Below, piece by piece: positions 1 through 64,000 of a stretch of DNA of 64,000 nt. Every line of letters begins with the position of its first letter. Within the stretch, counting starts at the first letter, position 1. The notes below the pieces were generated by a model. The model was not told where the DNA came from. It worked only from the letters and a program-made list of their open reading frames with translations, and did not search any database. The translations under genes were made by a program, and so were the position numbers. The stretch comes from Vicinamibacterales bacterium (lineage in GTDB: Bacteria; Acidobacteriota; Vicinamibacteria; Vicinamibacterales; JAMQPK01), in assembly GCA_023717525.1 (NCBI GenBank), contig JAMQPK010000099.1, positions 1 to 64,000 of the forward strand. The letters are read 5' to 3'.

Positions 1-1
1 T

Positions 2-262
2 GCGATCAAGTACTTCATGGACAACGCCGCCAAGACCGAGAATGACGTCACCAACGAGATCGACCGCTACATTTCCTATCCCGGTCAGGCACTGGCTTAT
101 AAGGTGGGCGAACTGAAAATCAAGGAGCTTCGGGCGAGAGCACAGAAGGCGCTGGGCGAGAAGTTCGATTTGCGCGACTTCAACGATGTTGTTCTGCAGA
201 CGGGCGCCGTGCCGCTCAATATTCTCGAGCAGCGGGTCAACGAGTGGATTGCGGGGAAGTAG
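2..262 (+). CDS. DUF885 family protein, C-terminal part (gene begins outside window)
   Basis: Open frame from the window edge; C-terminus ...[39 protein letters not shown]... resembles DUF885 proteins. Confidence 0.75.
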
Positions 263-297
263 TCTGCACGCCGGCGCTGAAGTGCCTCGGCCGCCTG

Positions 298-606
298 TCA
301 GTCCTCGCTCAACACGTGCCGTTCTCTGAATTTCAAGTCCTTTGATCCGACGAATCCGACGCGGCTGCGCTTGGCGTCCGTCCTCAGGATCCACGCGATG
401 TCTTCCATGTCGTACAGACTCGGATGCTGGCGATTGACGTAGCTCGTGCAGGATGCGACCGCAAACGTTACGCGACTCTCGACAGCAGAGCATTCGACGA
501 TTTCATGACTAAGACTCGCCCCCTTCACGACCGTCGCGCGCCGGCACGTGTGGCAGAGGGAAGATTGCCCATTTTGTACCGTTCCACCCTGAATCTTGAT
601 ATGCAT
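298..606 (-). CDS. Hypothetical protein with CxxC motif
   Basis: 102-aa ORF with AGGGAGG ribosome-binding site about 10 nt before ATG; CHTC motif. Confidence 0.6.
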   Translation of the reverse strand: MHIKIQGGTVQNGQSSLCHTCRRATVVKGASLSHEIVECSAVESRVTFAVASCTSYVNRQHPSLYDMEDIAWILRTDAKRSRVGFVGSKDLKFRERHVLSED

Positions 607-786
607 CGCAGTCGTACCTCCCTAGTTTAGGTGCATCATCGGCCACCTCCTTCCCTGCAGACATCTGTGTGCCATGCCGACGACGATGGCATCGTCGGCG
701 GCGTTGAGTCAAGCGCCCGGCATCCGCCTGGTATTCGCATAGCATTTTTCGCACAGGTTGAGTGTGTTAGGCGTGGCGACTTCTGA

Positions 787-1188
787 AATAACGAGCGCGT
801 CTTCCTCCGGAAGGTGGCGGCACGCGGTTACCCGAACGCGCCGTTCGAGTGGGCCTGGCAGTGGGTTTTCCCCGCGACCCGGTTCTCCGTGGACCAAGCG
901 ACTGGAGAGCGGCGCCGGCATCATCTGCACGAGTCGGTCCTTCAGCGTGCCGTGAAGGATGCGGTACGTGCCGCTGGCATCCCGCGGCCTGCGACGTGCC
1001 ACTCTCTGCGGCACTCGTTCGCGACTCACCTGCTCGAGGCGGGCTATGACATCCGGACTATCCAGGAGCTGCTGGGGCATCGCGAGGTGAGCTCAACGAT
1101 GATTTATACGCACGTGTTGAACCAGGGTGGGCGTGGCGTCAGGAGCCCACTGGATCAACTCGGGGGCAAGTCGCCCTACCGGAAGTGA
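787..1188 (+). pseudogene. Integron integrase (IntI-type tyrosine recombinase), C-terminal fragment
   Basis: Contains [35 protein letters not shown] and box [40 protein letters not shown]; frame is closed by TGA at 784-786, so the N-terminal about 200 aa are missing. Confidence 0.85.
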
Positions 1189-1222
1189 TGAGATATCACG
1201 CAAGGTCTGCTGGGACGTCCGT

Positions 1223-1242
1223 GTTATGCAGATCCGCATAAC
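1223..1242. repeat. Near-perfect palindrome GTTATGC-AGATCC-GCATAAC
   Basis: 7-bp perfect arms with GATC centre, 35 bp after the integrase fragment. Confidence 0.6.
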
Positions 1243-1446
1243 GCCCCACGCGACGGGCGCAGTCCTTCGGTGGGATGACCCCGGGATTATTGGGCTTGCG
1301 GACAAAATTGCGCCAGATCGAGAGGCGCGCTAGACTGCGAGGCCGAGCCGACTAAGGGATTATCGAGTTCAGCCTACTACTTGTTAGGCACTCAAATAAA
1401 TCGCGGACTTGGCGGTATACTCGAAAGACACGGGACCCAGCCAACC

Positions 1447-1695
1447 ATGGCAGCTAAGCCAACAGTCGTTCACAGCGACCCGGAGATCCTTGGGGGCACA
1501 CCTGTGTTTGTTGGCACCCGCGTTCCCGTCCAGTCTCTCTTTGACTATCTCGAGGGTGGGGACACACTCGACGAATTTCTGCGACAGTTTCCTTCCGTTA
1601 AGCGCGCTCAGGCTGTTGCGGCGCTCGAACTTGCTCGCGACACGTTGTTGACCAGTGCGCGTCCTGACTTGACGAAAATCTTCCTCACGACCTAG
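1447..1695 (+). CDS. DUF433 domain antitoxin-like protein
   Basis: VVHSDPEILGGTPVFVGTRVPVQSLFDYLEGGDTLDEFLRQFPSVKRAQAVAALE is typical DUF433. Confidence 0.8.
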   Translation: MAAKPTVVHSDPEILGGTPVFVGTRVPVQSLFDYLEGGDTLDEFLRQFPSVKRAQAVAALELARDTLLTSARPDLTKIFLTT

Positions 1696-1976
1696 CTTCG
1701 GAGCTGGTGGGGCACGATGTGGCCACCGTCCAGGGCTTCGGCTGGGCGGGCATCAAGAACGGCGAGTTGCTGCGGCAGGCATCGGGCAAGATAGACGCCT
1801 TTCTCACCATGGATCGCAATCTCGAGGTTCAACAGAAGCTCGACGGGCTTTCGTTCGGCATCGTCGTCATTCGGGCTCGGTCAAATCGGGTGGAGGATCT
1901 TCGGCCACTCGTCAGCGACATCTTGGCTGCGCTGGGGCACATCGAAGCGGGGAAGATCCAGCGCGTTGGTGCCTAA
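1655..1976 (+). pseudogene. DUF5615 (PIN-like) toxin with apparent N-terminal frameshift
   Basis: Frame encodes LDENLPHDLASELVGHDVATVQGFGWAGIKNGELL... but the start region GTG CGC GTC CTG (1655-1666) is one base out of frame with CTT GAC GAA AAT (1668 onward). Confidence 0.6.
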
Positions 1977-2044
1977 CCGGCGTTTGCAGCCGTCGCCGGC
2001 CGGTGCCATCATGAGCCAGCGCGGCTGAAACGCGATCGTTAGGC
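1971..2044 (+). other. attC recombination site
   Basis: GCCTAAC ... GTTAGGC; inner arms GCGTTTGCAGCC / GGCTGAAACGC pair with a single extrahelical base. Confidence 0.88.
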
Positions 2045-2064
2045 GGCTCTTCTCTTCATCGCTC

Positions 2065-2562
2065 ATGAACGAAATCCCTTCTGCGGCGTGGGCTATTGGC
2101 GGTTTCGCACTGGCTCATGCGGCCTGGATTGTCTCGGATCAACAGGACCTATTGGCGCCGTTCGCGATTGTCGAACGATCAGGGCGCCGAGAACTTCAGC
2201 CCTTTGAAGCGGATACGCAAGTGGAGGCGATTGCGGCGGGGAAGAAGTCGATGGCGGTGTGGAGTGCCACGGCCGATGCCTGGGCGTTTGCTCGCGAGGG
2301 AATGTTCAGGGAGAGCGGAGCTGGCTCTGACGTTGTGGTGGTCGACTTCTGGGCGAATGGGATGCAGGGGCCGGCCACGATTATTCAGCGGTTTCGCCGA
2401 GCGTCAGAAGGTTCGGAATTCACACTCGAGAGCGTTCCGATCGTGTCTGTCTTGGGAGAGCTCCTCGCCGATCCTCAAGGACTCGTTGAGCGCCGCTTGG
2501 CATCTGGTATTCGGGAGCATCCAAAGGGAGCAGACTTGTGGCAGACATGGCTTGGTCCGTAG
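2065..2562 (+). CDS. Hypothetical cassette protein
   Basis: 165-aa ORF filling the cassette between two attC sites. Confidence 0.6.
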   Translation: MNEIPSAAWAIGGFALAHAAWIVSDQQDLLAPFAIVERSGRRELQPFEADTQVEAIAAGKKSMAVWSATADAWAFAREGMFRESGAGSDVVVVDFWANGMQGPATIIQRFRRASEGSEFTLESVPIVSVLGELLADPQGLVERRLASGIREHPKGADLWQTWLGP

Positions 2563-2566
2563 GGCC

Positions 2567-2651
2567 GCCTAACAGGCGCTGGAGCCGTCGCGCCAACTGT
2601 CTGTGCTAACGTGCCGCCGCGCGGCGCGCGGCCCATTCGCGGACGTTAGAC
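2567..2651 (+). other. attC-like site
   Basis: GCCTAAC ... GTTAGAC core sites at cassette boundary. Confidence 0.65.
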
Positions 2652-2670
2652 CGCCCAGGGAAAAAGAACG

Positions 2671-3405
2671 ATGGCTGACTGGTTCGAGACGTTGGCGACA
2701 AGACGTGAGCTTTCGGCCGACGCTGCCTCTGAGTTGTATCACCGAGGCTTCATCGTTCTGCCTGGGCCAGTGCCACCAAAGCGTATGGAATCGTTCACCG
2801 ACGCGTTCACCGAGGCCATGTCGTCGGCATCAGACCCGGACGTGAGGGTCGGCAGCACGAGCACGCGCGTCAGCGATTTCGTGAATCGCGGAACGGACTT
2901 CGACGCGCTCTACATATTCCCCCCTTTGCTCGACGCCTGCTGCCGCGTCATCGGCCAGCCATTCAAGCTCAGCTCGCTGCAGGCACGGACGCTTAGGCCG
3001 CACACTCCCGCACAAGAGCTGCACGTCGACGTCCGGCGCGACTGCGCCGATTGGCCACTCCTCGGCTTCATCCTGATGATCGATGAGTTTCGGCACGAGA
3101 ATGGCGCCACGCGCTTCGTGCCTGGATCGCACGAGTGGTTGAGCGCACCGGAGGGTACCATTTCCGATCTTCGGGCCGACCGGACCGATCAGGTGCTGGC
3201 GCGAGGTCCTGCGGGCTCACTCCTGATCTTCAACGGGTCGGCGTGGCACGGCCATACCGCGAACACGTCGGACGCGCCGCGGCGATCGCTCCAAGGCGCG
3301 TTCATTCCCCGCCACGGGCAGGCGGCGACCGACTTTGCAGCTCGCATGCAACCGGAAACCCGTGCGCGGCTGAGTGCACTCGCGCGACATCTGCTGGCTG
3401 CGTGA
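2671..3405 (+). CDS. Phytanoyl-CoA dioxygenase family protein
   Basis: LHVDVRRD ... GATRFVPGSHEW ... WHGHTANTSDAPRRSLQGAFIPR pattern of Fe(II)/2OG PhyH family. Confidence 0.8.
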   Translation: MADWFETLATRRELSADAASELYHRGFIVLPGPVPPKRMESFTDAFTEAMSSASDPDVRVGSTSTRVSDFVNRGTDFDALYIFPPLLDACCRVIGQPFKLSSLQARTLRPHTPAQELHVDVRRDCADWPLLGFILMIDEFRHENGATRFVPGSHEWLSAPEGTISDLRADRTDQVLARGPAGSLLIFNGSAWHGHTANTSDAPRRSLQGAFIPRHGQAATDFAARMQPETRARLSALARHLLAA

Positions 3406-3447
3406 TGGTCGTCTTGGTCATCACAAGAAGTCTCGCCGATGCGGGCG

Positions 3448-3475
3448 GTCTAACCAGCGGTTGCAGCCATTAGGC
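3448..3475 (+). other. Degenerate or truncated attC
   Basis: GTCTAACCAGCGGTTGCAGCC followed at once by ATTAGGC; the second half-site arm is missing. Confidence 0.55.
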
Positions 3476-3555
3476 CTCACGACGACGAGTTCGAGATAGT
3501 GTGTCTCCCAACGGGTGACACCAACAAACTCAAGGAAGCAAAGGGAGGGCTCTCA

Positions 3556-3996
3556 ATGAGGGGCGAGAAGATCTATGAGTACGATCTCGATGTTACGGGA
3601 GTGACAGACTACGGCGTTACGTTGGAGTCTGTTCTTTCGGGCCAGGAAAGAGTCCCGCCGCAGGGGGTTCGCATCGACGTCGCCTTTGAGGGCCGTGCTG
3701 TAGGCCGGTTGGCTGGGCGAGTGCGGGACATCGACTATCTCCGGATGCGCGCCGACGGCCGCATCGACCTTGATATTCGCGCAGTCGTTGAAACTGAGAA
3801 CGGTCGCAGGATTGCGCTGTCTGCCGACGGCGTGGCGATGCCGCGCATGGCTGAGCCGATCGCCGACCTTTTTGAGAACGTCAGCCTCAGCACGGCGGCC
3901 GAGGAATACGTCTGGGTCAACACGCGACAGGTGTGGGGGGTTGGGACTGTGAATCTTGCTGTCGGCAAGATTCACATCGACGGATACATGCAGTGA
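3556..3996 (+). CDS. DUF3237-like protein
   Basis: ORF with ...EEYVWVNTRQVWGVGTVNLAVGKIHIDGYMQ ending. Confidence 0.6.
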   Translation: MRGEKIYEYDLDVTGVTDYGVTLESVLSGQERVPPQGVRIDVAFEGRAVGRLAGRVRDIDYLRMRADGRIDLDIRAVVETENGRRIALSADGVAMPRMAEPIADLFENVSLSTAAEEYVWVNTRQVWGVGTVNLAVGKIHIDGYMQ

Positions 3997-4156
3997 ACTT
4001 CCGGGTTCCTTGCTGAAGCGCACAGAGGAACAGAATGGGGCCTGACACGGCATGCAGCCGACAGTGCGCGGCGGACGCTGGCCGCACTGCGGCTGATGCC
4101 TGCCGTTCGGCTGACAACGAAACACCGATCACGCTGACAATGGTAGAATCCTGAAC

Positions 4157-4336
4157 ATGGCAACCACGGAGAAACAGCGGGCGATCGAGGCACTCAAGAC
4201 TCTGCCTGAGCGGGCAACGATCGAAGACGCCATCGAACGCCTGTGCTTCATCGCGAAGATCGAAGAGGGCCTTCGGCAATCCGAGGCTGGTCAGCTCGTG
4301 TCGCATGACGAGGTCAAGAAACAGTTCTTGCCGTGA
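4157..4336 (+). CDS. Antitoxin of a RelE/ParE-type pair (59 aa, not in ORF track)
   Basis: ATG 4157 gives MATTEKQRAIEALKTLPERATIEDAIERLCFIAKIEEGLRQSEAGQLVSHDEVKKQFLP; 4-bp GTGA overlap with the toxin gene. Confidence 0.82.
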   Translation: MATTEKQRAIEALKTLPERATIEDAIERLCFIAKIEEGLRQSEAGQLVSHDEVKKQFLP

Positions 4337-4626
4337 GAATTGTTCGCTGGACACATCAAGCCCGTTCCGATCTCGCTGCCATTCGCGCCTTCATCAGTCA
4401 AGACTCCCCTCACTACGCATCGGTCGTCGTGGCCCAGCTCATTGCCACAACCGACCGACTGATCACGTTTCCTGAATCGGGGCGGGCGGTTCCAGAATTC
4501 GATAACCCGCTTGTTCGCGAGATCGTCCATCGACCGTACCGAATCGTCTATCGGCTCGTGGGCGTCGACCAGGTTCACATCCTGACGGTCCATCACGGAT
4601 CTCAGAGATTTCCTTCGGATCTCTAA
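4333..4626 (+). CDS. RelE/ParE family toxin
   Basis: MRIVRWTHQARSDLAAIRAFISQDSPHYA...YRIVYRLVGVDQVHILTVHHGSQ. Confidence 0.85.
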   Translation: MRIVRWTHQARSDLAAIRAFISQDSPHYASVVVAQLIATTDRLITFPESGRAVPEFDNPLVREIVHRPYRIVYRLVGVDQVHILTVHHGSQRFPSDL

Positions 4627-4714
4627 CTGGGCAGCCCAGCATGCGCTGGACCCGACGCGCGCAGTCCGTGCTAACGTGCCGCCGCGGCGCGCGGCTCATT
4701 CGCGGACGTTAGGC
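4621..4714 (+). other. attC-like site
   Basis: CTCTAAC ... GTTAGGC; its 3' half closely matches that of the 2567-2651 site. Confidence 0.6.
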
Positions 4715-4748
4715 AGATCTGCGCTGGATCTGACGGTCACCAGAGAAG

Positions 4749-5222
4749 TCAGCTCGCGTCCTTCTCCAGGTCGCCTGGCACGCCCATCTCGTCGGTGCTG
4801 GGGATCCTGGCGTCGGCTCCTGGACTCTGCACGGGCGCGCTCGGGAGGGAATCACCCATCTTGCGTGTGTCATCCGCAGTCTGGCGTGTGTGCTCAGCGT
4901 TACGCCGGGCCTGTTCGCTTGCGTCGCGTGTCTCCTCGCCAACACGTCGCAGGCCCTCGTCCGCGACTCGCGAGGTTTCCGCCTTGTCACGCTGTTCCTC
5001 GGCGACCGCGCGCTGCTGCTCGGCCGACGCGCGCTGCCCTTCGGCCACCTCGCGTTGCCCCTCGGCCACCTCGCGCTGCGCTTCGGCTACCTCGCGCTGT
5101 GCCTCGGCCACGTCGCGCTGCTCCTTGGCCAGCCCGGTTCTTTCCGTTGCCGGCGCGCCCGGGTCGTCCGGGCCGTCAGCATGGTGGTCCGGGGTGCGCG
5201 GGCCGGAGGGGTCGGAATCCAT
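4749..5222 (-). CDS. Heptad-repeat coiled-coil protein
   Basis: EQRDVAEAQREVAEAQREVAEGQREVAEGQRASAEQQRAVAEEQRDKAE heptads; the opposite-strand ORFs are its antisense. Confidence 0.55.
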   Translation of the reverse strand: MDSDPSGPRTPDHHADGPDDPGAPATERTGLAKEQRDVAEAQREVAEAQREVAEGQREVAEGQRASAEQQRAVAEEQRDKAETSRVADEGLRRVGEETRDASEQARRNAEHTRQTADDTRKMGDSLPSAPVQSPGADARIPSTDEMGVPGDLEKDAS

Positions 5223-5570
5223 CAATGCTCTGACCTGTAAGAATACCAGTTATACGGCGCCGCCCATGTCAATGTCTTCACAGCTCATGTCAATGTTGGG
5301 TTCTTTCGTGGCGCCGAGATTGCCGATCCGGAGGGCCTGTTGGAAGGCACAGGCAAATTCATGCGCCATGTGAAACTCAGTCCCGAACGTGACGTCGAAG
5401 CCACGGCTCTGCAGAAGCTACTCGAAACTGGATACACTGATATGAAGAGGCGCCTGTCCTCCAATGGGTTAATTGCAGGGCATTTCATGAAGACTTCCCG
5501 TTTGTGCTCTTCACCTTCATGTCGCTGCATTCGCTGCCGCTTGATTCGTCGCTGGCGACGGAGATGAACC

Positions 5571-5577
5571 GTTAGGC
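5571..5577 (+). other. Right-hand core site (GTTAGGC) of an attC whose left end is unclear
   Basis: GTTAGGC 11 bp before the next cassette ORF. Confidence 0.45.
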
Positions 5578-5587
5578 GGACACTGCT

Positions 5588-6016
5588 ATGGCTGTACCGG
5601 ACCATCTTCTACGATTCCCGACCGGCGCAGCGATTGACTCGTTGGCGAAGCGCTTCGATCTGCCGAACACACGCGACATGCAGGATTGGGAATGGGAGGT
5701 GGCGGATCGGTCGCGGATCGACGAGTTCATGTCCGCCTACGAGAGCGGGGACCTCTCGGAGGACGAGCAGTTCGTCCTGATGGAGATTCTTCTTCAGTCA
5801 TTCGCCGACCTCGAAGCGCCGCTCGAGGTTGATGATCGATGGGCTCGCGTACTTCGATGGTTGGACGAGAACATTGACGTTCATGCCCATTCGGTCTGGT
5901 ACTGGTCGGATCTCGACCAGGAGATGGACAAGTACGAAGGCTGGTCCGTTACCCCGTTCGTCCGCGAAGTCCTCGTGAAGCACCGCAGCAGACTCGATCC
6001 TGAAGGCGAGGCGTGA
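5588..6016 (+). CDS. Hypothetical cassette protein, acidic
   Basis: 142-aa ORF starting right after a GTTAGGC site and ending before GCCTAAC (6057-6063). Confidence 0.6.
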   Translation: MAVPDHLLRFPTGAAIDSLAKRFDLPNTRDMQDWEWEVADRSRIDEFMSAYESGDLSEDEQFVLMEILLQSFADLEAPLEVDDRWARVLRWLDENIDVHAHSVWYWSDLDQEMDKYEGWSVTPFVREVLVKHRSRLDPEGEA

Positions 6017-6056
6017 TCGCTGGCATCAACCAGGCTGACGCCATCTGCTACGAGCT

Positions 6057-6063
6057 GCCTAAC
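6057..6063 (+). other. Left core site (GCCTAAC) of a truncated attC at the array end
   Basis: GCCTAACCAGCGGAGGCGG... with no matching GTTRRRY before the next chromosomal gene. Confidence 0.5.
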
Positions 6064-6106
6064 CAGCGGAGGCGGACGCCGCCCGATTTGGAAGCACTGC
6101 AGACGG

Positions 6107-6469
6107 CTATCGGGGCGTCACAACGATCTCGCCCTTCATCTTGCCGTGGCCCATCCCGCAGAAACTCGCACACTTGAACTCGTAGGTTCCCGGCTTGCCG
6201 GCGGTGAACGTCACGGTCGCCGGCTTTCCTTTCTCGAACGTCACTTTCTGGACTCCCAGATCCTTGCACTCGAAGCCGTGCTTGGCGTCCAGGCTCGTCA
6301 GGTGCAGTTCCAGCGTCTCGCCGGCCTTCACCTCAATCTTGCGAGCGTCGAACTCGTATTTCTTGGCGGTGATTTCCACCACTCGGGCATGCGCCGGTTG
6401 AGCCTGCGCACGCATCATCCCGCACAGGCCCACCACGCCCGCCAACACCAATGTCATTGTCGTGCGCAT
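6107..6469 (-). CDS. Cupredoxin / cytochrome c oxidase subunit II-like protein
   Basis: CASFCGMGHGKM matches the CuA ligand pattern C-x3-C-x3-H-x2-M; signal peptide MRTTMTLVLAGVVGLCG. Confidence 0.75.
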   Translation of the reverse strand: MRTTMTLVLAGVVGLCGMMRAQAQPAHARVVEITAKKYEFDARKIEVKAGETLELHLTSLDAKHGFECKDLGVQKVTFEKGKPATVTFTAGKPGTYEFKCASFCGMGHGKMKGEIVVTPR

Positions 6470-6470
6470 G

Positions 6471-7013
6471 TCAGTCGTCATCCCCCCTGGCCCAGTATCG
6501 CGAGTACTCGTCCAGGAACGCAAGCGTCTCGAACGATCGCATCCGATCAAGGAAGAGGACGCCATCGAGGTGATCGGCCTCGTGTTGAATCACGCGCGCC
6601 GGAAAGTCCTGAGACGTGAAGTCGATCGTCGCACCAAAGCGATCCATCGCGCTCACTTTGATCGTGATCGCGCGCGGCACTCGTCCGCGAATGTCGGGAA
6701 TGCTGAGGCAGCCTTCCCAGTCCTCGCGCATGTGGGGACCGATGGGTGTGACAATGGGGTTGATAAACACCATCGGCTCACGATCCGAAGACAACGGGTC
6801 CTCTTCGGCGGGGTTGATGGCGGCTACGAAAATGCGCAGACCCTCGTGAATCTGCGGGGCCGCGAGGCCGACGCCATGGTACTCGTGCATGGTGTCGATC
6901 ATGTCGTCGATCAGCTTCTGCATCGACGGCTGCTTCAGCTCGGCGCGCTCGATCTCGCGGGCGCGCGTCCGCAGCACCGGATGGCCCAGGCGGGCAACTT
7001 TCAGTAGCGACAT
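6471..7013 (-). CDS. def: Peptide deformylase
   Basis: GVGLAAPQ, EGCLSIP and HEADHLDG motifs. Confidence 0.95.
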   Translation of the reverse strand: MSLLKVARLGHPVLRTRAREIERAELKQPSMQKLIDDMIDTMHEYHGVGLAAPQIHEGLRIFVAAINPAEEDPLSSDREPMVFINPIVTPIGPHMREDWEGCLSIPDIRGRVPRAITIKVSAMDRFGATIDFTSQDFPARVIQHEADHLDGVLFLDRMRSFETLAFLDEYSRYWARGDDD

Positions 7014-7049
7014 AACTTCAGCCAATTATCCAATCAATCCAACAATGTT

Positions 7050-7070
7050 CCAATCTTCAATCTTCAATGC
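7050..7070. repeat. Short heptamer repeat (CCAATCT/TCAATCT/TCAATGC), within a CAAT-rich spacer
   Basis: Three consecutive 7-nt units upstream of def. Confidence 0.6.
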
Positions 7071-7114
7071 ACAGTCACTATCGGGTCCTGTCTCCAGGTC
7101 CGATATGATTAGGT

Positions 7115-7594
7115 ATGCAGTATCTGCGGACCGCCCTCATATTGATCGTCATCATGGCCTCGACCGCCTGTTTCGGGCTCGAAGATCTCCTGGGCGGAAA
7201 GTCGCCGACGAGCCCAAGCGAGACCACGTCGGCGTCGACGACCATCCGGTCCTATCTCGGAACCTGGGTTGGGCCGACGATTACGTCCTACCCGACGGCG
7301 CAGAGCTGCGGAAACATGCAGTGGAAAGTCACGTCGCAATCGGGAGCGCAGATCAGCGGAGATTTTCAAGCGACGTGCGCGAGCGGCACCACGCTGGCCG
7401 GCACGGTCGTGGCCACACACGGCGACACAACCATTCCCTGGGCCGCGTCTGGGACAGCAACCCAGGGAGGAAACACCTGCACGTTCTCGCTGACTGGATC
7501 GGGAACGTTCCAGGGAACGTCGAACATTCTCATCAACTACGCCGGCACCGTGTGCTCGCTGCCCGTAAGCGGATCGGAAACGATTACGCGATAG
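7115..7594 (+). CDS. Putative lipoprotein
   Basis: N-terminal [19 protein letters not shown] lipobox. Confidence 0.6.
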
Positions 7595-8654
7595 TCACGT
7601 CCTTGTTCAGGTAGACATCCTGAATCGCGTTCAGCAGCCCGACCCCCTCCTTCATCGGACGCTGAAACGCCTTGCGTCCGGAGATCAGCCCCATACCACC
7701 GGCGCGCTTGTTGATGACGGCGGTCTTGACCGCTTCCTTCAGGTCGCTCTCGCCCGACGAGGCGCCACCGGAATTAATCAGTCCGGCGCGACCCATGTAG
7801 CAGTTGGCCAACTGATAGCGCGTGAGGTCGATCGGGTGATCGGATGACAGCTCCGAATACACCTTCTTGTGCGTCTTGCCGAAATTGACGGCGTTGTAGC
7901 CGCCGTTATTCTCCGGCAGCTTCTGCTTGATGATGTCGGCCTGGATCGTCACACCCAGGTGGTTCGCCTGGCCGGTAAGATCGGCGGCAACGTGATAGTC
8001 GGCTTCTTTGGTCTTGAACGCCGGATTCCGAAGGTAGCACCACAACACGGTGAACATGCCGAGCTCGTGCGCCTGATGGAACTGCTCGGTGACTTCCTGA
8101 ATCTGCCGCTTGGACTCTTCCGACCCGAAGTAGATCGTCGCGCCCACGCCTTTCGCGCCCATCTCGTATGCCTGCCGGATGTTCGCGAAGCGAATCTGAT
8201 CGTACGCGTTGGGGTACGACAGAAACTCGTTGTGATTCACCTTCAGCAGGAACGGGATCTTGTGCGCGTACTTCCGCGCGACCGATCCGAGCACGCCCAG
8301 CGTCGACGCTACGGCGTTGCAGCCGCCTTCGATCGCCAGCTTGACGATGTTCTCCGGATCGAAATACGCGGGGTTCGGCGCAAAGGACGCTCCCGCAGAG
8401 TGTTCGATCCCCTGATCGACGGGAAGGATCGACACGTATCCGGTGCCGCCCAGGCGTCCGTGATCCAGCATCGACTGCAGGCTGCCGAGCACGGGTGTCG
8501 GACGATCCGAAAGGCTGTAAATCCGCTCGACATAGTCCGGTCCGGGCAGATGCAGCGTGTCCCTCGAAATCGTCTTGCACTGATGCTGAAGCAGGCTGGC
8601 GCCTTCGGCGCCCAGAATGTCTTCAATCTTCGAACTAACACTTTGAACGGCCAT
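7584..8654 (-). CDS. fbaB: Class I fructose-bisphosphate aldolase (DhnA type)
   Basis: [46 protein letters not shown] and conserved C-terminal region. Confidence 0.88.
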
Positions 8655-9849
8655 AATTTCCTTTCGCCGGGTATTTTATCACCGGGAAATTGAAGTCCTC
8701 TATCGCTGCGCTTTCAACGGCTTGGCGCACAAATTCGTCGATCGGCAGCGCGCGCTCCGCCTCCTCGACATCGGCCGGCCGCGCTTTCGTGGCCGGATGC
8801 TTTGGCGTGAACAGCTGGCAGCAGTCCTGATCTTCGATGATCGAGATCGGATAGCTGCCCAGGCGCTGCGCCTCCGCCGTAATCTCGTCCTTGTCCATCC
8901 CAATCAGAGGGCGGAAGACGGGCAGCGTCGTAGCAGCGCCGATGGTCGTCATGTTTTCGAGCGTCTGCGACGCAACCTGCCCGATCACTTCGCCTGTCAC
9001 CAAGGCCTGCGCATGCGCCTTGCGCGCGATCCCCTCCGCGATCCGGAACATGAGGCGCCGATAGATCACAACCCGCAGGGGCGCCGCGACAGTCAACATG
9101 ACCTGCTGCTGAATGTCGCCGAACGCGACGAGGTACAGTCGCGTGTGCTGCTGGTATCGGGTCAGCAGGGCGACGAGCTCGCGGACTTTTTCCTGCGAGG
9201 CACGCGACAGTATCGGGTAGCTGTGAAAATGCACCGGCAGCACACGGCAGCCGCGCTTCATCAGGCGATACATGGCGACGGGTGAATCAATACCGCCCGA
9301 CAGCAGCGCCACAACGCGGCCGCTGACGCCGGTCGGCATACCACCTGGCCCAGGGTGCTTCCCGAAATGGTAGAACGCTTCGCCGGTGAGCGCCTCGACG
9401 TGAATCGTGAACTCCGGCGCGTCCAGGTTCACCGTCCATCCCCGGGCCTCTTTGATACGGCCTCCGACCTCGCGCTCAATCTGCGGCGACGTCAGCGGAA
9501 AGCGTTTATCCGCCCGCCGCGCAGAGACTCTGAAGGTTGACACCTTCAACTCGGCAAGCGCGGCGAGGTCGTCGAGAATGGCCTTGGCTATCACGTCCAC
9601 ATCGAGCACCACGTGGCCCGCGAGCGAAAAATTCGCGATGCCGAACACATGCCGCAGACGCTCGGCCACCGGGTCCCACGCCGCCGGTGAGCCGAGCACG
9701 ACTTCAATCCGGCCCATCTTGTTGATCACCTGCTTCACATCGAGATCGCTCGTCGCTGTGCGAATGTTCCGGACGAGCCGGCCGATGAACCAGGGACGGT
9801 TCCGTCCTTTGAGCGCGATTTCCTGATAGTGGACGACGATGGAATTCAT
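8635..9849 (-). CDS. thiI: tRNA 4-thiouridine synthase
   Basis: [48 protein letters not shown]. Confidence 0.92.
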
Positions 9850-11198
9850 GAAATCGCCTCGGCAGCCAGCCGTCCGCTAAGAGCGGCTCCCTCGATCGTC
9901 GCCGGCAGGCCAGTGTCGATCCAGTCACCGGCGAGCACCAATCCCTTGATACCGGTGCGGGTGCCCGGTCGCGCCGGCTGGCCGGGCGCGAGCGAGAACG
10001 TCGCGCGCCGCTCGCGGACAACCGACACGCGCTGCACGCGCGCCGCGCGTGCGTCCGGCAACGCCTCGCACAGCTCGCTGAGCGCGAGCGCCACCAGGGC
10101 ATCGTTGGTCATCTCCATCACGTCTTCGGCGCCGCTCGCCACGAGAGTCAGGTGCGACGTGCCACCGTCGAACATCTGTGACTTGTCGAACACCCATTGC
10201 ATCGTGCGGCCCGGCAACCCGAGAAACGCGGCGTTCATGATCCGGCGATCGAGCCACAGGTTGACGCTCGCGATCGGCGACGCCGCCGTGTTCGCGGCGG
10301 CCAGCCGGACGGCATCGACGGGACCGGTCTCGCCCTGAAACAGATCCGGCAGCGCATGCCACGCCACGGCGCAGACGACGCAGGCCGGCTGTAGCCGCTC
10401 CCCTCGCGATTCAACATGCGCAACACGGCCGCCTTCGAGCACCACCCGAGCCGGCGATCCGATACGTACTTCGCCCCCGTGCCGCTGAATGAACTCGCGA
10501 GCCGGCTCGGCATACAGCTCGTCGAGCGGGCAGGCTGGAAGGCCCAACGCCGCATCGCGTGGATCCCCGCCGAACATCTGCCCAAGCACACGCGCAAATG
10601 GCGGCGCCGACGCCTCGCGTACGGATTGGTTCAGTGCGGCAAGCGCAAGGGGCTCCCAGAGCATCTCGCGCAATCTCGCCGTCTGGCCGTTGTTGATCAG
10701 CCATTGCTCGACCGTCTCGCCTGGCGAGGCGGCAATCCGCGTCGGATTTCGCCCTTTGCCCTCAGCCCTCAGCCCTTCCTGCGCAATCCGAATCGGCGTC
10801 GCCATCTTCAGCGCCGAGAGCCTGTCTGCCCATCCCAATGCGTCCCACTGCAGCAGGCCACCCACGAGATTCAGCGGCGCAGGCAACGGTGGGCACTGCA
10901 GCCGGCTGCGCACTCCGCCCCGATCGACAAACTCGACATCGAGGTACGTCTGCAGGCGCACGCGGCCATCCGTCCCGATCTTCTTCAGAAACCTGAACGT
11001 GTCGTGGTAGCAGCCGAGCAGCACGTGCTGACCGTTGTCGACCCGTTCACCGGTTTGCGGATCAGTGAAGGCCGTCGCGCGGCCGCCGAGTACTGCCTTC
11101 GCCTCGAGCACACACACGCGCGCGCCGCGATCGGCGAGCTCCACGGCGGCAGTCAGCCCGGCCACGCCGGCACCGACAACGACGACATCCGGGCTCAT
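9846..11198 (-). CDS. hpnE: Hydroxysqualene dehydroxylase / squalene-associated FAD-dependent desaturase
   Basis: VVVVGAGVAGLTAAVELADRGARVCVLEA; GQHVLLGCYHDTFRFLKKIG; ATGA overlap with hpnD. Confidence 0.9.
   Translation of the reverse strand: MSPDVVVVGAGVAGLTAAVELADRGARVCVLEAKAVLGGRATAFTDPQTGERVDNGQHVLLGCYHDTFRFLKKIGTDGRVRLQTYLDVEFVDRGGVRSRLQCPPLPAPLNLVGGLLQWDALGWADRLSALKMATPIRIAQEGLRAEGKGRNPTRIAASPGETVEQWLINNGQTARLREMLWEPLALAALNQSVREASAPPFARVLGQMFGGDPRDAALGLPACPLDELYAEPAREFIQRHGGEVRIGSPARVVLEGGRVAHVESRGERLQPACVVCAVAWHALPDLFQGETGPVDAVRLAAANTAASPIASVNLWLDRRIMNAAFLGLPGRTMQWVFDKSQMFDGGTSHLTLVASGAEDVMEMTNDALVALALSELCEALPDARAARVQRVSVVRERRATFSLAPGQPARPGTRTGIKGLVLAGDWIDTGLPATIEGAALSGRLAAEAIS
10751..10778. 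repeat. Heptamer repeat GCCCTTT/GCCCTCA/GCCCTCA/GCCCTTC inside hpnE
   Basis: Four tandem 7-nt units in the coding sequence. Confidence 0.75.
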
Positions 11199-12007
11199 CG
11201 CACCATCACCCTCAACCATGTGGTCATCGCAAGAACGGCCTGCCGCGGACGCGAGACTCGAATGCGACGGCTGAACACGTCGAATCCTGCCCGCTCGATC
11301 GATCGCAGCAGATCGAAATAGATGGCGCCCATGATGCGCGACGCCACCAGGCCTTTCTCGTCGGCTTTCGGCAGCGCGGCATTTGCCTTCCGATAGAACT
11401 GGCGCGCCCGATCGCATTGATGAGCGAGCAGCGCCCGCATGCTCTCGGTGAGCCGTCCGGCGCGCAGGTCGTCTTCCGACACATTGAACCGCCGCAGATC
11501 CTCCAGCGGGATGTACACCCGGCCGCGCTCCAGATCCGGCGATACATCCCGGATGATGTTGGTCAACTGCAAGGCGATTCCAAGATCAATCGCATAATCG
11601 CGCGTCTGCACGTTGCGGTATCCGAAAATTTCGACACACACGAGACCGACAGCCGAGGCGACTCTGAGGCAGTACTGTCGCAGGGCGTCAAACGTTTCAT
11701 ACCGCCGCTGCTCGAGATCCATCCCCACCCCGTCGATGAGATCCTCGAACGCCGACCGCGGGAGCTTGAATCTGGCGACATGGGTCATCAACTGCCGGCC
11801 CTGAGGTGTCGCGGGCAATTGTCCGTCATAAATGGTGTTCAGTTCCTCGCGCCACTGCGCGAGGGCGTTCGCGGCCGAGCCATCCTCGGCTTCATCGACC
11901 GCATCGTCGACGGCGCGGCAGAAGTCCCAGACGGCGACGATGGCCTCGCGTTTGGGCCTGGGCAGGGCCAGAAATGAGTAGTAGAAGCTCGTCGCGCGTC
12001 CACTCAT
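11195..12007 (-). CDS. hpnD: Presqualene diphosphate synthase
   Basis: FYYSFLALPRPKREAIVAVWDFCRAVDDAVDE; LQLTNIIRDVSPDLERGRVYIP. Confidence 0.92.
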   Translation of the reverse strand: MSGRATSFYYSFLALPRPKREAIVAVWDFCRAVDDAVDEAEDGSAANALAQWREELNTIYDGQLPATPQGRQLMTHVARFKLPRSAFEDLIDGVGMDLEQRRYETFDALRQYCLRVASAVGLVCVEIFGYRNVQTRDYAIDLGIALQLTNIIRDVSPDLERGRVYIPLEDLRRFNVSEDDLRAGRLTESMRALLAHQCDRARQFYRKANAALPKADEKGLVASRIMGAIYFDLLRSIERAGFDVFSRRIRVSRPRQAVLAMTTWLRVMVR

Positions 12008-12873
12008 GCGCCGCTCCAGGTCAACACCCGCCAGAGAAGCAGTGGAGCGTCGCGTGAAGTCAGCGTCGGCCTGGACGCGAACACGTTAAAATCGGCGCGC
12101 TCGAGATTCTCGAGAATCCGCATACCGCCGAGCCAGGTCAGCCGCAGCTCGTATCGAAGGCGCCCCTGAACACCGTCGCAGACATCCCGCCCTTCGAGAA
12201 AGGACTCCCGCGTGCGGCGCGCGACCGTCTGAAGCGCCTGACGCCACGGTTCTGTCAGCCGGGCATCAGACAGATCCTGGACGCGAGCGCGGCACGCGTC
12301 GACATCCTCGATGGGCACGTAGAGACGGCCGTTCTCCCAGTCGCGAGCAAGATCCTGCCAGAAGTTGGTCAGTTGAAGCGCCGTGCAGAGGGCGTCGGAG
12401 GATCGATCGAGTCGTGGATCGTCGTAACCCGCAATGCGCAGCACGAGACGGCCTACGGGATTTGCCGATCGCCGGCAATAGTCGAGCACCGAGTCCCAGG
12501 TGGCGTACCGATGCGTCGTGATATCCTGACGAAACGCGCTGAGCAGATCGGCGAACAGTTGAATGGGAAGGCCGCGGTCTCGAATCGTCGCGCCAAGCGC
12601 CAGAAATATCGGATCGTCGGACATCCAGTCTTCAGCCCAAGCACACGCGTGCAATCGCTTCTCCCAGTCGTCCAACAGTCTCCGTCGCTCGTCGGGGGGC
12701 CGGCGCCCCTCGTCGGCGAAATCGTCCGCGGTCCGCGCGAAGGCATACAGCGCGGCCACGTGGGGTCGCATCTCGGCCGGCAGCAGCCACGACGCGACCG
12801 GGAAATTTTCGTAGTGGGCGCGCGCCAGACGTTCGCACTCTGCGTAGGCGTCACGCAGCTTCAGGGGATTCAA
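12004..12873 (-). CDS. hpnC: Squalene synthase HpnC
   Basis: HYENFPVASWLLPAEMRPHVAALYAFARTADDFADEG; LQLTNFWQDLARDWENGRLYVP. Confidence 0.92.
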   Translation of the reverse strand: MNPLKLRDAYAECERLARAHYENFPVASWLLPAEMRPHVAALYAFARTADDFADEGRRPPDERRRLLDDWEKRLHACAWAEDWMSDDPIFLALGATIRDRGLPIQLFADLLSAFRQDITTHRYATWDSVLDYCRRSANPVGRLVLRIAGYDDPRLDRSSDALCTALQLTNFWQDLARDWENGRLYVPIEDVDACRARVQDLSDARLTEPWRQALQTVARRTRESFLEGRDVCDGVQGRLRYELRLTWLGGMRILENLERADFNVFASRPTLTSRDAPLLLWRVLTWSGA

Positions 12874-12899
12874 GGCCCTTATTTTACTGGTGATTCACG

Positions 12900-13388
12900 A
12901 TGCGCGACTTCGTAGCCGCGCTGGTCGCCGCCGGCCTCGTGTTCTTCGCGCTCAGCCTGCTGACGACGCTGCACTTCTATCGAAAACGGCACAGGGAGGC
13001 GCGGGACGGGGAGATCGCCCGCGGCCGCCGCATTATCGTTGAGCTGCCGACCGATCCCGAACTGACACTCTTCACGGAAGATACCGAACACTTTTATTAT
13101 GGCGCCGCGCCGATCGATAAGCGCGACATCATGGCGGTGCGTGTGCTCATCAACGGCTCGCCGATCGCCGGGTTCGTTTCGCCGCGCTGGCAGTCGGCCG
13201 CTCACCTTCAGCCGACATCGTTCGAGGATCGCCCGGAAGGCATCGCCCGCGACCGATGGGATGTCGCCGTCGAAACGGTCAACGGCAGTCTGCTTGTCGA
13301 GTGTGGTGCGGTGCGCGAACGGGTCTCCCAGGAGCTGGCGAGAACAATCTTCGCCGCCGTGAAGTCGGCTCTCGAGGATCGCGCCTGA
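12900..13388 (+). CDS. Hypothetical membrane-anchored protein
   Basis: N-terminal hydrophobic segment; complete 162-aa ORF between well-defined genes. Confidence 0.55.
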   Translation: MRDFVAALVAAGLVFFALSLLTTLHFYRKRHREARDGEIARGRRIIVELPTDPELTLFTEDTEHFYYGAAPIDKRDIMAVRVLINGSPIAGFVSPRWQSAAHLQPTSFEDRPEGIARDRWDVAVETVNGSLLVECGAVRERVSQELARTIFAAVKSALEDRA

Positions 13389-13392
13389 GAGA

Positions 13393-13950
13393 CTACCAAG
13401 GTGTTTCTGGCTGGCCGCTTCGGTGATTGACGGCGCGGGCCAGTACGAACAGCAGATCGGAAAGGCGATTCACGTAGATCACCAGATGCTCGTCGACATG
13501 GTCCATCCCCAACGACACGATGGCGCGTTCCGCGCGGCGACATACCGTGCGCGAAAAGTGCAGGAGGGCGCCGGCACGGCTGCCTCCAGGAAGAATGAAC
13601 CGCCGGAGGGGCGGAAGCTCTGCCTCGAGTCGATCGATCCAGTCTTCAAGGCGCGCCACATCGGCGGGAGTGATCGTCGTCGATCGTCCATCGTCGATCG
13701 TCGATCGTCGATCGGGGTTGTCGCCCGGATTGGCCAGACGGGCGCCAATTGCAAAAAGATCCTTCTGCAGCTGCTCCAGCAGATCCGTCACGTCTCCGGC
13801 GAACTCGCCCTGCGCTACGACCAGACCGAGGCACGCGTTCAGCTCGTCCACGTCGCCGTAGGCGGCAACTCTGGGATCGGCTTTCGACACGCGCGTACCG
13901 CCAAAGAGCCCGGTCTGCCCCTGGTCACCCGTTCGCGTGTAGATCTTCAT
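13393..13950 (-). CDS. ATP:cob(I)alamin adenosyltransferase, PduO type
   Basis: MKIYTRTGDQGQTGLFGGTRVSKADPRVAAYGDVDELNACLG; LPPLRRFILPGGSRAGALLHFSRTVCRRAER. Confidence 0.9.
   Translation of the reverse strand: MKIYTRTGDQGQTGLFGGTRVSKADPRVAAYGDVDELNACLGLVVAQGEFAGDVTDLLEQLQKDLFAIGARLANPGDNPDRRSTIDDGRSTTITPADVARLEDWIDRLEAELPPLRRFILPGGSRAGALLHFSRTVCRRAERAIVSLGMDHVDEHLVIYVNRLSDLLFVLARAVNHRSGQPETPW
13672..13714. repeat. Heptamer repeat (GATCGTC type, about 5 copies) inside the adenosyltransferase gene
   Basis: GATCGTC-CATCGTC-GATCGTC-GATCGTC-GATCGG; 24 bp identical to 52264-52287. Confidence 0.85.
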
Positions 13951-14662
13951 GGCCGCCAGTATACGTAAGGCGTCCCGCCGGGAGCCATCGCCCATCCCCC
14001 CGGCCGCGGCCAGGCGAGTCTTCCGGCGCCAGCTTTTGAGTTGGTACGATCGCAACGGACGCTCGTTGCCCTGGAGGGAAACGACCGACCCGTACCACAT
14101 TCTGGTCTCTGAGATCATGCTGCAACAGACGCAGGTCGACCGCGTGCTACCCAAGTACCACGAGTGGCTTGGGAAGTACCCGTCGTTTGAGGCACTGGCC
14201 GAAGCGCCTGAGCAGGATGTGACCGACACCTGGTATCCGCTCGGCTACAACATCCGCCCGAAGCGCCTGCAGGCCATCGCGCGTGAGGCCGTTGCCAACT
14301 ATGGCGGCAAGTTGCCTGACGATGGGCCGACGCTGCTCTCATTCAAAGGGATCGGAGAATACACAGCGGGCGCCATCCGCAGTTTCGCCTTTCGTCAACG
14401 CGCGGCGATTCTCGACACGAACGTCGCTCGTGTGCTCTTCAGGGTCTTCATCGGCCACGGCGAGTTGAAGGCGCACGCCACCAAGCGTGTGCTCTGGGGC
14501 ATGTCCGCGGCGCTCGTCCCTCGCGCTCGGGCCTTTGATTTCAACCAGGCGCTCATGGATTTCGGAGCGATGCTCTGCACAGCGCGGAAGCCGAAATGCC
14601 TGATCTGCCCCATGGCGTCGCGCTGCGCCGCGTATCCCTTCAATCCCAGGCACGAACAGTAG
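13949..14662 (+). CDS. mutY: A/G-specific adenine glycosylase, catalytic domain only
   Basis: LPWRETTDPYHILVSEIMLQQTQVDRVLPKY; GIGEYTAGAIRSFAF; C-x6-C-x2-C-x5-C FeS motif; exact start uncertain. Confidence 0.9.
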   Translation: MAASIRKASRREPSPIPPAAARRVFRRQLLSWYDRNGRSLPWRETTDPYHILVSEIMLQQTQVDRVLPKYHEWLGKYPSFEALAEAPEQDVTDTWYPLGYNIRPKRLQAIAREAVANYGGKLPDDGPTLLSFKGIGEYTAGAIRSFAFRQRAAILDTNVARVLFRVFIGHGELKAHATKRVLWGMSAALVPRARAFDFNQALMDFGAMLCTARKPKCLICPMASRCAAYPFNPRHEQ

Positions 14663-14668
14663 TCATCG

Positions 14669-15058
14669 ATGGGCGAGCCGATTGTCGTCGTCGCTGCGGT
14701 GATCGAACGCAACGGCGAGTTCCTGGTCGCCAAGCGCCTGACGGGCACGCATCTGGCTGGCTACTGGGAGTTTCCAGGCGGCAAAGTGCACGATGGCGAA
14801 ACACGCGAGGACGCCCTGCGTCGCGAAATCGCCGAAGAACTCAATACGGCGATTGATGGCCTCGAGGAAATCTTTCACACCTCGCACGATTACGCAGACC
14901 GGACAATCGACCTGTATTTCTATCGCGGGACACTGAGTGGGACGCCTGAACCTGTGCTGGGACAGGCGTTGCGCTGGATCAAGCGAAGTGATTTCCCGGC
15001 GCTCGAGTTTCCTCCGGCCGACGCGGAGTTGATTGCACTGCTGGTCAGCGGCCGGTGA
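14669..15058 (+). CDS. NUDIX hydrolase, MutT-like
   Basis: WEFPGGKVHDGETREDALRREIAEEL Nudix box. Confidence 0.88.
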   Translation: MGEPIVVVAAVIERNGEFLVAKRLTGTHLAGYWEFPGGKVHDGETREDALRREIAEELNTAIDGLEEIFHTSHDYADRTIDLYFYRGTLSGTPEPVLGQALRWIKRSDFPALEFPPADAELIALLVSGR

Positions 15059-16028
15059 AGGGCAGCACGTGCACACGAGCGGGCAGCTCTCCGCTGGCGC
15101 TTCTGACGAGAACCTCGGTGCCCACGCTCGTGTAGTCCCGCCCGACGTACGCAAGCGCGATTGTGGCCCCCATAGCGGGTGACCGGGCAGCGCTCGTCAC
15201 CTCTCCGATCTCTTCTTCGCCGGTAAGAACTGGATCGCCCGCGGAGGGAACTTCGCCGGCGGAAAGCACAAGCCCGACCAGACGACGGGCGACACGGCCG
15301 TGGCCTCGGTGCAATACGCGGACGATCACTTCCTGGCCGACGTAGCAGCCTTTCGTCATGCTGATCGCCCGATCTTCGATGCCGGCCTCGAGGGGGATCG
15401 TATCGGTGTTCATGTCGACGCCAAACCTGGGCCGGCCCGCTTCGATCCGAAGTACGTCGGCCGTCGCGGCGCCCGCCGCCACCGCGCCCGCCTCCATCAG
15501 CCCGGCGAGAAGATGATCGACGTTGCCAGCCTCCACGTAGATGTCGAAGCCGGCGACGCCGAGGGAATCGTCGCGCACGATCGTGTATCCCCCTTCAGTC
15601 CTGTTGTCGTATTGGTTCACGAGCCCCGCGAGGGGAACGCCGGTTGCGACTTCGATCGCGCGAGCTGCCATGGGCCCGTGCACGCTCGCTTCTCCCAGCA
15701 GATCCGTGACGTTCTGAACCTGAACGTCCTCAGAAAAAATCAGCTTGTCGAAGCGCTGGGCGAGGGGTCCGGCGACCAATTCCTCCACCTCGAGCAACAG
15801 CCGGTCGCCTGTCTCCACGACGCGCATGTCCGAGATCATGCGGCCTTGTGGTGTCAGGTACGCCGAATAGACCCCCATCCCCTTCGTCAACTGCGCGACG
15901 TCATTGGTGAGGAGCCCGTGAAGAAATGTCGCGCGATCCGCGCCGGTGAATGCGATCGTTCCGCGTGAGTTTCGATCGACAACAATCGCCGACGTGCGAG
16001 CCGCTTGATACTGGTCGATTGAAAACAT
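15045..16028 (-). CDS. ygfZ: Folate-binding protein YgfZ/GcvT-like
   Basis: KGCYVGQEVIVRVLHRGHGRVARRLVGL signature. Confidence 0.85.
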   Translation of the reverse strand: MFSIDQYQAARTSAIVVDRNSRGTIAFTGADRATFLHGLLTNDVAQLTKGMGVYSAYLTPQGRMISDMRVVETGDRLLLEVEELVAGPLAQRFDKLIFSEDVQVQNVTDLLGEASVHGPMAARAIEVATGVPLAGLVNQYDNRTEGGYTIVRDDSLGVAGFDIYVEAGNVDHLLAGLMEAGAVAAGAATADVLRIEAGRPRFGVDMNTDTIPLEAGIEDRAISMTKGCYVGQEVIVRVLHRGHGRVARRLVGLVLSAGEVPSAGDPVLTGEEEIGEVTSAARSPAMGATIALAYVGRDYTSVGTEVLVRSASGELPARVHVLPFTGR

Positions 16029-16049
16029 CTGCTATCCTGATGTCAACGA

Positions 16050-17708
16050 GTGCGAATTCCCCTCAGACATCTTACCGTTGCCGGCGCGTTGCTGCTGCTG
16101 GCCGCCGGCGAAGCGACGGCGCAGACCGTCGACGCGCGCACCTTTCGCGTCTTCGTCCGAGGCGGCGACGTCGGGAGCGAGGAAGTCACGCTCCTCGAAT
16201 CAGCCGACGGACACACGCTGCGCGGATCCGGTCGCCTGAACGCTCCCCTGAACCTGGGAATCGAATACTGGGAGGCCAGGTACGACCGGTCCTGGACACC
16301 AGTTGAGCTCACCGTCAACCTGGTGGAAGGGAACAACCGCTGGACTGTCCACACGACCGTCAACGGCACCAACGCGTCCACGGACGTGGCCCAGAACGGT
16401 CAGAACCAGCGTCGTAACCAAGTCGTCGCCGCCGGCACGATTTTCCTGCCCAACCTTGTGTTCGGCGCGTACGAAGCGCTGGCCGCGAAGCTTGCCACGG
16501 CCAAAGTAGGCGACGAGCTTCAGGTGTTCGTCGTGCCGCAAGACATCGTCCCGGCGGCGGTGATGCGCGTCACGGACGAGACCATCGAGATTCCTGGGCG
16601 CAAACTTGCGGCGCGAAAGTGGACGCTTCACTTTGGCGGTACGGTGGGAGCGCTCGACGTCGACGTCTGGACCGAAGGACAGCGACTGCTCCGCGTCGAT
16701 GTTCCGAGCCAGATGGTGAGCGTGCTTCGCGCCGACATCGCGAGCGTCTCGGCGCGCCTGGTGACACTGGCGCGCGGCAATGATGAACAGGTGGCCATTC
16801 CAGCAAACGGCTTCAACCTTGCGGCCACGATCTCGAAACCTGCGGAGGCGCCGGGCACCAGGCTGCCCGCCGTCGTACTCGTGTCCGGCTCGACGCCGAG
16901 CGAACGCGACGAGATTGTCGCCGGCATCCCTATCTTCGCGCAGCTCGCGGCGGCGCTCGCCGACGCCGGCTATCTTGTCGTCCGCTATGACGAACGCGGC
17001 GCAGGACAGAGCGGCGGGCGATCGGAATCTGCCACGTATGAGGACTTCGCCTCCGATGCGCGCGCCGTCTTCACCTACCTTGCCAAACGCAAGGACATTG
17101 ATCCCAAGCGCATCGCGGTTGTGGGATATGGCGACGGGGGCTGGGTGTCGATGGTCGTCGCCCTGCGAGAAAGCAAGATCGCGGCGCTCGCCCTCGTGGC
17201 GACGCCATCGATCTCAGGTATCGAGCTCGTCCTTGAGCAACAGCGGCGGATGTTCGAAAACAGCGACACGAGTGCTGGCGCCCAACAGGCGGCCATCGAG
17301 CAGCAGAAGCGGATCCTGCAGGCGGTCGTCACGGGGAAGGACTGGGACGCGATTCCACCAGATATCAGACGGCGGGTCGACACACCCTTGTACCGGAGCT
17401 TTTTGAGCTTCGACCCGGCGCCGATCTTGTCGAGGCTTCGACAAGCGCTCCTGATCCTTCAGCCGGACCTCGACAAGGAAGTGCCGGTCTACCACGGCGA
17501 GCAGCTCGCGCAGATCGGCCGTTCGCGGCCACGGGCGCGCGGAACCGATTTCGTCCGCTTGCCCAATCTGAATCACCTGCTGACGCCCGCCGTCACCGGA
17601 CAGGTCAGCGAGTATGGCACGCTGCCCGAGCGCCACATCAGTCCTGCCGCCGCACTCGAGATCGTCTCGTGGCTGAAGACAGCCCTCGCCCCGGAGCCGT
17701 CCAGGTAA
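16050..17708 (+). CDS. Secreted alpha/beta hydrolase
   Basis: Signal peptide; VVLVSGSTPSERDE, VRYDERGAGQSGGRS, VVGYGDGGWVSM. Confidence 0.8.
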   Translation: MRIPLRHLTVAGALLLLAAGEATAQTVDARTFRVFVRGGDVGSEEVTLLESADGHTLRGSGRLNAPLNLGIEYWEARYDRSWTPVELTVNLVEGNNRWTVHTTVNGTNASTDVAQNGQNQRRNQVVAAGTIFLPNLVFGAYEALAAKLATAKVGDELQVFVVPQDIVPAAVMRVTDETIEIPGRKLAARKWTLHFGGTVGALDVDVWTEGQRLLRVDVPSQMVSVLRADIASVSARLVTLARGNDEQVAIPANGFNLAATISKPAEAPGTRLPAVVLVSGSTPSERDEIVAGIPIFAQLAAALADAGYLVVRYDERGAGQSGGRSESATYEDFASDARAVFTYLAKRKDIDPKRIAVVGYGDGGWVSMVVALRESKIAALALVATPSISGIELVLEQQRRMFENSDTSAGAQQAAIEQQKRILQAVVTGKDWDAIPPDIRRRVDTPLYRSFLSFDPAPILSRLRQALLILQPDLDKEVPVYHGEQLAQIGRSRPRARGTDFVRLPNLNHLLTPAVTGQVSEYGTLPERHISPAAALEIVSWLKTALAPEPSR

Positions 17709-18004
17709 TGTGGATTCTCGAGACGGACGGCGCGGCACCCGGGCGGATGACGTTTCGAATCCCCGAGGGTTCGGTAAAAACGATTGGCCGATCGACCGGC
17801 GCGGAATTCATGGTCGACGCCGCGCTCGTGTCCCGGCTGCACTGTCAGTTGTCCGCCACGGGCGGCGCGCTGCACGTCAAAGATCTCGACAGCACAAACG
17901 GCACGTTCGTCAACGGGAAACGCGTTGCGTCTGCCGAGCTTCAGGATGGAGATCGTCTGGCGGTGGGACGCGTCGAGCTCAAGGTTTCACATCAGTCGAA
18001 CTAG
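17708..18004 (+). CDS. FHA domain protein
   Basis: IGRSTGAEFMVDAALVSRLHCQL...VKDLDSTNGTFVNGKRV; start overlaps the previous stop (TAATG). Confidence 0.88.
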   Translation: MWILETDGAAPGRMTFRIPEGSVKTIGRSTGAEFMVDAALVSRLHCQLSATGGALHVKDLDSTNGTFVNGKRVASAELQDGDRLAVGRVELKVSHQSN

Positions 18005-18669
18005 ATCAGAAACGGGTTCGACCGCCGTTCCTGGCCGATGGTCGTCGCCGGCCCGTGCCCTGGATACACTCGCGCCGCGTCTCCGAACGCAAACAGGACG
18101 TCCTTGATCGATCGCAGCAAAGTCCCGTGATCCGCACCCGGAAGATCCGTGCGCCCGATTGAGCCCGCAAACAGGGTGTCCCCGACGAACAGGTCACGCT
18201 TCGCCTCGCCAGCGACGCCCACGGCCAGACAGACACCTCCCGGGCAGTGGCCCGGCGTGTGGTGCACGCTAATCTCCCATTCACCCATCGCAAACGTCTG
18301 GGCGGGATCGTAGAAGTGATCGACCGGAGGCGGCCTGGCAGCCTCGAATCCGAAGAACGCCGCCTGTTCGGGCACGGCCTCGTACAGAAAATTGTCGTCC
18401 TTGTGGAGATAGATCGGCACCCCGAGCGCACGCTTGGCCGCACCGACGCCGGTCACATGGTCGACATGGGCATGAGTCAAGAGGATACGCGTCACCTCCA
18501 GCCTGCGCTGGCCGACGATGTCGAGCAACTCGTCGACTTCGTCGCCGGGATCGATGACCACCGCCTCACGTGTCTTCTCCGAACCGATGACGAATCCGTT
18601 CTTGCCAAACGGGGGAACGGCACGAATCTCCAGAATCACGACAGCAGTCTCCACGGCTGGGTTCGCCAC
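18001..18669 (-). CDS. MBL-fold metallohydrolase (glyoxalase II-like)
   Basis: THAHVDHVTG; HTPGHCPGGVCL; FVGDTLFAGSIGRTDLPG. Confidence 0.88.
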   Translation of the reverse strand: MANPAVETAVVILEIRAVPPFGKNGFVIGSEKTREAVVIDPGDEVDELLDIVGQRRLEVTRILLTHAHVDHVTGVGAAKRALGVPIYLHKDDNFLYEAVPEQAAFFGFEAARPPPVDHFYDPAQTFAMGEWEISVHHTPGHCPGGVCLAVGVAGEAKRDLFVGDTLFAGSIGRTDLPGADHGTLLRSIKDVLFAFGDAARVYPGHGPATTIGQERRSNPFLI

Positions 18670-19544
18670 AGCCAGAAGACCAGCGCGACGATCGCAAAGG
18701 CAAGCAGCGCGGCCGTGAGGATACTTCGCAGCCGCCGCCCAGTCCGCCTGGGCGGCTCGAACGACATCTCGTCCTCTTCCGCCCGCGCATCGAGCGCCGC
18801 CGTGATGCTGCGAAGCTCGGCCGCAATGGTTGCGGCGCTCTGAGCGCGGCTCTCGACGTTCGCCGCGAGCATGCGAGCGACGAGCTGATCCAGCTCCGGC
18901 GGCACATTTGGATTCAACCCGCTCAATACGACGCCGCGTGCGCGCTGCCTGCCCGTGAGCATTTCGAACAGCACCGCACCAAGCGCATAGATGTCGCTGC
19001 GCGGATCCGGCGGCTGGCCCGTCAGCTCCTCGGGCGCTGTGTAGGGCGTCGGCGGACTGACACGCTGGGCCCCGCCTCCGGTGAATGCCGAAAGGCCAAA
19101 GTTCACGAACTTGGCTCGATCCTTCGGCGTGATCATGATCGTGTCTGGCCTGATGTCTCCGTGAACCACGTCGACGCCATGCGCATCCGCGAGCGCGTCG
19201 GCCAGGTTCGTCGCAAACTCGAGTGCACGACGTACGTTCAGCCCGCGTTCCTTCAGAATCTTCCCGAGTGGATCTCCCTGAACGAACTCGAAGACGAGGT
19301 ACCGCCTGTCGCCGTCCTCGCCGCTCTCGAAGAGCATGGCGATGTTCGGGTGAGACAGTGCAGCAAGCGGCTTCACAGTGTTCAGCAGGTCGGCGAGCCT
19401 GGCGGGATCGCCGGCGATCCAGGGAGGGAGCACTTTGACCGCAACCGTTCGACCCAGTCGCGTGTCGCGGGCGCGATAGACGTCGCCAAGCCCGCCGGTG
19501 CCGAGCTGATCGAGGATCTTGTAGTGGGCGATCGCCTCAGGCAT
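18636..19544 (-). CDS. Protein kinase-like membrane protein, likely pseudokinase
   Basis: LGTGGLGDVYRARDTRLGRTVAVKVL and YTAPEEL, but HGDIRPDTIMI in place of HRDxKxxN and NFG in place of DFG; C-terminal TM. Confidence 0.8.
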   Translation of the reverse strand: MPEAIAHYKILDQLGTGGLGDVYRARDTRLGRTVAVKVLPPWIAGDPARLADLLNTVKPLAALSHPNIAMLFESGEDGDRRYLVFEFVQGDPLGKILKERGLNVRRALEFATNLADALADAHGVDVVHGDIRPDTIMITPKDRAKFVNFGLSAFTGGGAQRVSPPTPYTAPEELTGQPPDPRSDIYALGAVLFEMLTGRQRARGVVLSGLNPNVPPELDQLVARMLAANVESRAQSAATIAAELRSITAALDARAEEDEMSFEPPRRTGRRLRSILTAALLAFAIVALVFWLWRTQPWRLLS

Positions 19545-19549
19545 GCAGC

Positions 19550-20275
19550 TTACTTGCGTGGCGGTTTCGAGGGGCGGATCTCGACGCGACTCGGCAGGCT
19601 GCGCTGATCGTGCGCCACGAGATCGACCACGACCTGAGCGACGTCTTCCGCCCGCAGCTTCCACTCGTTGGCCGGGTCCGCGTGCCCGACAAAATCGGTG
19701 TTCACCGACCCAGGCTTCACATAGCTGACCCGGATGCCGTCCTGCCGCACTTCCTGCATCAGCGCTTCGCTGAAGACGTCCAGCGCGGCCTTGGACGCGC
19801 AATATCCGGCACCACCAACAAACGGATTGGAGCCCGCGAGGCTGCTGATGTTGATGATCCAGCCGCCGCCGCGCCTGCGCAGATGCGGAATGGCGGCCTT
19901 GCAGCAGTTGAACACGCCCGTGACGTTGGTATCCATCACCCGTCGCCAGTCGTCGTGCGCCTGGCTCTCAACGCTACCGAACCAGCCGACGCCGGCGTTG
20001 TTGATGAGGATATCGACACCGCCCAGGCGCCGGACCATCTCATCGAAGACCGACTCCACGGCGAGATGGTCGCGAACGTCGGCGGCAAACGTGGATACGC
20101 TGGCGCCTCCAGCCGCATGCGACGACAGCACGCGCTCTGCCTCGGCGAGGTGGTTGGGATTCACGCCGGTGACGGCCACGTGAATGCCCTCACCGAGAAA
20201 CGCCGCAGCGATCGCCCGCCCGATGCCGCGAGATCCGCCCGTCACGATCGCTACCTGTCCAGCGAGGGTCGTCAT
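19550..20275 (-). CDS. Short-chain dehydrogenase/reductase
   Basis: VAIVTGGSRGIGRAIAAAF; NNAGVGWFG; YCASKAAL. Confidence 0.9.
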   Translation of the reverse strand: MTTLAGQVAIVTGGSRGIGRAIAAAFLGEGIHVAVTGVNPNHLAEAERVLSSHAAGGASVSTFAADVRDHLAVESVFDEMVRRLGGVDILINNAGVGWFGSVESQAHDDWRRVMDTNVTGVFNCCKAAIPHLRRRGGGWIINISSLAGSNPFVGGAGYCASKAALDVFSEALMQEVRQDGIRVSYVKPGSVNTDFVGHADPANEWKLRAEDVAQVVVDLVAHDQRSLPSRVEIRPSKPPRK

Positions 20276-20290
20276 GGGGTCATTCTATCG

Positions 20291-21142
20291 TTAGTGACTG
20301 GACAAGTAGCCGGGACGGGCGCGTACCGTCACGCTGCGTGCCTTGACACGCACGTCGAGACGATGCCAGCCGCCAGGCGTGACGCCTTCGGGCGAGTAAC
20401 TGATCAAGTACCGCTGCCGGAACTCGTCGAGGATCCCGCGGAATGTCGCGTTCAGATCTCGAGTCGATTCGATTTCAACCAGCCGTCCGCCTGTCGCTGC
20501 ACTCAGTTCGCGCGAAAAACTGGCGCGTCGAGTCCCCACGTCAACGCCGTACACCACCACGTCGCAGCGCTTCGCGGTCTCGAGGACGGCGTCCGCAGTC
20601 AACCAGCTGCGGGTGTCGACTCCATCGGTGAACACGATGAGCAGCGACCGGCCCACGTCGGATTCGCCAATCATCATGCCCGCGTAGGCCGCGTCCACCA
20701 GCGACGTCTGGCCAGAGGTCCCGGTTTCCTTCAGCGCCGCACGAATCCGATTGAAATCGGACGTCAACGGCGAGCCCTGCGACACAACATGGCTGAAGGT
20801 GAGCAGCGCTGCCTGATCGGTTTGTTTCAAGCCGTCGAGCAGTGTGCTGCCGGCCGTCTGAAGATGCCCGATCTGCTGGGCGTTCAGGCTCCCACTCACG
20901 TCGAGCGCCAGGACGACATTCAAGGGAATCTCTTCCAGGCTCGCCAAATCCACTTTTTGAGGCACGCCGTTATCGAGCACCTCGAAATCTCCTGGCGCGA
21001 GCCCGGATACGAGCCTGCCATTTTCAGTGACCAGGACGTCGACGCGAACGGCCTCGACCCGGCTTGAAAACGACGGCGCCTGTGCGACCACAGTGGTGCT
21101 CGCGGCCATCGTCAAGAACACACCAAGGAAATGGCGGCTCAT
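20291..21142 (-). CDS. VWFA-related domain protein
   Basis: VRVDVLVTENGRLVSGLAPGDFEVLDNGVPQ; LDVSGSLNAQQIGHL; FTDGVDTRSWL. Confidence 0.82.
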   Translation of the reverse strand: MSRHFLGVFLTMAASTTVVAQAPSFSSRVEAVRVDVLVTENGRLVSGLAPGDFEVLDNGVPQKVDLASLEEIPLNVVLALDVSGSLNAQQIGHLQTAGSTLLDGLKQTDQAALLTFSHVVSQGSPLTSDFNRIRAALKETGTSGQTSLVDAAYAGMMIGESDVGRSLLIVFTDGVDTRSWLTADAVLETAKRCDVVVYGVDVGTRRASFSRELSAATGGRLVEIESTRDLNATFRGILDEFRQRYLISYSPEGVTPGGWHRLDVRVKARSVTVRARPGYLSSH

Positions 21143-22380
21143 CGGACCTCTGTAAGCGCCAGGTCGCGCATCTGATCCAGGAGTCTCTCGGCATCATCAC
21201 GGTGGACCTCGTAGTAGTCCCACCACGGGTCCCACCGGTCGGAGGCATCTGGCGGAAGCGCAGTCACACTACGGAGAGCGCCCAGGGCGCCAGCGCGGTC
21301 GCCCGACTGACGAGCCAGTTGGCTGAGCGCAAGCCAGGGTGACTGTGCTCTCGGGTAGAGCTCGGCCGCGTTCTCGTAGTGGCGCTTCGCTTCGCCCGGC
21401 TTTCCGAGCGTCTGCTCTTCATAACCGAGGAATAGCTCCGCAAAGTAGAGGTCCGGCCCGTCGAGTCTGGCGTCGATCGCACGGCGGAGCTCGCTCGCCG
21501 CCTCCTCGTGGCGTCCAAGCTCGCCGAGGGTGTGCCCAAGCCGGATTCGCGCGCCTGCTGCGGCAGGCTCCAGCGCCAGCGTCTGCCGAAAGAAGCGCTC
21601 CGCGCGCTCCAGCTCCATCCGGCGGGAACCGACGTCCGGGTTTGCACGCGCCGATCGCAGATCCTCGACCGCAGCCTGTATCGTGTCGGACGAGAATTTC
21701 TGATGCAGGTATGCGCTATCCAGAAGAAAGTGCGAGCTGTTTGGAAACAACTGCCGCGCACGATCGAGGTGCACTCGCGATTCGGCGAGATGACCATCGC
21801 GGAGAAGGCACGAGGATGCTGCGCGATACCACAACAGCGCGCCCGCATCGGCGCCGGGGCTGGGGGTGATGCCATCGAGGAGGGCGCGTCCTATCTGCCA
21901 ATGAGCGCTCTCGTATCGCACACCGCTTCGGCGGCCATCGTCGACCATGAAGACGCTGGCGTCCTCGAAGAAGCCGCTCCTGCGGCTCGCATCATCGACA
22001 ACGAGGACGGCGATGTCGGCGTGCAGAACGGCGCCTTTCTTCAGCGTGTCATTGCCGTGAAAGACTTTCTCGATCTCGACGAGCGTGAATCGACGGTTGT
22101 ACAGCTGAATCGTTGGAAGAGGGCCGAGACTTCCCTCCCGGGCCCTCTGCAGAAATGTCGCAAGCTTTCTGATGTCTCCGGCCAGCACGACGAGCGCGAT
22201 GCGTGACCAGCGGCCGATCTCGGTGGCCGGAACGTCGGCTTCACCGGGCGTGTGCAGTTGTGCGACTTCCAGCCACCGAAGCATTCCGACGAGCGCGGGG
22301 TCGTCCGGCCTCGCGTTCTGAGCGAACGCAACCGTGGTGCAGGCGATAAGGCAGGCGATCAGCGCCCTCTGCCCTGACAT
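21139..22380 (-). CDS. TPR-repeat secreted protein
   Basis: Signal peptide; LGHTLGELGRHEEAASELRRAIDARLDGPDLYFAELFLGYEEQTLGKPGEAKRHYENAAELYP. Confidence 0.75.
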   Translation of the reverse strand: MSGQRALIACLIACTTVAFAQNARPDDPALVGMLRWLEVAQLHTPGEADVPATEIGRWSRIALVVLAGDIRKLATFLQRAREGSLGPLPTIQLYNRRFTLVEIEKVFHGNDTLKKGAVLHADIAVLVVDDASRRSGFFEDASVFMVDDGRRSGVRYESAHWQIGRALLDGITPSPGADAGALLWYRAASSCLLRDGHLAESRVHLDRARQLFPNSSHFLLDSAYLHQKFSSDTIQAAVEDLRSARANPDVGSRRMELERAERFFRQTLALEPAAAGARIRLGHTLGELGRHEEAASELRRAIDARLDGPDLYFAELFLGYEEQTLGKPGEAKRHYENAAELYPRAQSPWLALSQLARQSGDRAGALGALRSVTALPPDASDRWDPWWDYYEVHRDDAERLLDQMRDLALTEVR

Positions 22381-22384
22381 TGCA

Positions 22385-23296
22385 CTAGCCTCCGAAGTAC
22401 CCTTGGCGAGACCTCAGGCTATATTTCGGGAATTTGGGAACGGTCACCTTCAGCGGGTGCCAGCCGTTTCGCTGCACGCCAGTCGGGCTGTAGTGGAGCA
22501 CGTAGCTGACGCGGAAGTCCTCGAACACTTTCCTGAAAATATCGACGGCGTCGGCCGCGGCAAAAAACCCTGCGTCGTGAAGGTCGCCGCCGGTGCGCAA
22601 CGTGGCGTCGCGAAGCGCGTTCAGATCGCGATCGTGATACAGCGATCGCATGGGAAACGGGTTGTACTCGCCGGACGTTTCGTTCGTCAGCGCGACGTGC
22701 AGGACGGCTTCGGATCGGCTCGCCACGTCCCGCAAGGTTTCAGCATCGAGCACGCTCATCGTGTCCCACGCGTCGGTCATCGCGACGACCAGATGCCGGC
22801 GGTCGAGGTCGACTCTGGTGATAAGAGCGGCCGCTACGGCGTCGTAGGCCGACGTCATGCCACCGGCGCCGATGCTCTCGGGAATCGTCACCTCGCGCGA
22901 GGCCTTCATCGGCAGCAGCTCGTGAACATACGTATCAATCGTCATCAGGCGCAGCCGATCTTGCTCCCGCAGGAAACCGGCGATCCGCTTCGTGTCCTTT
23001 CTGAAACGCTCGAACTCTGCGCGCGCGCTGTTGCTGGTATCGACGACGAGCGTCACGTCAATCGGAATCGACTCGACGGCCACGTCTCCGACTCGCTGGA
23101 CGATGCCGGAATCCAACAATTGAAAGTCATCGGCGGTCAGCCCCGTGACCGGGCGGTTTCCGTCGCGCACCGAGACATTCACCGACACCGTGGTCGTCTC
23201 GGCACGAAAGGCGGGGCGTCCCTGCCGGGCGGGCGCCGGCGCAGACATCACGATGACCAGCGCACAGACCACAGCCAGCATCAATCTCGTATTCAT
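22385..23296 (-). CDS. VWFA-related domain protein (second copy)
   Basis: VSVNVSVRDGNRPVTGLTADDFQLLDSGIVQ; VDTSNSARAEFERF; MTDAWDTMSVL. Confidence 0.82.
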   Translation of the reverse strand: MNTRLMLAVVCALVIVMSAPAPARQGRPAFRAETTTVSVNVSVRDGNRPVTGLTADDFQLLDSGIVQRVGDVAVESIPIDVTLVVDTSNSARAEFERFRKDTKRIAGFLREQDRLRLMTIDTYVHELLPMKASREVTIPESIGAGGMTSAYDAVAAALITRVDLDRRHLVVAMTDAWDTMSVLDAETLRDVASRSEAVLHVALTNETSGEYNPFPMRSLYHDRDLNALRDATLRTGGDLHDAGFFAAADAVDIFRKVFEDFRVSYVLHYSPTGVQRNGWHPLKVTVPKFPKYSLRSRQGYFGG

Positions 23297-23297
23297 G

Positions 23298-24494
23298 TCA
23301 TTCGCGATAGGCTTCGCGCAATTCGGCGAGCCGCTGCGGCCAGAATCGAAAGTCGCCCGCCTGATAATCCTTCCATGGATCAACGACGAGTGCCGTCGAA
23401 AACAGATTCCCGACGAGCTCAATCGCTTCATCTCGCGAGTCGGACAGAAACAGCAGCGACGCAAGAGCGATGGCCGCCGATTGCGCGCGCGGGACGGCCG
23501 CAAGGGCGGCGCGATACGCGTCCTCTGCCATCTGGACATTGCCAGTCGCCTCGGCTGCCCTTCCTCTCAGGTACTGGGCGAGGTAAGTCAGCGTCGCATC
23601 TCCACTTGATTGGGGCGTGTGGTCCAGCGCTTCCAAGGCGAGATCCTGGCGCCCCAGTCGAAGGTATGTGTTCGCGAGATGAATGGCGGCTTCACTCCCG
23701 ACAGACGGGCGTGGCACCAGGTCCTTCCATTGCTCCGTCAAATCCCAGAGCCACATACTGCGGCGCGCGGCGTAAAGCACGGGCTGGTGCGTGCGGCTGG
23801 AAACCGACAGCATCTGCTTGGCCGTCGCTCGATCGAAGACTTCGACCGGCGTCGGTTCCCCCGCCATGAACGGTCGCAGGAGGGCCTGCTGACCCTGCTC
23901 AAACGAGGATACCCGCGGATGTTTGGGATCCGAACCCAGCGTGCGAACTTCGTCCACCGTCGCGCGTGCAAGCCGCAGACGATCGTCGTCTGGAAAGCGA
24001 AACGCGCTGTGACGAAGGTGATCCATCTCTCTTGGGCCCCGCCTCGTCTGTGTGAAATCGTGCGCGAGAAGATCTGGATCGTGTGCACCCTGGGCCAGGG
24101 CGAGCGCCGCGAGATGCCACGCGCGCTCGACAGGTCTCGGCAGGCCGCCTGCTCGCAGCAACACGCACGCCCACTCGATGAAATTCCGCGCCTCCTGCCA
24201 CTGAGGCAGTCCGGCACGCGCCGTCTCGATGGCGAAACCGGCCACGATGAGACGCCGGCGAGGCATCTCCTGCGGCCCCGCCGACCGGATCCAGGGGACG
24301 GCGATCTTGTCGAGCTGGTTGAGCGCCGATCGGTAGTCGGTGATCCCGGTCAGCGCCTCCGCTGCGCCAGCGTAGTCGCCGCCGGCGTAACGTTCGAGCA
24401 GCTCGGACATCCGCCGATCCGGCTGGGCGGCCAGCGGCTCCACCGGCAGGCAGAACCCCAGCAGAAGCCAGAGGAAACGACATCGCTGGGGCAA
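23298..24494 (-). CDS. TPR-like secreted protein (second copy)
   Basis: Signal peptide; repeat-rich C-terminus AEATGNVQMAEDAYRAALAAVPRAQSAAIALASLLFLSDSRDEAIEL. Confidence 0.7.
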   Translation of the reverse strand: MPQRCRFLWLLLGFCLPVEPLAAQPDRRMSELLERYAGGDYAGAAEALTGITDYRSALNQLDKIAVPWIRSAGPQEMPRRRLIVAGFAIETARAGLPQWQEARNFIEWACVLLRAGGLPRPVERAWHLAALALAQGAHDPDLLAHDFTQTRRGPREMDHLRHSAFRFPDDDRLRLARATVDEVRTLGSDPKHPRVSSFEQGQQALLRPFMAGEPTPVEVFDRATAKQMLSVSSRTHQPVLYAARRSMWLWDLTEQWKDLVPRPSVGSEAAIHLANTYLRLGRQDLALEALDHTPQSSGDATLTYLAQYLRGRAAEATGNVQMAEDAYRAALAAVPRAQSAAIALASLLFLSDSRDEAIELVGNLFSTALVVDPWKDYQAGDFRFWPQRLAELREAYRE

Positions 24495-24524
24495 GGGGCT
24501 ACGATAGCAATAAAATGACCGCGA

Positions 24525-25376
24525 ATGTCACGGGTGGCAATCTTTGGCGCGGGCGAGATAGGCGGAGCGGCCGCCCGCGTTCTCGCGGCCCGCGCACGAA
24601 TCGACACGGTGCAGCTCATCGACGAGAGCCCGGGCATAGCCGCGGGCAAGGCGTTGGATCTGCGTCAGGCTTCCCCGATTGTCGGCTCCGACACGAGAAT
24701 CGAGGGCTCCGACGACTTTTCTGCAGCGGGCGGCGCAACGGTGATTATCGTGGCCGATCCGGCGGGAACTCCTGGAGCGGAATGGGCTGGAGATGCAGGC
24801 CTGGCGCTGCTTCGCAGGATCAGCGAGTGGGGACACCTCCAGCATTCCGTTTTGATCTGCGCCGGCGCAGGCCAACGGGCGCTGATGCAGCTTGCTCTCG
24901 ATGAGCTGCACTTCCCGCGGCGGCATGTGATCGGATCGGCGCCCGAGGCCCTCGCCGCAATGGCGCGCGCGCTCGTGGCCATTGAGGCGAACGTGTCGGC
25001 TGTTCAAGTCGCCCTGACGGTTATGGGCCGGCCACCCGACCGAATGGTGATACCTTGGACTGAGGGCTCTATCGGCGGCAACTCCATCGCGTCTATCCTG
25101 TCGGCCGCTCAGCTTCATCGCGTCGAGACGCGACTGCATGGACTCTGGCCGCCCGGGGCTGGCGCGCTGGGCACTGCAGCAGCGATGGTCGCTGAAGCCG
25201 TCGCCACCGGGTCGCGGCGGCTGTTCAGCGCATTCGTTTCTCTCGATCGCGATAATGGCACGCGGGCCCCGGTCTGCGCGTGGCCTGTTTCACTCGGCCC
25301 GAGCGGCCTCGAGCGCGTAGCTGCGCCGTCGCTGACAGGCCGTGACCGCGTTGTCATGGATGAGGTTCTGGAATGA
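24525..25376 (+). CDS. Malate/lactate dehydrogenase-like protein, degenerate active site
   Basis: VAIFGAGEIGGAAARVLAARARIDTVQLIDES nucleotide-binding start; catalytic motifs not conserved. Confidence 0.75.
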   Translation: MSRVAIFGAGEIGGAAARVLAARARIDTVQLIDESPGIAAGKALDLRQASPIVGSDTRIEGSDDFSAAGGATVIIVADPAGTPGAEWAGDAGLALLRRISEWGHLQHSVLICAGAGQRALMQLALDELHFPRRHVIGSAPEALAAMARALVAIEANVSAVQVALTVMGRPPDRMVIPWTEGSIGGNSIASILSAAQLHRVETRLHGLWPPGAGALGTAAAMVAEAVATGSRRLFSAFVSLDRDNGTRAPVCAWPVSLGPSGLERVAAPSLTGRDRVVMDEVLE

Positions 25377-27211
25377 GGCGTCTGCTTGCGGTCTTCCTTT
25401 CGACGGCGTTCGCGATTCAGCTGCACGGCGACGTGCGGCGAATCGATCCGCTCGCCTACATTCAGCACGTCAAGTTTCTCGCGTCCGACGAGCTCGAAGG
25501 ACGCGGCGATGGCGCCCCTGGGATGGAAAAGGCGGCGGACTACATCGAGAAGAGCTTCCGCGCCAGCGGCCTCGAGCCGGCCGGCGACGCCGGCACGTTT
25601 TTCCAGACGTTTCAAATCGTCACCGGTGTCTCGCTCGACCCTGGCAACACGCTGTCACTGATGCTCGGCGGCTCTACCGTGTCGTTCGAGATCGGCCGCG
25701 ATTACCGAATCGTCTCCACATCCTCCGAGCCCTCGACGTCGATACCGCTGCCGTTCGTCTTTGCGGGCTATGGCATCACGGCGCCCGCGCAGCACTACGA
25801 CGATTACGCGGACATCGATGCGAGAGGCAAGGCTGTGCTTGTTTTCACGCACGAACCTCAGGAGGACGACCCCCGTAGTGCCTTCGAGGGGCAAACCAAC
25901 ACCGCCCATTCGACGATCCTCCGCAAGGTCGAAGCCGCGCGCTCGCATGGCGCGTCAGCCGTCCTGCTGATCGACGACATGAATCATCGCGTGCAGCCTG
26001 ATCAGTACCGCCGGTGGATGCGCGACCCCCAAGCCGAGGAGTATGGCGTCCCCGTGTTCCACGTCTCGCGCGATCGCGTGCAGCAGGCGCTCGGTACCTC
26101 ACTGAATCTGGCAGCCGTGTCGCGCGAGATTGATCGTGACTTTGCGGCAAAATCCCGGATCCTGCGCGACACATCGCTGACCGCCGTCGATCGAACCCAG
26201 AAAGTCAGGAAGCCGGTACGAAATGTCGTCGGCATCCTGAGAGGGAGCGATGCAGCGCGTAGTGCCGAGGTTGTGGTCGTGGGCGCTCACTACGACCATC
26301 TGGGTCGAAGCGCGCGATTCTCGATGGCGCCCGAAAGCACCGGACAGATTCATCACGGCGCCGACGACAACGCGTCGGGAACCGCCGCGATTCTCGAAAT
26401 GGCGAAAGCCGCTGTCGAGTCGCGGTCTGACATCCGCCGCTCGATCGTCTTCATCACCTTTGCCGGCGAAGAGCTCGGGCTGCTGGGATCGTCCCACTAC
26501 GTCAGTCATCCCGCGGTTCCGCTCGAGCAGACTGCGGCCATGATCAACCTCGATATGGTGGGCCGCTCCGGCGGGCGGATCCTCGTCGACGGATTCGCCA
26601 ACGCGCCCGCGCTCGAGGACGACCTGAAGGCGGCTCAGAACACGCAGACCGGCCGCGGCATCAAGCTCGCTGCACTGCATGGGAGCGCCGGCGCCGGCGC
26701 GAGCGATGACGCGACATTCCTCGCCAGAAAAATCCCGGCCATCAATTTCTTCTCCGGCTTCCATTCCGATTACCACCGTCCGAGCGACACGTGGGACAAG
26801 ATCGACGCAGCCGGAGGCGCGGCAGTGGCGGATCTCGCCCTTGCGCTCGCCCGGCAGATTGCGAACCGGCCTCAGCGGCCGGAATTCGTGGAGACCGTTC
26901 AGGAGCAACACAGTTCCGGCAGCGCAGGAGCACCCGCTTCCGGCTACGGCCCCTACTTCGGATCCGTACCGGATTTCGCTAACGAAGGACAAGGCGTGAA
27001 GTTCTCCGATGTGCGCGCCGGCAGTCCCGCCGCCAAGGCGGGATTCAAAGCCGGGGATGTGATGACATCGTTCGGCGGTGCTCCAATCAAAACGCTCTAC
27101 GACTTCACCTTCGCGCTGCGCGACAAGAAGCCTGGTGACAAGGTCGCCGTGACGGTGTTGCGCGATGGCAAACCCATCACGGCAACGGTGGAGTTGACGA
27201 ACAGACCGTAG
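25373..27211 (+). CDS. M28 family metallopeptidase with C-terminal PDZ domain
   Basis: VVGAHYDHLGRSARF; HHGADDNASGTAAILEMA; FAGEELGLLGS; PDZ-like ...VRAGSPAAKAGFKAGDVMTSFGGAPI. Confidence 0.88.
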   Translation: MRRLLAVFLSTAFAIQLHGDVRRIDPLAYIQHVKFLASDELEGRGDGAPGMEKAADYIEKSFRASGLEPAGDAGTFFQTFQIVTGVSLDPGNTLSLMLGGSTVSFEIGRDYRIVSTSSEPSTSIPLPFVFAGYGITAPAQHYDDYADIDARGKAVLVFTHEPQEDDPRSAFEGQTNTAHSTILRKVEAARSHGASAVLLIDDMNHRVQPDQYRRWMRDPQAEEYGVPVFHVSRDRVQQALGTSLNLAAVSREIDRDFAAKSRILRDTSLTAVDRTQKVRKPVRNVVGILRGSDAARSAEVVVVGAHYDHLGRSARFSMAPESTGQIHHGADDNASGTAAILEMAKAAVESRSDIRRSIVFITFAGEELGLLGSSHYVSHPAVPLEQTAAMINLDMVGRSGGRILVDGFANAPALEDDLKAAQNTQTGRGIKLAALHGSAGAGASDDATFLARKIPAINFFSGFHSDYHRPSDTWDKIDAAGGAAVADLALALARQIANRPQRPEFVETVQEQHSSGSAGAPASGYGPYFGSVPDFANEGQGVKFSDVRAGSPAAKAGFKAGDVMTSFGGAPIKTLYDFTFALRDKKPGDKVAVTVLRDGKPITATVELTNRP

Positions 27212-27234
27212 CAGCCGGGTTCCTTGCGCACTAG

Positions 27235-27822
27235 TTAGTGGAGCGACAGACCTCCCGAAAAATCCGAGAGGTGCTCGCGCAGCATCAGCCGTCCGCGATG
27301 CAGCCGAGACTTCAGCGTCTGCTCTTTCACATGAAGAATGGCGCTTGCCTCTTCGGTGCTCAGCCCCTGCACGTCTCGCAGCAGCACTGGCGCGCGATAG
27401 AGGATCGGCATGTCCTTCAGCGCGTGGACCAGCGTCTTCCGCATCTCGGATCGCAGCACCGCCTCGTCGGCGAGCGGCGACCAGTCGACGACTTCCCGCT
27501 TCACGGGCTGCAGACCCTCGTCGTCCAGTGCCTTCTCCGGCGCGTTTGGCAGATTCTGCCTGAACTCGCGCAGCCGCGACATTGCCGCGTTGAACGTGAT
27601 CCGGTAGATCCACGACGAGAGCGCCGCGTCGCCGCGGAAGGCGTCGATCTTCTGATACACCTTCAACAGCACATCCTGTGCAACCTCTTCTGCATCTTCA
27701 CGATTCTTAAGATAGCGGAACGCGAGCTGATAAATTTTGGAGCCATACGACTCCGATAAGTCCGCCACGGCCGATTGGTCGTGGGCCTTCAACCGATCGA
27801 CGAGATCCCTAGTGTTGGTCAT
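27235..27822 (-). CDS. RNA polymerase sigma factor, RpoE/ECF type
   Basis: YLKNREDAEEVAQDVLLKVYQKIDAFRGDAALSSWIYRITFNAAMSRLR; LLRDVQGLSTEEASAILHVKEQTLKSRLHRGR. Confidence 0.92.
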   Translation of the reverse strand: MTNTRDLVDRLKAHDQSAVADLSESYGSKIYQLAFRYLKNREDAEEVAQDVLLKVYQKIDAFRGDAALSSWIYRITFNAAMSRLREFRQNLPNAPEKALDDEGLQPVKREVVDWSPLADEAVLRSEMRKTLVHALKDMPILYRAPVLLRDVQGLSTEEASAILHVKEQTLKSRLHRGRLMLREHLSDFSGGLSLH

Positions 27823-27850
27823 GCCTACTAGAACACCGGCAGGGCCGGTT

Positions 27851-28576
27851 TTATTCCCCGAGCAGGATTCTGATGATGAAAACGGGGGCAGCGACGCCAA
27901 AAGCGAGGAAAATCGCCAGGAAAAAGACGGCTCTCGGGCGGCCGAAATTCAGCGTCCAGCCGATGCCGCTGCGCAGGGGAACGAACATAGCGGGATCCTG
28001 GGGGTTGAAATAGAGACCGCGCAGCCGCCAGTGCGCGTCACTTGTCGGCCGCGTCACCACCTTCGGATGGCGGGTGTACGCGGATGCCCTGATGCCGACC
28101 ACGATCGACAGGACGATCGCGACAATCAGGCTCTGGTCGTAAATGTTGCCCATACCGCAACAGCCTCGCTGCCACATGATGAAGAGCCGCGTCGCGCCCA
28201 GTGCCTGCACGCTGACCCAGATCGCCGCGAGCAAGCTGATCGCTTCCGCCGTTGCTAGCATCCGTTCGCGATCCTGCCGGCTGACTTCGTCTTCGACGGC
28301 CTGTCGCGCGCGCTGCGTGCGGTACAACAGCAGGGTGCCAATCGCGCCGAACACCAACGCCAGCGTGAGCTGGATCCAGACCGGTATGAACACCACGGTC
28401 AGCGTTGGCGGAAGCCAGCGATCGGCGATGCCATCCGAATCGAAATGGACTGCCAGAAAACGCGGCAGGAGCGGACCTCGCCCGAGGATGAAACCAATCG
28501 TCCAGAAGGTCGACGCGATGGTCGTCGCGACCCCGACCAGTGTGGGCACCGTAGGGCGGTAGATTCTCGTCGTCAT
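27851..28576 (-). CDS. Multi-pass membrane protein, DUF1648-like
   Basis: Several TM segments; LAVHFDSDGIADRW resembles the SdpI/DUF1648 start. Confidence 0.6.
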   Translation of the reverse strand: MTTRIYRPTVPTLVGVATTIASTFWTIGFILGRGPLLPRFLAVHFDSDGIADRWLPPTLTVVFIPVWIQLTLALVFGAIGTLLLYRTQRARQAVEDEVSRQDRERMLATAEAISLLAAIWVSVQALGATRLFIMWQRGCCGMGNIYDQSLIVAIVLSIVVGIRASAYTRHPKVVTRPTSDAHWRLRGLYFNPQDPAMFVPLRSGIGWTLNFGRPRAVFFLAIFLAFGVAAPVFIIRILLGE

Positions 28577-29256
28577 TCGCCAAAGGCACTGGTCATACCC
28601 GCGGGTGTGACCACCTGCCGCTCGAACACGTCGGAAAAGCGGCTGATGATCGCCGCGCCGGCTTCCTGCATGCCGACAGGGCGGCCGGTCGCTCTCGTAA
28701 GAGACGTGACGCCCCCGCTGGCAATTCCGCAAGGCACGATGAGATTGAAGTAGTCCAAATCGGTCATGACGTTAAGCGCAAACCCGTGGCTGGTGATCCA
28801 GCGTGATATGCGGACTCCAATCGCTCCCAACTTATCGGCGCCTACCCAGGCGCCCGTCAGCCCCTTCACCCGCCCGGCACCGAGCCCGAAATCTGCGGCC
28901 GCCCGAATCATCACTTCTTCCAGATCGCGCACGTACTTGTGGACGTCGCAGCGATCGGGCCGCAAGTCGAGAATCGGGTAGCCGACCAGCTGGCCAGGAC
29001 CGTGGTATGTGATGTCCCCGCCCCTGCCGGAGTCATGGATCTCGACACGGCGCTCGGCGAGCAACTCTGGGCTCGCAATCAGATGCGAGCGGGCAGCGTC
29101 GCGCTTTACACCCATCGTGATGACGTGGGGATGCTCGAGCAGCAGGAGCAGATCCGGCACCCGCTCCGCACGACGTTCCTCGACGAGCGTGCGCTGCATC
29201 TCGGCGGCAACGGCATAGGGAACGACTCCCAGATGGCGAACTTCAAGGGGACGCAT
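28573..29256 (-). CDS. lipB: Octanoyltransferase
   Basis: LLLLEHPHVITMG; GGDITYHGPGQLVGYPILDL; GVRISRWITSHGFALNV. Confidence 0.92.
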   Translation of the reverse strand: MRPLEVRHLGVVPYAVAAEMQRTLVEERRAERVPDLLLLLEHPHVITMGVKRDAARSHLIASPELLAERRVEIHDSGRGGDITYHGPGQLVGYPILDLRPDRCDVHKYVRDLEEVMIRAAADFGLGAGRVKGLTGAWVGADKLGAIGVRISRWITSHGFALNVMTDLDYFNLIVPCGIASGGVTSLTRATGRPVGMQEAGAAIISRFSDVFERQVVTPAGMTSAFGE

Positions 29257-29262
29257 TAGAGC

Positions 29263-29350
29263 AACTTGAAACTCGAAACTGTGAACTTGAAAGTAAGTGA
29301 CAAACTACTTCTCCACTTAGTTTCTAGTTTACAGTTTCCAGTTTCTAGTT
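29263..29350. repeat. Inverted pair of heptamer repeats (AACTTGA... / AGTTTCT...)
   Basis: Two 32-nt arms (29263-29294, 29319-29350), 27/32 complementary, each about 4.5 units of 7 nt, 24-nt loop. Confidence 0.9.
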
Positions 29351-29353
29351 GTC

Positions 29354-30661
29354 CTAGGCTTGGTCTGTGAAGTCTTCCAAGCCTTTCTTGAGGTGCACCA
29401 TGAACTCGTCGGCGATCGCACCGTCGATCGTGCGATGGTCGTATCCCAGGCACAAGTAGGCGCGAAGCCTGATGGTGATGGCGTCTTCGATGACGACCGG
29501 CCGTTTTTCAACGGCGCCGACGCCGAGGATGGCCACTTGCGGTTGGTTGATGATCGGCATCCCGAACAGCGCGCCGAACACGCCGGGATTCGTGATGGTG
29601 AACGTCCCCCCCTGCACGTCGTCGGGCGTCAGCTTCTTGTCGCGAGCGCGTGCCGCAAGATCGACGATCGTCTTGCTGATGTCGAAGAGGCTCTTCTTGT
29701 CAGCGTCCTTGATGACGGGCACGATGAGACCCCGGTCGAGCGCCACGGCCATCCCGATGTTGACGTGCTTCTTATAAAGGATGTCTGTGCCGTCGATCGA
29801 GGAGTTCACGATGGGCACGGCTTTCAGCGCAGCGGCCACGGCCTGTGTAATGAAGGCCATGTACGTGATCTTGGAGCCCTTCTGTTCGTATTCCCGTTTC
29901 CTGGCCTTGCGAATCTCGTCGACCCTCGTGAAATCGACCTCGAACACCGAGTGCACGTGGGCCGATGTCCGGCGGCTCATCACCATGTGCTCGGCGATCT
30001 TCCGGCGCATGACGGTCATCGCGAGGCGCTCGACGCCCTCAACGTCGGCGGGCACCATTCGAACGGCGGGCTGCAGCGCCGAACTGCCCGACGTCGCCGC
30101 GCCAATCGGCGCGCCGGCTTCGAGATAGCCCAAAATATCTGCCTTCGTTACGCGGCCGCCAGAGCCGCTGCCGGCAATGTTCCGCACATCGATGCGATGT
30201 TCCCGCGCGATCTTCCGGACGAGCGGAGATAAACGTAGCGCTCGCGCCTCGGAAGCGGACCAGGGACGGGAAAGTCCGGGTGCGGGAGGTGCGGAGGGTG
30301 CCAGAGGTGCGGGGCGGCTCGCTGCAGCGCGAGGCGCTGAGGCAGAAGGCGCGGGCATATTCGCGACAGGCGCGAGTTTGTCCGCCGTGGCGCGGGGGGC
30401 GGAGGCCGAAGCGGACGCCCCGCCAGCCTCTCCAATCACCGCGACGACACTGCTGACCGCGACGGTCTCGCCCTCTTTGACCTTAATCTCGCTGAGGATT
30501 CCTGCGGCCGGCGATGGAATCTCGGCGTCAACCTTGTCCGTGGAGATCTCGAACAGCGGCTCGTCGCGCTCGACGAGATCTCCAACCTTCTTCAGCCATC
30601 GGACGATCGTGCCTTCGGCCACCGATTCGCCCATCTGCGGCATGACAACAGGTGTCGGCAT
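29354..30661 (-). CDS. 2-oxo acid dehydrogenase E2 component (dihydrolipoyl acyltransferase)
   Basis: Lipoyl domain FEISTDKVDAEIPSPAAG; peripheral-subunit-binding domain; YDHRTIDGAIADEFM catalytic end. Confidence 0.92.
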   Translation of the reverse strand: MPTPVVMPQMGESVAEGTIVRWLKKVGDLVERDEPLFEISTDKVDAEIPSPAAGILSEIKVKEGETVAVSSVVAVIGEAGGASASASAPRATADKLAPVANMPAPSASAPRAAASRPAPLAPSAPPAPGLSRPWSASEARALRLSPLVRKIAREHRIDVRNIAGSGSGGRVTKADILGYLEAGAPIGAATSGSSALQPAVRMVPADVEGVERLAMTVMRRKIAEHMVMSRRTSAHVHSVFEVDFTRVDEIRKARKREYEQKGSKITYMAFITQAVAAALKAVPIVNSSIDGTDILYKKHVNIGMAVALDRGLIVPVIKDADKKSLFDISKTIVDLAARARDKKLTPDDVQGGTFTITNPGVFGALFGMPIINQPQVAILGVGAVEKRPVVIEDAITIRLRAYLCLGYDHRTIDGAIADEFMVHLKKGLEDFTDQA

Positions 30662-30665
30662 TGTG

Positions 30666-30759
30666 AGTTCTCAGTTTTCAGTTGTCAGTTTTCAGTTTGG
30701 TCGTCCGTTGTCAGCTTGTAGTGCGGGAACTGACAACTGACGACTGACCACTGATAACT
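30666..30759. repeat. Inverted pair of heptamer repeats (AGTTNTC... / AACTGAC...)
   Basis: Two 32-nt arms (30666-30697, 30728-30759), 27/32 complementary, period 7, 30-nt loop. Confidence 0.9.
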
Positions 30760-32179
30760 ACATGTGTATCGCCGCCCCATGCGTCGCGTGTGCGGCTTCC
30801 CCGATCGCCTCCGAGAACGTCGGGTGAGCATGGATTGTGCGAATCAACTCTTCGACAGTGCACTCGAGCCGTAACGCCAGCGTGGCTTCAGCGACGAGCT
30901 CGGTGGCGCGCGGGCCGATCATGTGCACGCCCAGCACCTCATCGTACTTCTTGTCGGCAACGATTTTCACGAAGCCTTCAGTCTCTCCTGCCATCTTCGC
31001 CCGGCCGAGCACGAAAAAGGGGAAAGTGCCGATCTGCACGTCGTACCCCTTCTCTGTCGCTTCGCTCTCAGTGAGCCCGACGCTGCCGATTTCCGGATCG
31101 CAATACGTGCAGGCCGGAACGTGATCGTAGTTGATAGGCTTCACTTCTCGTCCGGCAATCCGCTCGGCCGTAATCACGCCTTCAGCCGACGACACGTGCG
31201 CGAGTTGAGGATGAGGTGCCCCGCCAGTGCCGAACGTGATGACGTCGCCGACGGCAGAGAATCCCGGCATGCCGGTTCTGAACAACGGATCAACCGACAC
31301 GTAGCCGCGATCGAGGTTGAACCCGAGCCCTTCGACACCCAAACCAGTCGTCACCGGCCCACGGCCGGTCGCGACCAGCAGATAGTCGGCGCTGATCTTC
31401 TCGATGCCGCCGTCTGGCAGTTGCGCCTCGACATCGACGCCACTCGCCGACGCCACGGCCTTCGTCACCTTCGTCCCGGTGCGAATCACGATGCCCTGTT
31501 TCTTGAACGACTTCAGCAGCTCGGCAGAAATCGCTTCGTCCTCGACTGGCACTAGTCTGGGCAGCAGCTCGATGATCGTGACCTGGCTTCCGAATCGGCG
31601 GAAAATCGAGGCGAACTCCACACCCACTGCGCCGCTGCCGAGAATCACCAGCGATTTCGGGACCTCGCGGAGTCCGATCGCTTCATCGCTCGTGATGATT
31701 CGCTTCCGATCGATCTCGACGCCAGGCACGCTGCGAGGAGCCGATCCTGTCGCGATGACAATCTCGCGCGCCGACAGGGCTTGCGCATCTCCGTCGGTCA
31801 CCTCAACCTTTCCGCGACCAGCGATGCGGGCGGTCCCCTTGATCCATTCGATCTTGTTCTTCTTGAAGAGAAATTCGACGCCTTTCGTGAGGCCCGTTAC
31901 GACTTTGTCCTTGCGCTCCTGCACCCGCTGCATGTCGATGCCGACAGCGCCTTCGCCGATCGTCACGCCCCATTCCTTCACGTTCTGGACAACCTTCAGC
32001 GCGTGGGCATGTTCGAGCAGCGCCTTGGTCGGGATGCAGCCCCAGATGAGGCAGGTACCACCAAGCGCCTTCTGCTTTTCGACGACACCGACTTTCAAAC
32101 CAAGTTGAGCCGCGCGAATGGCTGCGACGTACCCGCCCGTACCTGCGCCAATCACCACGACATCGAATTCGCTCGCCAT
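30758..32179 (-). CDS. lpdA: Dihydrolipoyl dehydrogenase
   Basis: DVVVIGAGTGGYVAAIRAAQLG; GGTCLIWGCIPTKALL; HAHPTFSEAIGEAA. Confidence 0.95.
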   Translation of the reverse strand: MASEFDVVVIGAGTGGYVAAIRAAQLGLKVGVVEKQKALGGTCLIWGCIPTKALLEHAHALKVVQNVKEWGVTIGEGAVGIDMQRVQERKDKVVTGLTKGVEFLFKKNKIEWIKGTARIAGRGKVEVTDGDAQALSAREIVIATGSAPRSVPGVEIDRKRIITSDEAIGLREVPKSLVILGSGAVGVEFASIFRRFGSQVTIIELLPRLVPVEDEAISAELLKSFKKQGIVIRTGTKVTKAVASASGVDVEAQLPDGGIEKISADYLLVATGRGPVTTGLGVEGLGFNLDRGYVSVDPLFRTGMPGFSAVGDVITFGTGGAPHPQLAHVSSAEGVITAERIAGREVKPINYDHVPACTYCDPEIGSVGLTESEATEKGYDVQIGTFPFFVLGRAKMAGETEGFVKIVADKKYDEVLGVHMIGPRATELVAEATLALRLECTVEELIRTIHAHPTFSEAIGEAAHATHGAAIHM

Positions 32180-32261
32180 GTGATCTCCAGCAGGGCAACT
32201 TACTGGACCCACTGTGGGGTGTCAAGCAACGAAACGCGCTACAATGGCACACGTTCGGCCA

Positions 32262-33650
32262 ATGAATTCCAAGCCAAAAACGGTCCTGATCGTCGATGAC
32301 GACGAGGGGATGCGCGACACGCTGAACGCGATCCTGCGCCGCGATTATCGCGTGCTGCGGGCCGCAAGCGGCGAAGCCGCGCTGGCGATTCTGAACCGCG
32401 AGGACGTCGATCTGATGCTGCTCGACGTGCGCCTTCCCGGCATCGACGGCTTCGACGTGCTCCGCATCACGAAAGAGAACTACGGGCTCGTCGAGGTGAT
32501 CATGATCTCGGCGATCACCGAGATTGAAACCGCCGTGAAGGCGATGAAGTTCGGGGCCTACCACTACACCACAAAAGAGTTCGACTACGAAACGATTCGC
32601 TCGCTCGTCCACAACGCCAGCGAGCGCCAGGATCTGAACCGGCAGGTGATGACGCTCAGCGCGCAGGTCGCCGACCAGGGCGACCGCGAGTTCGTCGTCG
32701 GCCCAAGCAAGCTCACGCGCGATATCGTCGACCTCGTGCAGCGTGTCGCCAAGCTGTCCGCGACGGTCTTGATCCTCGGAGAGAGCGGGACGGGCAAGGA
32801 GCTGCTCGCTCGGCTCATCCATCGCGAGAGCGGGAATGCCGATTCGCCGTTCATCGCCGTCAACCTTGCGGCCATTCCCCGCGAGCTCGTTGAAAGCACG
32901 CTGTTCGGCCACGAGCGCGGATCGTTCACCGGCGCCATGAAGCAGCAGCTCGGAAAGTTCGAGCTCGCGTCGGGCGGCACGTTGTTCCTGGACGAGATCG
33001 GCGACCTCCCGCTCGAGCTGCAGGCGAAGCTGCTGCGTGCAATCCAGGAGGGCGAAATCGAGCGTGTCGGTGGTGCGAAGCCGATCAAGACCGACTTCCG
33101 GCTGATCGCCGCCACCAACGTCGACCTCGAAAAAGCTGTCAAGGACGGGCGGTTCCGGGAAGACCTCTACTACCGGATCAACGTCATCCCCATCAAGTTG
33201 CCGCCGCTCCGCGACCGCATGGAAGATCTGCCCGAATTGGCGATGTTCTTCCTCAATCGCTACAAGGTGCGATTCCGGAAGGCTATCCAGGGCATCTCCG
33301 ATTCAACACTCAAGGTCCTTTCGAGCTACTGGTGGCCTGGCAATATCCGCGAGCTCGAGAACCTGATTGAGCGCCTCGTCGCGGTAAGCGACAAGGAATG
33401 GATTACCGACGAGGATTTGCCCTTCGAGTTCCACTTCGCTCAACTCGATCGAGTGCCCATCCACGGCGAGAGCCTCTTTCAGGAGGCAACCAACACGTTC
33501 GAGCGGAACTTCATTCTTCGCGCGCTCGAGAAGTCCGGGTGGAACGTCACCGCGACGGCGCGCTACCTGGGCATCCCGCTCAGCACGCTGAAGTTCAAGA
33601 TGGACCGCCTCGACATTCGCGAGCTCGCAAAGAAACTCCGCGGCGCCTGA
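32262..33650 (+). CDS. Sigma-54-dependent response regulator (NtrC family)
   Basis: Receiver VLIVDDDEGMRDTL...LLDVRLPGIDGF; GESGTGKELLARLIH; GHERGSFTGA; C-terminal HTH. Confidence 0.95.
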   Translation: MNSKPKTVLIVDDDEGMRDTLNAILRRDYRVLRAASGEAALAILNREDVDLMLLDVRLPGIDGFDVLRITKENYGLVEVIMISAITEIETAVKAMKFGAYHYTTKEFDYETIRSLVHNASERQDLNRQVMTLSAQVADQGDREFVVGPSKLTRDIVDLVQRVAKLSATVLILGESGTGKELLARLIHRESGNADSPFIAVNLAAIPRELVESTLFGHERGSFTGAMKQQLGKFELASGGTLFLDEIGDLPLELQAKLLRAIQEGEIERVGGAKPIKTDFRLIAATNVDLEKAVKDGRFREDLYYRINVIPIKLPPLRDRMEDLPELAMFFLNRYKVRFRKAIQGISDSTLKVLSSYWWPGNIRELENLIERLVAVSDKEWITDEDLPFEFHFAQLDRVPIHGESLFQEATNTFERNFILRALEKSGWNVTATARYLGIPLSTLKFKMDRLDIRELAKKLRGA

Positions 33651-33671
33651 TTCGCGGCCAATCCATTGGCC

Positions 33672-33694
33672 GATCGGCTAACCTCCTGCCGATC
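33672..33694. repeat. Inverted repeat GATCGGC-N9-GCCGATC (possible terminator or operator)
   Basis: 7-bp perfect arms after the regulator gene. Confidence 0.5.
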
Positions 33695-33705
33695 TACCTA
33701 ACCAC

Positions 33706-33720
33706 CTAATTTGTAATTAG
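33706..33720. repeat. Inverted repeat CTAATT-TGT-AATTAG
   Basis: 6-bp perfect arms in the spacer before the radical SAM gene. Confidence 0.5.
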
Positions 33721-33756
33721 TTACAGAGATCGCGTAGGACGGACTCCGATTTAGGT

Positions 33757-33774
33757 CGGCTAATGCGTTAGCCG
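33757..33774. promoter_or_regulatory. Palindrome CGGCTAA-TGCG-TTAGCCG (possible operator or hairpin)
   Basis: 7-bp perfect arms, 212 bp before the radical SAM start. Confidence 0.45.
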
Positions 33775-33985
33775 AAGGCGTTGGAAATCCGGCACGAAAT
33801 TCAAGACGAACTAGACCGGTAAAGCCTTACTTCACAATAGTTTAATTCCTGCGCGGTTTCCGCTCCGATCGATGGAATACCCATTGCTCTAGCGTCATAC
33901 GGAAATTTGTATTCGGGTCTGAACGCGGCCCTGCGGTTCTTTCCAGAGGCGTTCAATCCACTCTCTACTCCGGGTTTTCGGAGCT

Positions 33986-35389
33986 ATGCAGCAATCGATG
34001 TTCAACCTCCGTGTCCCCCTCCCCGAGTCGGGAGAAGTGTTCCTGATGAACACCTTGACGGACGCGCAGTTGATCGTGCCCCCTGAGATCGCTGGATTGC
34101 TCGATCGTCTGACAGACGATCCGCCTTCGATTGAGAGCGAGCGGCTGAACGAGGACGAGCGTGAAGCGCTCATCACGCTGACCGAGCATGGCTTCATCGT
34201 CCCGAATCGCGCGGCCGACACCGAGGCGCTGAACAAGTTCTTCACGGACTACCGCGAAGACACCGAGCAGATGCGCGTCACGGTCCTGACGACCCTGCAG
34301 TGCAATTTTGCGTGCGACTACTGCTTCCAGGGCGACCACGGCGACTACAACAAGCACGCCGACAAGATGTCGCTCGAGGACAGTGCGCGTCTCTCGGCCT
34401 GGATCGAAACTCGACTCGATGAGCTGAAACCGAAGCGCCTGACGCTGACGTTCTTCGGTGGCGAGCCGCTGCTGAACATGCCGGTCGTGTACGACCAGGC
34501 AGAGCGAGCGCTTGCGGCATGCGAGAAGCGTGGCGTGACGCTGGCGCTTGGCATCATCACCAACGGACTCCTCCTGACCGAAGAAATGGTCGATCGGCTC
34601 GTGCCCTACGGGCTGGGCTACGTCAAGGTGACGCTCGACGGCGACCGCGACACGCACAACCAGATGCGCCCGCTGCGCGGCGGCCAGGGCACGTTTGACC
34701 GGATCGTGGAGAACGTCCGGAAGATCGCCGGCAAGGTCCGCGTGGCGATTGGCGGGAATTTCGACGCCGACTCGGTGGCGAGCTACCCCGCGTTGCTTGA
34801 TTTCCTCAAGGAACAGGACTTCGCCGACAAGCTGGCCAAGGTGGCGTTCAAGCCTGTCGTGCGCGAGCGTCAGGCTCCCAAAAACATCATCCCGCTGACG
34901 ATCGTCACCGACAAACCGCTGAATGGGACGTGCATGACGGCGGCCGGTTCTGGCGGATCGAGCATCTGCGACACCTGTCAGTTCGTGGACGAGCAACTCT
35001 CGCACTTGCGCGAGGAAACGAAGAAGCGCGGCTTCAAGACGGTGGACGGCGTCCACATGGGACCGTGCGAAATTCACAAACGGCACGCCTACACGATCGG
35101 GCCCAACGGTTCGACGTATGCGTGCCCGGGGTTCACGGGCGATCCGATGCTGTCGACGGGCCACATCGACGGCCGCACGGAAAGCTGGCGGATGTCGGCG
35201 GCCGAGCGATTCGAACATCTCTCGGCGTGGCACAACTGCGGGGATTGCGCGTTCATGCCGGTGTGCGCGGGAGGCTGCTCGGTTGCCTCGCACACCGAGC
35301 TTGGTGACATGAATATGCCGACGTGTCACAAGCCGGCTTTTGAATCGGCACTCATTTCGCTGGCGCATGACGCGGCCAGCGCATCCTAG
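33986..35389 (+). CDS. Radical SAM/SPASM peptide maturase
   Basis: CNFACDYC (CxxxCxxC); LTFFGGEPLL; VKVTLDGDRDTHNQMRP; Cys-rich SPASM-like C-terminus CPGF...C..CAFMPVCAGGC. Confidence 0.92.
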   Translation: MQQSMFNLRVPLPESGEVFLMNTLTDAQLIVPPEIAGLLDRLTDDPPSIESERLNEDEREALITLTEHGFIVPNRAADTEALNKFFTDYREDTEQMRVTVLTTLQCNFACDYCFQGDHGDYNKHADKMSLEDSARLSAWIETRLDELKPKRLTLTFFGGEPLLNMPVVYDQAERALAACEKRGVTLALGIITNGLLLTEEMVDRLVPYGLGYVKVTLDGDRDTHNQMRPLRGGQGTFDRIVENVRKIAGKVRVAIGGNFDADSVASYPALLDFLKEQDFADKLAKVAFKPVVRERQAPKNIIPLTIVTDKPLNGTCMTAAGSGGSSICDTCQFVDEQLSHLREETKKRGFKTVDGVHMGPCEIHKRHAYTIGPNGSTYACPGFTGDPMLSTGHIDGRTESWRMSAAERFEHLSAWHNCGDCAFMPVCAGGCSVASHTELGDMNMPTCHKPAFESALISLAHDAASAS

Positions 35390-35400
35390 GAGTCGGAATC

Positions 35401-35499
35401 ATGGCAAAGATCAAGGTCATCAAGTCAGGTAAGGAAACCGCGAAGCCACAGAACTACTGCCCGTGGGTTGTAGAGTCCGACGACGCTAAACAGAAGTAG
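35401..35499 (+). CDS. Candidate RiPP precursor peptide, 32 aa (not in ORF track)
   Basis: ATG at 35401 with AGGAG about 8 nt upstream, 11 nt after the radical SAM stop: MAKIKVIKSGKETAKPQNYCPWVVESDDAKQK. Confidence 0.8.
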   Translation: MAKIKVIKSGKETAKPQNYCPWVVESDDAKQK

Positions 35500-35631
35500 G
35501 GCCTAAACATCTGGCGGCCTTGCGCCGAAAAGCGTATCGACCGCCAGGAGTATGATCCAGGTTTCGGCGGTGGCATGGAGCGTCGCTCCCCCGCCGCCGA
35601 ACCGTTGCTCCCCCGGTCGAGGGAGCCCCCG

Positions 35632-37149
35632 ATGCTTGCCGTCCGGTTACTCGGACTCTTCATCTGCCTGAGCCTGCCGGCATGCTCTCATCCGCCGGCT
35701 GCCTCGGCTCGTTCTTCCAGCGACTCCGTCACCCTCACCATCGGGTTACCGTTCATGAGTGGACGAGACTCACTGAACGGTATTCAGCAGGCAGTTCGGC
35801 TCCTCAGCTTTGAGGGACTCGCCCAGATCGAGCCGGAGGGGCGACCGCAACCACGACTCGCCCAAGGATGGACCGTATCGCCGGACGGACTGTCGTGGAC
35901 GTTCCAATTGCGCGACAACGCATTCTTTCATGACGGCAGCCCTGTGGATTCGACCGCGGTGAAGGCATCGCTGGAGCGGACACTTTCAAGTCCGGCCGTG
36001 GCTATGTCGCCAGGGTTGGTGGACATCATCGGCATCGACACCCCAAAGCCTTATCAGTTGGTCATCAAGCTCAGGAGACGGTCGACGTTTCTGCTCGATG
36101 ATCTCGTCGTCTCCATCTCCAAGCCGTCACCGGATGGTCCGCCCGTCGGCACAGGGCCATACGTGACAGACTCGACGACGCCGACTGAAGTCACGATGAA
36201 GGCTTTCCCCTCTTACTATCGCGGGGTTCCGAGTGCGGATCGAATCGTTTGGAAGTCGTACCCGACTGCTCGCGCATCGTGGGCCTCAATGATGAGAGGC
36301 GAGATCGATGTACTGTTCGAGGTGCCTCCAGATGCTTTCGAGTTCATGAGCAGTGAGGACTCGGTCGAGAAATTCTCATTTCTCAGGAACTACGTTCATG
36401 GAGTCGTGTTCAACATGCACCGCCCTATCTTTCGCGACTCGAGGGTCAGGCGCGCGCTGAACCACGCGGTCAATCGAGTTGCTCTAATCAATCAGGCCTT
36501 TGATGGCCACGGTGTTCCCGCAAACACTCCAACGTGGCCCGATCACTGGGCATCCGACCGGAATCTGCCGAACTACACCTACGATCCCGCCAGAGCCACT
36601 GCTTTGATGGAGGAAGCAGGACTGAAGATCGATGATGACCGCCCCCCGGCGCGGATGCGTTTCAAATGCATCTTTCCGACCAATCCGGTGTGGGAGCGAA
36701 TGGCGCTTATGGTCCAGCGCGACTTCTCACAAATAGGCGTCGACGTTCAATTCGAGGAACTTCCGCTCGCCGAGTTCAACCGCCGTCGTGTGAACGGAGA
36801 TTTTGACGCTGTGCTCTCTGAGTTGATCGCTGGAAACTCGGCTGGCCGCCCTTACGTGTTCTGGCACTCAAGCAGCAAGCAGAATTCGGTAGGCTATCAA
36901 AACCCCCAGGTAGACAACGCCTTCGATCGCCTCAGGCAAGCGACAGATGATGCCCAAACGAGGGCGGCTTTCCGCGACCTCCAATTGCAGATGCTCGACG
37001 ATCCTCCTGGCGTTTTTCTTGCGTTCGGTCAACTGACACGCGCGGTCAGTCGACGCTTCACGGTCACCGTAGTCCCTGGGAACGACATCATCCGCTCGAT
37101 CAATGAATGGCACCTGGCAGTTCAGGGCGCAGAACGGGATTCGAATTGA
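35632..37149 (+). CDS. ABC transporter family 5 (oligopeptide-type) solute-binding lipoprotein
   Basis: MLAVRLLGLFICLSLPAC lipobox; LAQGWTVSPDGLSWTFQLRDNAFFHDGSPV; VRRALNHAVNRVALINQAFDGHG. Confidence 0.88.
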   Translation: MLAVRLLGLFICLSLPACSHPPAASARSSSDSVTLTIGLPFMSGRDSLNGIQQAVRLLSFEGLAQIEPEGRPQPRLAQGWTVSPDGLSWTFQLRDNAFFHDGSPVDSTAVKASLERTLSSPAVAMSPGLVDIIGIDTPKPYQLVIKLRRRSTFLLDDLVVSISKPSPDGPPVGTGPYVTDSTTPTEVTMKAFPSYYRGVPSADRIVWKSYPTARASWASMMRGEIDVLFEVPPDAFEFMSSEDSVEKFSFLRNYVHGVVFNMHRPIFRDSRVRRALNHAVNRVALINQAFDGHGVPANTPTWPDHWASDRNLPNYTYDPARATALMEEAGLKIDDDRPPARMRFKCIFPTNPVWERMALMVQRDFSQIGVDVQFEELPLAEFNRRRVNGDFDAVLSELIAGNSAGRPYVFWHSSSKQNSVGYQNPQVDNAFDRLRQATDDAQTRAAFRDLQLQMLDDPPGVFLAFGQLTRAVSRRFTVTVVPGNDIIRSINEWHLAVQGAERDSN

Positions 37150-38900
37150 AGCGCATCGCCTCGCGCTTCGCCTTGTTGCTCGCAGCAGCGGGAATCCTGC
37201 CGCTGGTCTTGTACGGTGCCGTGTCGATCTTCTCCCTGCGCGATGCGACACGGCGCTCGGTCATTTCCGGCAACGAAAATGTCGCCAGGCGCGTAGCGGA
37301 ACAGATCGGCCTCTACGTCCAGACCAACGTCGACATTCTGAAGTCCGTCGGCGGGAATCTTGAAGAGACGAACCTCGAGCGGTGGCAGCAGGATCGAATT
37401 CTGAAAACCGCAGTCCTCGACTTTCCAGAATTCCGCGAAATCACCTTGTACGACGCGGCGGGCGGCCAACTCGCTTCCAGCCGGGTCGGGAAATCGGGCG
37501 TTCGGTTCCCTCAGTCGGGAACGCCCTTCGGTTCGAACATCATCCTGTCGCCCATCGATATCGACAGCGACTTCCTGCCCCGGGCGGTCGTCGGTATCAA
37601 GCTGTCCCATGTTGGTCGAAGCTCCGGCTCTCTAGTCGGCGAGATCAGCCTCGAAGAAATGTGGCGGATGGTCGATCGCATCAAGGTAGGCGAGCAGGGG
37701 TACGCGCTCGTCGTCGCATCCGGGGGAGCGCTGATCGCCCATGGCAATCCCGACGAGAAGCCGCGAGTGGCGCGGGGCGACAACCTGAAGGATCAGCCGC
37801 TCGTTCAGCTTGTGCATGCAGAGCAGAACAAAGGGCCGGTGTCGCTCGAATTTGCAAGCGATCGCGGAATTCAGATGCTGGGCGTCGCCGCGCCGCTCGA
37901 GCCGCTCGGCTGGACGGTGATGGTCGAACAGCCGCGCAGCGAGGCCTACGCGGTCGCCGATCGCCTGACGCGACAGCTCGTGATGATCATCGGTCTGGCA
38001 CTGCTCGTCACCGTCACCGTCGGCTACTTCTTCGGCCGATCGTTCATCCGGCCGATTTTCGAGCTCATGCGCGGAACCGCGGCCGTCGGCGGAGGCCGCC
38101 TGACCGAGCGCGTCAAGATCACGTCGAAGGACGAGTTCAAACAGCTGGGCGACGCGTTCAACAGCATGGCCGACAAGCTCGTCGAGCTGACAGAGGACGT
38201 TCGAAAGAAAGAACGACAAGCCATGTTCGGCCGCATGGCCGCCGGCCTCGTCCACGATCTCTCACATCCGGTGCAGAACATCGGCAACAGCTGCAAGCTG
38301 ATCGTCCGCGTGTTCGACGATCCGGAGTATCGCCAGACGTTCACCCGCACGATCGATCGCGAGATCGACACACTGAAACGCGTGCTCGACGACCTGCGCA
38401 ATGTCGCACGGCCGGCGCCAGTCGAACGCTTCCCCCTCGACATGAACCGGGCCGTGGCCGACATCGTCGAGTCGATGCGCGGCTACGCCGACGAATCGGG
38501 CATCGGCCTCGAGTCGAAATTCTCGAGCGAGCCGGTGATTGTCGAAGGCGATGCGTTTGCGCTCGGCCGCGTCTACCGCAACCTCATTACGAACGCGATT
38601 CAGGCCACACAGGCCGGCGGACGCGTGACCGTGGCGACCGCACGCGCCGGCGCCATGGTGGAAGTGAGCGTCTCGGACACCGGCTCCGGCATTCCGCAGG
38701 AACGCCTGGCTGCCATCTTTGACGACTTCGTCACGACAAAGAAACGCGGCCTGGGTCTTGGCCTTGCGATCACCAAACGCATTGTCGAACAACTCGACGG
38801 CACGATCGCCGTCTCGAGCGAAATGGGCAAGGGCACGACGTTCACGATGCGATTCCCCGTCGCGGCACGGCCGATGGCCGTCGTGGCCGCGGCAGGCTAG
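37145..38900 (+). CDS. Membrane sensor histidine kinase (extracellular sensor, HAMP, HisKA, HATPase)
   Basis: Two TM segments; LVHDLSHPVQNIGNSCK H-box; VYRNLITNAIQATQ; DTGSGIP; TTKKRGLGLGLAI. Probable TTG start overlapping the previous gene. Confidence 0.88.
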
Positions 38901-38909
38901 AGAGGCACC

Positions 38910-39155
38910 ATGCTCTTCAAGACACTCGTCAAGACGGAAGATCTCGAGATGGAGGGGCGGGACTACCCGGTCTGCTACTTCGAAGGCACCACAGCCCGAG
39001 GCGCCAAGCGCTACAGCGCCGAGCTGGCGCTCGGACCAGGCGATCGAATCATTCTTGACGCGGCAACGCTGAGCGATCTGGAACTGCGAGTCGCGCGACT
39101 GATGCCCGCGACGCTCCAGAGCCGGATGCTGGCGGCGAAGTCACCAGCGGCGTAG
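38910..39155 (+). CDS. Small hypothetical protein
   Basis: 81-aa ORF 10 nt after the kinase stop. Confidence 0.6.
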   Translation: MLFKTLVKTEDLEMEGRDYPVCYFEGTTARGAKRYSAELALGPGDRIILDAATLSDLELRVARLMPATLQSRMLAAKSPAA

Positions 39156-39163
39156 GCCGATTC

Positions 39164-39189
39164 GCGGCGCTCCCCGCAAGGAGCGCCGC
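39164..39189. terminator. Probable bidirectional terminator hairpin
   Basis: GCGGCGCTCC-CCGCAA-GGAGCGCCGC, 10-bp perfect stem between convergent genes. Confidence 0.55.
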
Positions 39190-39210
39190 CCGAAGGCTCA
39201 ACCGCGCAAA

Positions 39211-39510
39211 CTACTTGCGCGGCAGGACGGCGTCCTTCAGCTGCTTGGCGATCCTTGCCTTCACGACGGTCTTCGCCGGAATCTTGATCGCTTCGCCAGT
39301 CGCCGGGTTGCGTCCCATCCGGGCCTTGCGATGCTGTTTCACCAGCTTCACCATCCCGGGCAGCACGAATTCACCCGACCTCTTCAATTCCTTCTCGGCC
39401 AGCGTCGTCAGCTCGTCAAAGAATTCACGAGCCTGGGTCCGCTTCACTTCGAACCGTTCTGCGAAGTGCGAGAAGAGTTCCGACTTGCCCATCCTGCGGG
39501 CGTCCGCCAT
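39211..39510 (-). CDS. HU-family DNA-binding protein
   Basis: KRTQAREFFDELTTLAEKELKRSGEFVLPGMVKLVKQHRKARMGRNPATGEAIKIPAKTVVKAR. Confidence 0.92.
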   Translation of the reverse strand: MADARRMGKSELFSHFAERFEVKRTQAREFFDELTTLAEKELKRSGEFVLPGMVKLVKQHRKARMGRNPATGEAIKIPAKTVVKARIAKQLKDAVLPRK

Positions 39511-39690
39511 CGGCGTCCCCCTAACGTAGCGCGCGTGGTAAGGCCGCAGACGCCTGTGCGCGCAGCGGCGTATGCGGATGACGAGACTTTCGAAAAAAAC
39601 GCCGTACTCTAGCGCGCGCCCTCTGCGGTGTCAATCGAGAAGGGGCCAGAAACAGCCATTTTCCGGCCGTAGATGCTAGAATTTTTCAAC

Positions 39691-40038
39691 ATGTCAAGCA
39701 CGACGATCGAGACGTTTCCCAACCCGCAACCCGCCCGCGATTACGAGATCGCCATCAGTTGTCCCGAGTTCACGTCGGTGTGCCCGAAAACCGGGATGCC
39801 CGACTTCGGTGAGATTCGCATCACCTACGTTCCCGACCAGTTGTGCGTCGAGCTGAAGGCGCTGAAGTACTACCTGGTCGAGTTTCGGAACAAAGGCATC
39901 TACTACGAGAACGTCACCAACCAGATCCTAGACGATCTTGTGGCCGCGTGCCGACCAAGACGCATGACGGTTGTCGGTGATTTCTCTGTCCGGGGCGGCA
40001 TCAAGACCGAGGTCACCGTCCGTTACGAGAAGCCGTAA
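39691..40038 (+). CDS. queF: NADPH-dependent 7-cyano-7-deazaguanine reductase
   Basis: SCPEFTSVCPKTGMPDFGEIRITYVPDQLCVELKALKYYLVEFRNKGIYYENVTNQI. Confidence 0.95.
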   Translation: MSSTTIETFPNPQPARDYEIAISCPEFTSVCPKTGMPDFGEIRITYVPDQLCVELKALKYYLVEFRNKGIYYENVTNQILDDLVAACRPRRMTVVGDFSVRGGIKTEVTVRYEKP

Positions 40039-40052
40039 CTGGAACGTCCACC

Positions 40053-40322
40053 GTGCAAGATAAGGACCCGATTCCTCTCCCGATCGACGGCATCCTGGAT
40101 CTGCATGCGTTCCAGCCGGCCGACATCCCCTCGGTGGTTGACGAATACGTCTCTGCGGCCCACGCTGCAGGCATCAGACAGTTGCGCCTCATCCACGGGC
40201 GGGGACACGGCGTGCAGCGCGGCATCGTTCAGCAGCTCCTCGACAACCACCCTCTCGTCGCCGAGTTCTTCGACGATGCCGACTCCCACCTCGGCGCGAC
40301 GATTGCTCTCTTGATTCCCTGA
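40053..40322 (+). CDS. Smr domain protein
   Basis: LDLHAFQPADIPSVVDEYVSAAHAAGIRQLRLIHGRGHGVQRGIV. Confidence 0.88.
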   Translation: MQDKDPIPLPIDGILDLHAFQPADIPSVVDEYVSAAHAAGIRQLRLIHGRGHGVQRGIVQQLLDNHPLVAEFFDDADSHLGATIALLIP

Positions 40323-40345
40323 GCGCGGCCAGGCGCTCGGTTTTC
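40321..40345 (+). terminator. Possible terminator after smr
   Basis: GAGCGC-GGCCAG-GCGCTC stem followed by GGTTTTC. Confidence 0.4.
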
Positions 40346-40376
40346 AGGGGCAACCTTCAAAAGAGCGAGGCGGCTA

Positions 40377-42800
40377 TTGCAGAACCTGCGACCGCCGTTT
40401 GCGGCGGGCGATGCAGTTATTGCACGTGGCGAGCGCTGGGTCGTCGAAGAGACGACGGCATTCGAGGACTGCGTGCTGCTGCAGCTTGCGGCACCGGCTA
40501 GTGGTGCCGGCCACGGCAGGCGGGCGTGCCTTCTGCATCCATTCGACCGGCCCGTCGCCGCGACGCCCGAACGCAGGACTCGCGTCGTCACACGCACACG
40601 CTGGATGAATAATCTGCAGTTTCATCTCGCTGACCTTCGCGGGCATGGCCAGCTGCGATCGGCCCGCTCGGCCGCAATCGACATTCTTCCGTTTCAGCTC
40701 GAGCCGGCGCTCGCAGTCGTCCGCGGACGTGCGGCGCGGGTGCTGTTGGCCGACGAGGTCGGACTGGGAAAGACCATTCAGGCCGGGCTCGTGCTCGCCG
40801 AACTACGGCAGCGAGGGTGGTGCGAGCACGCGCTCGTTCTCAGCCCGGCGGGTTTGTGCCGGCAGTGGGCCGAGGAACTCGGCCGGCGGTTCGGCATCGC
40901 CACATCAGTACTCGATACAAACTCGCTCCGGGGTCTCTCGGCTGCACTGCCATTCGGCGTCAACCCCTGGTCTGTGGAACGGGTTGTCATCGCCTCAACC
41001 GACTTCATCAAGCAACCCGAGGTTCTACATGCCGCCGCATCGATTTTGTGGGACATCCTGATCGTCGACGAAGCCCATCAGGCCGCAACGGCGCCTCAAC
41101 GAGCCGCAGCAGTGAATCTGGTTGCGCGACGATCACGACATCTGCTGCTCATCACCGCCACCCCGCACGCCGGCGACGAAGCCGCGTATCGATCGCTTTG
41201 CGCAATAGGTCGGATCGGCGGCGACGATCCGCTGCTGCTCTTCCGCCGCACGAGGAACACGGTCGGTTTCAAAGGAACGCGCAAAGTTCGCCTGCTGGCG
41301 ATTCGCCCCGGACCGGAGGAGCGCGAGATGCACCATCTGCTCGCCCGCTATGTGCAACGCCTCTGGCAAATAGGCGACAGGGAAGACGCAAGCAGCGTAC
41401 GACTCGTTGCCATGGTCTTGAGCAAGCGAGCACTGTCAAGCGCATCCTCGCTGGCTTCGTCAATCGAACGGCGTCTGGGCTGCCTGACCGATCGCGTTTC
41501 GGAGCCCGTTCAGACCGGTCTGCCGATCGGTGCATCCGAGGACGACGACCGAGCGGACGCCGAGCCGGGCTTCGGTATTCCTGCCTTTGAGCGCATTGAT
41601 GAGGAAAGGGCATCACTGCGGGCCATCCTCGCCGCCGCTTACCGCGTTCGCGAGGAAACGAAAGTGCAGGCGCTCGTCCGGCTGCTCCGCCGTGCAGCTG
41701 AGCCTGCTGTCGTTTTCACCGAGTATCGCGACACGCTCGCGTTGCTGGCAAGCTCTCTGGCGCCGTTCCGACGGCTGGTGTTGCTGCACGGAGGCTTGTC
41801 CGCAGACGAACGGCGGATTGGCGTCCAGGCCTTCAACAGTGGATCGGCCGATCTGCTACTGGCCACCGATGCCGGCTCTGAGGGTTTGAACCTGCAGCCG
41901 CGCTGCCGGCTCGTCGTCAACCTCGAGTTGCCCTGGAATCCGATTCGTCTCGAGCAACGCATTGGCAGGGTCGATCGGCTCGGCCAGTCGAGGACGGTTC
42001 ACGCGGTCAATCTGTTCGCTGAAGGTACGGCCGAGGCCACCGTGCTCGCGAGCCTCCTCAAGCGGCTCGACAAGATACGGGCAAGCGAGATCGACATTGC
42101 CGGGTGCGTCATTGGCGGCCGCGAGCCGAGCTTTTCTCCGTCCATGACTGCGGATACGGCCGCCACGATCATCGACCTCCAGAAAGAGTCGGACCGAGAG
42201 GCAGAACGATTGCGTGACCTCAAACGCCGGCCGGCCTCGCCTCCGTGGCATGGCGACTACACTCGACTTCCTGTCTGCGTCCTCAGATCTCGAGACCGCC
42301 GGTTCTCCAAATCACCAGAAGCCCTTTGGTTCTATCGAACGCGAATCGTCAACGGATGCGGCCGGCTCGTTGAGGATGTCCTCGTGCCGGTGCGATCTCC
42401 CCTTTCCGCGGCCGATGTGGCCGGCTGCTGCTGGGCCGACGTCAGGCGACGGAGCATTCGGGCCATCGCCGAGCGACTTCTCGAGCAGTATCAAGGAGCC
42501 GCATCGGCGGCGGCCCGACTGCATCTCGAACGGCGCGCCTCCGTGATTGCTGGCGAAAGCCGCGAGTGGATCGTTCGGGCGCGAACGCGCGAACAGCAAC
42601 TCTCGCAGACCCTTCAGACCACCAGCCCACTCTTTCAGGCCGGCTTGTTTGACGGACGAACGCTCAGGCAGCGGGAAGAGGGCCGCGCAGAACACCATCG
42701 GCTGATGGCCGAGACGGCGTCTCGCGCTGGGCATCTCGGACTGGAGGGCCTGACGACCGCCCAGGAACCCGAGCTGGCGCTCCTTCTTCTGCGATGCTGA
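40377..42800 (+). CDS. SNF2-type superfamily 2 helicase
   Basis: LLADEVGLGKTIQAGL, DEAH, TATPHAGDE, GLNLQPRCRLVVNLELPWNPIRLEQRIGRVDRLGQ; TTG start. Confidence 0.92.
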   Translation: MQNLRPPFAAGDAVIARGERWVVEETTAFEDCVLLQLAAPASGAGHGRRACLLHPFDRPVAATPERRTRVVTRTRWMNNLQFHLADLRGHGQLRSARSAAIDILPFQLEPALAVVRGRAARVLLADEVGLGKTIQAGLVLAELRQRGWCEHALVLSPAGLCRQWAEELGRRFGIATSVLDTNSLRGLSAALPFGVNPWSVERVVIASTDFIKQPEVLHAAASILWDILIVDEAHQAATAPQRAAAVNLVARRSRHLLLITATPHAGDEAAYRSLCAIGRIGGDDPLLLFRRTRNTVGFKGTRKVRLLAIRPGPEEREMHHLLARYVQRLWQIGDREDASSVRLVAMVLSKRALSSASSLASSIERRLGCLTDRVSEPVQTGLPIGASEDDDRADAEPGFGIPAFERIDEERASLRAILAAAYRVREETKVQALVRLLRRAAEPAVVFTEYRDTLALLASSLAPFRRLVLLHGGLSADERRIGVQAFNSGSADLLLATDAGSEGLNLQPRCRLVVNLELPWNPIRLEQRIGRVDRLGQSRTVHAVNLFAEGTAEATVLASLLKRLDKIRASEIDIAGCVIGGREPSFSPSMTADTAATIIDLQKESDREAERLRDLKRRPASPPWHGDYTRLPVCVLRSRDRRFSKSPEALWFYRTRIVNGCGRLVEDVLVPVRSPLSAADVAGCCWADVRRRSIRAIAERLLEQYQGAASAAARLHLERRASVIAGESREWIVRARTREQQLSQTLQTTSPLFQAGLFDGRTLRQREEGRAEHHRLMAETASRAGHLGLEGLTTAQEPELALLLLRC

Positions 42801-45800
42801 ACGGCCTTAGCGGTTCTCTGCTCTCTCACTACTTCGCCGAGTGCCGGCTTGCCGGCGAGTTTTCGGGTGCGCTGGGCGAAGAGACTGTCGCACCCGCCTT
42901 CCATCGATTCGGTCGCTGGTGGCAGCAGGCGTCGCAATTAGGGCCGGCGTCGAGTCTTCGGGCGATCACAGACCAGGCTGCGCTGCCACTCGTCGAAGCA
43001 CTTGGCTTCCGCGTAGCGAGCGGACGCGTCCTCATTCATCGGAATGCCCGCGTTCCTTTGCTCGTAGGCGTGTGGACCGACTCGCTCGATGCGCTCTGGA
43101 GAAACGCGGTGCGCGCAGGGCTCGCAGCATCGACGCCGTGGTGTCTGTGCTGCAACGGGCGCGAGCTCAGGCTGGTTGACGCCGAACGCACATACTCGCG
43201 CGCGTATCTTCAATTCGATCTGGAACGGCTCGCTGGCGACCTGCACGCGTTTTCAGTGTTCTGGGGTGTCATGCGTGCGGATGCGTTTGACGCGCGAGGG
43301 AACGACACTCCGCTGATCACGCGCATCGTTCGGCAATCGGCACGGCACGGCACGGCCGTTGGCCGATCGCTGCGGTCGGGTGTCCTCGATGCTGTGGCTG
43401 CGCTGCTGACGGGCCTGCTCGGCCCACGCGGCGGGAACAGACGGTTGAAGGGCGGCGAGCTCGACGCAGGACTCGACGAGTCGCTCACCCTCGTGTACCG
43501 GATGTTGTTTCTGATGTTCGCGGAGGCTCGAGGACTGGTACCGAATTGGCATCCAATCTATCGCGACCACTACACGATCGAGGCGCTTCGCGACGCCGCA
43601 GATCGCCCGGGCCCCGCAAGCGGCCTCTGGCCAGCGCTACAGGCGATTTCGCGTTTGGCGCATCGCGGATGCCGGGCAGGAACGCTGTGGGTTCCGGCCT
43701 TCAACGGTCGCCTGTTTTCGCCGGCCCGTTCACCCATGGCCGAATCTTCAGTCTTGCCCGATGATGTTGTGCGGAGCGCCCTCGTTTCGCTATCAAGAAC
43801 GCCAGCGAGCCAGGGGCGGATCGACTACCGCGACCTCGGCGTTGAGCAGCTCGGCGCCGTCTACGAAAGCGTGCTGGAGTACCGTCCAGCCTTCACAGAA
43901 CCCGGAAAAACCGGAAACCGGGTTCTGCTACGGCGGGGCGGCGATCAGCGCAAGACGACCGGATCGTTTTACACGCCGCAATCGATCACCGACTACCTGG
44001 TTCGCCGGACGCTTCACCCGCTTGTGGACAGCGCGACATCGGCGGAGATTCTGCAGCTTCGTGTCGTCGATCCTTCGATGGGAAGCGCCGCGTTTCTCGT
44101 TGCCGCTTGTCGGTATCTCGCTCGAGCGTACGAACGTGCCTTGCTGCGCGAGGGCGCATTGCACGAAGGTGAGCTCACAGACGGCGATCGCGCCGGGTTC
44201 AGGCGAGCCATCGCCCAGGGCTGCCTGTTCGGCGTCGACCTGAATCCCACGGCCGTACAGCTGGCGCGTCTGTCGCTCTGGCTGGCCACTCTGGCAGCTG
44301 GCAAGCCATTAAGCTTCCTCGATCATCATCTGGTGTGTGGAGATAGCCTCCTTGGCGCATCGCCCGTCGATCTTGCCCGTCAGGCGCCTCCCCGCGCCGG
44401 CCGTAAGGCCTCATCGAGAAATATCGAGACGCCGCTGTTCCTGGAGACCGACTTCGAGGGATCTGTCGCCGCAGCCGTGACGGAGCGCCGATGGATTGCG
44501 GATACGCGAGACGATACCGTCGCCGTCGTCTGGGAGAAGGAGAGACGCCTCGAGCGGATCCACGGTGTGGACCGTTGGAAAACGATAGCGGATCTCTGGT
44601 GTGCTTGCTGGATGTGGCCGCGCGACACGAAGTCCCCGGGTGGTGCCGTTTTTTCGTCGCTGTGCGAGCAGCTGCAGTCCGGGCGGGCTGTCCTGCCAAC
44701 GCACGTTACGGAGCCATTTCTGGAGACATCGCGCTCGATAGCCGAGAGCAGGCGATTTCTACACTGGCCGATCGAGTTTCCCGAGATCTTTTTCGACGGC
44801 GCTGGCCGGCCGCTCGAGAATCCCGGGTTCGACGCCGTGCTCGGGAACCCTCCGTGGAACATGCTGCGTGGGGACAGCCCCGAGAAAACCTTTATCCGGG
44901 GCTCCGGCGTCTACCGGCACCAGAGCGGTGGCCACCTCAACCGGTACCAGTTGTTTGTCGAGCGTGCGCTCGCGCTGATGAAGCAGGGCGGACGCATGGG
45001 TCTGGTGCTGCCGTCAGGTTTTGCGACCGATCACACCTCGTCTGGGCTCAGACGGCGCGTGATCGATCACTGCGATATCGACAGCCTCACCGGCTTTGAT
45101 AACCGGCGCGCGATTTTTCCGATTCACCGAAGCGTCCGCTTCATCTTGTTCACCGCGACAGCCGGCCGGCCTACGGCCTCCATCAAGTGTCGGTTCGGAA
45201 TCGACGATCCGGCCGTCCTGGACACCATCCCGGATCAAGGAGATCGCGCGGCCGACCCGATGTACACGATTTCTCTGACGCCCGATCTCATCGGCCGTCT
45301 CACCGGCGAGCAACGAGCGATCCCAGAGTTGCGGGCCCCGCGCGACCTCTCGATCGTGGAACGCATCGTCCATCGATTCCCCAGACTTTCGAGCGCCGAC
45401 GGCTGGAACGTGCGATTCGGGCGCGAGCTGAACGCCACCGACGACAAGGCACATTTTTCGTCGGCCAAGCATCATGGAATGCCCGTGCTCGAAGGAAAAC
45501 ACATTGAATGCTTCGCCGCGAGAGTCGATCGCAGCACCCACACCATCTCCGAACGGCAGGCCGCCCGCCTGATCGACCCGGCGCGATCGTTCGGGCGCGC
45601 GCGGCTCGCCTATCGGGATGTGGCGAGCTCGACGAACAGAATGTCCCTTATCGCGGCGATTCTTCCTGCGGGCGTCGTGACGACTCATACGCTGTTCTGC
45701 CTGAAGACATTTCTCGGAGCACGCGAGCAGGAGTACCTATGCGGGATGCTGAATAGTTTCGTGGCGAACTACCTCGTCCGACAGGTCATGACGACACATC

Positions 45801-46072
45801 TTGGATCGACGACGGTCGAAAACCTTCGCGTGCCGATGGTCTCGCAGACGTCCGCGGAGTTTCAGAGGATCTCGTCGCTGGCAGGCGCGCTGGGACGACG
45901 GTACTCGCCGGAGGATGCGGCGCGGCTTCAAGCAGCCGCCGCGCAGGCGTATCAACTAACGGAAGAAGAGTTCGGGCACGTGCTGTCGTCGTTTCCGCTC
46001 GTACCCGAATCGGAGCGAACGGCGGCGCTGGAAGCCTTCAGCCGCTGGCCGGAAACCGCCGGGTCTGCTTGA
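42794..46072 (+). CDS. N6-adenine DNA methyltransferase, Eco57I-like / type IIG-like
   Basis: TGSFYTPQSITDYLVRRTL; VVDPSMGSAAFLVAACRYL; GVDLNPTAVQLARLSLWL; AVLGNPPWNML; overlaps helicase stop by 7 bp. Confidence 0.92.
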   Translation: MLNGLSGSLLSHYFAECRLAGEFSGALGEETVAPAFHRFGRWWQQASQLGPASSLRAITDQAALPLVEALGFRVASGRVLIHRNARVPLLVGVWTDSLDALWRNAVRAGLAASTPWCLCCNGRELRLVDAERTYSRAYLQFDLERLAGDLHAFSVFWGVMRADAFDARGNDTPLITRIVRQSARHGTAVGRSLRSGVLDAVAALLTGLLGPRGGNRRLKGGELDAGLDESLTLVYRMLFLMFAEARGLVPNWHPIYRDHYTIEALRDAADRPGPASGLWPALQAISRLAHRGCRAGTLWVPAFNGRLFSPARSPMAESSVLPDDVVRSALVSLSRTPASQGRIDYRDLGVEQLGAVYESVLEYRPAFTEPGKTGNRVLLRRGGDQRKTTGSFYTPQSITDYLVRRTLHPLVDSATSAEILQLRVVDPSMGSAAFLVAACRYLARAYERALLREGALHEGELTDGDRAGFRRAIAQGCLFGVDLNPTAVQLARLSLWLATLAAGKPLSFLDHHLVCGDSLLGASPVDLARQAPPRAGRKASSRNIETPLFLETDFEGSVAAAVTERRWIADTRDDTVAVVWEKERRLERIHGVDRWKTIADLWCACWMWPRDTKSPGGAVFSSLCEQLQSGRAVLPTHVTEPFLETSRSIAESRRFLHWPIEFPEIFFDGAGRPLENPGFDAVLGNPPWNMLRGDSPEKTFIRGSGVYRHQSGGHLNRYQLFVERALALMKQGGRMGLVLPSGFATDHTSSGLRRRVIDHCDIDSLTGFDNRRAIFPIHRSVRFILFTATAGRPTASIKCRFGIDDPAVLDTIPDQGDRAADPMYTISLTPDLIGRLTGEQRAIPELRAPRDLSIVERIVHRFPRLSSADGWNVRFGRELNATDDKAHFSSAKHHGMPVLEGKHIECFAARVDRSTHTISERQAARLIDPARSFGRARLAYRDVASSTNRMSLIAAILPAGVVTTHTLFCLKTFLGAREQEYLCGMLNSFVANYLVRQVMTTHLGSTTVENLRVPMVSQTSAEFQRISSLAGALGRRYSPEDAARLQAAAAQAYQLTEEEFGHVLSSFPLVPESERTAALEAFSRWPETAGSA

Positions 46073-46265
46073 GATACTTCTGCGCTTTCTCCAGCGCGGT
46101 CCGTTCGGCGTCTTCCCGTGTTCCACCCTCGGCGCGCGCGAAACGCGCGCCGGGGTCGACATTGTCGATCGTGCAGTACCAGCGATCGGCGATCCGATAG
46201 GTCACGAGGTTGACGGCCCAGCCGTCGATCGTGTCTTTGCGTTCAGAAAACTCTTCAGCTCTCAT
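46038..46265 (-). CDS. Hypothetical protein
   Basis: 75-aa ORF from MRAEEFSERKDTIDGWAVNLVTYRIADRWYCTIDNVDPG, convergent overlap with the methyltransferase gene. Confidence 0.6.
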   Translation of the reverse strand: MRAEEFSERKDTIDGWAVNLVTYRIADRWYCTIDNVDPGARFARAEGGTREDAERTALEKAQKYLKQTRRFPASG

Positions 46266-47110
46266 TATGGCTTCTCGACGGGCGCGCCCACCAGATTGCC
46301 CCATTCGGTCCACGATCCGTCATAGTTCTTCACGTTGTTGTAGCCAAGGAGGTACTTCAGCGCAAACCACGAATGGCTCGAGCGTTCGCCGATGCGGCAG
46401 TAGGCGATGATGGGTTTGTCGCCGGTGACACCGACGCCGTCGTATAACGCCTTGATCTCCGCCGGGCTCTTGAACGTGCCGTCGTCGTTGGCGAGTTTTG
46501 CCCACGGCATACTCTTCGCCCCTGGAATGTGCCCGCCGCGCTGGCAGGTTTCCGGGAGTCCGGGCGGCGCCAGAATTTCTCCGGTGAATTCCGCAGGGCT
46601 GCGCACGTCGACGAGCGAGGCTTTCCCGCCTTTCACCGATTCCTGTACTTCAGGCAGAAACGCACGCAGCGAATTGTCCGGGGCTTTCGCGCTGTAGGTC
46701 TTCTTCGCCGCCTTCGGCGCCTCAGTGCTGAGCTCTTTGCCTTCGGCCAGCCACTTCTTGCGTCCGCCGTCCATGATGCGCACGTCTTGATGGCCGTAGA
46801 GCTTCAACTGCCAGAATGCCCAGGCAGCGAACCAGTTGTTGTTGTCGCCGTACAAAATGATGGTGGCGGCGTTGTCGATGCCGGACGCGCCGAGCAGCTC
46901 CTCGAGCTTGTTCTTCGGAACGACGTCGCGCACAAGCGTGTCGCACAGCTGCGTCGTCCAGTTCCAGCCGGCGGCCCCTGGTACGTGCCCCTGGTCGTAC
47001 GCAGCGGTATCGACATCGACTTCCGCAATTCTGACTGAAGGGTCCGAGAGGTGCTGGGCGACCCAATCGGTGCTCACCAGAACGTCCGATCCCTGACCTT
47101 GAGCTGTCAT
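46265..47110 (-). CDS. Thiosulfate/mercaptopyruvate sulfurtransferase (rhodanese)
   Basis: VDTAAYDQGHVPGAAGWNW; VDVRSPAEFTGE; IAYCRIGERSSHSWFALKYLLGYNNVKNYDGSWTEWGN. Confidence 0.92.
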   Translation of the reverse strand: MTAQGQGSDVLVSTDWVAQHLSDPSVRIAEVDVDTAAYDQGHVPGAAGWNWTTQLCDTLVRDVVPKNKLEELLGASGIDNAATIILYGDNNNWFAAWAFWQLKLYGHQDVRIMDGGRKKWLAEGKELSTEAPKAAKKTYSAKAPDNSLRAFLPEVQESVKGGKASLVDVRSPAEFTGEILAPPGLPETCQRGGHIPGAKSMPWAKLANDDGTFKSPAEIKALYDGVGVTGDKPIIAYCRIGERSSHSWFALKYLLGYNNVKNYDGSWTEWGNLVGAPVEKP

Positions 47111-47167
47111 CTTTTCCCTCCTCAGTACTGAAATAGCCCTAGATGCTACCATGCTAGAATCGTCGAA

Positions 47168-48661
47168 ATGGCGACGCGATTAGCCACACTTCTGGTCGTC
47201 GTGATCGTCGGCGCCACGCTGATCGCGGGCCTCATCGTCGGGGCACAACGCGCCGACGCGAACGGCCCGGTCGACCTCATCATCGTGAATGGCAAGGTCT
47301 ATCCTGGCGGCGGTAAAGAGCTTCAGGAAGCCGTTGCCGTCCGCGGCAATCAAATCCTGCGAGTCGGCTCCAATCGCGAGGTGAAGCGCCTTCGCCGGGC
47401 CCAGACTCTTGTATTAGACGCACATGGCGCCGCAGTGATTCCCGGCTTGAATGACGGGCACGTGCGACTGATGTCGGGGGCCTTGGCGCTCGAGCGCCTC
47501 GACCTCTCTCCTGCCCGAACAACCGCCGACCTCGAGACCGATCTTCGCCACTATGCCGAAGACGCGCCGGCGCGGCCGTGGGTGCTCGGACGAAACGGCA
47601 ATGCCACCCTCCTCACGACGACACACGTGACCGCCCGAAAGGTACTCGACAGCGCTGTTCATGATCGGCCGGTGTTTGTTACCAGCCAGGACGGCAGCGT
47701 CGCCTGGGCGAATTCGATGGCACTCGAAAAAGCCGGCATCAACCGGCGCACGCGCAATCCGGTCGATGGCATCGTGGTCAAGGATCACAGGACCGGCGAA
47801 CCGACAGGCTTGCTGAAGGATGCAGCGGTGGATCTCGTCGAACGAGTACTGCCGAAACCCACACGGGCAGAAAAAACTGCGGCGCTGCTGGCCGCAATTG
47901 CAGAAGGGCACCGGCTCGGCGTCACCAGCATGCACACGATGACGTCAGCGGAAGAGGAACTCGACCTCCTGAATGCGATCCGCGAGGACGGCGACCTTAC
48001 CATGCGCGTGTACAGCTCGATCTCCGTCGGCCCGGGAATCACGGAAGCCGAGGTCGCCAGTCTCGACGAGTTGCGTCGGGAGTACCCTGACGATCCGCTC
48101 TTGAAACTCGGAGGCGTTGAGATCGTTTGTGCGAAAAGGGGGCGGATCACGGCGTCGGCATGCGATCCGGCGACGCTCGATCGCGCGGTCGCGTTGCTCG
48201 ACAAACACGAGTGGAACGTGACCGTGCGAACGGTGGATGGCGCGGACGTCCGCGCGGCGGTCGATGCCTTCGATCACGCCGCCACCACAAATCCTGCGTC
48301 TGCCCGCAACCGGCGTTATCGAGTCGATGAGACCCTGCTGAGCGACGGCACTGCGCATCTTCTGTTCGGCAGCAGCTGGCCCGCAGCTCCCCTCGATCCG
48401 CGCGAAGCCATTGAGCAGACGGTCACCACGCCTGCCGAGCTGAAGACGGCCATTGACGCGTACACGACTCAGGTGGCGTACGCGTCGCGCGACGATCAGC
48501 GAAAGGGCACGATCGCGGCCGGCATGCTGGCCGACATCGTGATTCTGTCGAATAACATTTTCGAAAATCCCCCGGAATCGCTCCGCGAGACAGCCGTGTC
48601 GGTCACGATTTTCGACGGGAAGATCGTATATCAACGCCCTGCTGTCGCGTCTGACGACTAG
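47168..48661 (+). CDS. Amidohydrolase (YtcJ)-like protein lacking metal ligands
   Basis: VDLIIVNGKVYPGGGKELQEAVAVRGNQILRVGSNREV...AAVIPGLNDGHVRLMSG; C-terminal KGTIAAGMLADIVILSNN. Confidence 0.8.
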   Translation: MATRLATLLVVVIVGATLIAGLIVGAQRADANGPVDLIIVNGKVYPGGGKELQEAVAVRGNQILRVGSNREVKRLRRAQTLVLDAHGAAVIPGLNDGHVRLMSGALALERLDLSPARTTADLETDLRHYAEDAPARPWVLGRNGNATLLTTTHVTARKVLDSAVHDRPVFVTSQDGSVAWANSMALEKAGINRRTRNPVDGIVVKDHRTGEPTGLLKDAAVDLVERVLPKPTRAEKTAALLAAIAEGHRLGVTSMHTMTSAEEELDLLNAIREDGDLTMRVYSSISVGPGITEAEVASLDELRREYPDDPLLKLGGVEIVCAKRGRITASACDPATLDRAVALLDKHEWNVTVRTVDGADVRAAVDAFDHAATTNPASARNRRYRVDETLLSDGTAHLLFGSSWPAAPLDPREAIEQTVTTPAELKTAIDAYTTQVAYASRDDQRKGTIAAGMLADIVILSNNIFENPPESLRETAVSVTIFDGKIVYQRPAVASDD

Positions 48662-48693
48662 AAGTACGCTAGGCTCGTCATAGAGACGGCTCT

Positions 48694-50262
48694 ATGGCTC
48701 CCAAGATCACCTACGCCACGCTCGGCGGCGATCAACTCGAGGACCTCCACCGCGAACTCGACCAGGCGATCGCGCGCGTCCCCGAGTTGTTCGGCCGTGC
48801 GCACCCGATCTCGATCAACGGCCAGCCAGTTTTTGCCGAACAGCAATTCGAGGATCGCAGCCCCATCGATACGAGTATCGTGCTCGGCACCTTCCAGACC
48901 GGCACACGCGAGCACGTCAAGAACGCCGTTGCCTCCGCACGCGCCGCGTTTCCGGCCTGGTCGGCGCTGCCCTGGCAGCAGCGGCTTGTTTACGTCCGTC
49001 GGATCGCCGATCGGATTCGCAAGCATCGTTGGAATCTTTCGGCGCTGATGGGCTACGAGGTCGGCAAGAACCGCCTCGAGTGCGTCGGCGATGTGGAAGA
49101 ATCGGCGGATCTCATTTCGTACTACTGCGACCGCATCGAATCGCACGGCGGTTTCGTCGAGAAGATGGGCGTTCTTGGACCCGGCGAGGAAAACGTCAGC
49201 GTTCTGAGACCGTACGGCGTCTGGGCTGTCATCGCACCATTCAACTTCCCGCTCGCGCTGGCGGCAGGACCGGCGGGCGGCGCGCTCGCCTCGGGCAATA
49301 CTGTCGTGTTCAAGCCGGCGAGCGACACGCCATTCCTGGGCGCTCGGCTGAACGAGATCGTCATCGAGGCTGGCCTCCCGCGCGGCGTCTTCAACTTCGT
49401 CACGGGCCCGGGGTCGACCGTCGGACAGGAACTCGTCGATAACGACGGTATCGACGGCATCGTCTTTACAGGATCGAAGGCCGTCGGGTTGAAGCTGATG
49501 CGCGACAATGCCGCGCGTCCCGTGCCGCGGCCCCTCATCATCGAGATGGGCGGCAAGAATCCAGCCATCATCGCCTCGACGGCCGACCTCGACAAGGCGT
49601 CCGATGGCGTCATGCGCTCGGCATTCGGCGCGCAGGGCCAGAAGTGCTCGGCCTGCTCTCGCGTCTACATTCAGAAAGACGTCCGCAGCAAGTTCGTGGC
49701 AATGCTGGTCGACAAAACAAGACGCTTGAAGATCGGCAATCCGCTCGAGCGCAACGTCTGGCTGGGGCCGGTCATCAACGAAGCGGCGGTCAACACGTAT
49801 CTCTCGGCCATCGATCGCGCGACGAAGGACGGCGGCAAGATCCTGGTTGGCGGCAAGCGGGTGACGACGCCCCCACTCGATCGTGGTTATTTCGTCGAAC
49901 CGACAATCATCGACGGCCTGCCGGCTTCGCACCCGCTCTTTTCGGAGGAGCTGTTCGTGCCGATTACCGTCCTCGCTGACATCATGACCGTCGATGAAGC
50001 TATCGAATTGGCGAATCGCACCGAGTACGGGCTGACGGCCGGAATTTATTCTGAGAACGAGAACGAAGTGAAGCAGTTCTTCGATCGCATTCAGGCCGGC
50101 GTCACGTACGCGAACCGGCGTGCAGGGGCAACGACAGGGGCCTGGCCCGGCGTAAATCCGTTCGGCGGCTGGAAGGCCAGCGGCTCGACGGGACGCGGCA
50201 CGGGCGGGCCGTATTACGTGCAGCAGTTCATGCGGGAGCAAAGCCGCGTTCGAATTCGTTGA
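48694..50262 (+). CDS. L-glutamate gamma-semialdehyde (1-pyrroline-5-carboxylate) dehydrogenase
   Basis: VIAPFNFPLALAAGPAGGALASGNTVVFKPAS; EMGGKNPAIIA; GAQGQKCSACSRVYI. Confidence 0.9.
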   Translation: MAPKITYATLGGDQLEDLHRELDQAIARVPELFGRAHPISINGQPVFAEQQFEDRSPIDTSIVLGTFQTGTREHVKNAVASARAAFPAWSALPWQQRLVYVRRIADRIRKHRWNLSALMGYEVGKNRLECVGDVEESADLISYYCDRIESHGGFVEKMGVLGPGEENVSVLRPYGVWAVIAPFNFPLALAAGPAGGALASGNTVVFKPASDTPFLGARLNEIVIEAGLPRGVFNFVTGPGSTVGQELVDNDGIDGIVFTGSKAVGLKLMRDNAARPVPRPLIIEMGGKNPAIIASTADLDKASDGVMRSAFGAQGQKCSACSRVYIQKDVRSKFVAMLVDKTRRLKIGNPLERNVWLGPVINEAAVNTYLSAIDRATKDGGKILVGGKRVTTPPLDRGYFVEPTIIDGLPASHPLFSEELFVPITVLADIMTVDEAIELANRTEYGLTAGIYSENENEVKQFFDRIQAGVTYANRRAGATTGAWPGVNPFGGWKASGSTGRGTGGPYYVQQFMREQSRVRIR

Positions 50263-50264
50263 TG

Positions 50265-50319
50265 AAAAGGGGTCGGGTGCCTTTTTACGCTTTGAGTAAA
50301 AAGGCACCCGACCCCTTTT
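50265..50319. repeat. 24-bp perfect inverted repeat AAAAGGGGTCGGGTGCCTTTTTAC-N7-GTAAAAAGGCACCCGACCCCTTTT
   Basis: Perfect arms with 7-nt loop immediately after the dehydrogenase stop codon. Confidence 0.9.
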
Positions 50320-50453
50320 CCTGGAGGTCGTATGCTCGACCAAGGCGAGCAATGGGATCCGGCATTTCAGGCACACGTGAGGCCGCGCGCAACGCGCTTC
50401 AGGCTGTGACCCATCCCGTAACAATCTGGCCTGCCGATACGTATAGATCAGGT

Positions 50454-52259
50454 ATGACCCGGAAAGCATCCCTCGTTCTTGTCGCCGTCGCGCTGGCACT
50501 CGCCGTTGCCAGCCTGCAAGCCCAGGATCCCGATGGGGGCCGCGGTGGACGATTTGGCGGACAGGGACCACTGATCGATCCCAGCCAGCTGCCTCCTGCG
50601 CCAGGTGGACGCGGCGGCCGAATCGGCGGCCCGCTTCGCGACAACGTGCAGCCGGTGAAGGGCACTTCGAAAATCAGCGGCCGGGTTGTCTCGGCCGACA
50701 CTGGCAATCCGATCCGCCGGGCGCAAGTTCGTGTGAATGCACCCGACGTCCGGGTCAACCGCGTCGCCACAACGGATAATCAGGGCCACTTTGAAGTCGC
50801 CGAGCTGCCCGCCGCCCGCTATCGGCTTCAGATCAGCAAGGCGGGTTACGTCACGCTCGAGTATGGCCAGGCCCGGCCCTTCGAAGCCGGCAAGCCGCTC
50901 GACCTCGCGGACGGACAACTGCTCGACAAGATCGATTTCAGTCTGCCGCGCGGGAGCGTGATCGCCGGACGCATTACCGATGAGTTCGGCGAACCGATCG
51001 CAGACGCGCAGGTACAGGCGATGCGATATCAGTTCGCCAGCGGACAGCGGCAACTGGTGAACGCGGGCCGCACGGCGATCAGCGACGACGTGGGCCAGTT
51101 CAGAATTTTCGGGCTGATGCCGGGCGAGTATATCGTCCGTGCGTCAGTGCGCGACGCCGGAGCAATGGCGGCGGCCGTGATGGCCGCCGAAGAACCGTCC
51201 GGATATCCGACGACCTACTATCCCGGCACAACCGACGTCGGGCAGGCGCAGTCCGTGGCCGTGGCGCTCGGACAGGAACTGGGCTCCGTGATGTTCTCGC
51301 TCGTACCGGCACGGTTGGCGCGAGTGTCGGGGAACGTATTGAGCTCGAGCGGCAGGCCGCTCGGCGGAGCTGTAGTTGTCATGCGTCCTGCGACAGGGGG
51401 AGCCGTCGGACCGTTCAATATCGGCGGCGCCAATCAGGTCGGCGCCGACGGGAGTTTCACACTCAACAACGTTCCCCCAGGCGACTACACGCTCGACGTG
51501 CAACAGCGCCCGCGAGACCTGCAGACCATGGCGGGAGGCGAGCTCGAGTTTGCATCGATTCCGTTAAGCGTCTCTGGTGAGGACATCAAAGGCCTGACCA
51601 TTCTGACGACGCCCGGCATTTCTATTTCCGGCCGAGTGGCCTTCGAGGGACAGAAATCGCAAACGATTTCGACGCGGGGCGTGCAGGTGATGGTGGCGCC
51701 GGTGTCCGGCCAGCAATCCATTATGGGCATGGCGGGACGTGCCCTTGGCGGCGGCCGCGTCGGTGATGACGGTACGTTCGAGCTGCGAGGGGTGCTGGGT
51801 CCGCAGATAATCCGAGTCAGTGGCATACCGGCCGGCTGGGCGCTGAAATCGATCGCGCTGAATGGTCAGGACATCACAGACAGCGGGTACGACTTCAAGC
51901 CAGGCAACAGTGTGACCGGCGTCGTCGTCACGCTCACCGATCGGGTGACCGATCTATCGGGAAGTGTTCGCGACGTGAAGGGCCTAGCCGTGAAGGACTA
52001 CGTCCTGGTGGTTTTTCCGACCGACTCGAGGCTCCTGGGCGGTCAGTCGCGCTACGTGCGCACAGCCAGGCCAAATCAGGAAGGCACGTTTAATCTGAAA
52101 GGCCTTCCGCCCGGTCAGTATCTGGCCTCGGCCATCGAATCTCTTGAAAACGGCGCCCAAAACGACCCTGCAGTGCTGAATCAACTTCGACCGCGGGCCA
52201 GGAGCTTCTCGCTGGGCGAGGGTCAGGCACTGTCGCTGACGGTGGACATAACGCCATAG
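50454..52259 (+). CDS. Secreted carboxypeptidase-regulatory-like domain protein
   Basis: Signal peptide MTRKASLVLVAVALALAVASLQA; several ISGRVVSADTGNPIRRAQVRV...FEVAELPAARYRLQISKAGY repeats. Confidence 0.75.
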   Translation: MTRKASLVLVAVALALAVASLQAQDPDGGRGGRFGGQGPLIDPSQLPPAPGGRGGRIGGPLRDNVQPVKGTSKISGRVVSADTGNPIRRAQVRVNAPDVRVNRVATTDNQGHFEVAELPAARYRLQISKAGYVTLEYGQARPFEAGKPLDLADGQLLDKIDFSLPRGSVIAGRITDEFGEPIADAQVQAMRYQFASGQRQLVNAGRTAISDDVGQFRIFGLMPGEYIVRASVRDAGAMAAAVMAAEEPSGYPTTYYPGTTDVGQAQSVAVALGQELGSVMFSLVPARLARVSGNVLSSSGRPLGGAVVVMRPATGGAVGPFNIGGANQVGADGSFTLNNVPPGDYTLDVQQRPRDLQTMAGGELEFASIPLSVSGEDIKGLTILTTPGISISGRVAFEGQKSQTISTRGVQVMVAPVSGQQSIMGMAGRALGGGRVGDDGTFELRGVLGPQIIRVSGIPAGWALKSIALNGQDITDSGYDFKPGNSVTGVVVTLTDRVTDLSGSVRDVKGLAVKDYVLVVFPTDSRLLGGQSRYVRTARPNQEGTFNLKGLPPGQYLASAIESLENGAQNDPAVLNQLRPRARSFSLGEGQALSLTVDITP

Positions 52260-52263
52260 TTCG

Positions 52264-52347
52264 TCGATCGTCCATCGTCGATCGTCCATCGTCGTCTGTG
52301 GACTATCGTCTCTGACTATCGTCTATCGCCTATCGTCTATCGACTGA
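52264..52347. repeat. Heptamer repeats (GTCGATC/GTCCATC type, then CTATCGT type)
   Basis: Two runs of 7-nt units; first 24 bp identical to a repeat at 13679-13702. Confidence 0.85.
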
Positions 52348-52413
52348 TTTAACCCTCCACGCCCCGCCCCGGTCTAACCCTTCGAGCACCCAGTTTTCAA
52401 CCCGGAGGTGGCC

Positions 52414-53931
52414 ATGTTCGCCCCAGTTCGCAGAATCGTAAGCGTCGTCGCTGCCGCGTTTCTGGTCATTGCCGCAACCCCTGCAAAAACCGACGACAAA
52501 ACCGTTGCGCACGTGCTGGATCGCCTCGGCTACGGTGCCAGGCCCGGGGACATCGAGAAAGTCCGGAGCCTGGGCGTCGTCGCATATATCGAGCAGCAAC
52601 TGCACCCCGAGCGTATTGCCGACGGCCACGCTGACGCGAGGCTCGAGCGCCTGAAGACGGTGGGAATGAGCCAGTCGGCGCTGGCCCGGGAGATCTTCAT
52701 TCCGGCGCAGCGGGCCAAACGCGATCAGAAACAAACGCAGGTCCAGAACGGCGATAAGGGCGACACACAAGTGCCGCGCATGAACATTTCACCGGAACTG
52801 ATGAAAGCGCGGCAAGTGATCTCCGAACTGAATGAGCAAAAGATCCTTCGCGCGACTTACAGCGAGCGGCAGTTGCAGGAAGTGCTCGCGGACTTCTGGT
52901 TCAACCACTTCAACGTCTTCGCGGCAAAAGGCGCCGATCGGCAGTTGCTGACGGCGTACGAACGCGACGCCATTCGGCCGAACGTGCTGGGCAGTTTCCG
53001 GACGCTGCTCGGCGCCACGGCGCACAGTCCCGCGATGCTCTTCTATCTCGACAATTGGATGAGTACCGATCCCAACGGGCTCCACTTGACCAAGCGCGAC
53101 GAAATGCAGCAGCAGAACAGGCGCCGGCTGATCGGCGTGATGCGGCCAGACCTTGCGGACAAACTCGACCAGCAGCAGAAGACACGGCCGACCGGCTTGA
53201 ATGAAAACTACGGGCGCGAGCTGATGGAACTGCACACGCTCGGGGTGGACGGCGGCTACACGCAGCAGGACGTCATCGAAGTGGCGCGGGCGTTGACAGG
53301 ATGGACGATCGACAGGCCGCGCCTCGGCGGCGAATTCAAGTTCGATCCGCGGATGCACGATCCGGGGGAAAAGCGGGTGCTCGGCCACACCATCAAGGCC
53401 GGCGGCGGCGAAAGCGACGGCGAGCAGGTGCTCGACATCCTCGCGAATCACCCATCGACCGCCAAGTTCATCGCAACGAAGCTCGCGCGGCGGTTCGTGA
53501 GCGACGCGCCCCCCCAGGCCCTGGTCGATCGCGCGGCCAAACGGTTCCTCGACACCAAAGGAGATCTTCGCGAAGTCGTGCGGACGATCGTCGAGTCGCC
53601 GGAGTTCTTCGCCCCCGAAGCCCAGCGCGCGAAGGTGAAGACGCCGCTGGAGTTCGTCGTCAGTTCGCTGCGAGCGACATCGGCGGAGGTGCGGAACGGC
53701 ACCGGTGTGATGCGCGCGCTCCAACAACTCGGGATGCCGTTGTATCAGGCACAGCCGCCGACGGGTTACGCGGACACCGCCGACGCGTGGGTAAACACCG
53801 GCGGGCTCGTCAACAGGATGAACTTCGCGGTGGAGCTTGCTGAGAACCGCTTGCCCGGCGTCCGCATTGAACTCGACAAGACTCAGATCAGCGCGCTGGC
53901 CCTTGGCTCGCCGGAATTTCAACGAAAGTAG
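52414..53931 (+). CDS. DUF1800 family protein
   Basis: VAHVLDRLGYGARPGDIEKV; LADFWFNHFNVFAAKG; NENYGRELMELHTLGVDGGYTQQDVIEVARALTGWTID. Confidence 0.9.
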   Translation: MFAPVRRIVSVVAAAFLVIAATPAKTDDKTVAHVLDRLGYGARPGDIEKVRSLGVVAYIEQQLHPERIADGHADARLERLKTVGMSQSALAREIFIPAQRAKRDQKQTQVQNGDKGDTQVPRMNISPELMKARQVISELNEQKILRATYSERQLQEVLADFWFNHFNVFAAKGADRQLLTAYERDAIRPNVLGSFRTLLGATAHSPAMLFYLDNWMSTDPNGLHLTKRDEMQQQNRRRLIGVMRPDLADKLDQQQKTRPTGLNENYGRELMELHTLGVDGGYTQQDVIEVARALTGWTIDRPRLGGEFKFDPRMHDPGEKRVLGHTIKAGGGESDGEQVLDILANHPSTAKFIATKLARRFVSDAPPQALVDRAAKRFLDTKGDLREVVRTIVESPEFFAPEAQRAKVKTPLEFVVSSLRATSAEVRNGTGVMRALQQLGMPLYQAQPPTGYADTADAWVNTGGLVNRMNFAVELAENRLPGVRIELDKTQISALALGSPEFQRK

Positions 53932-53940
53932 GGTGGCAGC

Positions 53941-55173
53941 ATGATTTCCCGACGCATCTTCATTCGACACGGCGGTCTCGCCCTGGTGAGCCTTGGGTTC
54001 GCGCCGTCGTTTCTCACGCGGACGGTGGACGCTGCCGGGGTCGCGCGGCGCAAGGTGCTGGTCGCGATTTTCCAGCGGGGCGCGGTCGATGGATTGAACA
54101 TGGTGGTGCCGTACGCCGAGCGCGACTACTACGCGTCGCGGCCGACCATCGCGATTCCCAGGCCGGGTTCATCCGACCAGTCTGCGCTCGATCTCGATGG
54201 CTTTTTCGCTTTTCATCCGAGACTCGCCCGGCTGCGCGAGCTCTATGCCCGCCGCGAGCTCGCGATCGTTCATGCGTGCGGGTCTCCTGACAGTACGCGC
54301 TCGCACTTCGACGCGCAGGACTACATGGAGACCGGAACTCCAGGACGCAAGAGTACACCTGACGGCTGGTTGAACAGATACCTTCAGGCGAAACACACAG
54401 AAGAGCACTCGACCTTTCGCGCTGTGTCGCTGACACAGCAGCTGCCACGGACGCTGCAGGGCCGTGAAGCCGCGCTCGCCATCAGCCAGATCGGGCAGTT
54501 CTCCATTCGGGGCGGCGATACGATGAGCGCTTCGCTCGAATCGCAGTACGCGGGGGCCGCCGATAGCGTGCTGGGCGGGACGGGACGGGAGGCATTCGAG
54601 GCCATCAGGACGATGCGGGCGGCGATGCCCCAGAAGTATCAACCCGCAAACGGTGCCCAGTATCCGCGCTCGCCGTTCGGGCAGTCGATGCTCCAGATCG
54701 GCCAGCTCATCAAGTCAGATCTTGGTCTGGAAGTCGCGTTCGCCGAAGTGGGCGGGTGGGACAATCACGTGAACCAGGGTGGAGCGACCGGACAACTCGC
54801 CACGCGGCTGGACGACTTCGCTCAGGGCATTTCCGCGCTCGTCGCCGATCTCGGCGATCGCATGGACGACGTGGTGATTCTGACGATGTCAGAATTCGGG
54901 CGGGCGGTGGCCGAGAACGGCAATCGCGGCACCGACCACGGTCACGGCAACGCGATGATGGCGATCGGGGGCGCCGTGAAAGGCGGCAAGGTATACGGAA
55001 AGTGGCCTGGGCTGGGCGCTGATCAGCGGTACGAGCGGAGAGACCTGGCCGTGACGACCGATTTCCGTGATGTGTTTGGCGAGGTCGTCGTCCGTCATCT
55101 TGGCATCAGCGATCCATCGCCGATCTTCCCGGGATACGCGATTCGGCAAACAAACTTCCCCGGTCTTTTGTAA
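53941..55173 (+). CDS. DUF1501 family protein
   Basis: [76 protein letters not shown]. Confidence 0.92.
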
Positions 55174-55207
55174 TCGCGGCGCGGTGTACGTGATACCATC
55201 GCACGCA

Positions 55208-55522
55208 ATGAGCGCTGATACTCGCAAGCCGGCTTCCGGACGACCTGAGCTCGGCGAAGCGCTCGGTCTCGTTGAAACGCGTGGCTTTGTCGGGATGGTC
55301 GAGGCCACCGACGCCATGGTCAAAGCCGCGAACGTGGTATTCGTGGGATGGCAGAAAGTCGACGCAGGCCTCGTGACGGCCATCGTGCGCGGTGATGTGG
55401 CGTCGGTAAAGGCAGCTACAGACGCGGGCGCCGCCGCCGCGCGGCGAGTGGGAGAGCTCGTTGGCGTTCACGTGATTCCCCGCCCGGCCGACGATCTCGA
55501 AAAGATCTTTCCGATCAGCTAG
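55208..55522 (+). CDS. Bacterial microcompartment (BMC) domain shell protein
   Basis: [76 protein letters not shown] matches the BMC fold pattern. Confidence 0.9.
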
Positions 55523-55994
55523 TCTCCGGTTTCTTTTTCTTCGCCTTCGATCGCATCCGCATCTTCAGCTCTTTCAACGTGCCCTCGTTGCCCACAACGA
55601 GCAGGGGTTGAGCCGGCGCCCGCAGCAGATTGAAAAACTGCCCGCCTTCAGTGCGCGCGTAGATGTCTTTTCCGTCCGTCAACAACGTGATCGCGCTGCC
55701 GCCGCCGATGGCGTCGAACAGCCTGATCCCGAACCGCCGCCGCAGCGTGTCGAGGAGCTGCTGGATCTTGGCCACCGAGAGCCCGTTGCGGCGGAGATCG
55801 GCGAGCACCGCCAGCTCGAAAAGGTCGATCGGCGAATAGCGCCGCTCCGTGAACCCGCCGGCTTCCGTCGGATGCGACGCAATCGATGGCTTGATGAGCT
55901 TGCGGGCATCCCACCATTGCAGCTGTCGGGCGGACAAGCCGGTAATGGCAGCAACTTCACGTGAGCTGTAGTGCTTTTTCAGATCTAGACGCAT
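55515..55994 (-). CDS. MerR family transcriptional regulator
   Basis: [62 protein letters not shown]. Confidence 0.88.
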
Positions 55995-55995
55995 G

Positions 55996-56283
55996 CTATT
56001 TGATAGCGGCCTTCCGATCCGCCATGGCTGCCCCGTCGAAGTCCTTCTGGGTCAGACCGCCTTCGCTGTGCGTGCTATAGACCAGCGTTACCCGACGGTA
56101 GTTGATGGCGATGTCGGGATGATGATCTGCGGCTTCTGCGTCTGGCACAAGCCTGTTGACGAACGCTATCGCCGCCGGAAAGTCGTGAAACGTGTACTGC
56201 CTCCGGATGGCCTTGCCGTCGAGCACCCAGTCCTGCAGCTGGCGCAACAGCTGCTCGATTTGCTGATCGGATAGTAGCGACAT
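55996..56283 (-). CDS. 4a-hydroxytetrahydrobiopterin dehydratase
   Basis: YTFHDFPAAIAFVNRLVPDAEAADHHPDIAINYRRVTLVYSTHSEGGLTQKD. Confidence 0.92.
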   Translation of the reverse strand: MSLLSDQQIEQLLRQLQDWVLDGKAIRRQYTFHDFPAAIAFVNRLVPDAEAADHHPDIAINYRRVTLVYSTHSEGGLTQKDFDGAAMADRKAAIK

Positions 56284-56284
56284 G

Positions 56285-57397
56285 CTAGTACTCCCCAAAA
56301 CGCTGCGGCGAAACTGCCGCCAGCAGAGGGTCCTCCTGGTTGTCGAGCACGACATCGGCCACCGCTTTGGCCGTAAATGGCGCCAGGAGAACGCCGTTGC
56401 GGAAATGTCCCGTCGCAAACACGACTCCGGGAACGGCGCGGGAACGCCCGATGACCGGCATCTCGTCGGACGTCGCTGGCCGGAGGCCGACACGCGCAGC
56501 CACAAGGCTCGCCTGCCAGACCTGCGGCACCAGGTCGCAAGCGGCATCGAGCAGATCGCGCACGCCGGCGACGGTCGTGCGCTCGTCGTACCCTGCGTCT
56601 TCAACGGTCGCACCGACCAGGGCCGTCCCCGGCCCTGACGGCACGATGTAGCAGCGCGGTCCCCAGACGATCCGCTTGAGGGGGTCGCCAGACCACGCAA
56701 GCTGGAGCAACTGCCCACGAATGGGGCGAATGGGCACGGGCGGCATGCCATCAATGTCGATCAGGCCGGACCAGCATCCCGCGGCGATGACTACCTGTTG
56801 CGACACCAGCCGACCGCCAGACTCCAATTCAATGTCCATTTCGGCGCCGCGCGACGAAATTCGGCGCACGCGCGCCGGCACTATCAACCGTGCGCCGTGC
56901 TTGACCGCGCCCGTGCACAGCGCTGCAGAAAGATCAATCGCGCCGACGAAACCATGGGAGGGAAACAACAGGCCGCCCATCACATCAGGGGCAAGGGAGG
57001 GTTCCCGTTCGAGGGCCTGCCGAGCATCGAGGAGGTCGCATGCCACGCCGGCAGCTTTCGCGCCGGCCGCGACAACCTTCAGTTCCGCGATCGATTCTTC
57101 TTCATTGGCGACGTGCAGCGAGCCGCTGCGGGCGTAGCCAACATCGATGCCAGTGTCGCGGAGGATGCGGTCGATGAACGATGCGTACATCTCGAGACTT
57201 CGTGCGGCGAGGGGCAGCAGTGGCCTGCCGAAGCCTTCGATGAAAGGCGCGAGCATTCCCGCGGCTGCCTGCGTTGCGCCCAGGCCGGCGCCGCGGGCGT
57301 CCAATAGCGTGACTGCAGCCCCACGAGCCGCGAGCTCGTAGGCGACCGACTCGCCGATGACGCCGGCACCGATGACGGCGACGTCGCAATCCGCCAT
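56285..57397 (-). CDS. thiO: Glycine oxidase ThiO-like FAD oxidoreductase
   Basis: DVAVIGAGVIGESVAYELAARGAAVTLLDA; GLRPATSDEMPVIGRS; ATGHFRNGVLLAP. Confidence 0.88.
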   Translation of the reverse strand: MADCDVAVIGAGVIGESVAYELAARGAAVTLLDARGAGLGATQAAAGMLAPFIEGFGRPLLPLAARSLEMYASFIDRILRDTGIDVGYARSGSLHVANEEESIAELKVVAAGAKAAGVACDLLDARQALEREPSLAPDVMGGLLFPSHGFVGAIDLSAALCTGAVKHGARLIVPARVRRISSRGAEMDIELESGGRLVSQQVVIAAGCWSGLIDIDGMPPVPIRPIRGQLLQLAWSGDPLKRIVWGPRCYIVPSGPGTALVGATVEDAGYDERTTVAGVRDLLDAACDLVPQVWQASLVAARVGLRPATSDEMPVIGRSRAVPGVVFATGHFRNGVLLAPFTAKAVADVVLDNQEDPLLAAVSPQRFGEY

Positions 57398-57567
57398 AAT
57401 CCCCTATCATCTCACGCGAGAACGCAGTGCTCCCTGCGAAGGACAGCCACCTCCGGCGGGGGACACTCGACAGGTTGAGTGCTCAAGAATGCAGGGTTTT
57501 TCGGGCATTTCTTGTCGCTGTGGATGGGTACGGCCCTTGCTGAAGCAGATGACCGAGGAGCATTCCC

Positions 57568-58521
57568 ATGGAAATCAATCGGGCCGCAGTTGGGGCCCTG
57601 GCCGTCGTAGGAATCATCGCCGCCGGCGGTGGTGCATACATCGCGAATCGGCAAGTCGACAGCGAGCCGTCGACAACCGTTACCGAATCGGATGCCACGG
57701 CAGGCGTACCTGGTTCGGTAAATGAAACCGAAAACAGCATCGTTCTAGAGCCGGCGTCGCCGGCGGAGCAGCCTGTCGCGCCCCGGGCGACCGCAGCCCC
57801 CGCGCCACGACCGTCGGCACCTGCACCAGCGCCAGTCGCGCGTCGCCAGGCCCCGGAGCCTCGGATGCCAAGCGCTCCGCCGCCCTCATCCGCTCCGAGC
57901 GTCCCTGTCGACCCACCGATAGCCGCTGCCGTCGAGCCGGTCGACACGACGACGGTCGAGCGGGCGCCGTATGTGCCGCCCGTTCCACAGAAACTGTACG
58001 AGGATCTCGTGATTCCGGCCGACTCCGTCATCGGCCTGCAGATCGACAATGCCGTCACGAGCGAACGCGCGAAGGTTGAAGATCAGGTGCGCGCACGTGT
58101 CACGAGGGACGTCAAGGTGCGCGACCAGGTTGCGATTCCGGCAGGCACACGCGCAGAAGGATCGATCACGCTGGTCGAAAAAGGCGGACGGCTGAAGGAT
58201 CAGGCGCGGCTCGGCATCCGGTTCCACACGATCGTGCTGGCGGACGGCACGCGGTTGCCCATCAATACAGAAACGATCTATCGAGAAGGCGATTCCCCGG
58301 CCAAGGAGAGCGCGGCAAAGATCGGCGGCGCTGCGGTCGGCGGTGCGGTCCTGGGCGCTATCCTCGGCGGCAAGAAGGGCGCGATCATCGGCACCACGGT
58401 CGGCGCGGGCGCCGGTGGTGCGGCCGTCGCCGCGAGCGAGCCGAGCGCCGCGACGCTTCCAGCCGGTTCGACCGTGACGGTGCGGATGTCGGCGCCGGCG
58501 ACGGTAACCGTGGAAAAATAG
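57568..58521 (+). CDS. Glycine-zipper containing hypothetical protein
   Basis: GGAAVGGAVLGAILGGKKGAIIGTTVGAGAGGAAVAA; Pro/Ala-rich linker. Confidence 0.65.
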   Translation: MEINRAAVGALAVVGIIAAGGGAYIANRQVDSEPSTTVTESDATAGVPGSVNETENSIVLEPASPAEQPVAPRATAAPAPRPSAPAPAPVARRQAPEPRMPSAPPPSSAPSVPVDPPIAAAVEPVDTTTVERAPYVPPVPQKLYEDLVIPADSVIGLQIDNAVTSERAKVEDQVRARVTRDVKVRDQVAIPAGTRAEGSITLVEKGGRLKDQARLGIRFHTIVLADGTRLPINTETIYREGDSPAKESAAKIGGAAVGGAVLGAILGGKKGAIIGTTVGAGAGGAAVAASEPSAATLPAGSTVTVRMSAPATVTVEK

Positions 58522-58574
58522 TCCCTGGTCCTTGGTTCCTGGTCCGGCCTAAGGACCAAGGACCAGGGACGAAG
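58521..58574. repeat. Inverted heptamer repeat GTCCCTGGTCCTTGGT.../...ACCAAGGACCAGGGAC
   Basis: Perfect 16-bp arms (58521-58536, 58555-58570) built of GTCCNTG / GGACCAA units, between convergent genes. Confidence 0.9.
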
Positions 58575-59049
58575 GACCTGCGAGCCTCCACCGCTCCACC
58601 CACACACCCTGTTTCAGCTCCAAGACGATCATTCCGTGCAGAGGGAAATCTGCGGGAGCCGCATCGGGTTGCCCAGCGCGCAACACACCAAGCAACCGCG
58701 GCATGTGAGGAAAATGCCCGACGAGCATGACATCACGTGTTTCGCCGGCAAGCGCGTCGACAATCCACGACGGCGGATCGGTCGGCTGTAGTCCGTGGGT
58801 TGCCGCAAACGTTGCAAAGGGGTTGCAGTGCCGCCAGAACGCCTCCGCCGTTTGACGAGCCCGCATCTTCCCCGAGTGCCAGATCACGTCCGGCTTCGCG
58901 CCCTTCCCCGCAGCCTCCTTCGCCAGAGTCTCGACAGCGGCGCGGCCGCGATCCGACAGCGGGCGCATCGGGTTCACGTCGGGGCCGACCGCGTCGCCGT
59001 GGTGGACGAGAAGGAGCACGGGCTTAGGAATCGAGCTTGAAGGGGCCAA
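58549..59049 (-). CDS. SixA-like phosphohistidine phosphatase
   Basis: LLLVHHGDAVGPDVNPMRPLSDRGRAAVETLAKE; VIWHSGKMRARQTAEAF. Confidence 0.82.
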   Translation of the reverse strand: MAPSSSIPKPVLLLVHHGDAVGPDVNPMRPLSDRGRAAVETLAKEAAGKGAKPDVIWHSGKMRARQTAEAFWRHCNPFATFAATHGLQPTDPPSWIVDALAGETRDVMLVGHFPHMPRLLGVLRAGQPDAAPADFPLHGMIVLELKQGVWVERWRLAGPSSLVLGP

Positions 59050-60106
59050 TCTCCGCGAGCGGCGGCTGCGTTTCCTCCAACCGGCCGATCTTCACGCCCT
59101 GAAGCGTGGCGTCGAAGCGCTCGACGTCGCGAGACGCCCGCTCGAACTGGCTCTTCGCGTTGTCGAGATGCTTGCCGACCATGTTGAAGTGATCCTGGAA
59201 CTTGTCGAAGCGGGTCCCCAGCTGCGCAAGGATCTCCAGCACGCGCTTGGCTTCTTCCTGAATCTTCATGCCGCGAAACCCGACGGCCAGCGCCTGAATA
59301 TACGCGTACATCGTGTTCGGTGAAACGGCCACGACATGACGATCCCTGGCGTAACTGAGCAGCTCCGGCCGGCCAATCAGCTCGTAAAACACATTCTCCG
59401 CCGGCACGAACATGAAGGCCACATCGAGCGTCTGCGGAGGAAAAATGTACCGGTCGGCAATCTCGTTGATGCGCGCTTTCACATCCGAACAAAATGCCTT
59501 CATCGCCGCATCGCGCCCGGCGCCTTCGGTGGCCTGCAGTGCGCGCCTGAAATTGTCGAGTGGAAATTTGCAATCCACGCAGAGCGCGCCATACGGCGTG
59601 CGGATGACGGCGTCGACCCTACCCTCGCCGATCGGCGCCTGACATTCGTAATGCTCGGCCGGCAGGAGGTCCCTCAACATCTGCTCGAGCGTGAACTCCC
59701 CGAAGTCGCCGCGCAGTTTCGGCCCATGGAGCATCCGCTGAAATTCGTCGAGGCTCTTGCTCTGTTCGAGGATGCGGTTGTTGGTCGCTTTCAGATCGCC
59801 GAGCGTCTGCGCGACCAGCGCCGATTGCTGCTGAATCGCGGTGCGTGTGTCCTCACGCACGGCTCTGGTTTCGTCGCGTACGGTGCCAAGGGCGCCGTTC
59901 AGGGACTGAGTTGCCTGCTGCAGCGCCTGCGTGAAGGTGCGATTCAACTCTCCAGTGACGGCATCGAGGCGGGTATGAATGCTCTCTATCTCCGCTGCAG
60001 CCTGATCAGCTCGCCGGCCCGGCTTCAATACGCGAACAACGAGGGCGCCGACGGCCAGCCCGACCAACAACGCTGCAACCGCAAGGACGACCTCGGACAA
60101 TGGCAT
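59024..60106 (-). CDS. rmuC: DNA recombination protein RmuC
   Basis: LRGDFGEFTLEQMLRDLLPAEHYECQ; VDCKFPLDNFRRAL; ALAVGFRGMKIQEEAKRVLEILAQLGTRF. Confidence 0.92.
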   Translation of the reverse strand: MPLSEVVLAVAALLVGLAVGALVVRVLKPGRRADQAAAEIESIHTRLDAVTGELNRTFTQALQQATQSLNGALGTVRDETRAVREDTRTAIQQQSALVAQTLGDLKATNNRILEQSKSLDEFQRMLHGPKLRGDFGEFTLEQMLRDLLPAEHYECQAPIGEGRVDAVIRTPYGALCVDCKFPLDNFRRALQATEGAGRDAAMKAFCSDVKARINEIADRYIFPPQTLDVAFMFVPAENVFYELIGRPELLSYARDRHVVAVSPNTMYAYIQALAVGFRGMKIQEEAKRVLEILAQLGTRFDKFQDHFNMVGKHLDNAKSQFERASRDVERFDATLQGVKIGRLEETQPPLAEIGPFKLDS

Positions 60107-60126
60107 GGAGTGGATCCTAGTACACC

Positions 60127-61101
60127 CTATGGGATCAGTACAATCTTGCCGTACGCGCCGGCCTTCATGACTTCCACGTGCGCGCGAGACGCTTCGGCGA
60201 GCGGCAGCTCCTTCCCAACCTCGGGCTTGAATCCGCTGCGCTCCATGCCCGCGATGATCGCCGCGTGAGCAGTGGCAAATTCCTTCGGCGTCGCGTTCCA
60301 GTTCGTCAAGCCGGTGACGACCGCATCTTTCGACATGATGGCGCGCGGGTTCAGTTCGATGGATCCCCGGTTGCCGACAATCACGACGCGGCCCCGCACG
60401 GCAATCATTTCGAGATCGCGAACCAGGTTCACGTTCGCAAGCATTTCGATGACGAGGTCGATTCCCTTGCCATCCGTCTTCGCCGTGATCTGCTTTTGAT
60501 AGTCCGCGGCGGCATGATCGAACACTTCGTGAGCCCCCTGCCCCGCCGCGAGCGCTCTACCGCGATCGGTTCCGGCGGTGCCGAAGACGCGTAGCCCTGC
60601 CGCGCGCGCCATCTGGACGGCGGCGATGCCGACGGCACCACTCGCACCGTGAATCAGCACCGTCTCGCCCGGCTGTGCCCGCCCTTTGTCGAAAAGCGCT
60701 CGCCAGGCCGTGACGTACGGCACGTTCAGACCCGCGCCCTGCGCGAACGAGATCGGGTCCGGCAGCCGATGCACCTGCTCGGGCAGGCATAACGCTGCCT
60801 CTGCGTACGCACCGACTGCACGGCCGTCGACCGTGCCGCCAAAATAGACGCGGTCGCCCTTCACGAAATCTCGCACGCCTGCACCGACCGCATCGACGAC
60901 TCCGGCGCCGTCGATGCCCGGTGTGTACGGCAGCGACGGGAGGACCGCATAAACGCCGCTGCGAATGTAAGTGTCAACCGGGTTGACGCCGGCCGCTTTC
61001 ACGCTCACGAGCACTTGTCCCTGCCCGGGAGCGCTTCCTGAAATGTCTTCCAGCTTCATCACCGAAGGGTCGCCGAACTGGTGGACACGAATCGCTTTCA
61101 T
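60127..61101 (-). CDS. NADPH:quinone reductase-like zinc-independent MDR oxidoreductase
   Basis: MKAIRVHQFGDPSVMKLEDI; AAGVNPVDTYIRSG; VLIHGASGAVGIAAVQMARAAGLRVFGTAGT. Confidence 0.9.
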   Translation of the reverse strand: MKAIRVHQFGDPSVMKLEDISGSAPGQGQVLVSVKAAGVNPVDTYIRSGVYAVLPSLPYTPGIDGAGVVDAVGAGVRDFVKGDRVYFGGTVDGRAVGAYAEAALCLPEQVHRLPDPISFAQGAGLNVPYVTAWRALFDKGRAQPGETVLIHGASGAVGIAAVQMARAAGLRVFGTAGTDRGRALAAGQGAHEVFDHAAADYQKQITAKTDGKGIDLVIEMLANVNLVRDLEMIAVRGRVVIVGNRGSIELNPRAIMSKDAVVTGLTNWNATPKEFATAHAAIIAGMERSGFKPEVGKELPLAEASRAHVEVMKAGAYGKIVLIP

Positions 61102-61112
61102 GGCCAGTGAGT

Positions 61113-61140
61113 TTGACACTATTTGGGACCGTGCTGTAGT
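61113..61140 (+). promoter_or_regulatory. Candidate sigma-70 promoter for his leader
   Basis: TTGACA (61113-61118), 16-bp spacer, TGTAGT (61135-61140), 11 nt before the leader ATG. Confidence 0.5.
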
Positions 61141-61151
61141 CTAAACAGCTC

Positions 61152-61226
61152 ATGGCCTTCACTCGGAGTCATCTCCACCACGTCCATCATCACCGCCACG
61201 CGGCGGGCGAGCGGAGCTCCGGATAA
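61152..61226 (+). CDS. hisL: His operon leader peptide, 24 aa (not in ORF track)
   Basis: MAFTRSHLHHVHHHRHAAGERSSG: 7 His codons among 10 consecutive codons, directly upstream of an attenuator and hisI. Confidence 0.85.
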   Translation: MAFTRSHLHHVHHHRHAAGERSSG

Positions 61227-61263
61227 GCTGACCATCATCACCATCACATCCGAGCACTGACTG

Positions 61264-61290
61264 CCCCGCCACCGTCCGGCGGGGTTTTTT
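61264..61290 (+). terminator. Rho-independent attenuator terminator
   Basis: CCCCGCC-ACCGTCC-GGCGGGG-TTTTTT. Confidence 0.92.
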
Positions 61291-61304
61291 GTTTCAGGAC
61301 ACTT

Positions 61305-61622
61305 ATGGATTTCACAAAACTCGACGGGCTCGTGCCCGCAGTCGTTCAGGATGCCGAAAGCGGCGAGATCCTGATGGTCGGCTTCATGAACGAGACGGCG
61401 CTCGACGCCACGCGGCAATCCGGTTTCGCCACGTTCTTCAGCCGCTCGCGCCAGAAACTCTGGATGAAGGGCGAGACATCCGGGAACAAACTTGCCGTCC
61501 GGCAGATCCTCGTGGACTGCGATGATGATACGGTGCTGCTGAAGGTGACGAGGCTCGGCGACGGCAACGTGTGCCACACAGGAGAGCGGACCTGTTTTTA
61601 CCGGTCCCTCACAGACCTATGA
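61305..61622 (+). CDS. hisI: Phosphoribosyl-AMP cyclohydrolase
   Basis: [62 protein letters not shown]. Confidence 0.95.
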
Positions 61623-62509
61623 ACAAGCTCAAGCTCGGACTGCCGAAGGGATCTCTCCAGGACTCGACGGTGCAGCTGTTCGCGCGTGCGGGGTTCAACA
61701 TCTACGTCAGCTCGCGATCGTATTTTCCGTCGATCGACGACCCCGACATCGAGTGCATGTTGATTCGTGCGCAGGAAATGGCCCGCTACGTCGCCGACGG
61801 CGTGCTCGATTGCGGCCTTACCGGACAAGACTGGATCGCAGAGCACCAGAGCGGGCTGGCGACGCCGGCCCCGCTCGTGGCGGTGGCCGATCTGATCTAC
61901 TCGAAGCAGAGCTTCGGAAAGGTGCGATGGGTACTGGCGGCCCCGGAGGATTCACGATTCAAGAAGCCTCAGGATCTCGAGGGCGCCACGATCGCGACCG
62001 AGCTCGTTCGAGCAACCAAAGCCTACTTCGATCGCCTGGGCGTGAATGTCAATGTGGAGTTCTCGTGGGGCGCGACTGAAGTGAAGCCGCCGGTGCTCGC
62101 CGATGCCATCGTCGAGGCTACGGAAACCGGTTCGACCCTGCGCGCCAACCGCCTTCGGATTCTCGACACGGTGATGGAGAGCAACACGCAACTGATCGCC
62201 AACCAAGCGGCGATGGCCGACGGTTGGAAGCGGACGAAAATCGACAACATTTCCCTGCTGCTCAGAGCGGCTATCGAAGCCCAGGGACGGGTTGGGCTCA
62301 TGCTGAATGTTCGACGTGAAGACCTGAAGGCGATCCTGGATCTGCTGCCAGCCCTTCAGCGGCCGACGATCTCGCCGCTGAGTGAGGACGACTGGGTTGC
62401 CGTGAACACCATCATCGAGGAACGGACCGTTCGCGATCTCATTCCGAAGTTGAAAGCCTCGCGCGCGCAGGGCATTGTCGAATATCCATTGAACAAGATC
62501 GTGGTCTGA
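61619..62509 (+). CDS. hisG: ATP phosphoribosyltransferase, long form
   Basis: [69 protein letters not shown]. Confidence 0.95.
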
Positions 62510-63744
62510 TGAAGATCATTTCTTCCCGGGATTCGAAGGCGGTCGACCGGCTGCTGCGGCCGGTCAGGGGAAGCGACCGCGCGACGCGCGCGACGGTCGC
62601 CGCAATCGTGTCCGGTGTGAGACGGCGGGGGGACACCGCGCTGCTGCGATATGCACGCACGTTCGACGGCCTCACCGAGCCTCTCGAGGTCTCGCCAGAG
62701 GAAATCGAGGAGGGCGCCGCACGAGTGCCGCCGCGAGTCCGCGCCGCGATTGCCTCGGCGGCCAGGAACATCCGCAAGGTCGCGCGGCGTCAACTTCCAC
62801 GCGGCTGGAAAGTTGCCACCCAGCCGGGCGTCGTCGTTGAACAACGCGTCACTCCCCTCGATCGAGTAGGGTGCTATGTACCAGGGGGCCGGTATCCGCT
62901 TCCATCTTCCCTGCTCATGACGGCCATCCCGGCTCGTGTCGCGGGTGTGTCCGAAGTGATCGTCGCGTGCCCACGACCAGCGCCTGTCGTGATGGCCGCC
63001 GCGCGTGCAGCGGGTGTCACCAGACTGTTTCGCGTCGGTGGTGCGCACGCCATCGCGGCCCTCGCCTACGGCACGAAGCTCGTGCCGCGTGTGGATAAGA
63101 TTGTCGGCCCCGGCAATCGATATGTGGCAGCAGCCAAGGCGCTCGTCGCCGAGGACTGTGCCATCGACTTCTACGCCGGACCCACAGAGATTGTGATTGT
63201 TGCCGACAAGGGCCCTCCGGAGTGGATCGCGGCCGATCTCATCGCGCAGGCCGAACATGACCCCGATGCCCGCGCCATCTTCATCACAACCAGCGGGGCG
63301 CTTGCATCCCGCGTGTCTCGTGCGGTTGATGCCAGGATGCCTGGGTCTGGGCCTGCTCGCGCGGCACTCGCCAGGCACGGCGGAATCATCGTCGTGAAGG
63401 ACGGCGCTGAGGCTGTCGCGCTTGCCAACCGGGCCGCACCGGAACACCTCGTGTGCGAAGACCAGCGGGTTGCGGATGGCGTGCGGTGTGCGGGGGCGAT
63501 ATTCATCGGACGATATAGCGCGCAGGTCGCCGGCGACTACGCCATCGGGTCGAATCATGTCCTGCCGACGAGCGGCGCGGCTCGATTTCGGGGAGGGTTG
63601 CACACGTCGGACTTCGTGCGGATTTCCACCGTTCAGCGGGTGAGCCGTAAAGGCCTCGAGAGCCTTGCGCCCACGGTGACGACGCTCGCGAGGCAAGAGG
63701 GTCTCGAAGCGCACGCGTTGTCGATCGAGGTTCGGCTCCGATGA
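62509..63744 (+). CDS. hisD: Histidinol dehydrogenase
   Basis: VGCYVPGGRYPLPSSLLMTAIPARVAGV; VDKIVGPGNRYVAAAKALV; YAGPTEIVIVAD; GSNHVLPTSGAARFRGGL. Confidence 0.96.
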   Translation: MKIISSRDSKAVDRLLRPVRGSDRATRATVAAIVSGVRRRGDTALLRYARTFDGLTEPLEVSPEEIEEGAARVPPRVRAAIASAARNIRKVARRQLPRGWKVATQPGVVVEQRVTPLDRVGCYVPGGRYPLPSSLLMTAIPARVAGVSEVIVACPRPAPVVMAAARAAGVTRLFRVGGAHAIAALAYGTKLVPRVDKIVGPGNRYVAAAKALVAEDCAIDFYAGPTEIVIVADKGPPEWIAADLIAQAEHDPDARAIFITTSGALASRVSRAVDARMPGSGPARAALARHGGIIVVKDGAEAVALANRAAPEHLVCEDQRVADGVRCAGAIFIGRYSAQVAGDYAIGSNHVLPTSGAARFRGGLHTSDFVRISTVQRVSRKGLESLAPTVTTLARQEGLEAHALSIEVRLR

Positions 63745-64000
63745 CGTACGCGCGTCCGGCCGATCGGATGGGGGCCCTTCGGCTGCACCTCAACGAAAAC
63801 ACTGGCGGCTGCTCGCAGGCCGTCATCGACGCCATTCGCCAGCTGACGGCAGAAGACGTGGCGTACTACCCGGACTATGCGGCACTTACCAGGGAGTGCG
63901 CCGAGTACCTCGGCGTGCGCGAGGGGCAGCTTGTGCTGACCAACGGCCTCGACGAAGGACTATTGGCGGCAACGGTCAGCGCTTTCCGCCTGTTCCGCGG
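63741..64000 (+). CDS. hisC: Histidinol-phosphate aminotransferase, N-terminal part (runs off window)
   Basis: MTYARPADRMGALRLHLNENTGGCSQAVIDAIRQL...YYPDYAALTRECAEYLGVREGQLVLTNGLDEGL; ATGA overlap with hisD. Confidence 0.9.
   Translation, partial: MTYARPADRMGALRLHLNENTGGCSQAVIDAIRQLTAEDVAYYPDYAALTRECAEYLGVREGQLVLTNGLDEGLLAATVSAFRLFR

Follow-up and report, generated by a model that had tools for sequence, protein, structure and literature searches.

A conserved short peptide and its radical SAM/SPASM maturase in a putative signalling cassette of soil Acidobacteria

Closest described systems

The substrates of PapB, a ranthipeptide maturase, carry thioethers between cysteine and aspartate or glutamate with the spacing C-x3-D. 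Thioethers from Cys to nearby Asp/Glu are also made by QhpD (PMC8326336). In the SCIFF pair CteA/CteB, a further ranthipeptide system (PDB 5WGG/5WHY), the leader is bound by the RRE of CteB as a beta strand (PMC8326336), and a link between SCIFF-derived ranthipeptides and quorum sensing in clostridia has been reported (Chen et al. 2020, as summarised in PMC8326336).

The locus described here (Table 1) is located in the window, that is, the whole stretch of 64,000 nucleotides that was analysed. Its maturase resembles CteB over nearly the full length of the fold, with the same combination of RRE, radical SAM core and SPASM domain, and, as in CteA/CteB, a short precursor adjoins the maturase and a cysteine is the modified residue, here putatively. 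However, the SCIFF precursor contains six cysteines in ~45 residues, whereas the peptides of this family have one (59 of 63) or two (4 of 63); CteB is devoid of the GTCMT...CDSC insert found in the window maturase family; and a substrate-binding protein (SBP), a kinase and a sigma-54 regulator are attached to the window cassette. No curated cut-off of a named maturase family in NCBIfam is reached by the window maturase. The top model is that of the geopeptide maturase, TIGR04280, which scores 250 bits over most of the protein against a cut-off of 400, and the models of PapB-type ranthipeptide maturases (NF047865), QhpD of quinohemoprotein amine dehydrogenase maturation (TIGR03906) and SCIFF maturases (TIGR03974) give 119, 111 and 102 bits against cut-offs of 340, 453 and 425.

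For the sensory genes, the comparison is with LuxP-LuxQ-LuxO of Vibrio AI-2 quorum sensing, which consists of a binding protein, a tandem-PAS/CACHE kinase and a sigma-54 response regulator. As in LuxPQ, a kinase with a modelled tandem CACHE sensor is encoded beside the gene of a binding protein, and the window regulator matches the LuxO model, below its cut-off. In contrast to the Vibrio system, the binding protein is an SBP_bac_5 lipoprotein instead of a member of the LuxP family, the kinase is not a hybrid, the ligand would be a ribosomal peptide, and the regulator would induce the cassette itself; LuxQ is absent among the 50 structural matches listed for the kinase sensor domain. Another peptide with a similar core is AgrD, with its C-x4-[DE][DE]-P, since here too Cys is followed by hydrophobic residues and then by D/E-D/E-P. 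Membership of AgrD (TIGR04223) was rejected, as a single one of 47 peptides is borderline (G390, 18.7 vs. 19) and the window peptide gives no match; the conserved cassette contains no AgrB-like gene and has a radical SAM maturase instead.

Table 1. Features of the cassette and its control region, with positions in the window
Feature	Position	Strand	Basis and remarks
AtoC-like sigma-54 response regulator	32214..33650	+	Pfam Response_reg, Sigma54_activat, HTH_8; likely start 32262
Palindrome CGGCCAATCCATTGGCCG	33655..33672	.	CGGCCAA-N4-TTGGCCG type; probable regulator site
Second palindrome TCGGCTAATGCGTTAGCCGA	33756..33775	.	Inverted repeat; possible second regulator site
-24/-12 sigma-54 promoter-like element TGGAATACCCATTGCT	33873..33888	+	113 nt 5' of maturase start
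Radical SAM/SPASM maturase, N-terminal RRE-like domain	33986..35389	+	Profile, structure, cysteine motifs
RiPP precursor peptide, 32 aa, MAKIKVIKSGKETAKPQNYCPWVVESDDAKQK	35401..35499	+	Invariant Cys20, core CPWVVE, family conservation; ATG at 35401, stop ends at 35499
SBP_bac_5 substrate-binding lipoprotein	35575..37149	+	Pfam PF00496, 258 bits; likely start 35632; lipobox LPAC
Sensor histidine kinase: TM, dCache, TM, HAMP, HisKA, HATPase	37107..38900	+	Pfam, conserved in 47 loci
81-aa conserved ORF	38910..39155	+	Directly after kinase in at least 20 cassette loci; no Pfam match

The precursor peptide and its maturase

The 32-residue ORF that the initial annotation had placed directly after the radical SAM gene was confirmed at the same coordinates. 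Its ATG lies 11 nt past the TAG of that gene (35387-35389), and an AGGAG (35388-35392), which starts within this stop codon, is found 8 nt 5' of the ATG. Relatives were collected from 61 maturase loci, 60 from the host order with their flanks and that of the window, out of which 58 have sufficient 3' sequence for the peptide to be counted. An intact family peptide occurs in 56 of these 58, 11-420 nt 3' of the maturase, and in the other two it is damaged, by a deletion in G380 and by two in-frame stops in G356. Precursors are mostly ~23-36 codons long across the family, the leader motif MKIxVVKK is common to the 63 distinct peptides, and pN/pS is 0.23 (pS 0.49, pN 0.115; Nei-Gojobori, 22 independent pairs). 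Seven genomes carry two or more precursor copies in tandem. At locus L177 of one genome (G428), at least four near-identical tandem precursor genes follow each other with a 162-nt period, 152-671 nt after the maturase.

A frame that is open merely by chance, which its length of just 32 codons would permit, is already contradicted by these comparative data (conservation in 56 of 58 loci, the invariant Cys, the pN/pS value and the tandem copies), and its probability is negligible. The comparison of loci shows a real, conserved precursor that goes with the maturase, and the pairing of the two is close to certain. The earlier proposal, in which the ORF encodes a basic-leader RiPP precursor that belongs to the SPASM maturase upstream of it, is thereby supported by the conservation of the family, and both signs by which it was to be recognised, a conserved short ORF after homologous maturases and purifying selection, were found; the acidic tail noted at the same time is not a family trait, and many relatives end in -KK or -KR. 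The window peptide matches no model in Pfam or NCBIfam, and the NCBIfam matches of its relatives are few and all to unrelated families.

The maturase combines the CX3CX2C motif, the SPASM cysteines and an N-terminal RRE fold. The CX3CX2C motif and the seven-Cys SPASM spacing are invariant in the homologues, and the Pfam SPASM model gives 14.6 bits on the window protein (cut-off 21.5). CteB is the top match in the profile search (E=3e-93, profile positions 7-431) and provides the best structural matches of the AlphaFold model (pLDDT 83). By analogy, it is plausible that the MKIxVVKK of the precursor is the equivalent of the CteB leader strand. The conserved insert with extra cysteines that CteB does not have spans residues 316-331 (window 34931-34978); C316 and C328 are conserved in it, and C331 likewise except in the Nitrospirae homologue. 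These three cysteines may be additional cluster ligands, in an insert that is modelled at low confidence.

In a Cys-anchored alignment of the 63 peptides, the cysteine is the sole invariant residue (63/63). It is followed by Pro at +1 (51/63), W/F at +2 (50/63; W in 39, elsewhere also V, L, S, T, C, I, A or Q), a hydrophobic residue at +3, mostly V/I at +4 and Asp/Glu at +5 (58/63; the five exceptions, S, A, C, C and T, all belong to family f9), and F/Y precedes it in 35 of 63. Two members end as early as Cys+5 or Cys+6. Since the whole peptide of the outgroup, a Nitrospirae metagenome-assembled genome (MAG; locus L058), is MKIIKKGEKKVKSTPVHCTFLIG and that of G395 ends in CPWILED, residues past Cys+6 are dispensable. 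Asp/Glu at +5 is missing in family f9 and in the Nitrospirae peptide, and therefore cannot be the universal cross-link partner.

The adjacent radical SAM enzyme almost certainly modifies the peptide, and Cys is the best-supported modification site. Among Tyr, Cys and Trp, which had been suggested together as the cross-link site, Cys is thus retained, while Tyr and Trp are not conserved family-wide. As the aromatics are variable, and the peptide of G347 (SCPVLVDDD) has none between Cys-1 and Cys+6, a family-wide cyclophane at Tyr/Trp was rejected, and a Cys-centred modification remains. Whether this is a thioether is evenly balanced; its partner would most likely be a residue 3-5 positions after Cys, with Asp/Glu at +5 as the prime candidate in most lineages. 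The spacing C-x4-[DE] differs from the C-x3-D of PapB substrates, and the only sequence support for assignment to the ranthipeptide class would be the invariant Cys together with the frequent D/E at +5. Epimerisation, cyclophane formation or decarboxylation in place of a thioether is rather unlikely: the V/I conserved at +4 would fit an epimerase and W is frequent at +2, but Cys alone is invariant, the aromatics vary, and the closest solved relative, CteB, makes thioethers. Even with such chemistry, the signalling logic discussed below may still stand.

Cassette, regulator and co-inheritance

Beyond the peptide and the maturase, which the initial annotation had caught, the locus contains a lipoprotein, a kinase, a regulator, a sigma-54 promoter and palindromes that it had missed. 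The gene order is regulator, sigma-54 promoter with upstream palindromes, maturase, peptide, SBP lipoprotein and kinase. Gene clustering of the 61 loci recovered the regulator in 55, located 5' of the maturase, the maturase in 58, and the SBP and the kinase in 47 each, with constant order and strand; no permease, exporter or protease was found in the conserved cassette. The sensor domain of the kinase is modelled as a tandem CACHE fold (pLDDT 91), and the phospho-acceptor His is present in 47 of the 47 kinases that cover the site. Membership of the 81-residue ORF in the cassette is uncertain. Further downstream, an SNF2-type helicase (40377-42800, best PADLOC match DrmD) overlaps an N6-adenine methylase (42794-46072, best match DrmMI), apparently components of a DISARM-like or BREX-like defence locus.

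Between regulator and maturase, the top-scoring -24/-12 site beats shuffled sequences (p<=0.05) in 49 of 54 loci, and palindromes of the CGGCCAA-N4-TTGGCCG type lie upstream of it in 34 of 54, compared with 0.28% of shuffled sequences; many relatives have a second palindrome at about -113 from the -24 element. The window regulator has an intact phospho-site (D-D-D-S-K) and the sigma-54 contact motif GSFTGA, and RpoN is encoded in the window genome, so that receiver, AAA+ domain (GAFTGA), HTH, -24/-12 promoter and RpoN of a sigma-54 two-component system are all present. Control of the operon by sigma-54 is very probable.

The maturase is present in 66 of 162 genomes of the host order and in none of ~290 other Acidobacteriota genomes at E<=1e-55; the named loci matched by the query are Acidobacteria MAGs (some labelled gp6) and Luteitalea. 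Among the 162 genomes, 63 have maturase and kinase, 3 the maturase only, 10 the kinase only and 86 neither. Eight of the ten kinase-only genomes run off a contig end. The remaining two have a damaged locus: in G342, maturase, peptide and SBP are gone and the kinase match is split in two, and just parts of regulator and kinase are left in G419. In six cassette-less genomes, the lipoamide dehydrogenase, regulator and HU genes are directly adjacent, and neither promoter, palindrome nor cassette is found between regulator and HU. In the Nitrospirae MAG, maturase (36% identical), peptide, SBP and kinase occur in the same order. Across these genomes, the promoter and the genes of maturase, peptide, lipoprotein and kinase behave as one block, either there or missing, behind a single sigma-54 regulator.

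The phospho-site of the regulator is intact in 53 of 55 cassette-bearing loci (the exceptions are G383 and G312) and altered in eight of nine cassette-less genomes, in which the sigma-54 contact motif is still intact. Five of these eight share one change in one genus, which reduces them to about four independent events. A phospho-site that is intact with the cassette and damaged without it, together with the retained His of the kinase, connects kinase and regulator with each other and with the RiPP, and the two proteins in all likelihood form a pair.

Exact copies of the palindrome are found elsewhere in five genomes, where they separate a Dpp-type SBP/permease (or downstream) operon from a divergent subtilase operon, in regions that usually also contain an HTH gene and an HD-GYP gene. 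In L244, L245, L247 and relatives, the palindrome is close to the start codon of the SBP gene, whether or not the genome has the cassette, and these sites show no convincing -24/-12 element. Genomes that lack the cassette and have the transporter palindrome keep the regulator, and the four regulator-less genomes tested (G213, G175, G329, G041) all lack an orthologue of the transporter. The transporter is thus linked to the regulator and not to the RiPP, and, as the same site is present in cassette-less genomes, the Dpp/subtilase operon was rejected as a regulon of the RiPP cassette. The simplest reading would be that the regulator predates the cassette and was in use for peptide acquisition before the cassette added a dedicated input. 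G304 has the transporter without the palindrome; the window genome has no orthologue of this transporter and contains just one further exact palindrome, flanked by the ends of convergent genes. In L242, at ~6515 (G331:C232:17515), tandem palindromes 19 bp apart precede a -24/-12-like element and a small frame rich in Cys, and the regulator may have a second target there.

Possible function

The peptide is read as a signal because it is co-inherited only with its maturase, a permease-less lipoprotein, a kinase with a periplasmic sensor and an apparently autoregulated promoter. In the proposed circuit, the RRE domain of the maturase would grip the MKIxVVKK strand of the leader, and the enzyme would modify the core at the invariant Cys. 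The product would leave the cytoplasm through some exporter and protease. Outside, the SBP_bac_5 lipoprotein would bind it and present it to the dCache domain of the kinase, which would phosphorylate the regulator. The latter would bind the palindromes and activate the sigma-54 promoter of its own operon, closing a positive feedback loop. A self-contained, autoinduced RiPP signalling cassette is given slightly better than even confidence, and the chance that the modified peptide is itself the signal sensed is about even. More tentatively, the modified ribosomal peptide may be an autoinducer of Gram-negative Acidobacteriota (sporadically Nitrospirota), with a periplasmic SBP_5 lipoprotein and a dCache kinase as co-receptor and a sigma-54 regulator as amplifier, which in relatives would also control the scavenging of peptides by the Dpp-type transporter and the secreted subtilase.

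Against the signal reading, the ligand of the SBP could be other than the peptide, and direct binding of small ligands is common among CACHE domains. Oligopeptides are the typical ligands of SBP_5 proteins, and the palindrome shared with the Dpp-type transporter and subtilase operon of relatives suggests peptide nutrition; both would fit an SBP and kinase that sense environmental oligopeptides, with the RiPP as an effector (e.g., an antimicrobial or protease inhibitor). Nevertheless, the loci contain no immunity or export gene, conservation across the order with vertical inheritance is unusual for an antimicrobial, and the kinase and SBP are lost along with the peptide whereas regulator and transporter persist, which makes an effector role unlikely. 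Still less probable is that the peptide is made into a metal-binding compound or redox cofactor; the SBP would then recapture the (metal-loaded) product, with the kinase as a monitor of metal or redox status. SBP_5 proteins can bind metal-chelate complexes, NikA-type models rank among the best matches of the SBP, and the single conserved Cys would suit such a role, as would methanobactin matches in some peptides; these matches are, however, weak and insignificant (best E 0.03), and a methanobactin identity was rejected. Moreover, neither a permease nor a metal-handling gene is found in any locus, and the sole companion genes are those of sensing and regulation.

Returning to the signal reading, the cassette as a whole seems to be a peptide-based signalling circuit, so far undescribed, of soil Acidobacteria. 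Searches of the literature for a RiPP with kinase, SBP and sigma-54, or for geopeptide, found nothing on this system; absence of the RiPP-kinase-regulator cassette from the libraries and literature searched is not proof of novelty, and an earlier description elsewhere is conceivable.

Acidobacteria are among the most abundant soil bacteria, and to our knowledge little is known about their cell-cell signalling. The precursor is easily missed by ordinary annotation, being a short ORF for which Pfam and NCBIfam have no model in the case of the window peptide. The 63 natural variants are a ready map of the residues that the maturase needs, and a compact, portable set of peptide, enzyme, putative receptor and own promoter would make RiPP signalling in Gram-negative bacteria directly testable.

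Follow-up and report, generated by a model that had tools for sequence, protein, structure and literature searches.

A predicted histidine attenuator with a near-leaderless leader peptide upstream of hisI in Acidobacteriota

Described attenuators and the hisI locus

The enterobacterial hisL attenuator comprises a run of His codons in a short open reading frame (ORF) before the first his gene, an intrinsic terminator and an alternative antiterminator, and operates by ribosome stalling. Outside Proteobacteria, his leader attenuators have been published in Firmicutes for his operons (PMC9413887) and for hisS (PMC2965389); these carry a short ORF with 3-5 consecutive His codons together with a terminator and an antiterminator. 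A leaderless leader peptide ORF with a mapped start has been described in the trpL attenuator of Sinorhizobium meliloti (PMC7298713), and leaderless cysteine-rich short ORFs are known from mycobacteria (PMC4633059; also Canestrari 2020, as cited in PMC13236596). Almost no predicted attenuator of Acidobacteria had an assigned function (PMC2965389).

We analyzed a 64-kb stretch of DNA (hereafter, the window) from a genome that its relatives place in Acidobacteriota, order Vicinamibacterales. The element studied here is flanked on one side by a divergent zinc-type oxidoreductase gene (60127-61119, reverse strand) and on the other by the genes hisI-hisG-hisD-hisC on the forward strand. The first structural gene is hisI, encoding phosphoribosyl-AMP cyclohydrolase (61305-61622, ATG at 61305), followed by the long form of hisG (61619-62509) and by hisD (62509-63744), all three assigned with NCBIfam and Pfam models. 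The last gene, hisC (63741-64000), is truncated by the end of the window, and the fragment gives a weak match. A preliminary description had read the intergenic region as a histidine attenuator before hisI, outside the enterobacteria; its leader, CCGCC, GGCGGG, CCCGCC, GGCGGGG and T6 were each found in the place it gave. The conservation of the leader ORF, the terminator and the antiterminator upstream of hisI across Acidobacteriota supports that reading. The element is very probably a ribosome-mediated, histidine-sensing transcription attenuator of the hisIGDC... operon, with a near-leaderless leader.

With all the parts of hisL named above, the acidobacterial element is, by its sequence, one that would work like the enterobacterial attenuator yet stands outside the Rfam His_leader family. 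RF00514, applied at its gathering score, found no match in the window or in 20 relative loci, while E. coli hisL, the positive control, was matched at 131.6 bits. Matches to other Rfam sRNA families (Hrs1, anti-hemB) in the window and the 20 related loci stayed below threshold and were rejected as weak terminator look-alikes. The distance from the -10 box to the leader ATG is 38 nt in E. coli (TAGGTT, assigned by eye) and 9 nt here. The E. coli leader ORF stops soon after the His run, whereas here one strand of the antiterminator, region 2, falls within the final codons of the ORF. The first gene is hisG in the enterobacterial his operon and hisI here.

The Firmicutes attenuators are built from similar parts and are likewise found outside Proteobacteria, but they belong to another phylum, have other sequences and are scattered over few genomes, in contrast to the wide distribution seen here. 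The S. meliloti trpL system is also an amino-acid attenuator, with a transcript that starts directly at the leader ORF; the system responds to tryptophan, in Alphaproteobacteria, and its start is mapped where ours is predicted. The mycobacterial ORFs resemble the present leader as near-leaderless, amino-acid-rich short ORFs upstream of an operon, but they are rich in cysteine, whereas here histidine is combined with a clear intrinsic terminator. A search of the open literature on Acidobacteria leader peptides and his attenuation, with subscription journals outside its scope, returned no description of the element.

The leader ORF and its promoter

The leader ORF (MAFTRSHLHHVHHHRHAAGERSSG, 61152-61226, forward strand) contains eight His codons and ends in TAA. 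It has no Shine-Dalgarno sequence and a predicted 5' untranslated region of 0-4 nt. With seven His in 12 codons, it is the richest His cluster of the window in any frame. Searches anchored on hisG yielded 110 loci, and the comparison was made on 96 non-redundant hisI upstream regions. A His-rich leader, meaning a short ORF in which four or more of nine codons specify His, is present in 89 of the 96 and absent from seven; dinucleotide shuffles gave a mean of 0.9 and a maximum of 2, and the reverse strand gave 3. The loci span Vicinamibacteria, Bryobacterales and other Terriglobia, and one Thermoanaerobaculia genome. Among 19 further upstream regions fetched once the pattern had been fixed, 17 have the leader. 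The phylum-wide hisI search is not equivalent to a census, and hisI is internal to the operon in many families. In some families where hisI is not the first gene, His leaders occur before hisG or nearby (L112, L121, L123).

A putative promoter precedes the leader. Its -35 box, TTGACA (61113-61118), agrees with the consensus at six of six positions, and its -10 box, TAGTCT (61137-61142), lies beyond a spacer of 18 nt and is separated from the leader ATG by 9 nt. The -10 box conforms only to the pattern TANNNT; a scan with the strict sigma-70 consensus did not report the promoter because TAGTCT matches TATAAT at only three of six positions. A TANNNT motif about 10-12 bp before the start codon is a mark of leaderless bacterial genes (PMC3160421). 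Taking as leader start the nearest in-frame ATG before the His run, picked without reference to promoters, we found TANNNT 7-11 nt upstream in 68 of 78 loci (mean 3.9 and maximum 11 in 200 rounds of shuffling). In 32 of 78 relatives a TANNNT box is preceded, at 16-19 nt, by TTGACA (at least 5/6); shuffles gave 0.08. Motifs resembling a Shine-Dalgarno sequence are not enriched before the leaders (4/82 loci, 5.7 in shuffles). In the later set, TANNNT precedes a start by 6-10 nt in all 17 leaders, with several start codons allowed in that comparison. The position of TANNNT and the lack of Shine-Dalgarno enrichment together suggest that the leader mRNA is near-leaderless, and the position of the promoter predicts that transcription starts 0-4 nt before the leader AUG. 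The preliminary description named the class of attenuator well but had overlooked the promoter; a near-leaderless leader sets the element apart from the enterobacterial one.

It is unlikely, though worth weighing, that the attenuator is real but has an ordinary leadered transcript, with transcription starting upstream of TTGACA/TAGTCT or with the true start codon elsewhere. The weakness of the -10 box by consensus would fit such an arrangement, as would the few relatives that have alternative starts or lack the TANNNT box (10/78). Against it stand the concentration of TANNNT at 8-11 nt before start codons chosen blind to promoters, a pattern that held in the later loci, and the same lack of Shine-Dalgarno enrichment.

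The strict promoter pattern has four occurrences in this genome and none in the control. The other three (G000:C13:32080, G000:C105:36560 and G000:C234:17079) show the TTGACA/TANNNT layout 7-11 nt before the ATG of ORFs of 136-313 codons, which encode a TetR-like regulator, a 136-aa protein and a membrane protein. Leaderless mRNAs are probably in ordinary use in this genome.

Terminator, antiterminator and the proposed switch

The leader is followed by an intrinsic terminator (61263-61290, forward strand), which was recovered by folding and by an independent scan. Its stem (61263-61285, GCCCCGCC / GGCGGGGT) has eight pairs, seven of them G-C, and leads into a T6 run (61285-61290); the 3' partner GGCGGGG (61278-61284) pairs with the CCCGCC stretch of region 3. 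When a stem energy of at most -7 kcal/mol and a subsequent T4 were required, a terminator was found after the leader in 80 of the 92 loci with a His cluster, compared with 17-22 in shuffles. Alignments of the two main groups of relatives show the terminator pairs formed in 96-100% of cells. The terminator covaries among relatives: its double-sided pair changes exceed all 500 permutations in both large groups. Those of the antiterminator are only modestly raised.

The same hairpin could in principle control the translation of hisI rather than the termination of transcription, with the ORF and the hairpin masking or exposing the hisI start. The window itself might suggest this, as the hairpin ends just 14 nt before the hisI ATG. 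We nevertheless regard it as very improbable: most loci have a G+C-rich stem leading into a T run, and the distance from the hairpin to hisI ranges from ~15 to >100 nt in relatives, so that masking of the start cannot be general.

The alternative structure pairs region 2 with region 3. Region 2 (61202-61224), in the 3' end of the leader ORF, consists of GGCGGG (61202-61207) and an inner part, GCGGAGCTCCGGAT (about 61210-61224). Region 3 (61247-61270) consists of an inner part, ATCCGAGCACTGAC, and CCCGCC (61265-61270). The antiterminator is therefore longer than first described, the outer helix joining 61202-61207 with 61265-61270 and an inner helix joining about 61210-61224 with 61247-61262. 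Pairing between the 5' arm of the terminator and the stretch after the His codons beats shuffles of that stretch at p<0.05 in 40 of 79 loci. The combined Fisher value for 2:3 pairing against dinucleotide shuffles, 2.5e-35, ignores relatedness and is thus an upper bound on the evidence. When the register is fixed, the fraction of paired cells in the two main groups is 0.75 (reached by 0/500 permutations) and 0.67 (3/500), whereas slid registers give 0.26-0.49. For the double-sided changes in the antiterminator, 12 and 2 of 500 permutations reach the observed number.

In 76 of 77 loci the start of region 2 falls within the leader ORF; the median distances are 8 nt from the final His codon and 23 nt to the end of the stop codon. 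This predicted attenuator, with region 2 inside the leader ORF, is widespread in Acidobacteriota. Most Vicinamibacterales share one reading frame for the region 2 motif GGCGGAGTTGCG and its variants; five loci, the window among them (AGCGGAGCTCCG), use a different frame. The same motif thus occurs in two frames relative to the leader, and what is conserved is the RNA and not the peptide. His-rich peptides can bind metals and the ORF is conserved, but the idea that it encodes an ordinary small protein (e.g. metal-binding) placed before hisI by chance is very improbable, since only the His codons are kept while the rest of the peptide varies, the 3' part keeps its RNA sequence across different frames, and both the constant position before hisI and the terminator would go unexplained.

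In the preliminary description, region 2 could pair either with region 3 or with an upstream region 1, CCGCC (61193-61197). We regard the hairpin of region 1 with 61202-61206 as an optional pre-emptor. The two pairings fare differently. The 2:3 pairing is conserved, while pairing of region 2 with upstream sequence is at chance level in the window (p = 0.66) and weakly above it across loci overall (14/79 at p<0.05, Fisher 6e-9). Candidates for a region 1 upstream of the His codons, such as CCGTCGC with GCGACGG in Bryobacterales, are attractive by eye, yet the count of loci below 0.05 remains those 14 of 79. Taken by itself, the window gives a borderline result for 2:3 pairing when compared with shuffles (p = 0.05) and a chance-level one for 1:2 pairing, so the case rests on conservation. 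Region 2 belongs to the final codons of the leader ORF; a ribosome arriving at the stop would therefore occlude it, and termination would not require the 1:2 hairpin. It is probably at most an aid and not essential.

Folding of the window sequence supports switching between the two structures. When no ribosome is present, the two folds differ little in energy (-46.9 and -45.2 kcal/mol). With a ribosome placed on the His codons (folding of 61201-61290), the antiterminator is favored by ~3 kcal/mol (-32.2 against -29.1 kcal/mol for the terminator), and with a ribosome at the stop codon (folding of 61239-61290) the terminator alone forms. The proposal that the 2:3 antiterminator and the terminator exclude each other agrees with both the conserved pairing and these energies. 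So does the original switch logic insofar as a ribosome on the His codons would favor the antiterminator; its reliance on region 1 was its weakest part.

We infer the following sequence of events, from stalling to the choice of fold. Translation of the leader ORF would begin on a near-leaderless mRNA that has no Shine-Dalgarno sequence, the transcript starting 0-4 nt before the AUG. When His-tRNA is scarce, the ribosome would stall on the His codons (61170-61199), leaving region 2 (61202-61224) exposed to pair with region 3 (61247-61270), including the 5' arm of the terminator, and RNA polymerase would continue into hisI. With ample His-tRNA, the ribosome would run to the TAA (61224-61226) and cover region 2; region 3 would then pair with 61278-61284, and transcription would stop at the T run. 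In this way the operon would be regulated by histidine.

On balance, we favor the broader view that Acidobacteriota commonly control histidine synthesis by such a leaderless-mRNA attenuator, in which region 2 occupies the last codons of the ORF and the position of the ribosome alone decides the fold, with no pre-emptor. This would be a minimal design whose layout has been kept while sequence and frame changed, and it offers a testable simplification of the textbook four-region model. The assignment would give a function to a class of attenuator in a large, poorly studied phylum (cf. PMC2965389) and would add a family absent from Rfam. The ~100 leaders would form a natural series that depends on leaderless initiation working together with transcription-translation coupling and attenuation: the first ribosome must load on an AUG at the extreme 5' end while RNA polymerase is still nearby.

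Additional His runs and tandem leaders

A second run of five in-frame His codons, CATCATCACCATCAC (61233-61247, forward strand), lies past the leader TAA, in the apical loop of the antiterminator. It is in the frame of the leader, 48 nt after 61185, and 14 of 17 bases are the same as in the first run; it is likely a small duplication. The frame of this second run is open through into hisI.

A search of the same genome for other His leaders with the pattern CAYCAYNNNCAYCAYCAY returned this leader alone, plus two non-leader places. A crude scan of nine Vicinamibacterales genomes (L158-L175) found no Trp-rich or branched-chain-rich leaders directly upstream of trpE or ilvB.

One contig among the relatives (L097), in a record titled Bordetella parapertussis, carries a Bryobacterales-like his operon with its leader; the organism name is probably wrong. 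In another locus (L121, positions 3588-3960), two tandem His leaders (MVIATVSRHHHHHHPILGPGTGARAV and VPFHAHHHHHVHFPPG) precede hisG, each with a terminator of its own, in the layout of a double attenuator.
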